A stretch of 64,000 nucleotides of DNA from Luidia sarsii. Taxonomy: Eukaryota > Echinodermata > Asteroidea > Paxillosida > Luidiidae. Below the pieces are notes generated by a model. It was given only the letters and a program-made list of their open reading frames with translations, was not told where the DNA came from and searched no databases. The DNA lies in the NCBI GenBank assembly GCA_949987565.1, contig OX465103.1:19663280-19727279 (forward strand), given 5' to 3'. Of this stretch, positions 1 through 64,000 are shown one piece after another. The position numbers and the translations under genes were made by a program. The stretch's first letter is position 1. Each line of letters opens with the position of its first letter.

Positions 1-1617
1 GGACCAACAGTTTTCTCCCTAGCCAATGGTACACCCAATAGTTTACAAATAGACTGAAAGGTGGTCAACAGACTGGCACAAATGCTTCGCGAAGAACCCA
101 CGAATAAAAAATCATCAAGGTTTTGAGTCAGTGATGAAGACTGGCTCACGCGCCTGAGCTTAAACTCTAAAAACGAGCTGAATTTTTCAAACGGCGAACA
201 TGCTATGCTACACCCCATGGGTAAGCACCGATCAAAATAATACATACCCTCAAAAGTGAACCCCAAAAGCTCGTAATCATCAGGGGACACGGGAAGTAAC
301 CGAAAAGTGGATTTTACATCCGCCTTAGCTAACCATGTGCCCCGACCAGCTCGAGCTGCCAATTCCACTGCGTTGTCAAATGGAGCATAGTGAACTGTGC
401 ACAGATCTTTAGCAATAAAGTCATTAACAGACCCACCAGCAGGGAAAGACAGGTAATGGATGAGACGGAATGTATTCGGTTCCTGCTTTGGCACTAAACT
501 GATAGGGGAACATTGCAAATTGGAAAAGGGGGGGTCAACAAAAGGCCCAGCTATCCGACCCACAGAAATCTCTGATGCAAGCTTTTTCCGCACCACAGAA
601 GGGAGCTCCGCAGCTAAGGCCAAGCAACGCGAATCGCAAGCAACCCTAGGACCCTCGTAACCTAAGACAAACCCCAACTTAAACCCTTGTAACAACACAT
701 TGGCATCCTGAATTACCGGATAATTCACCAATTGGTGTTGGGAGGGCGAAATTTTTTCCTTAATTGCCTGGGGGACGAGCAAGCCCAGGGGGGTGCCCAC
801 GGCCGTCATGACATCAGGACGATTGGCATTGCATAAAAACCCCGACCACGCGTTAGCATTCTCAACAAGGCCCACAGAAACATAACCAACGTTGGGAAAA
901 AGATTTTGAGGCCCAGGATTACACTCCCCCCCAACTGACAAACAAGGCTCCAAAGACGTGGGCATCCCTAAGTTAGGGCACTGGTTAGGGCGAGGACCTC
1001 CGTCTTGTGCAGCCGATGCTGTAGGTGGGACGCCGGTGGTCACGGGCTGGCTCGGCGACACTGACGGATGGGCCGGTGGGAAGGACGCCAACGAAGCAAC
1101 AACACTCGAACATGCCCTTGAACTTGAAGCTGCCGCAGTCGACGAAGCCATCACCGGGGCGTGACCAAAAATGGTCGATGTAAGGGGAGGCACGAACAGC
1201 TCCCCGCAGTGACTAGAGGACACGGTCGCTATTAAAGCTGGTTGATTGGCCGAAAAGACTGGAGGTGCTGGGAGAAAGGCGGTTGAAGCTGCTGGTCCAA
1301 AGGATGTCAAGGCAGACGCCGCGCCTGTACCGGCCGTAGAACGGGGTGGGGCATTCTTCCCCAATTTTTTTTTGTTTCTTGGATTGCGGACGGGCTGCAA
1401 CATCCGTAAAACGGGTCGGCCGATGATGAGCCCTCGAAAGATCGGCCCGATTCATGTTATGCCGAAAGGTTGAGAAACGTGAGAAGGAGAAATGAAAATG
1501 TTCCGTAAGGAAACCTAAAACCACTCTCTGTCCTTTGGATGGCTGTGACAAAGTGGCCAATAATTCCAACCCCGCGAATACGCAGAGTCCGTAGCAACAG
1601 GGAGTCGCCCTTCCCAT
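1..1617 (-). pseudogene. DIRS/Ngaro-type retrotransposon, gag-like and RT region (partial at left edge)
   Basis: On the minus strand a frame is open from about position 1370 down to position 1 and runs off the window. It reads as the start of a DIRS/Ngaro-type reverse transcriptase: VGRIAGPFVDPPFSNLQ, then SLVPKQEPNTFRLIHYLSF, then KADVKSTFRLLPVSPDDYE (RT motif A region), and finally NLDDFLFVGSS near positions 60-120, equivalent to the usual YLDD catalytic box. The residue before LDD is Asn instead of Tyr. Upstream (1213-1617) another frame carries a basic N-terminal stretch (ARPQSKKQKK). The two frames probably meet by slippage in the A-run at about 1365-1375. The element closely resembles the plus-strand RT at 20480-21433, so both belong to one family. 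RNase H and recombinase would lie beyond the window. A working copy cannot be excluded, but the frame change argues for decay. Confidence 0.8.
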
Positions 1618-2029
1618 TGGCTGAAAGTTATCGTGCTTCTGATTTGCATGTCAATGACCTTTCACCTATGCATAATTGGCTAAAGTGGCTATGCGTAATG
1701 CATACGCCGGCTTGATTCTTTGCATAGTGAATGAAGGGCTCATCAACAGTGCGGACGGACAGCCGGGGCAACCAGGAAACTGCACATTGTTATACGCTGT
1801 GTATAAGACCTTTTACCATGTACTGATAAAAGGAATTATTGTCACTTGGCAAAGTGGCAAAATTTTGTTACTGCGTTCTAAAAAGTACATTCTATTTACC
1901 CCGGTACAACTTTCAAATTCAACAGATTAATACCAAAACATGTACAAATATAAATATACATTACAAAAAAAATCATATTAAAAATGTTTAAGAATACATC
2001 ATGTACATGAGAGTAAGAGCCACAACTAC
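1618..2029. other. Non-coding gap between two retrotransposons
   Basis: No convincing coding frame. Contains AT-rich sequence and a short CATACGCC/GCATACG motif near 1690. It may hold the 5' terminal repeat of the minus-strand DIRS/Ngaro element to its left and the 3' UTR of the LINE to its right, but I could not delimit either. Confidence 0.4.
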
Positions 2030-3315
2030 CCAAATGTCATTCAGAATGCGGATCGCTGAGGGATAAAAACTCTGTAGTGACCTATTGGATCCTGCGCTTA
2101 TTGAACGGTACCTATTACCTGATCACACAGGCTGGAAGAGGTCATGAGCTGGATGAAATGTATCACCAATAATGGACTGAGCTCTCTTCTTAACTCTAGA
2201 ATAGTACAGATCATTTAGTGATTGAAGTGCATGGGCATCGAATTATCTTACTTGCAGTACAAACGAGACGGCTGAGATGCTTCCTGTCATTGACTGTAGC
2301 GTTGCCCCACAGACAATGATTGACTGAGTCAAGACACTTTCAATCACTGCAACGTAGAATTTCAATAATAGTTTTTGACTGATGTGGAAGGACTTCAGCC
2401 GTCTCAGAAAAAACAGTCTTTGTTGAGCTTTACGAATAATACAATCCGTGTTGAAATCCCATTTTAGTTCTGCAGAGATAGTACTACCAAGATATTTGAA
2501 ATATTGCTCTCTTTTAACTTCTGACCCATTTACACATGTATGACTAAGGGAGCAATACTACATGTACATGTAGGTGGGGTTTTCCGAAAGTCCACAATAA
2601 CTTCCTTGGTCTTATTCACATTCAGTTGTAAATCATTCTCGGAACACCAGTTAATAAAAGATTGCACTTCATGTCTATATGCTGTCTCATCGTTAATAAT
2701 CAATCCAGCCACAACAAAGGAGATAGAATACAACCCTGAGGTGTACCAGTGTTAAGAACCAAGGGTTTGGAGTAATTTGTACCGATTTTGACAATCTGGG
2801 AACGGTCAAACAAGCAGTTTAAAACCCAGTTACAGATCCTGACATTTAACTCTAATGACATCAGTTTATCATACAATTTAAAAGGAGAAACAGTATTAAA
2901 AGCTGAATTAAAATCAATAAAAAGAAGTCTGGCGTAGTTAGGCGTTCTCATATCCAATAATTGCGTGCCCCGAAACAATGCAAGCTACACTGCATCTTCA
3001 ACTGACCTGTTCTTCTTATACGCAAATTGATATTGATCAAGCGCTGGAGAGATGCTAGCCGTAATATATTGTCTAATCAAAGACTCCAAACACTTGGCAA
3101 TGACTGATGTTAATGCCACAGGACGGTAATCATTAAGGCACTTGGGTGTGGTACACTTAGGCACTGGAATGATAAAAGATTTTTTGAAGACCTTTGGCAT
3201 GTGACAAACCTTTAAAGACCAATTGAATAAAGACAAAAAAACTTCACAAAGTTCATTTTTGCATGATTGCAATAAGCAGGCACTAATCCCATCCGGACCA
3301 GGTGCTTTCCTTTCC
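2030..3315 (-). pseudogene. L2/Rex1-like reverse transcriptase, C-terminal two thirds
   Basis: Frames on the minus strand join as KERKAPGPDGISACLLQSC and NDYRPVALTSVIAKCLESL (3323-2985), LLFIDFNSAFNTVSP (motif A; canonical FxDFSSAFNT) and GTPQGCILSPLL (motif B, 2978-2700). They continue as AGLIINDETAYRHEVQSF and LNVNKTKEVIVDFRK (2733-2530), followed by KYLGSTISAELKWD, KAQQRLFFLRRLKSF and the C-terminal YPSAIRILND near 2030. Between SPLL and AGLI the canonical stretch containing the YADD catalytic box (about 35-40 residues in relatives) is absent, and the frame shifts there. A further shift precedes motif B. Product is inactive. Confidence 0.82.
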
Positions 3316-3319
3316 TTAA

Positions 3320-4008
3320 CCACTTCGCGCCTGGGGGGTTTTCAGCGCCGATGACCACCATACAGGTTTTTTTTAACAATGCATCATTTTCAAATCTCGC
3401 TAAAACAATCTGAACAATATATTTCTGTTAAATAAATCGATAAGGGTATACATGTACTATGGGTACAAGAGAGTAAAACCTGGCACAATTTGGATGTCGA
3501 TGTGGCTTTTGTCAAGAGATTATCTGTTCATTGTGCGTCGTCAATGGACCGTAACGGACTTGTGTGTGTGTGCGTGTACGGTGCTGTCAATCCCTGACTG
3601 CAGACTCCAGCCTCCACTCCAGGCAGTCAAATCTTCAAGTTGGTCGGCAACAACCGAGCGTACAGATTACGGTAAGGATGTGGGGGGGAATTCCAATGCC
3701 AGACCGACGATTATTGGGCTGTGTGGCATGCAAAAACAATGTCCCCTGCGTGCTTTCAGCGGCAGCGCGGTATCCCTCGATCCTCCACAGTAAAAGTCCC
3801 ACAATTGCACAATTACTGCTGCTAATCTTGTTATTCATGTGGCAACTTGCATCAAAAAGGGTCTTTGTACTGATTCGTATTGCTTTTTTCTAAGCTGAAA
3901 AGAGTCTTTATTTAGAATGTGGAAAATAGTGGTGCCCAGATTCGGAGGGCCCCATCGCATAGTCAAGCCAATGGAGCTCCGGAGGTCGGAGGTCCCGGCG
4001 CGAAGTGG
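3320..4008. mobile_element. piggyBac-like MITE copy 1 (TTAA target duplication)
   Basis: A 689-bp segment begins CCACTTCGCGCC and ends GGCGCGAAGTGG, a perfect 12-bp terminal inverted repeat. It is flanked on both sides by TTAA (3316-3319 and 4009-4012). TTAA duplications and precise ends are typical of piggyBac-type elements. No transposase frame is present, so it is non-autonomous. Removing the element and one TTAA restores the interrupted LINE frame as ISNLKERKAPGPDG. A second copy with the same ends lies at 46276-46977, and degenerate relatives occur near 39925 and 47160. Kolobok also uses TTAA, so the superfamily call is tentative, but the insertion itself is unambiguous. Confidence 0.85.
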
Positions 4009-4012
4009 TTAA

Positions 4013-4740
4013 GGTTAGAGATAACACGGTAAGTGTCCTCCAACAAAACCTCAAACGGAGGAGTTACATCATCTTTGCAAGTCATGGATGGCCTGTTCAC
4101 AGGTCTGTCAAATCGCGCATAAAACTTGTTCAGTTTGTCAGGCAATAAAACATCATCAGCTGGTGCAGATACTGATTAAGGTTTGTATCCAGTAATTTTG
4201 TTAAAACTACACCAAAGGTCTCTAGAATTCATAGATAAAATACCATCTTCAAGTCGTCGTTGGTATCGCCGTTTAGCATCAGTTATTGCTTTTTGGACAG
4301 CATATTTCGCACGTTTCAAAGCAGAAATGTCTCCCCTTTTGAAAGCCATATGTATTGCACGGAGTGCCGAGTTCACTGAGCTGTCAAACCAGGGCTTGTC
4401 ATTAGGGTACCAAATCACTAACTTCTTGGGAATGTACAGGTTTTCACAAAAGTTGATGTAATCCAGCGTGACCTCTGCACATTCATCCAAGTCAGCTTCA
4501 CTCTGAATGAATAGATTCCAGTCTGTAGAAGTCCAGCAACCCCGAAGCCTTTGCACACTCTCTTCCGTCCATTGTGGTATAAAGCGTTTAACTGGTTTCT
4601 GGCGTTTAAGCTGCTCCTTGTATGCTGGAACCAGATGAATCACAAGGGGCACTCGTCTCAGCAATTTATACGCTCCTTTAACTGTAGTGTAACAATGGTC
4701 CAGGATTCTGTCGTCACAAGTTTTGCAGTCCACATGCTGA
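4013..4740 (-). pseudogene. L2/Rex1-like LINE: endonuclease-RT linker and RT start
   Basis: The minus-strand frame at 4733-4176 contains DCKTCDDRILDHCYTTVKGAY, RVPLVIHLVPAYKEQLKR and the family-typical NSRDLWCSFNKITGYKP. It continues (4145-4013) as FEVLLEDTYRVISNL into the MITE insertion. In related LINEs an SDH motif of the endonuclease stands just before the HLVPAY segment. Here RVPL is joined directly to VIHLVP, so the catalytic histidine block appears deleted. Confidence 0.75.
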
Positions 4741-5389
4741 TGATACTTGGGTAAGCCTTTCTTTAGGTTACAATGTTAAAATCTCCAGTAACAATGAAGA
4801 AGGAGTTTGGGTTCTCATTCTCCTGCTCAGTAATTACTGCAGCAAGCTCGTCAATAGCCACAGACGAGTTGGCATCTGGTGGAATGTACACCGCTACCAG
4901 TACAAGTGCATTTATTTCTCTAGGCAGATAAAATGGCTGACACTTAATATTTTTAAAGTTTCCAAAAGTTGTGTGTATGAATGTGAAACAATCCTGGCAT
5001 CAGTGCACCACACATTGTTCAATAAGAAGCACAAACCTCCGTCTTTTGATTTGCCGATACCCCTGAAATCGTGATCCGATCGAAAAAAGGGTAAAACCCA
5101 AGGGAGTAACCACTGAGTCAGGGACTGACGTATCCAACCAGGTCTCCGTAAAACAAAACAAAGAACAGTTCTTGTAATCTCGTCGGGAATTGATCATACA
5201 AGAAAGTTTGTAGATTTTATGTCGAAGGGACCGAACATTTGCTAGAAACATACTTGGGAGGGGTGATCTGTGGTTCCGTTGGCGCAGTCTTGACAGAACT
5301 CCACCACGTTTACCCGGCCTTCGTGCACGAAGCGGTGGTGCTTGTGTGCTGTTATACAGAAGATCCTCTCTTGGCCCAAGTTCTAACAT
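4741..5389 (-). pseudogene. L2/Rex1-like LINE: apurinic endonuclease
   Basis: The minus-strand frame starting near 5389 encodes PSMFLANVRSLRHKIYKL and CFTETWLDTSVPDS (endonuclease motifs with the catalytic Glu in TETW). After a frameshift near 4975-5000 it continues with ALVLVAVYIPPDANSS and FIVTGDFNIVT (catalytic GDFN), then stops. Such endonucleases nick target DNA to prime reverse transcription. Two frameshifts and the lost SDH block make it non-functional. The region 5390-5570 upstream looks like the element's 5' UTR. Confidence 0.75.
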
Positions 5390-5603
5390 AATGTTCAGTA
5401 AACGAGGATGAGATATACATGCTCTGGCAACTCACATCCACTGGTACGAAGCACAAGAAGTTCCTCTCTCTCATATACATGATATCCAAACAATTCAGTA
5501 AATACAGACGTTAAAAAGAAAAAATAAGAACAGCACGCAACAACGTGTCGCCATACAACGGCGCCATCTTAGTTTCAATGCAATTATTCATACACATACA
5601 TAC

Positions 5604-5751
5604 CCATTATTTTCTGTGGTGATATTATCCCTTCTTTCACATTCATACTCGTGTACCCTCTTCCTCTCGGTCTCATACAGTCTCTGATATTCCTCAGAAG
5701 TTTGTTGGGCTTTTTTGGTTTCATTCTCAAGAGAGTCTAGTCTATTTTCAG
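5604..5751 (-). CDS. Host coiled-coil gene, coding exon 4
   Basis: On the minus strand a pyrimidine-rich tract ending ACCTTCCAG (acceptor) precedes a 148-nt open exon, followed by the donor GTATGT at 5603-5598. Two exon bases complete the codon left by exon 3 (GCT, Ala). The translation begins AENRLDSLENETKKAQQ and includes YQRLYETERKRVHEYE. It is highly charged with heptad-like spacing, as in coiled coils. The exon ends in phase 2, so at least one more exon must lie beyond the left edge or undetected in 1-5603. I do not recognise the family. It is flanked directly by transposons and its codon use differs from theirs. Phase agreement across three introns is the main evidence that it is real. 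Confidence 0.75.
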
Positions 5752-6404
5752 CTGGAAGGTAAAAAAGAAAAAAAGAAATGCAGAATATTAGCTTAAGTAG
5801 AATGCATTAATATAAACAAATAAAATATAAACAAATAAATATAACAGGAAAAACTTAATGGAAACTGTTAATGATTTAATGCTAAAGATGATACATGTGA
5901 TTGAATTTTCACTGGACAATGCTGGATCAGACTTGACCACTTGCTTAACATACATGTACAGGTTGTACAAGTCCTCAAAAAAGAAGTTTCGAGTCAGTTT
6001 TCCTTTCCTTTGTTTAGAGGGCATATTATTTCCATCCTAAAATGACCTTTTTTAAATGTACAGAAATAGAAACTAACACTTGACGCATAGATTTAGCTAA
6101 CACATTTTTCTTTGGCCCGCCAACAAGTTATTCAGAGAAGTTATCACATACGGTTGTAATACCGGTATGTTGTATGAATATGGCAAAATTAGACACATCA
6201 GAAGGAAATATTGCCTATCCTGAGAAATACTGTGGAAAATAAAAAGTAGTCAAAAAGATGCACATTCCATTGGAGAATAACCATACATTCGGTTAGGGGA
6301 AAAAGTAAGGCTGGGTCGGTTCTGTTGGTCGCGGTCGGGAATTCTATTGCAGGACAATGTAAACAATAGTTGATAGCGGAGTACATCAAAACTATGGTTG
6401 ATAA
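5752..6404. other. Left end of host intron 3, no gene
   Basis: AT-rich intronic sequence with no recognisable domain. Short frames at 5788-6040 are unsupported. The 32-kb intron between exons 3 and 4 (5752-37788) is filled mostly with the transposons listed below. Confidence 0.5.
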
Positions 6405-6409
6405 GAAGT

Positions 6410-6480
6410 GTTGATAACTCAACGTATCGGGTAGTGTGTACTCTGCCCGTCGTCAGGAGACTGCTGGATTACAACTATCA
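6410..6480 (-). ncRNA. Degenerate hammerhead-ribozyme-like motif of a Penelope-like element
   Basis: Minus strand reads CCTGACGA (canonical CUGANGA core, plus positions 6450-6456), a stem CGGG...CCCG with a long loop, then ATACGTTG where a hammerhead would have GAAAC (plus 6423-6430 region). Hammerhead motifs are known in the terminal repeats of Penelope-like elements. Here the second core block is GAUA instead of GAAA, which should abolish self-cleavage. I did not fold stems I and III computationally. Confidence 0.45.
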
Positions 6481-6691
6481 CCTGTGTATAAAAGCCTGGT
6501 GGAAGTGCTGAGGTGTGGAGAATCTTTCCTGCCCAGTTTGGCCACTGGAGCATGCAGGATCTTCCCGCCCAGCGCAGTCACTGAAGATTGTAGGATATTC
6601 CTGCCAGTGAGACCACCAGAGCACGAAAGAGTTCACTAGAATGTGTCAGTGTGAGGGTGGGTGCCAAGTGTAGAGGAGACCCAGGAGGCAG

Positions 6692-7150
6692 CTAGATGTT
6701 GGGGGAAGTGGAGTTGTCTGTGGGTATAGGAGCATTAGACAGCAGCGGTCGCCAAATGTTGCTGATGTGGACTCCGATGTCTTGTGGTACCATGTAATGC
6801 TTGAAGATCTCGATGGCCTCTCTAACTCGATGTGGGTGCCATTTGTCGATACTGGTGATGAGTTCTGCATTGCCCCACTGGATTCCATGATCCTTCTCAT
6901 GTGGGTGGTTGATGATTCCAGACCTGTTGTATTCCCCCTTGCGGCCATGGGCTTTGTGTTCGTTAAGTCTGGTGGGGAGGTCCCAACCAGTCTCTCCAAC
7001 GTACACTTTGCTGCATTCGCAGGGAATCTTGTAGACACCCGGTCTGGAGGTCAGGTCAGGTCTTGTCTGTCCTTGTGGATCTGCATGTGGTTCCGGATCT
7101 TGTTGGGTGCTGTGTGGTAAACCTTGACGTCGTGTTTGTTCAAGGCTCAC
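6692..7150 (-). CDS. GIY-YIG endonuclease domain of Penelope-like element
   Basis: The 152-residue minus-strand frame contains RPGVYKIPCECSKVYVGETG, which matches the GIY...YIG core as VYK...VYVG, followed by LPTRLNEHK (conserved Arg and Glu/His region). This single-strand-nicking domain lies C-terminal to the RT in many Penelope-like elements and helps target-primed insertion. The frame begins in the linker (HTQQDPEPHADPQ is out of phase with relatives), so the true N-terminus is upstream in another frame. The CxC before KVYVGETG fits the Zn-binding linker variant. It is open over its full length but detached from an intact RT, so it is probably not functional. Confidence 0.8.
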   Translation of the reverse strand: MSLEQTRRQGLPHSTQQDPEPHADPQGQTRPDLTSRPGVYKIPCECSKVYVGETGWDLPTRLNEHKAHGRKGEYNRSGIINHPHEKDHGIQWGNAELITSIDKWHPHRVREAIEIFKHYMVPQDIGVHISNIWRPLLSNAPIPTDNSTSPNI

Positions 7151-7390
7151 TGGATCATTTGAGAGGTCCTGCCCAGATAGGGAAGTGTCACAGTGGGAGT
7201 CGTCTTGCTAGGTTGACCTTGGGAAGAGGAGACACTATGGTCATGGCGGGCTCTGGGTCTTGTGTCTTGATCTGGTGTCAGATTAGCCATTCCTCTGCAG
7301 GGCTGCCTTGATGTGACGAATCTCCTCTTGTAGGTGGTGCCCCTCGCAGATCCTGAGGCCCGAAACCTTCAAGTCTTACATGTATCTAAA

Positions 7391-8304
7391 TTCAACTGCT
7401 CATAAATGTCGTACAACAGGCAAGGAAACCTTTATTCCCTTTTCCTTCTCAAAATGAATTGTGCATACGAAAGGTCACGTTGGCTAGCAAGCTGCGCGCA
7501 CACTCATCCCATGCACAGCGCGTACACGTGCTCCATGATTGTATGCAAGCACACAGCATCACAGCCACAGTGCAAGTTGCACAATAATTTTTTTCTAAAT
7601 GAACGAAGTCAACAAACATTTCGACAAACTTTAAACAGCCAAACTGCCACATGCATTTATGATGCAACCGTACATCTGACAGTATCGTCACTTGGCATGT
7701 CTAAGTTGGGAAAAAGTGTATCCGAAAATTGCCCCCATGAGACCATGGTATCATTTCATGACTACTAAGGACCACCCTGTGGGGCCAAAATGATTACAAA
7801 GAGTAATCATGATTTTTTTCTTGTGTGTTTTTGCTTGGATATTCGCGAAACCGCCAACTGCAATCATGATGGAATCTCGGGTCCAACAGGATCAACACTA
7901 TCCTGTATCTAAGTTGGGAATAGGTGTACCAAAAAACTGCCATCACGTGACCATGACATTATCTCTCGAGTGCCATGAATTTTGCATTCATTTGGTCATA
8001 ATTACTGCTGGGCGACTTTGGATTTTTCAAAGTCGACAAGTCATTGCCCCAAAAGTTGCGGAGAGTCGACTAGTCGACAAGTATTACCTCATTGTTTAAT
8101 TATAGCTAAGCTAACGTACCCATTGCACGTGCGTGCAATATTATACACTAACAGTACAGACGGTACAGTGTACTGTACAGTACATGTGTACACTGTACAT
8201 GCATATACAGGCGTCAACAGCTTGCATGTCGGACGATTCCATTTTATTATTATTACTTGGACATTTATTTCAATGCTGCAACTCGTTTAAAAAATGCACT
8301 GTGA
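7391..8304. other. Intronic repeat-rich gap
   Basis: No gene. Two tandem-like copies of a dispersed repeat (TAAGTTGGGAATAGGTGTAC type, at about 7694 and 7905) are shared with 17320-17560 and 35940-36200. The stretch 8150-8230 holds overlapping GTACAGTGTAC/ACATGTAC palindromes. Confidence 0.55.
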
Positions 8305-8308
8305 ATTA

Positions 8309-8336
8309 ATACAATACAATACAACACAATACAATC
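8309..8336 (+). repeat. (ATACA)n microsatellite, LINE 3' tail
   Basis: Consecutive ATACA/ACACA pentamers directly after the RT 3' UTR. On the element's own strand this is a (TTGTA)n tail, as short tandem repeats commonly end CR1-type LINEs. Confidence 0.7.
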
Positions 8337-8556
8337 CTGTTATAAAAGATAGTATAGGATTAACAATGCAGAAACGTAATCAATAATTTAGTACTACAGG
8401 TTGGCAACATTTAGGTATAGGGTGAAGAGCTTTTGTTCCCTGACCTAGGGGACAGACAAACAACAAGGGGACGGACGAGACAGACGGGACAAGAACACAT
8501 TTACAGGTGTAAGACTTAAAACATGACAGTTTAAATGATGCTATCTCTAATTTTGT

Positions 8557-9852
8557 TCAATGGTACGCATTCAAGAGATATGTTTTTAGTTTTTTGTTAA
8601 AGATTTGGAGAGTTGGTGATGATTTTATGATATAATTAAGACTATTCCAGAATATTGTGCCACGTTGTATAGCACAATTTTTAAATAAAGTGGTTCTAAT
8701 GTGGTGTACAAAAAGATTTTTCCTTTTCGAACTGCGAGTATTATGGGAATGGATATCAGAGGTTAAGTTAAAGCAGGAGTTGAAACAAGCAGGTAATGCA
8801 TGGTTCATAAATTTATACAGAAATTTTCCTAAATTAAAATGGTACAGGTCATCAAATTTCAACAATTTTAGATTTGCAAATAATGGATCAGAATGCTCAT
8901 GATAATCGGTGTTAGAGATTACTCGAACGGCTCGTTTCTGAAGAAGAAACAGTTTGTTGCATTTAGAGGTAGAACTATTACTACCCCATGTGCGAACCGA
9001 GTAATTCAAATATGGTAAAATAAAAGAGTTATACAACATTAGCAGGATATTACTAGGAAGAAAATACTTCAAGCGGTTCATTATACCAATATTTTTGGAA
9101 ATTTTAGCTGTTATACATGTACCATCAATGTGATTTTTCCAAGTTAAATTCTCATCAATATGTATACCCAGAAACATATTCTTCACTTGTTTCAGATTTC
9201 CACCATTTAAGATTAAAGGGAAGGACTGAGTATACTTATACTGGCTTGCACAAAATATAATATAATTTGATTTTTGTACATTAACGCATAGTTTGTTCGC
9301 TAAAAGCCATTTAGTGATTTTCCGAAGTTCAACATTAAGGTTTTGTACTGCTAATTCTACATTTTTATCAGTGTATAATAGACTTGTATCATCTGCAAAT
9401 AAGCAATATGTTATAACATCTGATGCATTGCAGATATCATTAATATATAATAAGAATAATAAGGGACCTACTACGGAGCCCTGGGGCACACCGCAAGTAA
9501 TTGGTCGATCGACAGATTTCACGGAATCATACAAAACATATTGTTTTCTATCGCATAAATAGCTTCTAAATAGATCTAGAGCTATTCCACGGATACCATA
9601 ATGCTCCAATTTACGTATCAGGATGCCATGATTAACGGTATCAAAAGCTTTCGATAGATAAAAAAAAATACCGATAGAGAAAGTGTTACTATCGATTGCG
9701 TTACATAATTTGTTTACTACATAAGATGTCGCTAAATCAGTAGATCGACTACGTCTGAAGCCAAACTGTGATTCTGATATTTTATTTTTGTTTACAAAAG
9801 ATATTAAACGTGAATATATTAACTTTTCAAATAGTTTTGAAAAAACTGACAA
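8557..9852 (-). CDS. LINE reverse transcriptase, main body (inactive motif A)
   Basis: A 431-residue open frame with RT order intact: FSKLFEKLIYSRL, SESQFGFRRSRSTDLA, motif A GIFFYLSKAFDTVNHGI, motif B CGVPQGSVVGPLLFLLYIND and motif C CLFADDTSLLYTD. Then come WLLANKLCVNVQKSNYIIF, the thumb and the C-terminal domain, ending at LKTYLLNAYH. In motif A the canonical FLDLSKAFD has Tyr where the metal-binding Asp should be (FFYLSKAFD), so the enzyme is predicted dead even though the frame is long and clean. The listed start is internal; the protein continues upstream in the next frame (9819-10745) after a frameshift near 9850-9920. Confidence 0.85.
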   Translation of the reverse strand: MSVFSKLFEKLIYSRLISFVNKNKISESQFGFRRSRSTDLATSYVVNKLCNAIDSNTFSIGIFFYLSKAFDTVNHGILIRKLEHYGIRGIALDLFRSYLCDRKQYVLYDSVKSVDRPITCGVPQGSVVGPLLFLLYINDICNASDVITYCLFADDTSLLYTDKNVELAVQNLNVELRKITKWLLANKLCVNVQKSNYIIFCASQYKYTQSFPLILNGGNLKQVKNMFLGIHIDENLTWKNHIDGTCITAKISKNIGIMNRLKYFLPSNILLMLYNSFILPYLNYSVRTWGSNSSTSKCNKLFLLQKRAVRVISNTDYHEHSDPLFANLKLLKFDDLYHFNLGKFLYKFMNHALPACFNSCFNLTSDIHSHNTRSSKRKNLFVHHIRTTLFKNCAIQRGTIFWNSLNYIIKSSPTLQIFNKKLKTYLLNAYH

Positions 9853-10745
9853 AACAGAGATGGGTCTATAATTTCCAATGTCGTGTTTACTGTCTTTTTT
9901 ATGTATTGGTATAACCTGAGCCTTTTTAACCCATTGGGAAACACTCCAGCTGTTAAGGACTGATTGAATATGTCAGCCAGAGGTTTGGCCAATGAGTACT
10001 TACATGTAGCCCGTTTAATAACAAAAGAACTTAATTCATGAAAGCCGGGGGCCTTGCCAGAAGGAATTTTCTCCAAGTTGTCCACTATCTCTTGTTGCGT
10101 GATCGGAGTAAATAAGAGCGAATTTGAACACCTGTCACTTAGAAAGTAATCAAATTCAAAGGCGGTGTCACATACCGGCAGCTCACCGGCAAGTCGGTTG
10201 CCTATGTCAACAAAAAAATTGTTGAATGCATCGGCAATGTCTTTGCTATTAGTAATTTTGATCTCATCTTTGACAAAAAAGGTGGGATTTGATTTTTGTT
10301 TACGCTTGTTAAGTAATGAGTTTATAAGTTTCCAAGTGCCTTTGATGTTATTTTTTTCCTGAGTAAATCTTTTACTTAAATAATTTTGTTGGGATAACCC
10401 ATAAATGAGACTTAAGGCTTTGCATGGTGGGTGAATCAATATAGGAAGGTTTGCGGTGAACACCATGTATCAGGTCTCTTAAAGGAAGAGGTATGGTTCA
10501 GGTTCTTTTCAGAACCATACCTCTTCCTTTAAGAGACCTGATACATGGTGTTCACTGCAAACCTTCCTATATTGGGATAACCCGATTAAAGAGTTGAGTT
10601 TATTTTTATACAAATTATAAGTGTATTCATTCTTTAATGTAGGGGATTTAAGAAACTTTTTATACAAGTAATTTTTTCTTCTGATGGATCTGTAGATGCC
10701 ATCAGATAGCCATGGAGATTTAGATTTATCATAACGATATTTCAC
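9819..10745 (-). pseudogene. LINE RT N-terminal part, with hairpin insertion
   Basis: The minus-strand frame 10745-10584 encodes SPWLSDGIYRSIRRKNYLYKK. After removal of the 10401-10571 insertion it continues LNSLIGLSQQNYLSKRF, then IKGTWKLINSLLNKRK, NNFFVDIGNRLA and SGKAPGFHELSSFVIKRA. This is the fingers region preceding the RT core. The frame is lost again near 9850-9920 around NTTLEIIDPS, where NYRPISVL would be expected. Confidence 0.78.
10401..10571. mobile_element. 171-bp hairpin insertion with 12-bp direct repeats
   Basis: The insertion is bounded by identical copies of TTGGGATAACCC (10389-10400 and 10572-10583), which look like a target duplication. It contains an almost perfect inverted repeat, with arms 10437-10499 and 10512-10574 (63 nt, one mismatch) around a 12-nt loop. 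Removing it and one direct repeat restores the LINE frame as SLIGLSQQNYLSK. The right arm extends over the target repeat, so the arm and insertion borders do not coincide exactly. Confidence 0.7.
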
Positions 10746-10750
10746 TTCAT

Positions 10751-11214
10751 AAAGGGTAACAAAAGTTCACTTGCCCGTCAGATTGGATAATTGAAATCAG
10801 TTTATATTATGCATAATTCAATAAAGATGCAAAGAATTGTATTTTAGCTAGATCCAAATCCTATAAATTTGGTTACATTGATGTTTTACAGTTGCTTTCA
10901 AAACATTTACTGAAACACTAATGCCAATCAACCCCAACACGCGAACAACACCCCCATTAATTTTTTTTGGAGGGACTGAAGCACATAAAAAGTAAAGCAA
11001 ATCGGCTAATAGTTAACCCCGTGGCAATCGTTATCGCATGACTATGCAGTAGGGACAAAACTGACCAATAGAACGTCGGGAATGAGTGGGATGATACGTA
11101 TTCATGAGGATGACCGCGTTCGCGAACCCTGTGAACCACATGTTTCTAACTTGCCAGTTGCCACCCCGGCCTCTCCGTTGTGCACTACAACATACGTTCT
11201 AAAATTTAGTGGGC
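10751..11214. other. Intronic gap, no gene
   Basis: AT-rich sequence between two retroelements. No coding frame, no clear repeat with other parts of the window. Confidence 0.5.
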
Positions 11215-11590
11215 CTGACGTTTTGATCCTAGCAGGACCTTTCTCAAAGGCAGAGTGACAAGGACAAAACAGATACATGTACACGAAGGCAGGGGGGAGA
11301 GAGTGAATAAGGACACGGATGAGAAACAAAGGACAAAGAGTGAAGCTGGTAGGGAGAGATCAAAGGGAAGGGCAAGGGGTAGGGTAGGCATTAGTGAGAG
11401 GAGGGGGAAAGATCAAAGAGAAGGGCAAGGAGTGGGGTAGGGATTAGTGACAATAGGGGGAAAGATCAAAGAGAGAAGTGTGAAAGACTGACCACAAAAG
11501 AAGGATTATCAGAAAGCTGCATGGTGTTAGTCATTACCCTCCTGGATGTTGAGACCATGTGGTTGAATAGTCCGAAGACCCCGCAAGCAT
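11215..11590 (-). mobile_element. Penelope-like element B, 3' UTR-only fragment
   Basis: Minus-strand copy of the terminal sequence shared with 39340-39665 and 47786-48090: AAAGGTCC...CGAAACGTC at one end, a CT-rich tract with repeated CCCTTCTCTTTGATC, and the AGCTTTCTGATAATCC segment. It has no coding part, so it is a severely 5'-truncated copy. Confidence 0.75.
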
Positions 11591-12985
11591 GGTACACGAT
11601 CAGCCTCGTTACGTTGTGTACTGGAAGTGTGTCTTGCGTGAGATCGATTTTTTTTTTTTTTAGCTTACTTCAATGTTTGCACCTGGCCCCAGCATTGCAA
11701 TAAAATGTTACATGGAGGAACAAACACCAGACTCAATCATGCCGAGGGTTTCGCGCCCGATCCTGTTTGGATCGAAACATTCGTTCGAAAACATTGCGCA
11801 ACACTGCGACTGTGAAGATAGTTAGTTGTTTGCACTGTACGGACGTACATGTACATGTATGTACATTGTACATGTACATGTACATACATGTATGTATGTA
11901 TTATTTTCAGTCCGAGGCTGCGTGCCTGCATGCACGTGCTGGGTGCAGTGGAGTGTGCGCGCAGCTTGCTACTGCTAGCCAACTGGACCTTACTTCGTGC
12001 ACAATAATTATTGTTCTTGAAAACTGCCATCATGATCGTAACATCAATCAGACAATTCGCAACGCGGTCGCTGAGCTGAGAGCAACACTGGAAAACGTAT
12101 GCCTCCGTGTAAATAATAGTGCAGTACCAGCGATACGAATAATAACCTCTGACCTCGCCTCCAAATACAGTGAAGCAAGGGACGTTTGCGACCGCGCTGC
12201 GTTGTACCATGTAAATGTCTGCGATCAAATCGCAAACGACCATTGCGCCGGACACCCGGCGCCAATTTTCGTAGACATACATTTTCAGTGCTCATGTAAA
12301 AAGGCCTATACACTCTCAATGGATGGGCAAAAGTCAATAAAAATCCAAATCCAAAGTCCTTATAAATGTTATGTCATTGGACCATAGGGTTAAACAATAT
12401 CTCAAATACTTCTGACCCAGTGGATACACTATAGTAACTAAAACAAAATACAATAAACTTGAACTAGAACTTAGTAGTGTTGGAGGATCCAAGCAGGTGA
12501 ACAGTGGTCAATTATACATTTTCATAACTTTCATATGAAGGAGAACCCAATTAATACAAGCAGTAATAGAAGTGATGTTCGAAGTCAATGCACAAATCTT
12601 CTCTTAGTCTTAGCCTGAATCACTTCCTTGCACTATACAGTGCAGCAGAAGACTTCCAAGCAGCATGGGCTATGGCCTTTCCCTGATAGTGGGCTCACAT
12701 GCTTAAATATCAATCACCACAATAAATACAAATATTATAGCCTATTATGTTTTAGACAACTCACTGGCTGAGAAAATGGAGGAACATTAATACTTAAAGC
12801 ATAAGAGATGGATCTAGAAATCAGCTACAGGCTGGAAACTGTAGTGGGCTACCTGGTACTGGAGGATGTGTGCTTCACACACTCACTCTGACAGCTGGTG
12901 GTGAACTGGGCTGGGCTTATCCCTGACCAGTGTCAGGTTCCCAAGACCCACTGCAGGGGGTTGTTGCTAAGCAACAAACCAGGCC
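11591..12985. other. Intronic gap with ACATGTAC cluster and a dispersed repeat
   Basis: Holds an ACATGTACATGTAC palindromic cluster (about 11845-11900). A 210-bp repeat at 12070-12282 recurs at 50405-50612 at high identity (contains GCGACCGC and GATCAAATCGCAAACGACC). A T-run of about 11 starts near 11648. I see no gene. The stem GTTGCTAAGCAAC stands next to the Kolobok element's left end. Confidence 0.55.
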
Positions 12986-13404
12986 TTAAAGAAGAATGAA
13001 ACCCAGAGAAAATAGCTGGCTTATCTCTTTGGTTGATAAAAACAACCTACAATTACCCATGTGCAACTCACCTACGAGTTTCAAAAAGAGGGAAAAATCA
13101 TTCGGTGGTCGAATTCGCGTTCCCTCAACCCGCCATGCTTTTGAAATTCCCGGAAGTTCACTGCGGGGGTATGACATCACGGCGGAGACGACCCTATCTG
13201 ATTGGTCAGTTAGGCTTGTTCAATCATTTTAATTTAAACTACAAATATTAATCAACATTTAAAAAACATTATACCTCAATGTGTGAGAAAATAATATTAC
13301 AATCCTTTGCAGATTTATTGTTTTTGGCTTTGGTCATTATTTGAATTATGCTTGGGGATTGCGTATAGTCTTGATCTACAAACACTTTCACGGCTTCCTG
13401 ATTG

Positions 13405-13525
13405 CATACGTTGCGCGGACTGTACACGTATGTACTGTACAGTGCACGTACAGTACATTTACAATGTACATTACATGTACACATTGTGTACTACATGTAA
13501 TGTACTAAGTGTACACGTGTACAAT
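13405..13525. repeat. GTACAT/ACATGTAC palindrome cluster inside Kolobok element
   Basis: Overlapping GTACAGTGCAC, GTACATTTACAATGTAC and TACACGTGTACA words form several nested short inverted repeats. Similar clusters occur at 8150-8230, 11845-11900, 23480-23600 and 54905-55000. Confidence 0.55.
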
Positions 13526-14168
13526 ACGTTTTGGTTCTCTGTTTTCTTGATCTTCACCGAATGGCGCCCTGTTATAACAGGTAAACAAGTAGGCCTACAA
13601 TAACGTATACACCAGGGGCTGAGTTTAATAAAGGTCCGACAACTATGTCTGGGAGCCACTGTGTCCGGCTTTTGTTTCAGCACACGTAATTTTAATAGGA
13701 AAATACGAGAAATGATTCAAGAGATGGTCGATGTTTCGGAGAGATTTCGGTTGTACACGTGTTAGCGAAGCTGTGTGCAGCATATTGGGGGGTCAGGGGT
13801 CATGCACTTCCCAGCGTATGCTATGCACACAATAGCGCTGGGTGACAGGAGTTGCGGTCAGCGGTGTGGGCAACTGGAGTCGCGTTCCGATAACGTGTAA
13901 ATCAGTAGGCCTAGCTCCATGTTCTTGTTGCAGCGCAATTAAAAATACGGCGCGGTACGTATTCATTCCTCCATGGTATATTCCCCCTTCTTCCTCCATG
14001 GTAATTGGTACAATACATGTATATCCATGGAGTTTATCCTCCATGAGTTACAGATAAGCGGTCTGCGCGAAAGACTAGGCAGAACGTGCATGTGAGAAAA
14101 ATCACGCTAGGACCGAAACGAAAACATACATCAAAAGTCGATCATATCATACAGGAAAAACATCAAAA

Positions 14169-14540
14169 TTAACTCATCTTTCTGGATTCCAATGCGGCAA
14201 TTCGTGAAGCTGTCGATGAACGTGATTCCACCGCTGGTCGATGTGAAAATACATGTACTGAAGGAACGGCATGTTCTTTCAGTATATTTCTCGGCTTCGA
14301 GCTGGTGAGTTTGGCCCGCAAGTCAACCTCCCAATCCTCCTCCGTGAAGTGATCGCTACAAATCACGTCATTTCGACTATATATTTGTAGCCGACATTGA
14401 GAAATTTTTCTACTTTTATGGCCGCAGCCCACTTCCCAAACAACTCAGGTCTCTTGGCCTTGTTAGGAACTGCATGGAAAGATTTCCCTAGCTTTTTTTC
14501 CGCTGGCATTGTTACAACCAAAAGCCTGGCAGTACACCAT
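14169..14540 (-). pseudogene. THAP DNA-binding domain (Kolobok remnant)
   Basis: From the ATG at 14540 the minus strand encodes MVYCQAFGCNNASGKK. After a 1-nt shift it continues GKSFHAVPNKAKRPELFGKW and, after another, VICSDHFTEEDWEVDL and ILKEHAVPSVHVF. This has the THAP C2CH signature: Cys-x4-Cys, the conserved Trp in KWAAAI, Cys-x2-His in CSDH, and the C-terminal AVPS box. A short helical tail (ASRIAALESRKMS) ends at a stop at 14169. THAP domains bind transposon ends. Two frameshifts inside about 90 residues make it a pseudogene. It lies between the two long TIRs. Confidence 0.8.
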
Positions 14541-14944
14541 CGTTCATGCTCGCGAGTGTATATAAACTGCACGCAGTATACATGTACATGTGTTGTGTAC
14601 ACATGTTGTAGGGATACGTCCGCCCGGGCCCATGTGGGGGTTGCCCGTCATTATGTCATACCCCCCGCAGGGACCTGCCGGGAATTTCGAAAACATGGCG
14701 GGTTGAAGGAACGCAAATTCGACCACCGAATTCCATGATTTTTCCCTCTTTATGAAACTCGTAGGTGAGTTACACATGGGTAATTGTAGGTTGTTTTTAT
14801 CAACCAAAGAGATAAGCCAACTATTTTCTCTGGGTTTCATTCTTCTTTAAGATATCTAACTCTAGGGCAATCCACAATACTGTACACTATCACAAAATGT
14901 GACTGGTCACATAGGTAAGCTATAGCAATATTAGACAAGACAGG

Positions 14945-17560
14945 GGATGTTTGAACTTTGAACTTTAAAACCTTAAAAAAATCATAACAAATCAACGGTT
15001 GGCTCCCTTGTCTCTCTGTTTGTGGCATGTGAGAAGTGTTTCCAGCCGCTACAGACCGATGACCTTTGTGATGTCATCTGACCTCGTCTTCCGGTTGAAA
15101 CAGGAAGTGACTTTGTAAGGGCTCTTATTCAAATTTGAAGACAGATATGAAATTTGTGTTGACGTTGTTAGGTTAAGGTTGAGTCACGTTCTGTAATTCA
15201 TTAACATATGACGTCATCAAGTACTCGAGCGCCCTCTAGCGGCAGGTTGAAAATGTCCGAAAATGTAATTTAACTCGATCCCAGTGGCGAATTTCGAGGA
15301 AATCCTTTCAAATTCGGCAGGAACATTGCCACACACTCGGACAATGCACATGACAAGTTTTAAGGACGTGAAATAAACATAACGGAAATTACAAATGAAA
15401 TTCTTATTTTTTTTCAAAAATTCATAAAAATTCATAAATTAATTTACGTGTTTAATTGTTTCAACACATGAAAGATTACGAGTTTTTCTTTCCGATGATA
15501 CCATACAATGTACATATGCTGCCAGTAGTTTTAAAATGCCTGTGGTGATGAAAGATATGAGTACCTCCCTCTATCTCCAGATTTTTTTTTTAAATATATC
15601 TAATGTCTGTGAAGGTGTGTGCTTGTCTCTAGGTCGAGAAGGGGGGGGGGGTCACTGCTTGGACTGTACCATTGCCTCAGACTGGGTCAGGGAGGGGTGT
15701 TCGGTAGATGCCCTTCTACTGTACAAGCTGTATACAGCAGGTCCTCACAGTGTATTATAGGCTGGCGGAGCCGAGAGAGGGGTGGAGGGAGGGCGAGGAG
15801 AGCGTGGAGTTTGGGGGAGAGGGTTGTAGGGGATGGAGTAAGAAAGGGCGGGAGAGAGACGTAGAGAGGGGAGAGAGGTGGTCGCGGGGCGCAGGTCAAT
15901 GAAAATGTTGTCGGGACGTGCTTGTGAGGTAGCAGCCATAGATATGCCTAGAGATGGGGCAGAGAGAGGGGGAGAGAGAGCCGAGAGAAAGTGAGAGAGA
16001 GGGAGAGAGAGAGAGGGTGAAGAGAAAAGGGGGATTGAGAGGGAGAGGGTGAGGGAGGGAGGGAGGGAGGGAGGAGGTGCGAGAGAGGGGGAGTGAGAGG
16101 GGAGAGAGAAGGGGGGAGTGAGAGGGGAGAGAGGGGGGGTGAGAGGGGAGAGAGAAAGGGCCGGGAGAGAGGGGAGAGAGGGAAAGAGAGAGGGGGTAGA
16201 CAGAGAGGGGTAGACAGAGAGGGGAGACAGAGGGGAGACAGAGAGGGGTCCGTTCTTATTTATTCAAACGTGTGTACTGTACGAATAGGTTTGGTTGCCT
16301 TGGTCAGTTGCTCTAACCTCCGTGCTCTAACGATGAAGGAAGGGGGGTTGAGGTTGAGGGGGTGCATGCAGTGGGAGAGGGGTGGGTTACAACATTCCGG
16401 TTAGAACAAGGTTAAGTGGGGACGAGGGGAGACGACACGATGTCTTGATTAGGCTCGGGCAATAGGTGCGAGAGGGGGCGAGAGGGGAGAGGGGAGAGAG
16501 GGGGAGAGAGGGGGAGAAAGGGGGAGAGGGATAGAGAGGGGGAGAGAGGGGAGAGAGGGGGAGAGAGGGGAGAAAGAAGAGAGAGGGGAGAGAGGGGAGA
16601 GAGGGGGAGAGAGGGGAAAGAGGGGAAAGAGGGGGAGAGAGGTGGAGAGAGGGATAGAGAGGGGGACAGAGGGGACAGAGGGGGACAGAGGGGACGGAGG
16701 GGAGAGGGGGGAGAAAGGGGGAGAGAGGGATAGAGAGGGGAGAGAGGGGAGAGAGGGGAGAGAGGGGGAGAGGGGACAGAGGGGGAGAGAGGGGAAGAGA
16801 GGGAGAGAGAGGGCGAGAGAGGGGGAGTGAGGGGGAGAGAGGGGGCGACAGGGGGAGACAGAGGAGAGAGAGGGAGAGAGGGGGAGAGAAAGGGGAGAGA
16901 GGGGCTTTAGATATTTGGCACTGCAATGACGATCAACGTGGAAGGGTACATGTAGTTCTTCTGGTTTTCCGATTTCGTTGAGAGTCCGTCGTTCCCCAGA
17001 AGAAAAAAAGAAGGAAAAGCCCTACGATCTGTGACAACAGACGTAGATTTCTCGTCTTCTTCTTTTTCTGGTCGGAATAATCCCATAGACTTTGTACAGG
17101 GTTTTTCTCCACGGCACTTTTGCCATTGAACACACTTGGATTTTTTTCAAACTGGGCAAATGCATAGAGCCTATGTTGAGCTAGTGCACAGTTGTCTTAA
17201 AATTATCATGACGTCATCATGTGTCACGTGACAGTGCTTTAAAGGGGCAAATTTCAAAACTCCATTTTAAGCAAAAATGCAATTTCGTTTGGTTTCAATT
17301 TTACACTTATATATCTACATGTAAGTTGGGAAAAGGTGTATCCAAAAATTGCCCTCATTTGATCGTGACATCATCTCATGAATATTAATGAGGTCAAGAA
17401 CTTTTGCGATTTTAGCATTCAATTGAGCATATTTGGCCAATGGAGCAAAAACAAATTTTCATTTTTTCTTTTATATCTAATGAGGATGTAGTTTAGAAAC
17501 ACCCACCGGGGCCAAAATGTCATGACGCAATCGTGACATCATCAAAATGCGTGTTTTTCA
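14945..17560. repeat. Long repeat unit copy U1
   Basis: The unit starts with GTTTGAACTTTGAACTTTAA and runs through CGAGCGCCCTCTAGCGGCAG (15227), a TATCTCCAGAT segment, two large GA-rich tracts and the GGGCTTTAGATATT word (16903). It ends in a stretch with TGACGTCATCAxGTGTCACG (17210) and a GTTGGGAAAAGGTGTATCCA repeat. The same order recurs in U2-U4. No coding capacity; proline/leucine- or glycine/arginine-rich frames across the GA tracts are compositional. It may be a large non-autonomous transposon or a satellite. The ends were not resolved. Confidence 0.7.
15960..16905. repeat. GA-rich (GAGAGGGG)n low-complexity tracts of U1
   Basis: Two blocks (about 15960-16250 and 16465-16905) of polypurine sequence, mostly GAGAGAGGGG with GACAG variants, separated by unique sequence that recurs in U2-U4 (TGTACTGTACGAATAGGTT). 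Long mirror-like polypurine runs of this type can form triplexes. Confidence 0.85.
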
Positions 17561-18219
17561 AACACATATTTGCCAAAGGTTAATCTTCTCGAAATTGTGT
17601 TGGCATTTAGCTATTGGGCTAGACATTCTAAATCCTGAGTTTGGAAGCAATTGACCATTGTTCAGAATTATTATGATTTTTTGAAAAATATAATGATGTC
17701 CCATACACTTTGTGCACAAAATATGCACGTGCGTTTTGGGTTAGGAATGGAGGTTACGAGTTCGAACATCCGTTGATGTCATTTTTTTTTTCATAATTTT
17801 TATTTTTTTATTTTTTAAGAGAACCAGATGCGGAAAAGCGTTATGTTCTGTTTGCCAACAGACATAAATCTAACTTTGGCTTTTCCGCCGCTACAGCGTA
17901 GCGGAAAAGGCATTCCATTTGTTCAGATTTTTTTTATTCCAGCTTCTTCTTAATCTTCTTCTTCTTCTTTGGCTTTTCCGCCGCTACAGCGTAGCGGAAA
18001 ATGTTTTCCGATTATTCTGATTTGTTTTTTTTTCAGTTTCTTCTTTTACTTCTTCTTCTTCCTCTTCTTCTTGTTCTTCTTCCTCCTCGATTCTTCTAAC
18101 CTCGGATTCTAGAGAACTACAGAAGATTCTTCAGCCAAACTTGACACACACAAAGTACATGACCCGACCTTGTGCCACAAATTGGTTTGAAGTGAGTTGT
18201 TCAAAAGGCGGTCACGTGA
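17561..18219. other. Spacer with paired GCGGAAAA palindromes
   Basis: Contains two copies of TTTTCCGCCGCTACAGCGTA followed by GCGGAAAA (17880-17910 and 17971-18002), each an imperfect palindrome, and a (TCT)n run to about 18090. The sequence then joins the end of a repeat unit (ACTTGACACACACAAAGTAC). Confidence 0.5.
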
Positions 18220-18826
18220 CCGCTGTTTGAACTTTGAACTTTAAAACCTTCAAAAATTCATAACAAATCAACGGTTGGCTCCCTTGTCTTGCTTTTTGTG
18301 GCATGTAAGAAGTGTTTCCAGCCGCTACAGAATGATGACCTTTGTGATGTCATCTGACCTCGTCTTCCGGTTGGAACAGGAAGTGACTTTGTAAGGGCTC
18401 ATATTCAAATTTGAAGACAGATATGAACTTTGTGTTAACGTTGTTAGGTCAAGGTTGAGTCACTTTCTGTAATTCATTAACATATGACGTCATCAAGTAC
18501 TCGAGCGCCCTCTAGCGGCAGGTTGAAAATGTCCGAAAATGTAATTTAACACGATCCCTGTGGCGAAGTTTGAGGAAATCGTTTCAAATTCGGCAGGGAG
18601 ACAGCCACACACTCGGAAAATGCACATGATAAGTTTTAATGACGTGACGTAAACATAACGGAAATTAGAAATGAAAGTCTAATTTTTTTTCAAAAATTCA
18701 TAGAAATTCGTAAAAAAGTTACGTTTTTAATTGTTTCACCACAAGAAAGAGTAAAATTTTTCCTTTCCGATGATACCTTACATATGCTGCCAGTAGTTTT
18801 AAAACGCCTGTGGTGATGAAAAATAT
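18220..18826. repeat. Long repeat unit copy U2, left part
   Basis: Starts GTTTGAACTTTGAACTTTAA like the other units and is colinear with U1 and U3 to AAACGCCTGTGGTGATGAAAAATAT at 18826. It is then interrupted by the 10.5-kb Ngaro insertion and resumes at 29291 with GATTACCTCCATC. Confidence 0.75.
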
Positions 18827-20190
18827 CTCCTTTTACCAATTAAATGGTAAAAGGCTTTATACTCAGCGAAACTATTTGATTAGTATCTTCTACAGTTGAT
18901 GAGTTATGGGCAGGCCAGTGGAGACACTGTGTCCAGAACTCTTGGGGGGCCTGGCCAAGCAGGGGAGGCCCAGGAATGTAGAATAGATGGTCATCATTAT
19001 GAATCTTCCGGAATAGCCATCCTGGGAGGATGCAGGGGGGTCTCCAACACCTAAAAAGCTTGCTTGAAGCAAACATGTGGTCACTTGGTCACAGCCATCC
19101 ATTGGAGAAAGAGAAGATTTTTCCTTGCAACAAAAATTCAAAGGTTCATTCTCAGATCCAGTCTTTTCGTTTTGGAGAACAATTTCAAAGATGATTTCCT
19201 TGCAAATCGCATAGAATGTCATCAGAGTTTATAGTTGACATTCAGCATGAATTGCAGAGATTTACACCGTACACGTCGTTGTCCAGCCACTCCAGTGCGC
19301 TCCGCAGCAAGTAGACAGACAAGGGAGAAGACAGCACCCAGTGTGAGACCTCTGATGCAGGTCAAAGGAGCAAGTCCTGTACGACCACGAGAACTGGACC
19401 TGTGCCACTTCTTTCATCCTAGCAGAAGGGTAGGGTGCCACCAACCAGCCTCGATGACAGAGTTGGATGCCATTCCAACTTGATGGCCCACTTCACCAGG
19501 GCGGGGCTGTACACCATTCAGTCAGCGTAACACACTACAGCTAGCCTCGCCTAGTACCGCTCTCAGATGGATTTATCAAGTGCCACAGAAATCTGCTGTT
19601 AGTTGCACCTGTAGTTTTTACCTTAATTGGTTAGATTAGGCGCTCGGTGGTAGGCTCATCTATATTTCTCTGACTTTTTGCATACAACAATGCCAAAGTC
19701 GACTTCTTAGAAATGTTTGGCACATGCAGTTCCTGTCATGGAACCATCGTGGGAAACCTCCATGGTTGAACACTCCCCCAGGAGCATCTACTGCATTGCC
19801 CACAAATGAGTATGGGCCAAGTGAGTATGTCTCTATAGTTGTATTTTCCTTTGGTCGCCAATTGGTTGGCGAGGCCATACACTGTGGATACATCATGGCC
19901 GGTCCCGTGTTTTCACTCGTGTCTTCTCCTGGTTTCCATGTTTTGATTTGGCCTATACCCGGCAATTGTGCTGATTTCTTCTGTACATTCACAGGGTTTT
20001 TCCAGTTTTTAGCTCATATTTGGCATAATTGAGCATGTTTCCTGGTTTTTTCACCTTGGGTATGTCAGGAGGAATCGGCCATTTTGTGTGGGATTCAGAG
20101 AGCCAATAGCTTGGTTTACTGATGACATTGTTACTGCATGTTAGTAATGTACGTCAGGTTCATGCTCATGTCATTCATGGAACACAATTG
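18827..20190. other. 5' part of the Ngaro-like block, content unclear
   Basis: No recognisable domain. Frames of about 80-110 residues occur on both strands (19235-19483 plus; 19660-19992 minus, which contains SLGPYSFVGNAVDAPGGVF). None can be assigned, and gag of this family is too variable to recognise by eye. Starting at about 20255 a short tandem repeat with GATGGCCTCCAAGTGGGCC appears three to four times. Confidence 0.4.
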
Positions 20191-20479
20191 TCATGATATT
20201 GTATAATCTTTCTTTGATGTACCACAAGGAAAGATTTTGGTGCGCTGGCTGTATGGACATATATGATGGCCTCCAAGTGGGCCTTTGGGTTGGCCATAGT
20301 GGCCTATATGATGGCCTCCAAGTGGGCCTATGTGATGTATGTGATGGCCGTGTGGGCCCTATGGGGTGGCCTCCCAGTGGGCCCTAATTCCCTCATCCCG
20401 TAAACTTCCTGTGCGGAATCCCCATGCTAATGATGCTTTCAATGAAGTCAATGCATATGCTCCATCGCGGCGTACGCCA

Positions 20480-21433
20480 ATACGTACCGGCCCTTGATCT
20501 TTGCCAGCGAGCCGAGCCCAGTCTTTTTCGTGCTCCCAACACCAATTAATGTCGCTGTTTTGCTGGAGTTGCTTGTTGGGTATCCCAATACTGACGATAC
20601 TAGTATTTTACTGCATGGTTTTTCAAAATTTCCCTCGAGATTCAAAATGCTTAGTTTCTCACTTTCTGCAGACGAACGCCCTGATGTGGTACATTAAAAG
20701 TTAGCTACCGAAATAGCCCTCGGCAGGCTTGCTGGTCCATTCGTGGACAGACCTTTTCCGAATTTGCAGTCTTCACCTATCGGTCTAGTTCCAAAACATG
20801 AGCCAAATTCATTTCGCTTAATTCACCACCTATCCTTCCCAGAGGGTCAATCATTTCATTCTTTCATTGGCAAGGATTTATGCACAGTAAATTATGCCTC
20901 TTTTGACGATGCTAGCCTTTGCTATTAGTGTGGGTACAGGGCCATGGTGAGCGAAAGCGGATATTAAATCGGCTTTTCGTTTACTTCCAGTATCCCCATG
21001 CGATTACGAGCTACTCGGCTTCCAATTTGAAGGCATGTTTTATTTTGACCGATGTCTGCCAATAGGTTGTAGCATATCTTGTTCGTTATTTGAGAAATTT
21101 AGCTCCTTCCTTGAATTTCAAGTCAAGCGTCTGGGTCAATCCCAGCTGGTTACCGATTACCTGGATGATTTCTTATTTATCGGATCTTCGGCTGCTCGCT
21201 GTGAGAAGTTGTTGTCCTGCTTTCAGTCCATTTATACTGAACTAGGGGTTCCGCTGGCCAATGATAGGACTTTTGGTCCTGCCCAAACAATTAGTTTTAT
21301 GGGTCTGGAAATTAACGCCGCGACACAGACGGTGTGCGTACCGGCTGACAAAGTGGTAGCTACGTCAGCACTAATACAGAGGTTGTTATCGAAGAAGAAA
21401 ATTTCTTTAAACGGCATTCGAGCACTACACTAG
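20480..21433 (+). pseudogene. Ngaro-like reverse transcriptase
   Basis: The RT spans at least three frames. Its parts are ATEIALGRLAGPFVD then RPFPNLQSSPIGLVPKHEP and FRLIHHLSFPEGQSF (20700-20930), then KADIKSAFRLLPVSPCDYEL (motif A Asp in KADIKSAF). From 21035 a clean frame carries YYFD-like FYFDRCLPIGCSISC, VTDYLDDFLFIGSSAA (catalytic LDD, canonical Tyr present), GPAQTISFMGLEI and the connection toward RNase H. A stop at about 20928 and a frameshift near 20700 break it. It is closely similar in motif order and sequence to the edge element at 1-1617. Confidence 0.85.
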
Positions 21434-21446
21434 TCGGGTCATTAAT

Positions 21447-21447
<1 letters not shown>

Positions 21448-21485
<38 letters not shown>
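21448..21485 (+). repeat. Poly-T run inside the RT/RNase H reading frame
   Basis: About 38 consecutive T residues lie where the relatives encode a short Asn-Phe-Ala-Cys segment. The frame resumes after it as CRAIPPGRAFLRRHIGL. It may be replication slippage of a short T-run or a small antisense poly(A) insertion. Confidence 0.8.
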
Positions 21486-21486
<1 letters not shown>

Positions 21487-22122
21487 AGCCGGGCTATCCC
21501 GCCTGGCCGGGCCTTTCTACGACGACATATTGGCCTGGGTTCTAGTCTCCACCAACCACACCACAGGGTCCGCATTTCGCAAGTTGTTAGGTTGGATTTG
21601 GCGACGTGGCTTGAATTCCTATCAAATTTTCCATGGCACCTCTGTATTTCCAGCCGCTGAGTGGATATCTATATATAGTGATACCATGTCCCTATTCACT
21701 GATGCTGCGGCTACCATTGGATTCGGTGCCTATTTTCAGGGCCGATGATTCCAAAGCCGTTGGCCGGCTGACCTCTTACGCAAACGCCCGTCAATGGCAT
21801 TTTGGAATTTTGTTCCACTGTATGTTGCTTTGCTTTGTTGGGCCCCTTCTTATGGGGCCGCAAGGTCATTTTCTATACCGATAACGTGGCGGTGGTTGAG
21901 ATTATTAATCAGAAATCTTCGCACGTGAATTATGCGGCTCATAAGACCTTTTGTGCTACGTTCTTACAATTTAATGTGTCGGTTAAGGAACGTCATGTGC
22001 CAGGGAAGTCTAACACAATTGCGGATGCTTCGTCACGTTTTCAGATGGAGTGGTTCCGTCTTGCAGCTCCGCAGGCAGACCAGGTTATGATCCCACTCCC
22101 TCCTTTGTCTCAAGTTTGGTAG
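21486..22122 (+). pseudogene. Ngaro-like RNase H domain
   Basis: After the T-run the frame reads CRAIPPGRAFLRRHIGL and RLDLATWLEFL. A shifted frame carries YSDTMSLFTDAAATIGFGAY (first RNase H Asp in FTDAA), and a third frame FYTDNVAVVEIINQKSS and RHVPGKSNTIADASSRF, which supply the remaining acidic residues. RNase H removes RNA from the cDNA hybrid. Three frames for one domain show decay. The order RT then RNase H without protease or integrase is the YR-retrotransposon pattern. Confidence 0.82.
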
Positions 22123-23030
22123 ATGGCGAGATGGAGCGCTTACTGGCCGCTTCAATTTCGGATAACACGCACAAAAAGTATGCTACCGGGTGGCGGGCTT
22201 TTACTGAGTTTCGGCAACAAAACCTGTCCTGCAGCCCGCATCAATTAGTTGACGAGATACGGCAATTCATTGCATATGGCTCTCTTTGAGAGGCTTATCG
22301 GCTTTCACAATTGCCACATATGTATCGGGTGTTGGCTATGTGCACAAACTGAGGGGAGAAGCAGACCCTACCCAGGATTTTGTGGTTTCTAAATTACTGG
22401 AGGGTGCCCGTCGGCTTCGCCCAGTCCAGGATTCTAGATTGCCAATTTCTCTACCAATGTTGGGCAACATCATCAATTCCCTTCCGGCCTTTTGTTTTTC
22501 CCAGTTTGAATCCACTTTATTTCGTGCAGTTTTCCTGACTGCCTTTTTCGGCTTCATGAGGGCTGGTGATTTTGCAGTTGGTTCTGAAAAGCACAGCTCG
22601 GATTCTGTATTGAATTGTAATGATGTCACATTTTCCCAACACGCATGCGATAATCACTCCTTATCTGTTGTCATACGGTTCCGTCATGCAAAAATTAATC
22701 AAATTGTGGGTCCATATTTCTGGGAGCCCGCTGACTAGGTACCAATTTAACGCATTATTTAAAAAATCTCCGGTATTTCTAGGGCTCGACGGCACCCGCT
22801 ACAAAGGCTATTCCTTTCGCATTGGGGCTGCATCCTCTGCGTCGTATTTGGGGGTGGCCAGTGCTGATATTCAGTCTATGGGGCGCTGGCGTTCTGATGC
22901 ATTTTTATCCTTTATTCGCCCATTGCCGCAATCGTCCTTCGCTAGTTATTGTCGTTCTTTATGCTGTTCCACCCCACAAGGGTCCGGGCTTAGCCCTGAC
23001 TATGTTCATTTTGTTTACAATCTACCCTAG
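22123..23030 (+). pseudogene. Ngaro-like tyrosine recombinase
   Basis: N-terminal part: DGEMERLLAASISDNTHKKY and TEFRQQNLSCSPHQLVDEI (22120-22289), then SAFTIATYVSGVGYVHKL and FRAVFLTAFFGFMRAGDFAV (22286-22738, catalytic-core helix with Arg in MRAGD). C-terminal part: TRYKGYSFRIGAASSASYLG and IQSMGRWRSDAFLSFIRPLP (22730-22990). The core Arg of FRIGAA and the GRW box are present. The position normally held by the nucleophilic Tyr (YIRP in relatives) is Phe (FIRP), so strand cleavage should be lost. This assumes the alignment is right; a nearby Tyr (ASYC) exists. Frames change at about 22290 and 22735. Confidence 0.8.
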
Positions 23031-23474
23031 ACTCCGTGTGGATCATCGGTGATTCCATCATTCGCCGGGCTGAGATGCATCTTGATATCCCAGTAAGGGT
23101 TTTCTGGCGTGGTAAAGGTGGGGCAGGTGTGACAGACCTGTATGACCTACGGGCAGAGCTGGGTAAAATCCTTCCCCCTCCAGCCAGCGGCGTAGCTACG
23201 GGGGGGCGTGGGGGGGCGTACGCCCCCCCATGAAAGATCGTCGCCCCCCCCCACTCGCCCCCCCACTGGGATTTGAGTTTTTTCTATGAAAAACAAAAGA
23301 AAATCAAAACCATACAATTCCAAAGATAAAGAAAGATCCCCATATTACCCCAATCCATTGTTTTTTTTGGTACTAAAATAACTTGTAGCTGCTGAGCGCT
23401 GATCATTCAGAGAGGCTTGAGTAGCGCGCGCAGCATATACGCGTATGCAGTCACGCGGCCGCTGTGCAGGCACT

Positions 23475-23600
23475 GTTCAGTTGTACATGTACAGTTACTG
23501 TACAATGTACATGTACATGTACAGTACATGTGCAATGTACATGTTGTACAGTGTACACAACACAATGTACATGTACATGTACACGTACACGTACAGTACA
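23475..23600. repeat. ACATGTAC/GTACA palindromic cluster
   Basis: About 120 bp made almost only of overlapping TACATGTACA, GTACAATGTAC and TACACGTACA words, all able to form cruciforms or hairpins. It sits between the two hAT left ends. Confidence 0.8.
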
Positions 23601-23603
23601 TGC

Positions 23604-23700
23604 AGCGGCGTAGCTGGGGGGGGGGCGTGGGGGGGGGGGGCGTACGCCCCCATGAAAGATCGTCGCCCCCCCCCCCCCCCCCCCCCCCCACTTGCCCCCA
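23604..23700 (+). repeat. Second hAT left terminus
   Basis: Repeats the first about 95 bp of the hAT left end (CAGCGGCGTAGCTGGGG, then CGTACGCCCC and CATGAAAGATCGTCGCC). It has no partner right end of its own. Either a second element inserted in the first and lost its right end, or the terminus was tandemly duplicated. Confidence 0.7.
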
Positions 23701-24030
23701 CTGGTATTTTGAGTGTAGTTTATCTTATACTGACAAATCACGCATAATGGCCAAATCACAATCTTTTCAGAATATTATTTTTTGAAAGGACGAATTGGAA
23801 TTTGTTTTTTGTTTTCTACCTTTTGCAAACGTTTGTCGAATAGTTGTCGTCCCATTTTTATAATGGAATCTCCCAAGTCCCAAGTCAACTTGGGAACTTT
23901 TCTAATACACATTACAAGATGCACGTGTTTGCGGCTTTGATATACATGTACATAGTACACTTAGCTTGACCACGGGCCCACGACAGCTGTGTTTCACTCC
24001 TTTCCTAAACTGTCAACGAGTGTCATCACT

Positions 24031-24280
24031 ATGGCAGATATACGATCAATGTTCTCGGCTATGAGGAAACGTCAGGCAGAATCAAGTCAAGAAAAGGGTG
24101 ATTCTTCAAAGAGAGGTTGCACTAGGGATGGCGATTATGGCGACGAAGACGATCTACCAGACACATCACATACAGATTTCGACGGCATGCAAGCATCAGA
24201 TGACAGTGATTCGAGTGATGACGGAGCTGATTCAGTAGAGGGACAGGTTCAACAAGTGGATGAAATGCCACCACGTGATG
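24031..24280 (+). CDS. hAT transposase exon 1 (acidic N-terminus)
   Basis: The ATG at 24031 opens MADIRSMFSAMRKRQAESSQ, followed by a Ser/Asp-rich acidic region (DSDSSDDGADSVEGQ). The exon ends CGTGATG before the donor GTAAAT at 24281. It ends in phase 1, which matches the acceptor at 25551 and joins as a Glu codon. The intron (24281-25551) contains an (ATTT)n microsatellite and a large CT-rich tract. Function of this segment is not known; similar hAT proteins start with a comparable short basic/acidic region. Confidence 0.7.
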
Positions 24281-24727
24281 GTAAATATAAGGTTATTAAT
24301 GTTATGTTACTTATAGTCCGGGACGGGGGCCTCTAGAGAACGTTCAAATTGAAATGTTACTGATTATCGACAGGTAATTCCACCGTACCCGACGGTCACG
24401 GTATCATTGATATTATTGATCAAACAATGGGCCTAGGAAACTATTCCAAAGACGCTATACAAACATTTCATTGTCTCATGATTATTTTCGATAATGCAAA
24501 ACCATTCCACATACTTTCCGTGGCGTATCTTCTGGGGGCAGAGGGTAATCGTCCCCGCTAAACCTCAATGATTCATTGAAACTTGTCAATTTGCGAAAAT
24601 GTCCCGACAAAATAATAGGGCATAGGACACAAAATAACCGATGGCATTTCTAAAGGTTTTCAGCAAAAATTCGGACTCCGAATAATGATTTGCTGACCAC
24701 TAGGCCTACCCCATTTTGGGGGGTAAT

Positions 24728-24758
<31 letters not shown>

Positions 24759-24793
24759 TTTGTTGATTTATTTATTTATTTATTTATTTATTG
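24728..24793 (+). repeat. (ATTT)n microsatellite
   Basis: About 16 ATTT units with one GTTGATTT interruption, in the first intron of the hAT transposase. Confidence 0.9.
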
Positions 24794-24971
24794 TGGTGTA
24801 GCCTATGGCTGGGAACTAATAGGTGTTCACTGGCATGTAATTCAGCAAATGTAACAGTACTATTGGGTTGCAGAGGGTTTTTTTAGCCAGACATCCAGAC
24901 CGCAACTTCCTTAGATGTCTGGGCAGAAGCCGAACTTAAAACATTGTATCACATTTTGAACAACGGAGCCG

Positions 24972-25180
24972 CGGTCTCTCTCTCACTCTCTCTCCCCCTC
25001 CCCCTCCCCCTCTCCCTCCCTCTCTCTCCCCCTTCCCCTCTCCCTCCCTCTCTCTCCCCCTCCCCCTCTCTCTCCCCCTCCCCCTCTCTCTCCCCTTCCC
25101 CTCTCCCTCCCTCTCTCTCCCCCTCCCCCTCTCCCTCCCTCTCTCTCCCCCTCCCCCCTCTCTCTCTCTCCCCCCGAGTT
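24972..25180 (+). repeat. CT-rich low-complexity tract
   Basis: Polypyrimidine run built from CTCTCTCCCCCTCCCC and CTCCCTCC blocks in an approximately 30-50 bp higher-order pattern. Frames through it (Pro/Leu/Ser-rich) are compositional. Confidence 0.9.
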
Positions 25181-25551
25181 CCCCCCCCCCACTGCCTGGT
25201 AACTTCGGCTTTTTTTGTTTTGTGTGAGCCCCAAGATTGTTTGATGATACCGACTGCTGTGCGGTTTTGATTGGCTAGTCAAGTTTAGGGAGCTCCGACC
25301 CTAACGCATAACGAAGTCCCTTGTGTGGGGGTGTTCTTACGCATGCATACTTGTGGGGTACTTTGTCAGCTTTTTTGTTTTTTTGTCGGGTACAACCTAG
25401 TTGTGGGTGGGGTACCATGTGGTATCATGATAACTGACTTGAAAATATATAAAATGAGGAACTTCCAAGGTATACTTATCCATCGCAAACAAAGATTTTT
25501 GATATTGGGGACGTTCGCTGACATGCAAGTTCCTCTTGTTGCATTTTATAG

Positions 25552-25904
25552 AGAGTCGTAAACCACCTGGCCCAAACGACATTTTTCAGCACCCGTCAGA
25601 TGGACCGACACAGCCAAACATCGCCTTCCCCGTTAAGCAGCAAGACTGCAATCGGTCCTTCAAATCATCCTGGTACAAGATGCATCCATGGCTGGAATAC
25701 TCGGAGAGTCGCGATGCAGTTTTCTGCTTCGCTTGCAGACACTTCATGCCTCCATTAGTACGTGCTGAAGAGGCTTTCACCATCACTGGCTTCTCCAACT
25801 GGAAGAAGGCACTCGGAAAGAAAGGGAAGCTCTCCAAACATGGTCCTGCTGATTATCATGTTAATGTGATGATTGCCTGGGCTTCTTTCAAAGACAGCCA
25901 GAAG
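25552..25904 (+). CDS. hAT transposase exon 2 (TTF-type zinc finger)
   Basis: Acceptor TTTTATAG at 25551, donor GTGAGT at 25905. Encodes ESRKPPGPNDIFQHPSDG, then FKSSWYKMHPWLEYSES and DAVFCFACRHFMPP (Cys-x2-Cys), FTITGFSNWKKALGKKGKL and HYHVN-like ADYHVNVMIAWASF. The pattern Trp-Tyr...Trp-Leu, CFAC, GF-NWK and a final His is the TTF-type zinc finger of DUF4371 hAT transposases and ZMYM-like proteins, used to bind transposon ends. The exon ends in phase 0 and joins VGSVRAQI at 26028. The frame is intact in this exon. Confidence 0.82.
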
Positions 25905-26027
25905 GTGAGTTTCAGCATCAATTATTCATCAATTTTATCCAAGGTTATTATCAGCAATTTTCCTCCTTAACAAAAATCTAAGCCTTTTTCCCTTTTCATA
26001 CTTTTTTATATATTTTTTTTATACTAG

Positions 26028-27417
26028 GTTGGTTCTGTTCGTGCACAGATAAGTGAATCGTACACAAAGATGATTTCTGAGAACCGCCACTTCATAAAGA
26101 CGGTCGGCGAAGTGCTCCTCATGACTGGCACGCAAAACATCGCTCAGCGAGGCCACCGGGAAGACAGTGAATCCGACAACACTGGCAACCTAAAGGAAAT
26201 ATTGTCATTGCTAAGTTGTCATGACAAGGTTGTCAGGAAACGCCTGGAAGGAGGACCGCGGAATGCACGATACACGAGTCCAGAAGTGCAAAATGAAATG
26301 ATAAAAACTCTGGCTCAAATGGTCCGTGAACAAATCTTGAACAAAGTTAATTCTTCGGGGCAGTTTGCCATCTTAGTGGATGAAACTAAAGATATTAGAA
26401 AGACTGAGCAGATTGCTCTCATCGTGAGATACTACTACGAGGGACAGATTATAGAGTTTCCTTTGTTTCAAGGATGCCGTTGGTATTGACGCCCGGTCCC
26501 TCAGTGATGAAATCATCGAACTTCTCAGCGGCTATGGACTGGATTATCGTACAAATTTGGTTGGCCAAGGGTATGACGGGGCTTCGGTGATGAGTGGTGC
26601 AGTTTCAGGCGTGGCCAAGAGGATACAAGAGGTAGCTCCGTCTGCTGTTTATGTACATTGCTATGCACATCGACTAAATTTGGTCATCGTTGATGCCTGC
26701 AAGACAGTCAAGGAAGCCGCCAACTTCTTCTCTCTCCTGCAACATTTGTACGTCTTCGTGTCTGGCTCCAATGTCCACCAGCGATGGCTCCAGATACAAG
26801 CAGAGATGTTTCCTGGAGAACAGCCCCAGGAACTGAAGAGGCTCAGCGATACTCGATGGGCATGCAGAGCTGATGCCTGTGTCATCGTGAATACACGGCT
26901 AAGAGCCATTCTCCGGTTGCTGCACTACATATCGGAAAATGACAACGGGGACCGAGTTGTTGAAGCCACAGGCCTCCTCGCCCAAATGGACCAGCGCTTT
27001 ACAGCACGGCTCGTCTTGATGACTGCATTGCTACAGAAGACGAAATCTCTGTCAACGATGCTGCAGCAAGACGACGTGGACCTGTCTGCAGCAAGCAGTC
27101 TAACAGCAGTTGTCATCAACGAGCTCCAAGATATGTGGGTCAACGGTGACTCCTTCCAAAAGATCTGGCAGGAAGTAGACCAAGTTGTAGAAACATGTAA
27201 AGATGATCTCAAGCCCACAAGGCAAAGACGAGCTTCTCGACCTTCAAGACGCATGGAGCTGATTAAAACATATCTCAGGAACTCCATGGGACACGAACGC
27301 CTGAGCGACCTTGGCATGTTATCCATTGAGAGGAGGCAAGCTAAAAAGCTTAATATGGATGAATTTGTCAACAAGTTCGCAGCAGCCCATAACAACAGGA
27401 GGATAAAACTTTTGTAA
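26028..27417 (+). pseudogene. hAT transposase exon 3 (DUF4371 catalytic region and C-terminal dimerisation motif)
   Basis: Reads VGSVRAQISESYTKMISEN, NEMIKTLAQMVREQIL and QFAILVDETKDIRKTEQIA (first catalytic Asp region). A 1-nt shift at about 26462 follows, then SLSDEIIELLSGYGLDY, LVGQGYDGASVMSGAVSG (second Asp), VHCYAHRLNLVIVDA and LKRLSDTRWACRADA (conserved Trp). The C-terminus is LIKTYLRNSMGHERLSDLG, the hAT dimerisation motif. Between RRASRPSRR and MELIKTYLR a large piece is absent: relatives have there the CERSFS-type segment with the catalytic Glu. The join falls at an RRM-like repeat, so this is an internal deletion. Enzyme predicted inactive. Confidence 0.82.
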
Positions 27418-28492
27418 TAGCCCGTAACACAACGACATTTTTGCAACTGTCAGGTTGGTCTACATTTTCTTTCTTTCATAGTAATGTGTTATGATTGTAA
27501 GCTCTCGGCCTCGGCCTCGGTATACGGTCTTGGCCTCGACCTCGGAAAACCATGACTTGGACTCGACTACAACATTGACTCCAACACGACAGTTTACCGA
27601 TATGAATTGCGTCACATACTGCGATATGATGTGATCCTATCAAATAATATGGGTAGGCCCTACCAGCCCAAATGGATGTCCGCCCCCCCACGAAATTGGG
27701 CAGCCCCCCCACCGCCCCCCCATGAAAAATATCCTGGCTACGCTGCTGCCTCCGGCAATGCTTATTATACATCTGGGTACCAATGATCTAGTCACATTGG
27801 ATGAGTATGCCCTCCGACAGAGGATTACAGTCATGCTTCGGGACTGTGCTGTATGGTGTCCCACTATGACGGTAGTGTGGTCGGACTTTTGCCGTGAGTC
27901 TTCTACTTTGGAGCTCACTCTCAAACGGCATTAGAACGCAAGCGCCACACAATTAATAGATGGGCAAGATTTCAATGTGCGAGACTCCCACGTACATTTT
28001 GTTTTCATTATCCACAGATTAAATGGTCTAATTTTGCGCTATTTCAGTATGATGGGGTGCATCTATCCAAATCAGGTAACCTTCAGTTTACTTCCACTTT
28101 GAGGCAGTTGATTTTGTCACATATCATTACAAATTGAATTAGCTTAGTCAACTCTGTCACTTGCGTGGTTGCATGGCTGTCTGTCTCCTCGCCTTGTGAG
28201 GCACGCTTTGCGTGGGTGGCATTTTGGGGGATACAGACAGCCAGGGAATTAGCTCCTCATATTTATGACGCAAATGAACCAGTTAAATCTCTTAGAATTG
28301 TTATAATTTGTTATGCAAAGATTATACTTGCCATAGCGCTCTCAAGTGTCACGAGGCTATGTTTTCCTGACTGAGTGTTACATCAGTAGGAAGCTATCTT
28401 TTGTTATTCAAATTTATTTTTTGTTGCCAATTTTTGGCCATATCCCTTTCATTGTCACTCATTTCATATTGTGCATGCCGCTGTGGCTTAGG

Positions 28493-29150
28493 GCACTGGG
28501 ATGCCCATTTCTGGTCGGGCACTGGGATGCCCAAGGGCATATCATTGCCCTGGTGTTTCCGTTTGGTGTTTCAGAGACGTCCTTCAGAGATGTCCGCTCT
28601 TTCATGTGAATCCATTTTGTTATGTATCATGGTCCTTGTTCGTATATGCCACTGTGGCTTAGGGCACTGGGATGCCCATTCCTGGTAGGGCACTGGGATG
28701 CCCATTCATGGTAGGGCACTGGGATGCCCATTCCCTGTAGGGCACTGGGATGCCCATTCCCTGTAGGACACTGGGATGCCCATTCCCTGTAGGGCACTGG
28801 GATGCCCATTCATGGTAGGGCACTGGGATGCCCATTCCCTTTAGGGCACTGGGATGCCCATTCATGGTAGGGCACTGGGATGCCCATTCATGGTAGGGCA
28901 CTGGGATGCCCATTCATGGTAGGGCACTGGGATGCCCATTCATGGTAGGGCACTGGGATGCCCATTCCCTTTAGGGCACTGGGATGCCCATTCATGGTAG
29001 GGCACTGGGATGCCCATTCCCTGTGGGGCACTGGGATGCCCATTCATGGTAGGGCACTGGGATGCCCATTCATGGTAGGGCACTGGGATGCCCATTCCAT
29101 GTGGGGCACTGGGATGCCCATTCATGGTAGGGCACTGGGATGCCCATTAC
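28493..29150. repeat. 26-bp minisatellite (GGGCACTGGGATGCCCATTC unit)
   Basis: Two units at 28493-28545, then about 19 near-identical 26-bp units from 28659. Each has the core GGGCACTGGGATGCCCATTC and a 6-bp variable tail (ATGGTA, CCTGTA, CCTTTA). The core contains the palindrome GGGCA...TGCCC. It lies at the 3' end of the Ngaro-like block. Open frames through it (GIPVPYHEWASQCPT) are a by-product of periodicity. Confidence 0.93.
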
Positions 29151-29290
29151 TAACAGACAAAACAATTAACAATTCAACCAACAATTCAACCGGATTTTCC
29201 CTATCTGGTATCCGGAATAAATCACTTCTTTTGGCTGTGGCATAAACACAATAAATGGCCTCCCTTGTTTTTATTTTGAGTATGAGTATA

Positions 29291-30880
29291 AGATTACCTC
29301 CATCTCTCTCCAGATGTCTTTTTTTAAATATATCTAATGTCTGTGAAGGTGTGTGCATTGTCTCAAGGTCGAGAAGGGGGGATCACTGCTTGGACTGTAC
29401 CATTGCCTCAGACTGGGTCGATGAGGGGTGTTCAGTAGATGCCCTTCTACTGTACAAGCTGTATACAGCAGGTGCGCACAGTGTTTTATAGGCTGCCGGA
29501 GCCTAGAGAGGGGCGGAGGGAGGGCGAGGAGAGCGTGGAGTTTGGGGGAAAGGGTTGAAGGGGATGGAGTAAGAAAGGGCAGGAGAGACGTAGAGAAGGG
29601 GGAGAGGTGGTCGCGGGGCGCAGGGCAAGTCGGGACGTGCTTGTGAGTTACATGTAGCAGCCATGGATATGCCTAGAGAAGGGGCAGAGAGAGAGGGAGA
29701 GTGAGCCGAGAGGGAGAGAGAGAGGGTGAAGAGAAAAGGGGGATTGAGATTGAGAGGGTGAGGGAGGGAGGGAGGGAGAGGTTGCGAGAGAGGGGGAGTG
29801 AGAGGGGAGAGAGAGAGGGGGAGTGAGGGGAGAGAGAAAGGGCCGGGAGAGAGGGGAGAGAGGGAAAGAGAAAGGGGGTAGACAGAGAGGGGAGACAGAG
29901 GAGTAGGGTCCGTTCTTATTTATTCAAACGTGTGTCCTGTACGAATTGGTTTGGTGGCCTTGGTCAGTTGCTCTTACCTCCATGCTCTAACGATGAAGGA
30001 AGAAGGGCCCAAGGGGGGTTGAGGTTGAGGGATGCATGCAGTGGGAGAAGGGTGGGTCAGAACATTCCGGTTAGAACAAGGTGTAGGGAGTGGGGGACGA
30101 GGGGAGACGACAAGATGTCTTGATTAGGCTCGGGCAATAGGTGCGAGAGGGGGCGAGAGGGGGCGAGAGGGGAGAGGGGGGAGAGGGGAGAGATGGGACG
30201 AGAGGGGAGAGAGGGGAGAGAGGCGAGAGAGGGGAGAGAGTGGGAGTGAGGGGTGAGAGAGGGGAGTGAGGGGGGAGAGGGGGAGAGAGGGGGAGAGAGG
30301 TAGATAGAGGGGGCGAGAGGGGGCGACAGGGGGAGAGTGAAGAGAGAGGGGGGAGAGAGAGGGGAGAGAGAGAGGGGGAGAGAGAGGGGAGAGAAAGGGG
30401 AGAGAGGGGCTTTAGATATTGGGGGTGGGGGCGACACCGAGATGGTGAAGAGAGGAGGGTTAGAACAAAGGGTAGGGAGTAGGAGAAGGAGGGGTGTTAG
30501 AGGACACGATGTTTATGCTAAGTCCTGATAAGGTTGTGGCTAGGTAATGTGCAGTCGCCAGTCAGTACACAGTAATGGCACTGCAATGACGATCAACCTG
30601 GAAGGGTAGTTCTTCTGGTTTTCCAATTTGGTCGAGAGTCGGTCGTTCCCCAGAAAAAAAGAAAAAAGGAAAAGCCCTACGATCTGTGACAACTGACGTA
30701 GATTTCTTGTCTTCTTCTTCTTCTTCTTCTTCTTCTTGGTCTTCCTTGATTCTTCTAACCTCGGAATCTAGAGAACTACACAAGATTCTTCAGCCAAACT
30801 TGACACACACAAAGTACATGACCCACCCTTGTGCCTTAAATTGGTTTGAAGTGAGTTGTTCGAAAGACGGTCACGTGACC
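29291..30880. repeat. Long repeat unit copy U2, right part
   Basis: Resumes U2 after the Ngaro-like insertion: TATCTAATGTCTGTGAAGGT, GA-rich tracts (29690-29905 and 30140-30410), GGGCTTTAGATATT (30408), AAAGCCCTACGATCTGTGAC and a (TTC)n run. It ends GACGGTCACGTGACCGCT, immediately followed by U3. Confidence 0.75.
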
Positions 30881-33229
30881 GCTGTTTGAACTTTGAACTT
30901 TAAAACCTTCAAAAAATCATAACAAATCAACAGTTAGCTCCCTTGTCTTGCTGTTTGCAGCATGTGAGAAGTCTTTCCCGGCACTAGAGATTGATGACCT
31001 TTGTGATGTCATCTGACCCCGTCTTCTGGTTGAAACAGGAAGTGAAATTGTAAGGGCTCTTATTCAAATTTGAAGACAGATATGAACTTTGTGTTAACGT
31101 TGTTAGGTCAAGGTTGAGTCACTCTGTAATTCATTAATATATGACGTCATCAAGTACTCGAGCGCCCTCTAGCGGCAGGTTGAAAATGTCTAAAAATGTA
31201 ATTTAACACGATCCCTGTGGCGAAGTTTGAGGAAATCGTTTCAAATTCGGCAGGGAGACAGCCAAACACTCGGACAATGCACATGACAAGTTTTAATGAC
31301 ATGACGTAAACATAACGGAAATTAGAAATGAAAGTCTTTTTTTTCTTCAAAAATTCATAGAAATTAAAAAAAATAAGTTACGTTTTTAATTGTTTCACCA
31401 CAAGAAAGAGTAAATTTTTTCCTTTACGATGATACCTTACATATGCTGCCAGTAGTTTTAAAACGCCTGTGGTGATGAAAAATATGATTACCTCCATCTA
31501 TCTCCAGATGTCTTTTTTTTAATACATCTTATGTCTGTGAAGGTGTGTGCATTGTCTCAAGGTCGAGAAGGGGGGATCACTGCTTGGACTGTACCATTGC
31601 CTCAGACTGGGTCGGGGAGGGGTGTTCCGTAGATGCCCTTCTACTGTACAAGCTGTGTACAGCAGGTGCGCGCACAGTGTTTTATAGGCTGCCGGAGCCT
31701 AGAGAGGGGCAGAGGGAGGGCGAGGAGAGCGTGGAGTTTGGGGGAGAGGGTTGAAGGGGATGGAGTAAGAAAGGGCGGGAGAGATGTAGAGAGGGGAGAG
31801 AGGTGGTCGCGGGGTGCAGGGCAATGAAAATGTTGTCGGGACTTGCTTGTGAGGTAGCAGCCATGGATATGCCTAGAGAAGGGGCAGAGAGAGAGGGAGA
31901 GTGAGCCGAGAGGAACAGAGGGAGAGGGTGAAGAGAAAAGGGGGATTGAGATGGAGAGGGTGAGGGAGGGAGGGAGGGAGAGGGTGCGAGAGAAGGGGGA
32001 GTGAGAGGGGAGAGGGAACGGGGGGAGTGAGAGGGGAGAGAGAAAGAGAGAGGAAAAGAGAGAGGGGGTAGACAGAGAGGGGTAGACAGAGAGGGGTAGA
32101 CAGAGAGGGGAGACAGAGGGGAGACAGAGTGGGGTTTGTTCTTATTAATCCAAACGTGTGTACTGTACGAATAGGTTTGGTGGCCTTGGTCAATTGCTCT
32201 AACCTCCGTGCTCTAACGATGGAGGAAGAAGGGCCCAAGGGGGGTTGAGGTTGAGGGGTTGCATGCAGTGGGAGAAGGGTGGGTTAGAACATTCCGGTTA
32301 GAACAAGGTGCAGGGGTGAGGGACGAGGGGAGACGACATGATGTCTTGATAAGGCTCGGGCAATAGGTGCGAGAGGGGCGAGAGGGGAGAGGGGGAGAGT
32401 GGGAGAGTGGGAGAGTGGGAGAGAGGGGGAGAGCGAGGGGGAGAGAGAGGGGGGAGATGGGACGAGAGGGGAGAGAGGGGGGAGAGGGGAGAATGGGAGG
32501 AGAGGGATAGAGAGCAGGAGAGAGGGGAGAGAGGGAGAGTGGGATAGAGAGGGGGAGAGAGGGGAGAGAGGGGAGAGAGGGGAGAGGGGGAGAGTGGGAT
32601 AGAGAGGGGGAGAGAGGGGACAGAGGGGGCGAGAGGGGAGAAGGGGGAGAGTGGGAGAGAGGGGGAGAGAGAGGGGGACAGGGGACGAGAGGGGGCGAAA
32701 GGGGGAGACAGGGGAGAGAGAGGGAGAGAGGGCGAGAGAAAGGGGAGAGAGGGGCTTTAGATATTTGGGGGGGGGTCTTGGCGACACCGAAATGGTGAAG
32801 AGGGGAGGGTTAGAACAAAGGGTTGGGAGTAGGAGAAGGAGGGGTGATAGAGGACACGATATTTATGCTAAGTCCTGATAAGGTTGTGGCTGGGTAATGT
32901 GCAGTCGCCAATCAGTACACAGTAATGGCACTGCAATGACGATCAACCTGGAAGGGTAGTTCTTCTGGTTTTCCGATTTTGTCGAGAGTCGGTTGTTCCC
33001 CAGAAGAAGAAAAAAAGGAAAAGCCCTACGATCTGTGACAACAGACGTAGATTTCTCGTCCTCTTCTTCTTGTTCTTCTTCCTCCTCAATTCTTCTAACC
33101 TCGGAATCTAGAGAACTACAGAAGATTCTTCAGCCAAACTTGACACACACAAAGTACATGACCCACCCTTGTGCCTCAAATTGGTTTGAAGTGAGTTGTT
33201 CGAAAGACGGTCACGTGACCGCTGTTTGA
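30881..33229. repeat. Long repeat unit copy U3
   Basis: Complete unit of about 2.35 kb from GTTTGAACTTTGAACTTTAA to GACGGTCACGTGACCGCT, colinear with U2 and U4. GA tracts lie at 31890-32130 and 32365-32755. It is in head-to-tail tandem with its neighbours, showing that the unit spreads or expands in tandem. No gene inside. Confidence 0.8.
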
Positions 33230-36200
33230 ACTTTGAACTTTAAAACCTTCAAAAATTCAAAACAAATCAACGGTTGGCTCCCTTGTCTTGCTGTTTGTGG
33301 CATGTGAGAAATGTTTCCAGCTGCTACAGATTGATGACCTTTCTGATGTCATCTGACCTCGTCTTCCGGTTGAAACAGGAAGTGACTTTGTAAGGGCTCT
33401 TTTTCAAATTTGAAGACAGATATGAACTTTGTGTTAACGTTGTTAGCTCAAGGTTGAGTCACTTTCTGTAATTCATTAACATATGACGTCGTCAAGTACT
33501 CGAGCGCCCTCTAGCGGCAGGTTGAAAATGTCCGAAAATGTAATTTAACACGATCCCTGTGGTGAAGTTTGAGGAAATCGTTTCAAATTCGGCACGGAGA
33601 CAGCCACACACTCGGAAAATGCACATGACAAGTTTTAATGACATGACGTAAACATAACGGAAATTAGAAATGAAAGTCTATTTTTTTTTCAAAAAATCAT
33701 AGAAATTCGTAAAAAAAAGTTAGGTTTTTAATTGTTTCACCACAAGAAAGAGTAAAATTTTTCCTTTCCGATGATACCTTACATATGCTGCCAGTAGTTT
33801 TAAAACGCCTGTGGTGATGAAAAATATGATTACTTCCATCTATCTCCAGATGTCTTTTTTTAAATAATCTAATGTGTGTGAAGGTGTGTGCATTGTCTCA
33901 AGGTCTTCAAGCCCTTCTCCTGTACAAGCTGTATACAGCAGGTGCGCAGTGTTTTATAGGCTGCCGGAGCATAGAGAGGGGCTGAGGGAGGGCGAGGAGA
34001 GCGTGGAGTTTGGGGGAGAGGGTTGAAGGGGATGGAGTAAGAAAGGGCGGGAGAGACGTAGAGAGGGGAGAGAGGTGGTCGTGGGGTGCAGGGCAATGAA
34101 AATGTTGTCGGGCTGTGCTTGTGAGGTAGAAGCCGTGGATATGCCTAGAGAAGGGGCAGAGAGAGAGGGAGAGTGAGCCGAGAGGAACAGAGGGAGAGGG
34201 TGAAGAGAAAAGGGGGATTGAGATGGAGAGGGTGATAGGTGATAGGGGAGATAGGGGAGAGAGGGGGAGAGAGGGGAGAGAGGGGAGAGAGGGGGAGAGA
34301 GGGGAGAGATGGGGACAGAGGGATAGAGAGGGGGAGAGAGGGGACAGAGGGGACAGAGGGGAGAGAGGGGGGGAGAGGGGGAGAAAGGGGGAGAGAGGGG
34401 GACAGAGGGGGACAGAGGGGACAGAGGGGGACAGAGGGGGACAGAGGGGAGAGAGGGGGAGAGAGGGGGAGAGAGGGTAGAGAGGGGGCGACAGGGGGAG
34501 ACAGGGGAGAGAGAGGGAGAGAGAGGGAGAGAAAGGGGAGAGAGGGGCTTTAGATATTGGGGGGGGGGGGGTAATCTTGGCGACACCGAAATGGTGAAGA
34601 GGGGAGGGTTAGAACAAAGGGTTGGGAGTAGGAGAAGGAGGGGTGATAGAGGACACAACGTTTACGCTAGACAAAGAGGGGTAGACAAAGAGGGGTAGAC
34701 AAAGAAGGGGTAGACAGAGAGGGGTCCGTTCTTATTTATTCAAACGTGTGTACTGTACGAATAGGTTTGGTTGCCTTGGTCAGTTGCTCTAACCTCCGTG
34801 CTCTAACGATGAAGGAAGGGGGGTTGAGGTTGAGGGGGTGCATGCAGTGGCAGAGGGGTGGGTTACAACATTCCGGTTAGAACAAGGTTTAGTGGGGACG
34901 AGGGGAGACTACAGGATGTCTTGATTAGGCTCGGGCAATAGGTGTGATAGGGGCGAGAGGGGAGAGGGGGAGAGAGGGGGGAAGGGGGAGAGAGGGATAG
35001 AGAGGGGGAGAGAGGGGAGAGAGGGGAGAGAGGGGAGAGAGGGGAGAGAGGGGGAGAGAGGGGAGAGAGGGGAGAGAGGGGGAGAGAGGGGAGAGATGGG
35101 GACAGAGGGATAGAGAGGGGGAGAGAGGGGACAGAGGGGACAGAGGGGAGAGAGGGGGGGAGAGGGGGGAGAGGGGGAGAAAGGGGGAGAGAGGGATAGA
35201 GAGGGGGACAGAGGGGGACAGAGGGGACAGAGGGGGACAGAGGGGGACAGAGGGGAGAGAGGGGGAGAGAGGGGGAGAGAGGGGGAGAGAGGGTAGAGAG
35301 GGGGCGACAGGGGGAGACAGGGGAGAGAGAGGGAGAGAGAGGGAGAGAAAGGGGAGAGAGGGGCTTTAGATATTGGGGGGGGGGTAATCTTGGCGACACC
35401 GAAATGGTGAAGAGGGGAGGGTTAGAACAAAGGGTTGGGAGTAGGAGAAGGAGGGGTGATAGAGGACACAACGTTTACGCTAAGTCCTGATATGGTTGTG
35501 GCTGGGTAATGTGCAGTCGCCAGTCAGTTCACAGTAATGGCACTGCAATGACGATCAACGTGGAAGAGTAGTTCTTCTGGTTTTCCGATTTCGTCGAGAT
35601 TCGGTCGTTCCCCAGAAAAAAAATAAAAAGGAAAAGCCCTACGATCTGTGACAACAAACGTAGATTTCTCGTCTTCTTCTTCTTCTTTTTCTTGTCGGAA
35701 AAATACCATAGACAAGCACAGGGGTTGTGTATGCGGCACTTTGGCCACTGAACATACTTGGATTTTTTTCAAACGTGGCAAATGCATAAAGCCGATGCTG
35801 AAATTGATCCTAATTACCTTGATATCATCATGACGTCATCACGTGTCACGTGACATTGCTTTAAAGGGGCAAATTTCAAAATCCATTAAAAGCATAAGTA
35901 CAAGTTTTCAACTTGGTTTCAACTTTGGTTTCAACTTTGCACTGTATCTAAGTTTGGAAAAGGTGTATCCAAAAATTGCCATCAATTGACCGAGACGTCA
36001 TCTCATGAATATTTATGAGGTCATGAACTTTTCAGATTTTCACATTGAAATGGGCATATTAGGCCAACGGAGCGAATTTTTTTAAATTTTTTTCTTTGAT
36101 ATCTATTGGGGACATGGTTTAGAAACACCTTCCGGAGCCAAAATGTCATTACGCAATCATGACATCATCAAAACGTGTCATTATAAAACACATATAAGGC
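33230..36200. repeat. Long repeat unit copy U4, with internal duplication
   Basis: Starts like the other units and shares the longer 3' end of U1 (TGACGTCATCACGTGTCACG at 35832, then the TTTGGAAAAGGTGTATCCAA repeat). An internal duplication repeats about 830 bp: CTTGGCGACACCGAAATGGT occurs at 34577 and 35391, and the same ACACAACGTTTACGCTA follows each. GA tracts at 34150-34550 and 34950-35370. Confidence 0.75.
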
Positions 36201-37225
36201 ATTGGTCGATCATCTCAAAATTTGGTATGTAGTTAGCTATCGTTTTGTATTATTGTGGTTCGCAAAATATTACATGTAATAAAAGTAAAAATAAGCCGAG
36301 TATCATGATTTCTCCTTTATTTGTTTGAGTATTCTTTTTATTAAATACGTATTAAATGAATCCACTACAAAGCAATGTCAATGTGGTGCACACTGGGTCC
36401 AGGAAGGCATGCCCTTGCTCCACCTTTTTCATTTCCCAGACTTTTAGACTGTACCACTGGCAACTGCACTAATTTAGTACCGGTACTTGTTCAAGATCTG
36501 ATTGCATACTGCTGGAGCCTGATGAATATACATTATCACAGAATGTCGGCATGGAAAGAGTGGGCTGATTGGACGGTGGAGCTGTACAGCACATGTGCAT
36601 GACTCCGCTCCCCTAAAATATAATGGAACGGCCCAATACCGCTCGCTATGGGCAGACACAGAGCAGTATTGGGAGTAAGGTTTCGTGGCTTCAAAGTCGT
36701 TCGTTGAGTTTCGTGCCGTAGTGTTTCGCAGCACCGACATTGGTTTCGCACTTTTGTGTTTCTTTAAGTCAGCGTGCCTACCGCAAAGTCGTCCTCACGG
36801 AAGTCAGCACGGTACCGCAAAGTCGGTGCAATGAAAGTCGGAGTGATACTGTAAAGTCGTGGCCGGCCGACTTGTCAACTTTCGTAAAAACGAAAGTCGA
36901 CATTTCGGGGTTTTTTCAAAAGTCGCGAGCGTTAGTCCCAGCGTTAGTCATAATTGGGAACATTATTTTTTTCTGATATCTCTTTTGACAGCTACACTGT
37001 ATATGGAGACAGACTGTGGAAACTCTCTTTAGGGCCCAAAATATGTGATGTAATAATGGCGCCATAAAAGTAAGTGATTTCAAAGCACACCTTAGTCATT
37101 GGCCAATCTTCTAAAAACTTGAACCTGAACTATCATGAATTTGTGATATTGTTGAAAATCCTGGGCATTCTCAAGGTGTTTTTGGGTGGCATTCAAGAAT
37201 TCCCAGGCCAATGATACAGGAATAG
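36201..37225. other. Intronic gap, no gene
   Basis: No recognised coding sequence. Between 36770 and 36920 a short motif (CGCAAAGTCG/GAAAGTCGG) repeats irregularly. The short frames at 36375-36740 have no domain. Confidence 0.5.
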
Positions 37226-37600
37226 GCTCTCAGGCCAACGATTGAGGAAAAGGCTCTAAGCCCAATGATTGAGGAATGTGCTCTCAGGCCAATGATTGAA
37301 GAATGGGCTCTCAGGCCAATCATTGACGAATGGGCTCTCAGGCCAATCATTGACAAATGGGCTCTCAGGCCAATCATTGACGAATGGGCTCTCAGGCCAA
37401 TCATTGACAAATGGGCTCTCAGGCCAATCATTGACAAATGGGCTCTCAGGCCAATCATTGACAAATGGGCTCTCAGGCCAATCATTGACAAATGGGCTCT
37501 CAGGCCAATCATTGACAAATGGGCTCTCAGGCCAATCATTGACAAATGGGCTCTCAGGCCAACGATCGAGGAAATTTAAAGGCTCTCAGGCCAATGATTG
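37226..37600. repeat. 27-bp minisatellite (GGGCTCTCAGGCCAATCATT unit)
   Basis: About 13-14 units of 27 bp; the central seven to eight (37340-37555) are almost identical and the outer ones diverged. Because 27 is divisible by three, all frames stay open and give false proteins such as (MIGLRAHLS)n on one strand and (IIDKWALRP)n on the other. It lies about 190 bp downstream of host exon 3 in intron 3. Confidence 0.93.
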
Positions 37601-37788
37601 GGGAATAGGCCCTTTGATTGCCCTTGTGGGATCCGATCCTCCTCGCAGGATCAAGTGTAAACACAGTGTTAGGGATCACACAAAGTGGATTTTGAAGAAA
37701 GCTGCATGCAAATTGCTTGGAAAAATGAATGAAAAACGGCAACAAATCAAGGTTAAAAAGACATTTTTTAAAGAACAAAAATTCTTAC

Positions 37789-38015
37789 CATCTTTTGCTG
37801 TACTGTCCAATCTATCTAGCACACTTCGCATCTTCTCTTCAGACTGCTTCATCTCTTTCTTGAGTGTGTCATTTAACTTGCTGGTATAAGCCAGCTGCTC
37901 TAGCTTTTCTGCAAGTCTGGCTTCTAGGTCTGCCTTATATTTCTGGAGTGTTACATTGTAATCTAGCTGGGAAATAAGCTGTTGTTTAACTGTAGAGAGG
38001 GTAGTGTCAGCGACT
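37789..38015 (-). CDS. Host coiled-coil gene, coding exon 3
   Basis: On the minus strand a pyrimidine tract and TTTTTCACTCAG precede the exon; the donor is GTAAGAAT at 37788-37781. The 227-nt exon takes one base to finish an Arg codon begun in exon 2, then reads VADTTLSTVKQQLISQLDYN, KYKADLEARLAEKLEQL, LNDTLKKEMKQSEEKM and RSVLDRLDSTAKD. It is rich in Glu, Lys and Leu with a- and d-position hydrophobics over about 75 residues, a clear coiled coil. Phase 1 at the end matches exon 4. I do not recognise the protein; centrosomal, ciliary and motor-adaptor proteins look like this, but nothing here decides. Confidence 0.82.
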
Positions 38016-38594
38016 CTGAGTGAAAAAGACATTGAAAACAAAATGATGCAAACCATTTCAAAATGAATGACTAAATTGGCCAACATTGTAAATCTTGAAA
38101 ATTATAAAGATGGTCTGATGGTTTTATTCTAACAGGACTTTTCTTAACCAATTCATACCAGGCCCATTTCAAGTGTTTTTTTTAAACTATGTATTACTAT
38201 TCATGTGCATGTATACAATGTACCTTGTTGCTCGTGTTCAAAGAAATTAAATAAATAACGAGTTGATGAAAGTGTAGGCTACAAGCGAACACGCCTTTCA
38301 GCGCCGTATGAATGAATGTTCAATGAATGGATTAAATAAATTCACACCAGACCAACCTAAAAATGGTCAAAAGAGGGTGCCGCAATGTATTGAAAACACA
38401 AAATATTTATTGAGTCTAAATTACATCTTTTTAAATACTTGAAATTTATTTTTCCAATTGATTTATGCTTCATAAATAAAGCTGTTCATTTTTAAATAGA
38501 CAAACAGAAACATTTACAAAAATATAACGATGTGAAATACCGTAACTCATTGCAAGAGGCCGCACTTCTAATACATGTACACTGTGTATTGGCC
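38016..38594. other. Intron 2, exon-proximal part
   Basis: AT-rich sequence with no gene and no clear repeat, up to the Penelope-like insertion. Confidence 0.5.
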
Positions 38595-39350
38595 AGTAAC
38601 CTGGTTGCTAGAGGCTATAGTTCTCGCCAAGTGAAGAACTCCATTGCTAAAGTCTATTCCATTCCCAGAAGTTCGGCATTAAAACAAAAGCCACCAGGTC
38701 CCAAGGACAAGCCCAAGGTTCCCTTAGTTACTTCCTACCACCCTTCTCTTCCTCCTCTCAGGAAGATAACTAAGGAAAACCACCATATTCTCCACACTTC
38801 AGATTGTCTGGCTGATGCCATTCTAAATTCGCCTGTTTTGGCTTTCAGGCGCCCCCGTAACCTGCGTGACTTAATTGTCCGAGCAGAGGTTCCCCCTTTG
38901 GACTCTTCACGTCCAACTAAATTTGGTACATTTAAGTGTACCTCGAAATGCATTGTTTGCAAGACACATGTCAATGAAATAGACTCTTTCAATGGACATT
39001 CTTCTGGAACTACCCACACGACCTATGGCTCTATCACGTGCACTACCTCAAACATCATACCTCATCTCTTGTAGAGTTTGTAATATTCAGTATGTTGGCG
39101 AGACCAAAAACACCCTCAAAAAACGGATCTATGGCCATAGGTCTACTATCAAAACCGGTCAAATGGACACCCTGGCCCTGTTGGGTATCACTTCAATCTC
39201 CCTGATCATTCAATATCAGATATGAGTGTACTGGGCATAGAATCACTTGGTCACCGTAGTAATGCTGTCCGTCTTAGCCGTGAGAAAATGGGGATGAAGG
39301 GTCATCAGACTAGTCAACCACATGGTCTCAACATCCAGGAGGATAATGAC
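38595..39350 (+). pseudogene. Penelope-like C-terminal region with CxxC linker and GIY-YIG domain
   Basis: The first frame (to 39074) has SIAKVYSIPRSSAL, VTSYHPSLPPLRKITKEN, AFRRPRNLRDLIVRAEVPP and GTFKCTSKCIVCKTHVNEI (Zn-binding-like Cys cluster). A frameshift near 39060 leads to LISCRVCNIQYVGETKNTL with KKRIYGHRSTIKTG (GIY-YIG core and the Arg/His segment). Another near 39180 leads to GYHFNLPDHSISDMSVLGIE. The Cys-rich linker before GIY-YIG is a feature of one group of endonuclease-bearing Penelope-like elements. Two frameshifts show a dead copy. Confidence 0.8.
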
Positions 39351-39628
39351 TAACACCATGCAGCTTTCTAATAATCCTTCTTTTGTGTTCAGTCCTTTAC
39401 ACTTCTCTCTTTGATCTTTCCCCCTCTTCTCACTAATCCCTACCCTACTCCTTGCCCTTCTCTTTGATCCTTCCCCCTCTTCTCACTAATCCCTACCCTA
39501 CTCCTTGCCCTTCCCTTTGATCTCTCCCTACCAGCTTCACTCTTTGTCCTTTGTTTCTCATCCGTGTCCTATTCACTCTCTCCCCCTTCCTTCGTGTACA
39601 TGTATCTGTTTTGTCCTTGTCACTCTGC

Positions 39629-39668
39629 CTTACAGAAAGGTCCTACTAGGATCGAAACGTCAGGCCCA
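39629..39668 (+). ncRNA. Possible hammerhead-derived terminal motif of Penelope-like B family
   Basis: AAAGGTCCTACTAGGATCGA followed by AACGTC can form a stem (GGUCCU with AGGAUC) next to GAAAC-GUC, as in the 3' half of hammerhead ribozymes. The first core block is not canonical: CUGANGA is replaced by TTACAGA here and TTTGAGA in the other copies. The motif is repeated at 11219-11260 (minus), 47790-47815 (minus) and 52973-53015 (plus). Confidence 0.3.
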
Positions 39669-39730
39669 CTTAATTTTAACATTTACATTTTGATAATTTT
39701 AGTCAGTAAGCAGTTTGCAACATTTTTGTA

Positions 39731-40042
39731 TATCACATGTACACCATCTTTGATTTTGCCTGATACACGTGTGTGCATGTACCGGTACGTACAGTATACA
39801 CATGTACATGTGTATTTCCATGGATTTTTGGCCACAACTGCCTATATTGAACAATTTTCAGGCATCCGAGGATGTTTGTTACAGCGACATTCCACTGTAC
39901 TCTTTTACATTCCATGTGTACAAGTGAGTCAAACCTGGCACAATTTAAACATCGATGTGGCTTTTGTCAAGGGATCATCCATTCAAAAAAGGGCCCAAAT
40001 GGGTCATAGTGCGTCATCAATGAAGCGTAGCATCTTGACATC
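39731..40042. other. Gap with a piggyBac-MITE-like fragment
   Basis: The stretch 39925-40030 (AAACCTGGCACAATTTAAAC, GATGTGGCTTTTGTCAAGGG, AAAAAAGGGCCC) resembles the inner part of the TTAA MITEs at 3470-3560 and 46430-46510. It is a fragment without ends. The sequence before it has GTACATGTAC-type words. Confidence 0.5.
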
Positions 40043-40068
40043 ATGGCGTCCAGTGAACATGCTCTATT

Positions 40069-40872
40069 TTGTGCTCTGTGGTTGATCATAGTTTTCCATG
40101 TTTCTACCACTCAAAGCCTTGCAAATTTTACATCAGAGAAAGAGCTTCTACTGCTGACCATTTTGACTTCAGGCTGGATGGACTTCCTGTCTTTTGCAGT
40201 GTGTTTGGGATGGTTTTTGATGCTCATTTCCAGCATTTCCAGGCAGCATCATTTGCAGTTTGCAGAAAGCTCTCCACACTTGAACAAGTCCATTGTTCCC
40301 TTTGTCCTTCGTGGTTGATGAGTCATGATGCCAAGCCTGTTGGACTGTTTGAGGTCTTAATGGCTGTGTCCAACCACCCCAACCTCTGTATTTCAGGCAG
40401 TAAATGGAGATTTTGTAGGAGCAGGACTCTCTATTATCCCAACACTACAGCATGCTTCAATATCTTACTGTCTGGTGACATTGAACTCAACCCAGGACCA
40501 GAATCTTCAGAGTCATCACACAGTCACAGGAAACCATCAAGTGATACCTGTCTGCAAGTTTATCTCCAGAATGTGAGAAGTCTGAAAAACAAACTGGACA
40601 TTCTTCACAGCTCATTGGTAGCCTATCTTCAGCCTCTAGGAATGTTCAACTTCTTTGCCCTGACTGAAACCTGGCTTACTGTCAATGTATTGGACTCTGA
40701 GGTGAGCATTCCCAACTACACCATCTTCCGGAAAGACAGGCTGAACAGACGTAGTGGTGGTGTCCTCTTTGGCTGCCATAACTCCTTTGAGTGTCGGAGA
40801 AGATCTGACTTGGAGCCAGATGATCTTGAACTTTTGCTGGTAGAGGTACGTCTCTCAAGTAAGAATAAGCGG
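40069..40872 (+). pseudogene. LINE N-terminal region, 2A-like peptide and endonuclease start
   Basis: The frame reads a Cys/His-rich N-terminal part, then ACFNILLSGDIELNPGPES at about residues 130-148. It contains the exact 2A motif D-x-E-x-N-P-G-P preceded by a hydrophobic LLSG, which makes ribosomes skip the Gly-Pro bond. Directly downstream starts the endonuclease: LQVYLQNVRSLKNKLDIL, FFALTETWLTVNVLDSE (catalytic Glu), RKDRLNRRSGGVLFGCHNSF and DDLELLLVEVRLSS. The frame then runs into the tandem array of the insertion. The start codon is uncertain; an overlapping frame from 40043 also has Met and could represent a frameshifted N-terminus. Confidence 0.8.
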
Positions 40873-40875
40873 GAG

Positions 40876-40995
40876 CAGGTCAACTCGTACGCACGCCAAC
40901 TCGTACGCTTGCCAACTCGTACGCAAATTGGTCAACTCGTACGCAGGCCAACTCATACGCGGCTTGGTCAACTCGTACGCGGGCCAACTCGTATG
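40876..40995 (+). repeat. CAACTCGTACGC tandem array 1
   Basis: Seven to eight copies of CAACTCGTACGC separated by 4-8 bp spacers (CGC, TTG, AAATTGGT, GGCTTGGT), unit spacing 16 or 20 bp. A related array is at 44217-44345. Confidence 0.85.
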
Positions 40996-41892
40996 CGGGC
41001 CAAATCGCCACCATGTTAGGGTGATTTGTTCACGCAAGATTTTTAAGCAAGATTTTCTTCTGTTCGAGCCCATTGCTCAACAGATTTACGTTCTTTAGGC
41101 CTACTTAAAGATAATGAAAGAGGGATCGAATCAGAGAAAAGTTGCCGATCACAGGGCCGAAAGGCTTGACGAATTGCCAACCAATTGAAGTCGAATCATT
41201 TTATCTTCACCGATGCATTTTAAGTTAAAGAGGAAGAGAGTTAGAGAGAGAGAGGAAGGGAGATATCGAGAGAGAGGGAGAGAAAGAGAATAAGTGTAGC
41301 AATAACATGTTGTCATGTCATCTGGACAATCGTCAGTTGCAGTAGTGTTTGTCTCAGTTTTTGGTTTACCGATATTTTTGATTGACTTGCTCCTCTAGCA
41401 AGGAGAGCTGTGTGTCTAGGATTTCCTCAGCGAAACCAGAAATGTCTGGGACGGGGTTTGTTTAGGCAAGGGGAGTTTTGCAATTGCATTAGATTTGCGT
41501 TCTTTAGGCCTACCGGTATAAAATGAAAGAGGGGCCGGATCGGAGAAAAGCTGCCGATCACAGGGCCGAAAGGTTTGACGAATTGCCGACCAATTGAATT
41601 CAAGCTCATCAAAGGAAAGTTGCATTATAAACGGATTATCCACTAATCCTTTTATCTTCACCGGCACATTTAAAGTTCGCCGCTGCGAGTGGCTTTTCAA
41701 TTTGAATCCTGCATGCACCACTGGGCAAACGTACAATATAAACCCTGGGCAGTTAGCATACTCCGTCAATTTCATCGACAACCTCCACTGCTGCTAGCTG
41801 CTTTCCAAGACCTTCCCTCAGTTTCATTGCCAACCTTCACTGCAAGTCGCTGTCCAAGATCTTCCAAGATTCCAAGAACTCCGTCACTCAAG

Positions 41893-43684
41893 ATGAAGTA
41901 TCCGTGTGTGGTTTGCTCCAAGCAAGTTCGGAAGAACCAGAAAGCACTCCTCTGTGATTGCTGTGATAGATGGCAGCATCTGTCCTGCGACACGGGATTT
42001 TCTCCTGATGACTATGAACGCTTTATGAATTACTCCTCAGAGCTGCTATCGTGGCACTGCACACTCTATTCTATTTCTGTTCTATTTCCATCTCCGACAT
42101 TCCTCTTCCAGCAGGGGAGAGCACCAGAGCCTCCCTGGAGCTATCTTCTGCTGAAGTTGAAGGTGATGTGATGGGAACAGAGTCCAGTGCTCTTTCTGGG
42201 TCAGAGTCATTTCATGTAAGCGGGAGTTTCGAAATCCCGCAGCCCCCAGAGGAGGGTAGCATACTCGACACCCCGATTCCTGCCATCCAGGATGTTGGTC
42301 AAGACCAAGATGTCAGGTACTGAATTGTTCAAGCGGGGACGCAGCGGGGCAAGCCCATCCTTGTGGACAACAGGGGTTATTCGTATACCAAGAGGTGGCA
42401 ACGAAACCCCGATTCATCCCGCTCTAAATTGGGTGTGCAGCATACGGGGCAAGGCACAACGTTGCCCTGTCTCTGTCATCCAGAATGCAGAGACCTTCAC
42501 CCCCGGATCTCGCACCATCAACTCACACCCAGCTAACCCCGGTTCGGCTACAGCCATCCAGGTTGCTGCGGAGGTCAAGGCCGTATGTAAAAGGGACATC
42601 TTTCGTTCTGCGGGTGGAGGAGGTGATGGCAGAAATGTTGGATCCTGCCGCCTCAGCCCCAACTTTTCCAAAGCCGTCGAACCTCGTCCGCACAGGAAAA
42701 AACGTGCTCGTCAGTCACAGCGCCCTACCGAGCCATCGGACTTGTCTTTTGAACTTGCCACCAGCTTCCTGCCAGACAACTTTCTGGTCAAGGACATCGT
42801 GGTTGGGGAGGCCCGCCACCTTGTCTTTATGACCACCGACCAGTGTGCCGTGCCGGACAGGGCCAGAACATGGTATGTGGACGGGACCTTCAAGGTGGTC
42901 CACAAACCCTTTGTTCAGATGTTCAGCATCCATGCGTTTGTGAAATCTTAACAAGAGGACCAGAAGCAGGTGCCACTGGCATTCGCCTTGATGTCCCGCA
43001 AGACCAAGCGGGACTACAAGAAGGTTTTGAGGGCAATCAGGAAACAGCTGTCCTCTTCCGGCATGAATGCCCGTCGATTTGTGCTGGACTTTGAGGCCGG
43101 GGTCTGGGATTGCAAGGCTGCCTATTCCACTGGAGTCAGGCAGTTTGGCGAAAGTGCCAGGCACTTGGACTCCAAGTCCCCTACACCACCAACGCCGGGG
43201 TGCAGTCAGTAGTTCACAAGCTGATGTCCCTGCCCTTCCTGCCTCACGAACAGATCTCTGCGTCTTTCGTGAAGAGCACGAGACCAGAGTTGAGGACCCC
43301 GTGTTGCTGCGCCTATTCGAGTACATGTATGTGCGACACACATGGGTCGACAGCAATACATGGCCGCCCTAAACCTGGTCTGTCTTCAATACGAGCATCC
43401 GGACAAACAACGACGTGGAAGGGTGGCATCGGCGACTGAACGCCAAAGCCTCGAGACTTGGTCTGCCGATGTACCAGCTGATCCCTCTCCTTTACCGTGA
43501 GGCTCAGCTGGTAAACTTACAGATGAGGCTGGTGAAGGAGGGGAAGATGTGCAGGAACCAGCGGCGGGCCACCCGCCAAATCCAAGGCAGGGTGGTTATG
43601 CTGTGGGACCGGTACTTGGCGGGTAGCCTGAAGACATCAGGACTTCTTGCCGCCTGCAGTTATCTGCATGGGCCACAGCTGTGA
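41893..43684 (+). pseudogene. MULE transposase with PHD finger and FLYWCH domain
   Basis: The ATG at 41893 opens a PHD finger: YPCVVCSKQVRKN, LLCDCCDRWQHLSC and LLSWHC (Cys4-His-Cys3 pattern). A frameshift near 42070 leads into an acidic linker. A FLYWCH-like domain follows in two frames (KPILVDNRGYSYTKRWQRN, then NWVCSIRGKAQRCPVSVI). The transposase core has RTWYVDGTFKVVHKPFVQMF (first Asp) and an in-frame TAA at 42949. It continues KQVPLAFALMSRKTKRDYKK and RRFVLDFEAGVWD (second acidic block), then after a shift GCLFHWSQAVWRKCQ (C-x-H motif) and, after another, DVEGWHRRLNAKA. This order matches MULE transposases. Four frameshifts and a stop make it inactive. MULE enzymes cut and paste DNA; PHD and FLYWCH parts likely guide chromatin or DNA binding. 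Confidence 0.83.
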
Positions 43685-43704
43685 AGCATCTTCATCAAAC
43701 AACC

Positions 43705-43720
43705 GGCCCTTTTCAGGGCC
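43705..43720 (+). terminator. Histone-type mRNA 3' stem-loop
   Basis: GGCCCTTTTCAGGGCC is a perfect 6-bp stem with a 4-nt TTTC loop and fits the replication-dependent histone consensus GGYYYUHHUHARRRCC at every position. It is preceded by AAACAACC and followed by ACACA (the usual cleavage site spacing). A purine-rich CAAAAAAGAG 11 nt later resembles the histone downstream element bound by U7 snRNA. It lies 21 nt after the stop of the MULE-type transposase frame. No histone coding sequence is near. Confidence 0.7.
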
Positions 43721-43735
43721 ACACATTTTCAAAAA

Positions 43736-44216
43736 AGAGCAATTTGACAAATACTGGCGTCAACATATTTCCCTCAGATCATAACTCTGTCCAGTTAAGC
43801 ATGGACGTCAGTGCCGTCAAAAAACCTGCCTTTATGCATCGTCCTGTTTTTAACTTCTGAAAGGCTGATATGAATGACTTGATGAGAACACTAGAGTGCA
43901 TTCCATGGTGTCTTTTGGAGGCAGCAGATGACTGTAATGATGCTACATCATCATTTTATGATCTTGTCGACGCTGCATTTACTGATGTGGTTCCTGTAGT
44001 TCGCCCTCGCCATCCCTCTCCTCAATGGTATGACGGTGAAGTCCACCATGCTCTAAAGGCCAAGGAGCAAGCTTTTCGGAGGAAGAAGCATAATCCGTCT
44101 CCACATAATGCTGCTATCTTTCGATCAGCCAGGTGGGATTTCAAGCAACTGGTGAGAGCCAAATATTCCAGTTATCTGTCCACAGTAGCCAGTGACATTG
44201 GAGCTTCGTAAACGAA
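43736..44216 (+). pseudogene. LINE endonuclease C-terminus and linker
   Basis: NLTNTGVNIFPSDHNSVQL carries the endonuclease SDH motif (catalytic Asp and His), followed by MHRPVFNF and a stop. Then MNDLMRTLECIPWCLLEAAD, VVPVVRPRHPSPQWYDGEV and FKQLVRAKYSSYLSTV give the linker typical of CR1-type LINEs before the RT. A stop at 43860 and the second insertion at 44217 interrupt it. Confidence 0.75.
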
Positions 44217-44590
44217 ACAGGTCAACTCGTACGCCAGCCAACTCGTACGCGAGACAACTCGTGGCTTGGACAACTCGTACACCAGCCGACTCGTACGCGA
44301 GACATCTCGTACGTCGACCTACTCGTACACCAACTAACCCGTACACGCATTCTTCATCATATAGTCCGCAATTTCAGTATCAGGCGGAGAAAAAACAGGA
44401 AGTAACTTGTCAAACTTTTTGCCAAACGATACAACAATAAATGCAACATTGATTTCCCGTGTCTTGTTCATACTTAAATTAAAGAGCAACTTCAACGGTT
44501 TTGTAAAAAAAGGAGAGATTTATGGATGGAAATTGGTCAACAACAAACCGCCACCAGCAACGACACATCGCGTGACTTTGATCACCCTTT
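44217..44590 (+). mobile_element. Second insertion in the CR1-like LINE, with CAACTCGTACGC array
   Basis: Opens with CAGGTCAACTCGTACGCCAG and a degenerate array of the same unit to 44345, then about 240 bp without coding. LINE coding resumes near 44590 with LSSFVLKSCSNIL. The opening matches the start of the first insertion, so both probably derive from one element family. The LINE segment between the linker and the RT (fingers, GPDG motif) is missing. Confidence 0.6.
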
Positions 44591-45952
44591 CCACCTATCT
44601 AGTTTTGTCTTGAAGTCGTGCTCAAATATTCTTTGCATTCCATTTACACGTCTTTTCAACAGAGCAATTTCTGAGGGCTGCTTTCCTTCTCAGTGGAAGG
44701 CTGCAAACATTGTCCCCATTCATAAATCTGGTAACAAACAAGCTGTCAATAACTATAGACCCATCTCCTTACTCCCACAGGTTTCAAAGGTTTTTGAAAA
44801 GATTCTATGTGAACAGATAGTTAGTCATGTCCAACCACCTCTCTCTGATCAGCAGCACGGTTTTGTCTCTGGCAGAGATTGTAGCACTAATCTTACCTCA
44901 ATGATGCAGGAGGCTTACCGTGCTGTTTATCATCGTGAGCAGTTGGACGTGATATACACTGACTTTTCTAAGGCATTTGACCGTGTTAACCATAATTTGT
45001 TAATGTATAAACTGTCCTCTTACAACATACATCCCCGTGTCCTGCGCTTACTAAATAATTATTTAACCTTTAGATTGCAGAGAGTACATGTAGTTCTTCA
45101 TGGTCACTCTTCGGATTGGAATCCAGTTCCCTCGGGAGTCCCCCAGGGCTCAGTATTGGGTCCTTTGCTTTTTTCTTTATTTGTCAACGATATCCCAAAA
45201 TACCTTAGTAATAAATGTCTCATGTTTGCCGATGATTCTCAAGATATTTAACAATGTTAGGTCTCTTGCCAATGCTTGTGTTACAAATGGACCTGGATAG
45301 ACTCATGTCTTGGACTTCATCTTGGAGGCTCTCCCTTAATATTAACAAATGCAGTGTCTTATCCATTTCACTTAAAAAGAAGCCCATTGCCTTTGATTAC
45401 ACTGTTGATAATGCCATCCTCAAACGTGTTTATGTGCAAAAAGACTTTGGTATATTTATTGATTGTAAACTCACCTTTGTGCCACATGTTAATTCGATTA
45501 TTAAGAAAGCAAACCGTATGTTTAGTTTAGTCTGGCTTAACTTTCGATCCCTCAAAAATGAATATGTTCTACGTACCATGTACTGTTCTCTTATTAGACC
45601 CAATCTTGAATATTGCACTGTAGTTTTTAACTCTTTAACTTGTTTCGAACTCTTTTCACCTTATCAAGCAGGTAGGTTAGAGAGAGTACAAAAACGTTTT
45701 CTTAGTTTCATGTATAAAATTCTTAATAACAATGCAAACTACGACCTAGACTATTTTATGTTATGCGATTTGTATAGGCTTTCCACACTGGAGCATAGAA
45801 GAAGTGTAAATTACTGTTTATTCTTGTACAGGTTTTTCCATAATATTTATACTGTTACTGACTCCAACCCTTTTTGTCTGCATGTACCTGTGCGGCGGAC
45901 AAAGCATGCACAGGAGCACATCTTCCACATCCCACGCAGCGAGTTGAAGTGA
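44590..45952 (+). pseudogene. CR1-like LINE reverse transcriptase
   Basis: Reads SSFVLKSCSNILCIPFTRLF, CFPSQWKAANIVPIHKSGN, NNYRPISLLPQVSKVFEKIL, QQHGFVSGRDCSTNL, motif A LDVIYTDFSKAFDRVNHNLL, motif B SGVPQGSVLGPLLFSLFVND and motif C CLMFADDSQ. Two nearby frameshifts (about 45240 and 45275) follow motif C. The rest continues DLDRLMSWTSSWRLSLNINK, KDFGIFIDCKLTFVPHVN, RSLKNEYVLRTMYCSLIRP and the C-terminal domain to 45952. A piece of the 3' end (RFISRISSTYNRLH type) continues in another frame to about 46080. Catalytic Asp residues are intact; only the frame is broken. Confidence 0.85.
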
Positions 45953-46275
45953 CAAAGCGTGGCTTCATCTCCAGGATTTCGTCCACTTACAACAGGCTGC
46001 ATGGGATGTGTGATGTGTTCGGTGCTCCTTCCTTGCATTCTTTTCGCCCCCAGGTCCATGCAGCTCTTTCAACTTTCAATACTTAATGTGCTGTTTGTGT
46101 TTCAGTCTTTGAATATGTACTGAATTATTGTGAACTTGTGATTGATTTTGGTTTGAATCTCTGCTTCTTTCATAGTTGTACTTGTTTTCTTATTTTCTGT
46201 TTGTTTGTCTATCTGTTTGTTTGTTGTTTGCATGGCCTTTGTTTGTAAGATTGTACTTTTCTTCTTTTGTTTTAA

Positions 46276-46977
46276 CCACTTCGCGCCGGGGTTTTTTTCA
46301 GCGCCGATGACCGCCATGCGGGGGTTTTTGAACAATGCATCATTTTAAAATCTTGCTAAAACAATCGGAACAATATACATGTATTTCTGTTAAATAAATC
46401 GATAAGGGTTTACTATGGGTACAAGAGAGTAAAACCTGGCACAATTCGGACGTCGTTGTGGCTTTTGTCAAGAGATTATCCGTTCGAAAAAGGGCCCTTT
46501 GTCCGTCGTCAATGGACCGTAACTGACGTGTGTGTGCGTGCGTGTACGCTGCTGACAATCCCTGACTGCAGACTCCAGCCTCCACTCCAGACAGTCAAAT
46601 CTTTGAGTTGGTCGGCCACATACGAGCGTACAGACTACGGTAAAGAATGTGGGGGTAATTCCAATGCCAGACCGACGACCGTTGGCCTGTGTGGCATGCA
46701 AAGACAATGTCCCCCGCGTGCTTTCAGCTGCAGCGCGGTTTCCCTCTATCCTCCACAGTAAAAGTTCCACAATTGCACAATTGCTGCTGCTAATCTTGCA
46801 ATTCATGTGGCAACTTGCGTCAAAAAGGTTCTTTGTACTGATTTGTAAATTGCTTTGTTCTAAGCTGAAAAGAGTCTTTGTTTAGAATGTGGACAATAGT
46901 GGTGCCCGGATTCGGAGGGCCCCGTTGCAAAGGCAATCCAATTGTCCTCCGGATTCGGAGGTCACGGCGCGAAGTGG
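46276..46977. mobile_element. piggyBac-like MITE copy 2 (TTAA target duplication)
   Basis: A 702-bp copy with the same CCACTTCGCGCC / GGCGCGAAGTGG ends, flanked by TTAA at 46272-46275 and 46978-46981. Similarity to copy 1 is high over the full length, with small indels (for example CGTTCGAAAAAGGGCCCTTT is present here and missing in copy 1). It is inserted just after the CR1-like RT, in its 3' region. No transposase. Confidence 0.87.
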
Positions 46978-47094
46978 TTAATGTATGTTGGTTCTATGAA
47001 TGATATCAATGATTTTTTTAACTATTTCATTGTAAATTAATTTATCAAATTAGTGTTTTATTTATTTATATACATGTATATTTGCTGTTGGGTG

Positions 47095-47660
47095 ATTAAT
47101 AAATAAGAAATGACTTGTGTGTGTGTGTGCATGCGTGTGTGATACTTACCGGTATAGCACCTGACCGCAGACTAGCCTCAGTTCCAGGCAGTCATATCAT
47201 TGAGTTGGTTAGCCCGAAACCAAGGTAGTTTGCGGTGAAGAAAGTGGGTGGGATTCCACTGCCTAACTGACGACCATTGGGCTGTGACATTCAAACAGTG
47301 TCTCCTATGGCAGCGCTATATCACTCTAACATCCACACAAAAGTCCCACAATGGGGTCCAATCTTTGAGGTGGTCGACCCAACAGAGCATTCAGTTTGTG
47401 GTGACAATAGTGGGTGGAATTCCACTGCCTGACCGATGACCGTTGGGCTGTGTGACATACCAACGAAATGTCTCCCGTGGCAGCGTGCTATCCTTCGATC
47501 ATCCACAGTAATGGTCTTACAATAGCACAATTGTTTCTGCTAATCTGGCAACTTGTGTCAAAATGGGTCTTTGTCATACTTTGTATTGATTTATTTGAGT
47601 CTTTGTTAAAATTTGGACAACAGTGGTGCCCTGAATCGGAGAGCCTGTGACATACAGTGT
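47095..47660. repeat. Degenerate sequence related to the TTAA MITE
   Basis: Pieces match the MITE interior in order but with many changes: TTCCAGGCAGTCATATCATTG, GTGGGTGGGATTCCACTGCC (twice, 47245 and 47405), ATCCACAGTAATGGTCTTAC and GGCAACTTGTGTCAAAATGG. The middle is duplicated about 160 bp apart. No intact ends. Confidence 0.6.
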
Positions 47661-47785
47661 GTAGTATAACAATAGCAGACCCCAAATGGGGTGTCCTTGG
47701 CCTTAAAGGTGGTGTCTGGTGGTGCTTGCTAGGATCCTAATGATGCTGTCATTTTGTTCACTGGTATGTGCTTTTCCTAAAGTGA

Positions 47786-49225
47786 AACTAGCAGGACCTT
47801 TCTCAAAGGCAGAGTGACAAGGACAAAACTAATACATGTACATGTACACGAAGGAAGGGGGAAGAGAGTGAATAGGACACGGATGAGAAACAAAGGACAA
47901 AGAGTAAAGCTGGTAGGGAGAGATCAAAGGGAAGGGCAAGGAGTAGGGTAGGGATTAGTGAGACATGGGGGGGGAGATCAAAGAGAGAAGTGTGGAGGAG
48001 TGAACACAAAAGAAGGATTATCAGAAAGCTGCATGGTGTTAGTCATTACCCTCCTGGATGTTGAGACCATGTGGTTGAATAGTCCGAAGATGCTTCATCC
48101 ACATTTTCTCACGGCTAAGACGGACAGCATTACTAAGGTGACCAAGTGATTCTATGCCCAGTACACTCATATCTGATATCGAATGCTCAGGGAGATTGAA
48201 GTGATACCCAACAGGGGTGTCCATTTTACCGGTTTTGATAGTAGACCTATGGCCATAGATCCTTTTTTTGAGGGTGTTTTTGGTCTCGCCAACATACTGA
48301 ATATTACAAACTCTACAAGAGATGAGGTATATGATGTTTGAGGTAGTGCACGTGATAGAGCCATGTCGTGTAGGTAGTTCCAGAAGAATGTGCATTGAAA
48401 GAGTCTATTTCCTTGGCATGTGTCTTGCAAACAATGCATTTTGAGGTACAGTGTACACTTGAATGTACCAAATTTAGTGGGAGGTGAAGAGTCCAAAGGG
48501 GGAACCTCTGTTCGGACAATTAAGTCACACAGGTTATGGGGGTGCCTGAAAGCCAAAACAGGCGAGTTTGGAATGGCACCAGGCAGACGGTCTTAAGTAC
48601 AGTATGAAGAATGTGGTGGTTTTCCTTAGTTATCTTCCAGAGAGGAGGAAGACAAGGGTAGGTAGGAATTAAGTAACTAATTCCTCACTATAGCCTTTTG
48701 CAACCAAGTACCGAGATTCACAGAATGGGAAGCAGTGGCAGAGTGGCTTCATTCCCAGTCTCCCTCCGGAGAATCCTTGGCCAGTGCGTCATCCAGAAAA
48801 TCTCTTCCGGGCACACCACACCCTCCGGAGCCACACCGAGGCGGTCACTGGTTTCCTCAGACAATTAAGTCACGCAGGTTACGCGGGCGCCTGAAAGCCA
48901 AAACAGGCGAATTTGGAATGGCTTCAGCCAGACGATCTGAAGTGTGGAGAATATGGTGGTTTTCCTAAGTAGTTATCTTCCTGAGAGGAGGAAGAGAAGG
49001 GTGGTAGGAAGTAACTAAGGGAACCTTGGGATTGTCCTTGGGACCTGACCAGTGGCTTTTGTTTGAGTGCCGAACTTCTGGGAATGGAATAGACTTTAGC
49101 AATGGAGTTCTTCACTTGGCGAGAACTATAGCCTCTAGCAACCAAGTTGCTGGCCAATACACGTTTATGGCGGCGAAAGTCAGACTCATTGGAACATGCG
49201 CCTCAATCTGAGGGCCTGGCTGTAA
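47786..49225 (-). mobile_element. Penelope-like element B, copies B2 and B3 (two fragments)
   Basis: Minus strand. Fragment one (about 48700-47786) carries the GIY-YIG region (LISCRVCNIQYVGETKNTL, KKRIYGHRSTIKTGKM, LPEHSISDMSVLGIESLG) and the 3' UTR. Fragment two (49225-48860) carries the upstream part: YSQALRLRRMCSNESDFRRH, VLASNLVARGYSSRQVKNSI. It breaks off at CGCCTGAAAGCC, a segment that fragment one repeats at 48540. About 150 bp of unrelated sequence (48715-48860) lies between. This looks like two partial insertions or a rearranged tandem. Frameshifts are present in both. Confidence 0.78.
48039..48560 (-). pseudogene. Penelope-like GIY-YIG endonuclease (copy B2)
   Basis: Overlapping minus-strand frames encode the Cys-rich linker (GTFKC...KCIVCKTHAKEIDS), the GIY-YIG core YLISCRVCNIQYVGETKN, KKRIYGHRSTIKTGKMDTPV, GYHFNLPEHSISDMSVLG and the C-terminal WMKHLRTIQPHGLNIQEGND. 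The second frame is needed upstream of 48395, so one frameshift lies near the Zn-binding linker. Nearly the same protein as in copy B1. Confidence 0.78.
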
Positions 49226-50189
49226 GCTACACATGTATACCAGTCTTACAGTGTCTGGGGTGACAACTGGAGGAATGGAGATATTGATGAGTGTCGGTGG
49301 GCCAGTAAGTTCAGGAGTGCCTCATTGTGCTGATCAATGGCATGGAGAAGATCATTCTGAACATGCAGTAATGCAGCGGTTTCAGTGGAGCGATGTGGTC
49401 GATACGCAGATTGAGCAATTGCATGTACATGTACAGTAAGTTGTTACAGGTGAAGTAATCTTTGATGCATGTGTATCCAAGAAAAATCTAGTATGGGGAA
49501 AACTAGCAAACAGACTCTAAAAAGAAAAAAAAATCCAGTGATCGGAGGAGAAGACGGAGGGTATTCTAAAAGAATTTCACACTACATGTAGCTTTGGCTG
49601 ATGAAAAAAACAACCTTGTAAGCTATTTTATTTGAAGTTACACATTTAAAAAAAATTTTTTTTTAATGACGCAACCAAACACGACCCAACTAACTAAATT
49701 TAACCTAAAATAAATCAATTAAAACAAAATCCAACTGACACGTTCCATGACCAAACTAACCAATGACCAAAAACCTTAGACTCAGACCTTGACAAAATCC
49801 AGACTTAACCTAAAATATAACCCAATATACTGTACAGCACAATTCTATATCAAAAGTTCCCACAACACAACAACACAGCACTTTATAATGAAAAGAAGCA
49901 CAAAGGGTACAACTAGAGTAACCGAACCACACGGCAGACCAAACTATCTGGGCAGATCGCGAGAACATGAAAATGGGTCTTCACCCTCTTCTGCGAGTCT
50001 GCAAACTGAAGGGCCTACACAGGTACTGTACATGGCACTACTGAAAGCAGCCTTTGTTTATTACACCTTAAATAATTATAAAGTCAACAATACCCAGCTG
50101 CTGGGTTGAGCACCAACACATGGGCCAAAACCGTTTTTTTTGGGGGGGGGTCTTGTCAACAGTAACACATTCCAAATAATTGTGTTGCA
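49226..50189. other. Intron 2 gap, no gene
   Basis: AT-rich, includes A-runs and a TTTAAAAAAAATTTTTTTTT inverted stretch near 49650. No domain in any frame; the frame at 49789-50109 is unsupported. Confidence 0.5.
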
Positions 50190-50640
50190 AATAAACGTGA
50201 GCCGATTGCGGTTAGCATGTGGTCACGCTGCGCAAGCGGGAATGGCAGGACTCACTGACGAACGTTAACAAACCATGTGCTGCACTTCCTGGCAGTAAGC
50301 TGCTGGCAGGAAATGCCATGCACGCGCAATGCATCGTGGGCTTTAAAAAAAACGGTGGGATTTGAGCGGAGCGTTCCCACACACATTGCATCGCAAATAA
50401 ACGCTGAGCTGAGAGCAACACTGGTAAACGTATGCCTCTGTGTAAATGATAGTGCAGTACCAGCGATACGAATATAACCTCTGAACTCACATGCAAATAC
50501 GGTGAAGCAAGGGACGTTTGCGACCGCACTGAATTGTACCGTGTAAATGTCTGCGATCAAATCGCAAACGACCATTGCGCCAGACATCCGGCGCGAATTT
50601 TCGCAGACAGTGCTCGTGTACAAATGTAAAAGGGCTTTAG
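50190..50640. repeat. Dispersed repeat, second copy (partner of 12070-12282) and relative of 51160-51400
   Basis: 50405-50612 matches 12070-12282 (GAGCTGAGAGCAACACTGG to CGCAGACA). The first part (ACGTGAGCCGATTGCGGTTA, GAGCGTTCCCACACACATTG) is shared with 51170-51380. It could be a non-autonomous transposon; ends were not determined. Confidence 0.6.
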
Positions 50641-51994
50641 ATGAGTCCGACTATCAGCCAAGTCATCTTGAGTTTGGACGTCCAGACTCCAGATGCAGCT
50701 TATTTTGGGTCAATTGGGAATACTTCAGTCATTCCCATCCTTAACCACTTCAAACCGGATCCTCTGAATTCAAATCCCCAGGTCTGGTGTAACTACATTA
50801 CATGTACATGTATGTGTTGGGCCCTGTGCATCCAGACACCACTATTGTCTGAATTTTAAACAAATACTTTTTTCAGTCCATCACAAAGCAATATTTACAT
50901 TGTAGCATGTCAAACACATGTTTTGACGTGAGTTGCCACTTTAATTGCTAGATTAGTGGCAACAATTGCACTATTGTAAGAACATTACTGTGGATGATCA
51001 AAAGAAAGCACACTCCCACAGAGGAAAGCCTGCTTGCATATCTTACAGCCCAACAGTATAAACTACATGTAGGGCTGTTCCCAATACGAAAATAATCGCA
51101 ATTTGGATTCAAAAACCCTTTTTTTTGGTCGTGTCCGTGAACAGGCCAATAAATCGCATCAGAAAAAAAACGTGAGCCGATTAATTGTGGTTAGCAGTTG
51201 TGGTCAAATGGTTGGTGTGTGGCCCATGCATGTGTTGGAGGGTGGCCCATGCGGGGAGGGACTAAAACAAGCACAGCACTTCATGTCAATCAGAGCGTGA
51301 GTGGTGCATTGTGGGATACAAAAAGGTGTGATTCAGTGGAGCGTTCCCACACACACCACATCGCAAATAAATGCAATTTTTTGAAAAAGTCTCACTAACA
51401 CTGGAGTCCGAATCACAATTCTAATCCCACTAATAATCGTGTTTAATTGTTTCCAAAAAAAAAAGGAAAAAAATAGTGGAGTTTGAATCAAGATTCAAAT
51501 CGCGATACAAATAATCATACGTGTTTATTTGGTGTAGTGGAAACGGCCCTACTTTGGAATCTCAAAGATTTGTTTGCATAGAGTTCAGGCTAGTCTGTGG
51601 TCAAAGGATGTCAGTTCATAATTGTATGCATGGAAGTGCTACGCTACACTGCACTACACAAACTATGACTGTTCACACTGCTACTGCTGCAAACATAATC
51701 AAATTGCAATTCAAACTCCACTTTTCTTGTCAATGTGTGGACATGATTATTGCAATTATCTTAGAACTCCACTATTAGTGCCACTCAATCTCGTAATCTA
51801 TGGATCTACCGGTACATGTAAGTAACTGTGAGATCTTTGTTAAATAATACAAAGCCCCATAATAGGAGTTGTGGTCGGTCTGGAGAATAGGCCTATTATT
51901 AAGGTTTGGCTGTATAAGAACTTTATGATTTAAAAATACAAGCTTGATAAGATTCTTATAAATCATGAATAATGTATGCTGACTACATATTTAC
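50641..51994. other. Intron 2, proximal to exon 2
   Basis: No gene. Repeat copy at 51160-51400 as noted. The segment 51400-51560 is rich in AATCGCGAT/AATCATACG and looks like degenerate transposon sequence. Confidence 0.45.
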
Positions 51995-52101
51995 CTGTTG
52001 GAATCACCTTGTACATGTACATTTTCATCTGAATGTCTGGCTAGTTCTCTAATATGTTTATTTTCTTTGTTTCTACACTGTGTCTTCACTATATCTTGAA
52101 C
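51995..52101 (-). CDS. Host coiled-coil gene, coding exon 2
   Basis: Minus-strand acceptor TGTTCATGTAG and strong donor AACAG|GTAAAT at 51994. The 107-nt exon starts in phase 0 (matching exon 1) and encodes VQDIVKTQCRNKENKHIREL, then ARHSDENVHVQGDSN and two bases of an Arg codon completed by exon 3. It is charged and probably helical in the first half. A weaker internal donor (CAAG|GTGATT at 52010) would put the next junction out of phase with exon 3, so I chose the downstream one. Confidence 0.75.
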
Positions 52102-52224
52102 CTACATGAACACAAAAAACAAAAGAACAAACACAAGATACAGACGTTAAAACTTAAAATAACATTAACACATTAAAATAAACCGAGCTACATGTAGTAC
52201 TCTTTTCCTATTACAAACTGCTTA

Positions 52225-52520
52225 ACCACGAGATTTGCCGCCCCGGGTTAAGCATTCTGTACCCCGGGGTTCGTTAATCCTGAGTTCTGTTCCCATTTGT
52301 TGCATTAACCCGAAGTTTCGCGAAACCCGGGGCGAGCTTGCCCCGGGTTAACGATGTGCGATTTCCCACTACACCCCAACCCCGGTGTCCGTCACTGCCC
52401 GTACCGGAAATTCCACAACGCGCTAGCTGGTCCAACAATGCCTCGTTCCGCCTTGTCGCCCAGCAACCACCCGTCGGTGCGCGCTGCCTGACTGGATACA
52501 TGTGGGCTGTACTCGATTAA
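52225..52520. repeat. GC-rich repeat with CCCCGGG words
   Basis: Contains CCCCGGGTTAA (52241 and 52340), CGAAACCCGG and CGCGAAACCC in inverted arrangement. A related GC-rich stretch is at 53545-53810 (CCCCGGGGTTC, CCCCGAGATAAC). Together they may be the two ends of one larger element that contains the Tc1 remnant. Confidence 0.5.
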
Positions 52521-52867
52521 CGTACAGTGGCGTGCAAAAGTCTGATCGCACTCACATGCGTTTTTTCAAAGACCTGTTTTACAGAAAAACTTTCTGAATT
52601 TCACATAAAATGTCAAACCTGTGTCATACATGTATGTGTGTTTATTTTAATCAAATATAATCATATTTTCACAGTGTCAAAACATCCAGTAACTCCACGA
52701 CGACGATGATTTCGCGACAGCTTTTTTCAACGTGCAAAACCGCCATCTTTAATGGCCTCATTACGTATTCATGAGCTCTTGAATACATTATCTAGGCATT
52801 TAAACCAATGGCAACAAAGTGCGCGCAGCGGGAAAGGTTTTCTAATGAATAATTATGAGTGATATAC

Positions 52868-53076
52868 AAAAATGTTGCAAACTGCTTACTGACTAAAATT
52901 ACCAAAATGCAAATCTTAAAATTTAGTGGGCCTGACGTTTCGATACTAGCAGGAACTTTCTCAAAGGCCTTTGCTTTGAGAAAGGTCCTGCTAGGATCGA
53001 AACGTCAGGCCCACTAAATTTTAAGATTTGCATTTTGGTAATTTTAGTCAGTAAGCAGTTTGCAACATTTTTGTAC
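52868..53076. repeat. Head-to-head pair of Penelope B terminal sequences (palindrome)
   Basis: About 100 bp of the Penelope B 3' terminus (CAAAAATGTTGCAAACTGCT to TTTCTCAAAGGC) is followed immediately by its inverted copy (GAGAAAGGTCCTGCTAGG to GCAGTTTGCAACATTTTTG). Arms are nearly identical; the centre is at about 52971. No coding part. Such inverted terminal pairs could form from a paired insertion or a template jump. Confidence 0.88.
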
Positions 53077-53157
53077 GGACCCCCATTCGTAAAAATGGAC
53101 TAGGCTATTATAGAAGCTAGGTTCGGCTTTGCATTGAGATCGTTTCCGCAACCAACA

Positions 53158-53355
53158 ATGGTGAGGAACGCTCCACTAACCGACTTCAAAAAAGGGGTGT
53201 TCGCAGCATTTCAACGGGAGGGAATGTTAAACCGCGAAGTCGCAAAACGGATCGATGTAAGCGAGAATGCTGTTAGATAAAATCTGAGAAAGTTTCAGGA
53301 ATATGGGAATATGGATGTCCGGCCAAGATCAGGTCATTTACGGGCTTCTACGGAT
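53158..53355 (+). pseudogene. Tc1/mariner transposase N-terminal HTH domain
   Basis: ATG at 53158: VRNAPLTDFKKGVFAAF, then EGMLNREVAKRIDVSENAV, an in-frame TAA at 53278, then LRKFQEYGNMDVRPRSGHLR. This is the bipartite helix-turn-helix of Tc1-like transposases (REVAKRIDVS as the recognition helix region) ending in the PRSG box. The DDE catalytic part is missing or unrecognisable beyond 53360. The stop and loss of the catalytic half make it non-functional. Confidence 0.75.
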
Positions 53356-53499
53356 CTACGGATAGGGAACAGAGGCATCAGCCAATGCCAGAGGTTGGGA
53401 CGACATGTTGCTACCAGATCGTATATAGGTATATTCTTGTAAATGCCAGATGTGCGTCGCATGCGGATTTTCGCGGATTTTCGCGCCACGTATCCCACC

Positions 53500-54530
53500 T
53501 CTGACCGTCCCATTACGTAACGCATCCGGTGTCTTAACCCTGAGAATGTCCACCGGACGCGTACCCCGGCGCGGTTTTCCACTACAACGCCAACCCCGGG
53601 GTTCGGCCGTTACTCCCGAGATTTCCATCCTTAACCCTGGTCGCGAGCAGGGGTAACGAGCCCCGGGGTAATGGCCGATTTTTTGGTCTCAACCTGGGGC
53701 GGGAAAAGTGTAGTTGGAAACGTCCTGGCAACCATTTCCAACCCGGGGTATCTCGGGGGTAAGGCTTGCTGTTACCCCCGAGATAACCCAGAGATTTCAT
53801 AGTGGGAAAGGGGTATAGGTTGCTACTCCTTGGTACCACTGTTGACTTTTAATGGCATTACACATCGGGCAAGTAGGCCTACTCCTTATCTTTTCAAAAG
53901 CGTTAAAATGATTACAATTCCTCTTTAAATGTCCCACTTTTTTTGGGATAAGAAACTACATGGCAAAAGTAACAAAAAATGTCTCTTCATACATGTAGTC
54001 TTACTATTAATATTTCATAAAAGCACTCATGAAATGATCTAGTACTTTACATGGTAGGGACACACTTTTTGTAGCACTTCGGGAATAACTTTGAGGCTAA
54101 CCCGGTTGAGTTTAGCCTCGAAAATTTGTGGGACTTTTCTTGATCCCATGCCCTGCGGGTGTTCCTTCATGACCCATCACCCACTGTTTTTATCATTTGG
54201 ACACAGCTAGCTCACACAGTCCCGATCCCACACATCCGGTGTTGGTGGCCCCTATAGCTAGTGGTAGCATTATAATTTATATTATCATGACGCAGCCAGT
54301 TGCACATACATGTACTTTGCCTTCCAACCTCTTGCAATAAAATCGCATCCAAATTCTCAAAGAAAAGTCTTTGCTATATTAATGGTTTGCGGGTTTTGGG
54401 AAGGATGTCTTGAACCTCTATGCTTGAACAGTCAAAGTTTTCTTTGCCATTTTTCATAATTTGTCAAATAACTATTGTTAACAAAGTAAACTCCCTAGTC
54501 AGTCTACCCTTACTTTGCATATATTTAGTA
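53500..54530. other. GC-rich repeat and unassigned intron 1 sequence
   Basis: 53545-53810 is the GC-rich CCCCGGGGTT/CCCGAGATA segment related to 52225-52520. 53811-54530 contains no gene, only a short TACATGTA word group and a GGTTGAGTTTAGCCTCGAAA stretch. Confidence 0.5.
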
Positions 54531-54534
54531 TTTG

Positions 54535-54645
54535 GTAGTCCAAGTAACTTGGACCCGACAAGTCACCCTTTTTTATCGAAATATGACCTTTCAAATTTCG
54601 ATAAAAAAAGGGTGACTTGTCGGGTCCAAGTTACTCGGACCATGG
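54535..54645. mobile_element. Foldback MITE copy 1 (GACAAGTCACCC hairpin)
   Basis: Nearly perfect palindrome: arm GTAACTTGGACCCGACAAGT, CACCCTTTTTTATCGAAAT, then 11 nt loop and the inverted arm. A second copy is at 60646-60786 with a longer centre. The whole element is a single hairpin of about 45-50 bp arms. Confidence 0.85.
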
Positions 54646-54904
54646 CTCGGACTAAATATTTGGCAAGATTTTAGTTTAATACCCTCACAGTAACAGTCTG
54701 GGAAAACCTAAACTCAAATTAAACCACAAATCATAATGTACAGTACGTAGACAACATACATGGTCTGGCACAACCCTTGCTGAAAAAACGGACTTACAGT
54801 TTTCCCAAAAGTCATGATTTTGTGGCGTGTATGTAGAGTATCACTATCACTTATCAGTACGACAGTACGTCAGTAGTCAGTAGAGAAAGTGCATACAATG
54901 TTGT

Positions 54905-55000
54905 CGGTTGTATGTACATACGTGTACATTTATGTACACGTATACATGTACATAATGTACAGTATGTACATGTACAGTGTACATGTACATGTACAAATGT
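54905..55000. repeat. ACATGTAC palindrome cluster
   Basis: Overlapping GTACATACGTGTAC, ATGTACACGTATACATGTAC and ACATGTACATGTACA words; each forms short hairpins. Immediately precedes the TCGAAAAC repeat family copy at 55005. Confidence 0.75.
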
Positions 55001-55004
55001 ATCG

Positions 55005-56470
55005 TGGGAGGCCCAGTTTTCGACGGTACGTGTTTTCGATGCTTGGCCTTCTAACTCACATCGCACGATGAAAACAACTCCGTATAACGATCTCAGACTT
55101 CGTATCTTCCTGCTTGTTTCCTGCTCTTTGTCCGTCACCTAAAATGTGGAAATTAAGGCTCTTCCAGTAGGCCAAACTCGTGTGATTCAAAAAGTTGCTC
55201 TTTTGGGGTCTATTTTCCTAGGTACAAAATTGGCAGTTGCTTTGTAGAGTGTACCATAACAAACCCCAACATACGTAGAAAAAAATATATCACGCAACTT
55301 GAGGCAGCCCGTTCTGGGTAAAAACTATGGAGGTTCCTAAAGGGCATCTCGCTTATAATTTATTTATTTTATTATTATTATTTAAAGGCATAAAGTAACA
55401 TGGCCTAATAGGCTTTTAAAAAATAAAAAAAAGGGGCAGCTAGAGAAAGTACCAAGAAGGAGGAAATGTGTCTCTTGAGTGACATTGGGAAAGGTCATAT
55501 CTGAAGAAGCAGTGAGAAAGAGGATTGTGGAGGTTTTTTTTAATGTCACAGAAGAAAACATCAACCAGATAAAAAATACAACCCCACCAAAAGGGCAAAG
55601 AAAACATAATCTGCAGCCATGGCTGAATCACAATTAGCTTGGACCAAGCCGAACAATCACATCCTGCCTCGATGTATCTTCTGAAAATTAACAAGGATGA
55701 GAAATGCTACATGTACGCTTGTCACTCATACATGTAGATACCGCCCTACCGTATTTCACCTCTATGGTTTACTTGAAGATCCAAATTCAAAACAGTTAAA
55801 AGATATCTTTCAGTTAAATGAACTTCTTTTCACATTTTAAGAAAATTATTCTCAATTTGAATTATTCATTATGGTGATTAAATTTATTTCCTTATAATTA
55901 TTACATGTATGAGGACAGCTTTGATGATTTGCAAAAGGATGGGAAAGGAGAGGGTAGCATGAAGGGAAATGAGTTAATACATGTACCGGTAGGTGATAAC
56001 AAAAAGTCAATCCAACATCTCAAAGTAGCTCAGGGCAATGGGACACAATTAATGCAAACCAATAAGTTAAGCATAAATTATGAATGTTTTGAGGAAAGTG
56101 TTAGAAGCATCGTCGAAAAAAAAAAAAACCTGAAAGATGAACCAAAAAAACGATACAGGGAAAAATTTTACAGTGCCACACAGCATTTTGAGTTAATTTA
56201 AGAATTTATTTTGCGTTTGGCTGCACTGGGACACTTTACTAAACACCACCGTCAAAAATAGGTCACGGTGCTTACTGCGCAGTGCGCAGTAGACATCAAC
56301 AAAACCGGGTAATCTTACGGAAATGACAGGCTTGATCAACATTCTACATGATTATTCTAATAGGCTGTGGTGTGGACAAAGTGACTGAGAGCTCTTTTAG
56401 TGCGATACTTTCGTTCACATTGGTCAGCTTGAAGAAAAGGCCTTATATCGTCGAAAACCGGTCACTGGAG
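55005..56470 (+). mobile_element. TCGAAAAC-ended repeat family, copy F1
   Basis: Begins GGCCCAGTTTTCGACGGTAC and ends TATCGTCGAAAACCGGTCAC, so both ends carry GTTTTCGACG in inverted orientation. Inner segments (ATAACGATCTCAGACTTCGT, TTGGGAAAGGTCATATCTGA, TTACAGTGCCACACAGCATT) recur in the same order at 61005-62035 and partly at 60060-60560. A frame at 55905-56201 (VRSIVEKKKNLKDEPKKRYR) is not conserved as coding in the other copies. Probably a non-autonomous DNA transposon; superfamily unknown. Confidence 0.65.
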
Positions 56471-56632
56471 TAATACATGTATCCTCCAGTGACCGGTTTT
56501 CGACGATACAAGGCCTTTTCTTCAAGCTGACCAATGTGAACAAAAGTATCACACTAAAAGAGGTCTCGGTCACTTTTTCCACACCACAGACTACCAGTAA
56601 TTATGGAGAATGTTGATCAAGCCTGTCACTTC
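56340..56632. repeat. Tail-to-tail inverted repeat of the TCGAAAAC family
   Basis: The end of copy F1 (TGTGGTGTGGACAAAGTGAC to CGGTCACTGGAG) is followed after 10 nt by an inverted copy of the same about 120-145 bp, from CTCCAGTGACCGGTTTTCGA onward to TGATCAAGCCTGTCACTTC. A large cruciform-capable structure centred at about 56469. Confidence 0.88.
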
Positions 56633-56740
56633 TGTAAGGGGGACAAGAAATCTGCGTCCACGTCGCGTCCCCTGGTAACTGTAATAGCAGGCTAATGATT
56701 TTACCAGTCAAACAACAACAACAATTCAACAACAACAACA

Positions 56741-58003
56741 ATGACCTCATCAGCCGAACAACAACAACCTAGCCAACCCCCTCCCTCGCCCAAACACGAG
56801 TCCTTTTCAGGGCGGGCGGCCCCGACTGTCATGGGGCGAGGCAAAGAGCGAGGCATTGTCATTCTCCAAATCAACGTAGAGGGCATCTCTAAAGCAAAAA
56901 CTGAAATAATTTCGCACCTAGCAAATGAGAACGAAGCAACCGTCATCGTGCTCCAAGAGACTCACGCCACAAAACCTGAAGTGCTCCAAGTTGCTGGGTA
57001 CGATCTTGCCGCACACACCATCAGCGGCGTGCATGGCATCGCTACGTTTGTCATCAGCTCGACCTCATGGCAGGACATAACAATTGCGCCACCCGACAGT
57101 GAGATCGAGTGGGCCACTACGCAAGTGGAAGGTGTTACAATCACGAACCTGTACAAACCCCCAGGTACCAGTCTCAACGCCGATGATCTGCCTCGCTACC
57201 CGCAGCCGTGTATCTACACCGGAGACTTTAACTGTCACAGCACCACATGGGGTTATAGATCCACCAACCCCAATGGTGCGGCGCTCGAAGACTGGGCCTC
57301 TATGACTGACCTGTCTTTGGTTCATGACCCAAAACAACCGGGTAGCTTTCGTTCAGCTCGCTGGGGGACAACAACCAACCCCGACCTTGCCTTCGCAAAC
57401 CCTGGCCTGCACACCATCAATCAACGAGTCCTCGATCAGTTCCCCAAGTCTCAACATCGACCATCCATCATTGAGTCCTCAGCGGCCATCAAGACCGTTC
57501 CAACACACCAGGTCAAGAGATGGAACTTTCGGAAGGCAGACTGGGATAGTTTCACAGACCATCTGAACTTAGCTGCCAACCAGCTGCCCAGTCCTGCTTC
57601 TGACCCGGACTCTGCGTACAGTGCGTGGTGTACCGCGATCCTGGCCGCCGCGAAAAAGACTATCCCCCGGGGATGCCGAGCTGGCCTGATCCCTACGTGG
57701 GACGATGAGTGCCAACAACTGTACGACCACTTCTTAAGTGCAACTTCTGGTGCCGAAGCGCATGAGCGTGCAGTGACCCTGACCAAAGCTCTCAACAAGA
57801 AACGTCGCAATCGATGGGAGACCAGCACAGAGAACATCAACTTCAGTCACTCGAGCCGGACTGCATGGCAGTCTTTCAACCGCCTCACCGGTCGCACAAA
57901 AAAGACCCAGCCCTGTTTAGTGAGCGCCAATGCCATTGCCTCCAAGCTCATTGCGAACAGCCGCCATGCTAACGTGGACAAGCAAGTCAGCCGGGGGACG
58001 TGA
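56741..58003 (+). CDS. LINE endonuclease (ORF2 N-terminus), long open frame
   Basis: The ATG at 56741 opens a 420-residue frame. A Gln/Pro/Ser-rich start is followed by IVILQINVEGISKAKTEI (Asn motif), ATVIVLQETHATKPEVL (catalytic Glu), GVHGIATFVISSTSW, TTQVEGVTITNLYKPPG, CIYTGDFNCHSTTWGY (GDFN) and TNPDLAFANPG. The late motif is SQHRPSII where an SDH is usual, so the catalytic Asp-His pair seems changed to Gln-His or Arg. The linker WNFRKADWDSFTDHLN to WQSFNRLTGRTKKTQP follows. A frameshift just before 58003 moves into the RT frame. It is the longest clean frame of the window. Confidence 0.83.
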   Translation: MTSSAEQQQPSQPPPSPKHESFSGRAAPTVMGRGKERGIVILQINVEGISKAKTEIISHLANENEATVIVLQETHATKPEVLQVAGYDLAAHTISGVHGIATFVISSTSWQDITIAPPDSEIEWATTQVEGVTITNLYKPPGTSLNADDLPRYPQPCIYTGDFNCHSTTWGYRSTNPNGAALEDWASMTDLSLVHDPKQPGSFRSARWGTTTNPDLAFANPGLHTINQRVLDQFPKSQHRPSIIESSAAIKTVPTHQVKRWNFRKADWDSFTDHLNLAANQLPSPASDPDSAYSAWCTAILAAAKKTIPRGCRAGLIPTWDDECQQLYDHFLSATSGAEAHERAVTLTKALNKKRRNRWETSTENINFSHSSRTAWQSFNRLTGRTKKTQPCLVSANAIASKLIANSRHANVDKQVSRGT

Positions 58004-58892
58004 ACGCAGGGATCGCCCGCCTGAGAGCTGGTACCTCTTCAGCCCGAGGCTCGCTCTCGGAACCCTTCTCAGCAGAGGAAATGACAGCTGCTGTTAAATG
58101 CATCAAACCGGGCAAAGCATAGGGCCCTGACAAGATCGCCCCAGAGATCATTACCCACTGTGGGTCACACATGCTTACCTGGCTGAGAGACTTCTTCTCC
58201 CAATGTATGCCCACCCTCCGTCTTCCGAAGATCTGCCGCAGGTCGGAAATCATTGCGATCTTGAAACCAAAGAAGCCAGCTGACGACGCCAAGAGCTACC
58301 GCCCAATCTCGCTCCTCTGCGTGCCGCTAAAACTCCTCGAGTGGCTGCTGTTAGCACGTCTTGAGCCTGTGATTGACCCGCAGCTTCCTCCGCAGCAAGC
58401 CGGTTTCCGTCATGGACGCTCCACCACCAACCAAGTGACGCTCCTAACCGACGACAGGCAGGATTCGAAGCAAAGCAGAAGGTCGGAGTGGTCCTTGTGG
58501 ACCTGACCGCGGCATATGACACCGTTTGGCTTCGTGGACTCCACCTTAAGCTATTGCGCATGGTCCCCGACGACCACATGGTCTCCTTTGTGATGGAGCT
58601 ACTCACAAACCGCAGCTTCAAGCTAAAAACTAGCGATGGCCAGGTGAGTCGCCTCAGACGCCTCCGCAATGGCGTGCCGCAAGGTGTCACCCTCTCTCCC
58701 ACTCTTTTTAACATCTACATTAGTGACATCCCGCAGACTACATCTATGCAGTACGGGTACGCCGACGATCTGGCCCTACTCACTGCGGATGACTCCTGGG
58801 AGAAGGTTGAGGAGACACTCAACCACGACATGCAGGCCATAACCAACTCATACTTAGCACGGCCAAGACCACCTCCATGGCATTCCATCTGA
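58004..58892 (+). pseudogene. LINE reverse transcriptase
   Basis: Reads FSAEEMTAAVKCIKPGKA, an in-frame TAG at 58120, GPDKIAPEIITHCGSHML, KSYRPISLLCVPLKLLEWL and QQAGFRHGRSTTNQV. After a shift near 58465 it continues VVLVDLTAAYDTVWLRGL (motif A), NGVPQGVTLSPTLFNIYISD (motif B) and MQYGYADDLALLTADD (motif C, YADD intact). Catalytic residues are all present; the frame is broken by one stop and at least two shifts (58465, 58870). Confidence 0.83.
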
Positions 58893-59705
58893 ACAATCGA
58901 GACAGCCGACGCCAATTGGCTGTCAGTGTGAACGGGACTATGCTGCCGAACTGCGAACATCCAGTCTACCTTGGTGTCACGCTGGACCGCACACTGACCT
59001 ACAAACACCACATCAAAGCTCTCCGTCGTAAGGTCAATGTGAGGAACGGCCTCCTTCGCTGTCTAGCAGGCTCAACCTGGGGTGCGAACACCTCTACCTT
59101 TCGGACTGGAGCACTAGCCCTTGTGTACAGCGCCGCCGAGTACGCATCACCCGTGTGGTCTCACAGCACCCATACAAGGAAGCTGGACGTAATCCTGAAC
59201 GACACGATGCACATCATCATCGGCTGCTTGCGCACAACGGAGACAACATTCCTCCCCGTCCTCGCTGGAATCGTACCACCAGACATCCGGCGCGAGTCGT
59301 AGGCTGCTCGCCTTACGAAAAAGGCGATGGACAATACGAGTCACCTCCTCCACGATCGGGTTTCAGCCGCTGCCACTAACGCCAACGAACAGCGCCTCAA
59401 GTCGCGTCGACCTTTCTCGCGACACGCTGCCCATCTCGTCACAAACAACTATTTTCCTCCCATGACATGGAACGACCATATCGATGCTGGCCCACCTCTA
59501 ATTCGATCTGCCTGTCCCCCGCCCAGCCCGTCACTGCCGCCCGGTGCTGACCTACCGCGAAAGCAGTGGGTGCGACTAAATCGCCTTTGCTCCGGCACTG
59601 CTCGCGTCGGTGAGACCCTTCAGCGTTGGGGCATACAAGAAGCAGCCTCATGCCCATGTGGCCACCCGACCCAGACCGTGGAACACGTGGTGACGGACTG
59701 CACCC
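58877..59705 (+). pseudogene. LINE RT C-terminal domain with Cys/His motif
   Basis: HPVYLGVTLDRTLTYKHHIK, LRRKVNVRNGLLRCLAGS and ALVYSAAEYASPVWSHS form the thumb and connection. A TAG at 59300 follows RRES, and the same frame continues AARLTKKAMDNTSHLLHDR, LNRLCSGTARVGETLQRW and ASCPCGHPTQTVEHVVTDC (Cys-x-Cys...His...Cys box). Residues after this point (GLVQANCDSAMEADS) come from inverted repeat-family sequence, not from the element. Confidence 0.78.
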
Positions 59706-60059
59706 TGTTCGGCTTAGTGCAAGCTAATTGTGATTCAGCCATGGAAGCAGATTCTGTTTTCTTTGCCCTTTTGGTGGGGTTGTATTTTTTATCTGGTTGA
59801 TGTCTTCTTCTTTGATGTTTAAAAAAACTCCACAATCCTCTTTCTCACTGCTTCTTCAGTTATGACCTTTCCCAATGTCACTCAAGAGACACATTTCCTC
59901 CTTCTTGGTACATTCTCTTGCAGCTGCCCTTTTTGAAAGCCTGTTAGGCCTTTTTACTTGATGCCGTCAAATAATAAAAAATAATAAGATATAAGCGAGA
60001 CGCCCTTTAGGAGCCTCCATATTTTTTACCCAGAACGGACTGCCTCAAGTTGCGCGACA
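59706..60059 (-). repeat. Inverted fragment of the TCGAAAAC family
   Basis: Reverse complement of about 55310-55650 (GGCTGAATCACAATTAGCTT, CATGACCTTTCCCAATG type words). It forms the right flank of the LINE in opposite orientation to copy F1 on its left. Confidence 0.75.
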
Positions 60060-60600
60060 TTTTTGTTTTCTATGTACATGTACAGTGTATGTTGGGGAAG
60101 GTCATAACTGAAGAAGCAGTGAGAAAGAGGATTGTGGAGTTTTTTTAAACGTCACAAAAGAAGACATCAACCAGACCAATAATGGTTTTAAGCATAGATT
60201 ATGAATGATTTGAGGAAAGTGTTAGAAGCAGTGTCGAAAAAAAAAAGAAGATGGGAAGAATTTTACAGTGCCACACAGCATTTTTAGTTATTTTAAGAAT
60301 TTATTTTGCATTTGGCTGCACTGGGACACCTTACTGAACACCACCGACAAAAATAGGTCACGGTGCTTACTGCGCGGTGCGCCGCGGACGTCAACAAAAC
60401 CAGGTAATCTTAAGGAAGTGACAGGCTTGATCAACCCTCTCTATGATTATTCTAATACTTGTAATAGTCTGTGGTGTGGACAAAGTGACTGAGAGCTCTT
60501 TTAGTGTGATACTTTCGTCCACATTGTTCAGTTTGAAGAAAAGTCCTTCGTCGAAAACCGGTTACTGGAGGATACACTCAGATTCTTTAATTTTAGGACC
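60060..60600 (+). repeat. TCGAAAAC family, copy F2 (3' half)
   Basis: Colinear with the 3' half of F1: GGAAGGTCATAACTGAAGAA, GATTTGAGGAAAGTGTTAGA, TGCACTGGGACACCTTACTG. It ends near the terminus CTTCGTCGAAAACCGGTTAC (60546) and is followed by short flanking sequence. Confidence 0.75.
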
Positions 60601-60645
60601 AACGAAGCAACTCCCAATTACGGTACCTAGAAATATAGTACGAGT

Positions 60646-60786
60646 AACTTGGACCCGACAAGTCACCCTTTTTTTATCGAATTTTGAAATTTTGAGTTTC
60701 GGGTGACTGTCACCCTGTCACCCGAAACTCAAAATTTCAAAATTCGATAAAAAAAGGGTGACTTGTCGGGTCCAAGTTACTTGGAC
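60646..60786. mobile_element. Foldback MITE copy 2
   Basis: Palindrome with arms of about 65 nt: AGTAACTTGGACCCGACAAG, TCACCCTTTTTTTATCGAAT, TTTGAAATTTTGAGTTTCGG and its reverse complement. Same arm ends as copy 1 at 54535, with an additional inner TTTGAGTTTCGGGTGAC stem. Confidence 0.88.
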
Positions 60787-62040
60787 TAGTAAAATAGACC
60801 CCAAACGAGCAACTTTTTGAATCACACGAGTTTGGCCTACAGGAAGAGCCTTAACTTTCCACATTTTCGGTGACGGAAAAGAGCAGGAAATAAACCGGGA
60901 GATACGAAGTCTGAGATCGTTACACGGGGTTGTTTTCATCGTGAATTAGAAGGCCAAGCGTCGAAAACGCGTACCGTCGAAAACTGGGCTTCAGTATCGT
61001 GGGAACCCCCGTTTTCGACGCTACACGTTTTCGACGCTTAGCCTTCTAACTCACATCGCACTATGAAAACAACTCCATATAACGATCTCAGACTTCGTAT
61101 CTTCCAATTGGTTTCCTGCTCTTGTCCGTCACCATGCAAAAATGTGGAAAGTTAAGGCTTTTCCAGTAGGCCAAACTCGTGTGATTCAAAAAGTTGCTCT
61201 TTTGGGGTCTATTTTCCTAGGTACAAAATTGGCATTTGCTTCGAAGCTCCAGTTTTCTGTATTGTTGGTCCTAAAAAAAATCTGAGTGTACCATTTAACA
61301 AACCCCAACATCCGTAAAAAAAATATATATCACGCAACTTGAGGCAGTCCGTTCTGGGTAAAAACTATGGAGGCTCCTATAGGGCGTCTCCCTTATATAT
61401 ATATATTTTTTTTTTTTTTTTTTTTTTTTATTATTACATAGCCCAATAGGCTTTTATAAAAAATAAAAAAAATAAAAGGGAAGCTAGAGAAAGTACCAAG
61501 AAAGAGGAAATGTGTCTCTGGAGTGACATTGGGAAAGGTCATAACTGAAGAAGCAGCGAGAAAGAGGATTGAGGAGTTTTTTTTAAACGTCACAAAAGAA
61601 GACATCAACAATTAAGACCAATACGTTTTACATGTAAGCATAAATTATGAATGATTTGAGGAAAGTGTTAGAAGCAGTGTGGAAAAACAAAAACATAGAT
61701 GAACACAAAAAAACATACAGGGAAGAATTTTACAGTGCCACACAGCATTTTGAGTTATTTTAAGAATTTATTTTGCGTTTGGCTGTACTGGGACACCTTA
61801 CTAAACACCACCGACGAAAATAGGTGACGATGTTTACTGCGCGGTGCACCGCGGACGTCAACAAAACCGGGTAATCTTACGGAAGTGACAGGCTTGATCA
61901 ACCTTCTCTATGATTATTCTAATAGTCTGTGGTGTGGAGAAAGTAACTGAGACCTCTTTTAGTGTGATACTTTCGTCCACATTGTTCAGTTTGAAGAAAA
62001 GTCCTTATATCGTCGAAAACCGGTTATTGGAGGATATAGT
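60787..62040. mobile_element. TCGAAAAC family: inverted head plus full copy F3
   Basis: 60787-60995 is an inverted copy of the family's 5' end (ending CGTACCGTCGAAAACTGGG). After a short centre the full copy F3 starts (CCCCGTTTTCGACGCTACAC, 61012) and runs to TATCGTCGAAAACCGGTTAT (62026). The head-to-head arrangement makes another large palindrome around 60998. A TATATATA(T)n run lies at 61395-61428. No supported gene. Confidence 0.7.
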
Positions 62041-62289
62041 TGGTCTAGTATTTAGTAAGTAGTATTACCTCCATGGCCGGTCTATTGTGGTTTTTCCACC
62101 CAGTTTAAGTACAACACAAATACAATTACAAATACTACTGAGTACTACTACTAGGTTCTTTTACTCAGTTTACTTTAGTACGATGAGGGTAATTAAACCA
62201 CTAATCTTTACAAATCGGAAAACAATAAAGGAAAAAGAAAAATCACCGAAAATACCCTCCTCTACCTCCATGAAAATACTAGTCCTTAC
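62041..62289. other. Intron 1, exon-proximal part
   Basis: No gene. Contains TACTACTAC-type short repeats. The stretch 62200-62289 lies directly downstream of the exon 1 donor. Confidence 0.5.
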
Positions 62290-62343
62290 CTGCAGTCGTT
62301 TGCACAATTCTTTCACCTCACTGTTTGAACTTGAGCTTTCCAT
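62290..62343 (-). CDS. Host coiled-coil gene, coding exon 1 (start codon)
   Basis: On the minus strand the ATG at 62343 opens MESSSSNSEVKELCKRLQ, ending in CTGCAG before a perfect donor GTAAGG (62289-62284). It is 54 nt in phase 0, which matches exon 2. The frame is open upstream (DWSTIFTVST) but with no earlier ATG before it closes, so this is the best start. The peptide is Ser-rich then amphipathic. Translation initiation context is AGCACTATGG (A at -3, G at +4: good). The 5' UTR and promoter would be at 62344 and above; no TATA box is evident. Confidence 0.68.
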
Positions 62344-62707
62344 AGTGCTCACAGTGAAAATAGTGCTCCAATCTTGCAAGTAAACACGTACGTAGCAATC
62401 GCCTGTCGTTCATTTCATGGATGGTCAGTTATCTCTGGTTTTATTCGAGGAGGCGAACCAACGACCACGTTTCGTGCACATTATGTGTACATTAATCATT
62501 GTGTACAGTTTGTACATGTGCTGCCATGGAGAGTACGGTACACAGTACACGTACAATGCCGCTGAGCTGAGCGCATGCATGCAGCGTCTTCTAATCGATG
62601 GTTACCAAGGAGGACCTTTTGATATGACGTAATACTCGAAAGTCTCTCACATGCAGTTTATGCATGCACAGAATTTATTTGTGAAAAGCCAATGGGGCTC
62701 TATTTAT
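62344..62707. other. Possible 5' UTR/promoter region of the host gene
   Basis: Inferred from position only. Contains ACGTACGTAG, GTACAGTTTGTACATGTGCT palindromic words and GAGCGCATGCATGCAGCG. No recognised promoter element. Confidence 0.25.
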
Positions 62708-62957
62708 AAAATTCCCTTGGTGACTGGTAGGATGGCAAACGCCGGCGGGTGCGTACATGCAGCTATAGCGCGCGGCTATTTGCGGTAACCGTAACCTTCA
62801 TCCTCCCGAAGGTCGGAGACCTGAGGTCTGAGGATGAGGATGAGGGTTACGGTTACCGCAAATAGCGCGCGGCACACTAGCGGCACTTCTGCTTGCCGCT
62901 ATCCTATAGCTGCCTGATGCGCGCGCCGAGTTTGCCGTCCAGTCACCAAGGGAATTT
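62708..62957. mobile_element. Foldback MITE (AAATTCCCTTGGTGACT ends)
   Basis: A 250-bp element with 17-bp perfect terminal inverted repeats (62708-62724 and 62941-62957) and an inner long inverted repeat (TAGCGCGCGGCTATTTGCGG at 62766 and its complement to 62871). The ends and the centre form a nearly continuous hairpin. No coding. Confidence 0.82.
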
Positions 62958-64000
62958 CCGCTGAATTTTCGCTGAAACTACCCACCCACCGTTCAGACAA
63001 AAATATATTTTATTGCTGGTAGGCCTATCTAGCCGAAAACTCTGTGTTAGTTTCGTTTCTGAACTCCATCTAGGTTTTGGAGAAAAAATGAAACAATTCA
63101 CGAAGTTACGTGTTTCACCATAGAGTTGTTGTTTGTCATCTATGTGTTGCACCCCGGAGGACACGGGACCGTGTCACTCCTAGGGGCACATTAAAGATTT
63201 TGCCTCTGGTAAGGAAAGGAGAGAGGGACACTGGTTGAGCTGTGATGTTAACCTGCTTCCTTTTCCCAACATGGAGTCAGAATGACACACAATACAAAAC
63301 ATTCTACATGTATATATATCTGTAAACATAAACCGGACTAAGTAATTCTAAAGCTAACTTAGTTTCTTACAAGCATTGGCAGTTTGTCAATAAACTTCTA
63401 ATTAAAACATTTCAAAATACACGTAAATCTGTTGCTATAGTCCTTAATCAAATAAAATAGAACTGTCGGTGGTACTCTTAGGTCAAGTTTTCATCAAGTT
63501 CACATACACATGTGGAGTCAATTTAACAAAGAAGAAAACAAAAGAAATTCACTATAAAACGAGAAATATATGTCTGTTGTGAAACAGAGCATAGAGCTTT
63601 TCCGCTTCTGTTTGTAACAAGTCATAGAATAGCCCCATTCCTACTCCAAAACGCATGTACATATTTTGTGCACAAAGCCTATGGGACTCGAGTGTGGTAT
63701 TCAAAAATTCATAAAAAATATAAACAATGGTCCTTCGGTTCCAAACTTATGGCAAGAATCCTTACAAAATTACTCAAAAAAACCAATCAAATTCAGTTTA
63801 AATGTATCTTCATGTACCTGTATATGACCCCAAAACTATGGTTTCCTTACAGTCATACAAAAACAATAATAAAGCACAATCTTACCTGGTAAGGAAAGGA
63901 GAGAGGGACACTGGTTGAGCTGTGATGTTAACCTGCTTCCTTTTCCCAACATGGAGTCAGAATGACACACATGCAGGCCTAAGGACAACAGGCTCCCACC
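62958..64000. repeat. Right-edge region with an 86-bp direct repeat
   Basis: 63206-63291 and 63886-63971 are identical 86-bp direct repeats (CTGGTAAGGAAAGGAGAGAG to GTCAGAATGACACACA), 680 bp apart. On the minus strand each contains a pyrimidine tract ending CTCTCTCCTTTCCTTACCAG, like a 3' splice site. No coding frame could be supported around them. Confidence 0.6.

What the first reader, a model, noticed from the sequence alone, without database searches (positions are those of the whole stretch)
41893..43735. Histone-type 3' stem-loop directly after a MULE transposase gene
GGCCCTTTTCAGGGCC at 43705-43720 matches every position of the replication-dependent histone stem-loop consensus. It has an AAC-rich 5' flank, ACACA after the stem and a purine-rich CAAAAAAGAG at the distance of the histone downstream element. 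It begins 21 nt after the transposase stop codon. A transposase mRNA that ends with this signal would be non-polyadenylated and restricted to S phase, a way to couple transposition to DNA replication. I do not know of a MULE described with such a 3' end.
Basis: partly seen in the sequence, partly recalled or inferred. Interest (0 to 1): 0.8.

Follow-up and report, generated by a model that had tools for sequence, protein, structure and literature searches.

The report
Transposons carrying histone-type mRNA endings
In this animal genome a family of jumping genes, and some unrelated mobile elements too, carry right after their genes the RNA hairpin that normally ends histone messages, which suggests that they borrow the cell's DNA-replication-linked way of finishing an mRNA.

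Summary
The hairpin is real: Rfam RF00032 matches 43700-43745 at 41.2 bits (cut-off 34, E 9e-9), the only RF00032 match in 64 kb. The window's transposase is a dead copy with stops and frameshifts and a deleted right end, but the hairpin is no accident of this copy. It lies inside a MULE (PHD finger, minisatellite-rich inverted ends, 8-bp target duplications) and recurs after the stop codon in four subfamilies of the same 471-Mb genome, one with intact ORFs. Shared 4-fold sites agree only 16-35% between subfamilies, yet the 16-nt stem-loop is identical in at least one copy of each, with an AAGAG core starting 12-15 nt behind it. A fifth subfamily lacks it. The host's histone genes use the same 3' element with a compensatory stem change, and SLBP is encoded. 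Of 64 RF00032 matches read genome-wide, 7 lie at histone genes; the rest are in mobile elements or repeats, including an intact Tc1/mariner transposase. I conclude: a selected, histone-type 3' end of transposase mRNA. Loss of poly(A) and S-phase restriction are inferred, not shown.

The parts
40871..41010 (+). left terminal repeat of the MULE: GGGAGCAGGTCAACTCGTACGC followed by CAACTCGTACGC minisatellite units
   Evidence: same end in other copies; inverted version at the right end of L014-L017
41893..42063 (+). remnant of the transposase N-terminus with PHD finger
   Evidence: PF00628 23.4 bits (cut-off 24)
42096..43681 (+). remnant of the MULE transposase spread over three frames (blocks 42096-42422, 42430-43170, 43164-43274, 43226-43681), with an in-frame TAA at 42949-42951 among other stops
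   Evidence: Pfam MULE 16.8 bits at 42952-43209, below cut-off
43682..43684 (+). transposase stop codon TGA, at the position of the family C-terminus
43705..43720 (+). histone-type stem-loop GGCCCTTTTCAGGGCC, six base pairs and a four-base loop
   Evidence: RF00032 at 43700-43745, 41.2 bits
43721..43725 (+). ACACA, expected cleavage region
   Evidence: cleavage inferred from histone biology
43730..43739 (+). CAAAAAAGAG, candidate histone downstream element (U7 site) with AAGAG at 43735-43739
   Evidence: AAGAG at the host H3/H4 distance; core kept in subfamilies A-D
43750..43751 (.). junction: truncated MULE against the LINE; right terminal repeat and 297 bp of LINE missing
   Evidence: L014-L018
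40400..40870 (+). LINE into which the MULE inserted, 5' side of the insertion (only 40400-40870 was compared)
   Evidence: L018 97.9%
43751..44202 (+). same LINE, 3' side of the insertion
   Evidence: L018 94.5%
44213..44481 (+). fragment of a subfamily C element (left terminal repeat with minisatellite)
   Evidence: L025 at 76-89%

Best explanation
The window holds a decayed copy of a MULE-superfamily DNA transposon whose transposase transcription unit ends, as a built-in and selected feature, in a replication-dependent-histone 3' processing signal. SHOWN: the stem-loop and downstream element lie between the transposase stop and the right terminal repeat, and are kept in four subfamilies whose synonymous sites are saturated, including one with intact ORFs; the host's histone genes use the same element, and SLBP is encoded in the genome. 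INFERRED: the transposase pre-mRNA is bound by SLBP and U7 snRNP and cut a few nt after the hairpin, giving an mRNA without poly(A) that is made, translated and degraded on the histone schedule. Transposase would then peak in S phase, when excision can be repaired from, or gain a copy by, the sister chromatid. The same signal follows an intact Tc1/mariner transposase and the small ORF of a polymerase-B-associated element family, so histone-type 3' ends look like a recurrent adaptation of selfish DNA in this genome.
For: RF00032 41.2 bits in the window. Other copies: A 9 of 12, B 1 of 2, C 1 of 3, D 11 of 12 fully paired. Identity of the 16 nt although shared 4-fold sites agree in only 8/49 to 20/57. 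AAGAG core at +12 to +15 in A-D. Hairpin inside the element, with 8-bp target duplications. Intact D ORF of 601 aa, MULE 46.2 bits. Host H3/H4 with the same 3' element and a compensatory stem exchange. SLBP RNA-binding domain pieces at 52.4 and 38.2 bits. Intact Tc1/mariner ORF (DDE_3 61 bits) followed by RF00032 at 42.7 bits.
Against: No RNA evidence at all. Subfamily E has no hairpin in 7 of 7 copies, so it is dispensable. Two of three C copies have a broken first pair. The downstream core AAGAG is missing in L024, L025 and L070. AATAAA or ATTAAA lies 30-184 nt downstream in the MULE copies looked at, so polyadenylation stays possible. U7 snRNA could not be searched. No other species could be tested at the DNA level.
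Confidence: 0.78

Rival explanations
1. A histone 3' UTR fragment was captured once, as MULEs capture host sequence, and has been carried along passively without function.
For: MULEs tend to acquire host gene fragments (abstract of PMC6446971). The window's hairpin region resembles the host histone 3' ends over about 45 nt.
Against: Synonymous sites are saturated between subfamilies but the hairpin is identical, and only its downstream core is also kept. It is always on the transposase strand just behind the stop in the copies that have it.
Confidence: 0.07
2. The hairpin spreads by repeated recapture or gene conversion from histone genes or between mobile elements, so that its identity reflects recent exchange more than old selection.
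For: The same 16-mer occurs in the polB-associated family and in MULEs; a source is at hand.
Against: Histone stems read here are GGCTC/GAGCC (for H3/H4; for H2A, H2B, H1-like, H3), while MULE A-D stems are GGCCC/GGGCC, with GGCTC/GGGCC in two relics. Flanks and downstream spacing differ between subfamilies, which recent exchange would have made alike. Even then, repeated uptake at the same place would itself point to function.
Confidence: 0.1
3. The hairpin works through SLBP or another hairpin reader for translation, stability or export of the transposase mRNA, or as a terminator, and not to restrict expression to S phase.
For: SLBP also controls translation and stability of histone mRNA (passages of PMC1924863 and PMC5706932); nothing measured here tells these apart.
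Against: Retention of the downstream AAGAG core as well as the hairpin points to U7-dependent cleavage.
Confidence: 0.2

Closest known systems
Metazoan replication-dependent histone mRNA 3' end (Rfam RF00032; SLBP/U7 pathway)
   Same: Six-pair stem, UUUC loop, ACACA behind the stem, AAGAG-containing downstream element at the host histone distance, just behind a stop codon
   Different: The gene is a transposase; stem GGCCC/GGGCC where the host histone stems read are GGCTC/GAGCC; processing not demonstrated
MULE / Rehavkus DNA transposons (PMC6446971, passages)
   Same: MULE transposase domain, PHD finger, minisatellite before the 3' terminal repeat
   Different: Minisatellite at both ends; 8-bp duplications in the clear cases where the paper's table gives 9 bp for Rehavkus; histone-type 3' end, not mentioned in the passages seen
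Tc1/mariner transposon (L113)
   Same: A different transposase superfamily with the same hairpin behind its stop codon
   Different: Unrelated transposase; stem GGCTC/GAGCC
Polymerase-B-associated element family (L026-L028, L030, L032-L045)
   Same: A small ORF ends in the same hairpin, many copies
   Different: Assignment rests on one DNA_pol_B_2 match near one copy (L027); only described

Membership tests
Histone-type mRNA 3' end (RF00032) | Stem-loop scores above the curated cut-off | tested here: met
   window 41.2 bits, cut-off 34; subfamily D 31.2-33.0 bits for ten exact copies, just below the cut-off, because of its flanks
Histone-type mRNA 3' end (RF00032) | Purine-rich downstream element at the histone distance | tested here: met
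   AAGAG at +15 in the window and in host H4/H3 (+15, +16)
Histone-type mRNA 3' end (RF00032) | SLBP present in the genome | tested here: met
   PF15247 in two pieces, 52.4 and 38.2 bits, cut-off 27; 0 of 14 control genomes rang
Histone-type mRNA 3' end (RF00032) | U7 snRNA complementary to the downstream element | not tested
   genome search unanswered
Histone-type mRNA 3' end (RF00032) | mRNA cut after the hairpin, no poly(A) | not testable with these tools
   no RNA data
MULE superfamily | MULE transposase domain | tested here: met
   PF10551 46.2 bits (cut-off 27.6) in intact D; only 16.8 bits in a piece of the window copy
MULE superfamily | terminal inverted repeats and 8-11 bp target duplication | tested here: met
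   GGGAGCAGG.../...CCTGTATCC; 8 bp exact in L019 and L015, displaced in L017; not checkable in the window copy, whose right end is gone
Rehavkus | PHD finger in the transposase | tested here: inconclusive
   PF00628 23.4 bits in the window, 17.7 in D, both below the cut-off of 24
Rehavkus | minisatellite before the 3' terminal repeat, 9-bp duplication | tested here: inconclusive
   minisatellite at both ends; duplications are 8 bp
Rehavkus | transposase groups with Rehavkus in a tree | not tested
   no Rehavkus reference sequence at hand; hence 'Rehavkus-like' only

The most novel reading that the evidence does not exclude
Several unrelated classes of selfish DNA in one animal genome (MULE, Tc1/mariner, a polymerase-B-associated element, and further unassigned repeats) have independently taken up the replication-dependent histone 3' end, so that their mRNAs are made without poly(A) and mainly when DNA is replicating. 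Cell-cycle coupling of transposition would thus be encoded in the mRNA 3' end.
Probability: 0.55. Interest if true: 0.93.

Novelty: new variant of a known kind. Interest (0 to 1): 0.86.

Why it matters
The stem-loop 3' end is regarded as the hallmark of replication-dependent histone mRNAs (general knowledge). Mobile elements that carry it, under selection and in more than one superfamily, would be a new way for selfish DNA to couple its expression to S phase and to avoid polyadenylation. They would also be natural substrates for testing what SLBP/U7 processing needs outside histone genes. It also warns that RF00032 matches in animal genomes cannot simply be read as histone genes: here 57 of the 64 matches whose surroundings I read are not. 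The eight literature searches named in Tried and rejected listed no paper recognisable by title or start of abstract as reporting this; absence from listings of one open-access library is not proof.

Tried and rejected
Captured histone gene fragment: tblastn of four histone queries against L026-L045 found H4 in L029 and H3 plus H4 in L031 only; in the MULE copies the hairpin stands behind the transposase stop. The LINE as owner of the hairpin: rejected, since MULE copies in other flanks share the hairpin and LINE homology starts only at 43751. Copies in public collections: viral contigs with P0001 and with alignment A1 gave no relative; the 18-mer pattern gave 0 viral contigs; genome contigs with A1 gave none; the 18-mer pattern in genome contigs gave 5 records with bacterial titles, not followed. 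Naming the species from proteins: the best relatives are 47-54% identical, from unnamed contigs. The small ORF L028:1470-2111 has no homologue at E<=1e-3. A hammerhead ribozyme suspected by eye in the L093 repeat group: no Rfam hammerhead match at E<=0.01 in 20 loci scanned, so not claimed. A pogo/Tigger reading of the L089 group (by eye): no convincing long ORF in L112 or L114, dropped.

Literature searches (open-access full text, listings only): 0 papers; 2; 0; 9 listed of 10; 25 of 196; 10 of 107; 12 of 15; 15 of 72. None of the papers listed was recognisable, from title or start of abstract, as describing a transposon with a histone-type 3' end; the papers not listed were not seen. Searches looked for MULE/Rehavkus papers. 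Of papers I saw: PMC6446971 passages found by terms; PMC13359780 passages; PMC5706932 passages; PMC1924863 passages; all others only in search listings.

Not done for want of an answer: U7 snRNA genome search, DNA searches with L025 and L022, pattern search.

Full report
OBSERVATION. The 16-mer GGCCCTTTTCAGGGCC lies at 43705-43720 (+), 21 nt after a TGA at 43682-43684. Rfam's histone 3' stem-loop model matches 43700-43745 over its full length with 41.2 bits (curated cut-off 34, E 9.3e-9), the only RF00032 match on either strand of 64 kb.

THE COPY IN THE WINDOW IS DEAD. Translating 41893-43684 gives stops in every frame. The homology is spread over three frames, with an in-frame TAA at 42949-42951 among other stops. 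Pieces match PHD (23.4 bits, cut-off 24) and MULE (16.8 bits, cut-off 27.6); no FLYWCH match was found. A read-through query found 230 relatives at E<=1e-3, 120 of them listed, the named ones from animals. In the 60 relatives printed, most full-length C-termini end near where this one does (such as ...GPSL), so the stop before the hairpin is the true end of the gene.

WHAT THE ELEMENT IS. The window belongs to a 471-Mb assembly of 227 contigs, an animal by its histones. A search with 43600-43780 gave 40 matches: the window itself, eleven further copies at 84-99% that reach query position 150-154, two weaker ones, and 26 short ones over the hairpin part. Copies fetched (L014-L025) show the anatomy. 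The left end is GGGAGCAGGTCAACTCGTACGC with a CAACTCGTACGC minisatellite. The transposase and the hairpin follow, and 279-905 bp behind the hairpin (L014-L017) an inverted minisatellite ends in GCGTACGAGTTGACCTGTATCC. Eight-bp target duplications are exact in L019 (CGTTTAGC) and L015 (ATCTCACA); in L017 GCCTCTAG lies 9 bp outside the left terminus. The hairpin is therefore inside the element. The window copy entered a LINE at 40870/40871. Its right end is gone together with 297 bp of the LINE, which the LINE copy in L018 still has. PHD finger and minisatellite recall Rehavkus (PMC6446971, passages), but the table there gives 9-bp duplications and I could not test the tree, so I call it Rehavkus-like.

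CONSERVATION. A genome search with P0001 gave 88 matches, a lower bound. I read 3' ends from it and. Subfamily A (window): of 12 ends, 9 keep a fully paired stem (8 exact, L019 with a G-U pair), L024 has one mismatch, L023 is split by an insertion, and the A relic in L022 has decayed to GGCCCTCTTCAGGTCC. B: 1 of 2 exact (L022; L062 has one mismatch). C: 1 of 3 exact (L038, found by its 3' end); L025 and L058 have the first base changed. D: of 12 examined, 10 exact, one G-U (L070), one mismatch (L064); four further tandem D copies on C12 were not read. E: 0 of 7 (L053, L055, L056, L059, L061, L065, L069); L060, whose match stops short of the end, has none either. D contains an intact 601-aa ORF (L066; MULE 46.2 bits, PHD 17.7 bits, below its cut-off).

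Between A, B, C and D the proteins are 51-61% identical, and shared 4-fold degenerate sites agree in only 8/49 to 20/57 cases (16-35%), which is saturation. Yet at least one copy of each subfamily has the same 16 nt. The AAGAG core starts at +15 in A (+14 in L021), +12 in B, +15 in C and +13 in D; it is missing in L024, L025 and L070. The sequence around it differs between subfamilies. In a 33-row tree A, B and C form one branch and D groups with E and P0001/P0015, all in one supported clade (96/93). Presence in the ancestor with loss in E is the simplest reading; an independent gain in D is not excluded. Neutral survival of a captured fragment does not fit; selection on the hairpin and its downstream element does.

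HOST MACHINERY. The host's H3 and H4 genes in L029 and L031 end in GGCTCTTTTCAGAGCC, with CACATTTTCAAAAAAGAGAAA behind it. The downstream part is nearly identical to the window's, while the stem differs by a compensatory C-G/T-A exchange. SLBP's RNA-binding domain is encoded at C14:8963586-8964426 (52.4 and 38.2 bits in two pieces, the second with stops in the frame read, as an exon with flanking intron would give). U7 could not be searched.

BEYOND THE MULE. A whole-genome RF00032 search lists 76 matches, 75 over the cut-off; only 75 of 134,613 candidates were scored, so this is a lower bound, and one of 14 control genomes rang below the cut-off. I have read the surroundings of 64 of the 76; the 12 not fetched have scores equal to those of repeat families seen. 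Seven of the 64 lie at histone genes: three in L029 and L031; L078 (a second hairpin behind an H2A gene), L088 (H2B), L099 (H3), and L079 (H1-like by eye). The other 57 are: 4 MULE copies; 28 matches in a family of small ORFs that end like ...FLFLRKMGCGKFI or ...TKMGLGLFV; 3 at Tc1/mariner sequences; and 22 in two groups of unassigned repeats. One locus of the small-ORF family (L027, not itself in that list) carries a DNA_pol_B_2 ORF (61.9 bits). The Tc1/mariner case is clear: L113 has a 355-codon open frame with DDE_3 at 61 bits, and RF00032 at 42.7 bits begins 43 nt after its last sense codon. So two unrelated transposase superfamilies with intact ORFs (MULE D and Tc1/mariner) have the signal in the same place.

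MECHANISM. Established biology (passages of PMC5706932 and PMC1924863): SLBP binds the hairpin, U7 snRNP pairs with the downstream element, CPSF73 is the likely nuclease cutting after the hairpin, the mRNA has no poly(A), and its half-life drops at the end of S phase. Applied here by inference: transposase mRNA ends at the hairpin and follows the histone schedule. AATAAA or ATTAAA motifs 30-184 nt downstream leave room for a polyadenylated form, but the host H3/H4 genes have AATAAA 55-62 nt downstream too. Shown: sequence, position, conservation, host SLBP. Not shown: transcription, cleavage, cell-cycle behaviour.

VERDICT. Observation confirmed; interpretation supported in its main point, with the correction that the copy seen is a fossil. 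It is a new variant of a known kind of element (MULE with a histone-type 3' end), with signs of a wider and more surprising pattern across mobile elements of this genome.

Noticed in passing
L113:160-1312 (G000:C4), also L074, L081, L082: Tc1/mariner transposase with a histone-type hairpin behind its stop.
   Followed up: partly
L026-L028, L030, L032-L045, L072-L109 in part: Repeat family with a small ORF ending in the same hairpin, DNA_pol_B_2 ORF near one copy, some copies as 9-kb palindromes with C2H2 ORFs. In L026-L028 and L036 a second hairpin AGTCCTTTTCAGGACT follows about 110 bp on.
   Followed up: partly
L080, L093-L095, L097, L098, L100-L107 and L089-L092, L096, L110, L111, L114: Two groups of unassigned repeats with RF00032 matches.
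   Followed up: partly
L053, L055, L056, L059, L061, L065: Subfamily E without hairpin has a tRNA-like GGTTCGAGTCCC stretch behind its stop (by eye); subfamily B (L022) has Rfam tRNA matches nearby.
   Followed up: no
G000:C12:10766617-10799169: Tandem array of six subfamily D transposase copies about 6.3 kb apart.
   Followed up: no
window 60646-60778: Long inverted repeat that matches Rfam MIR7504 on both strands (84.8 bits each), probably a foldback element and not a microRNA gene.
   Followed up: no
window 41082-41192 and 41491-41601: 111-bp direct repeat (86%) in the 5' part of the MULE, also matched in other copies.
   Followed up: no
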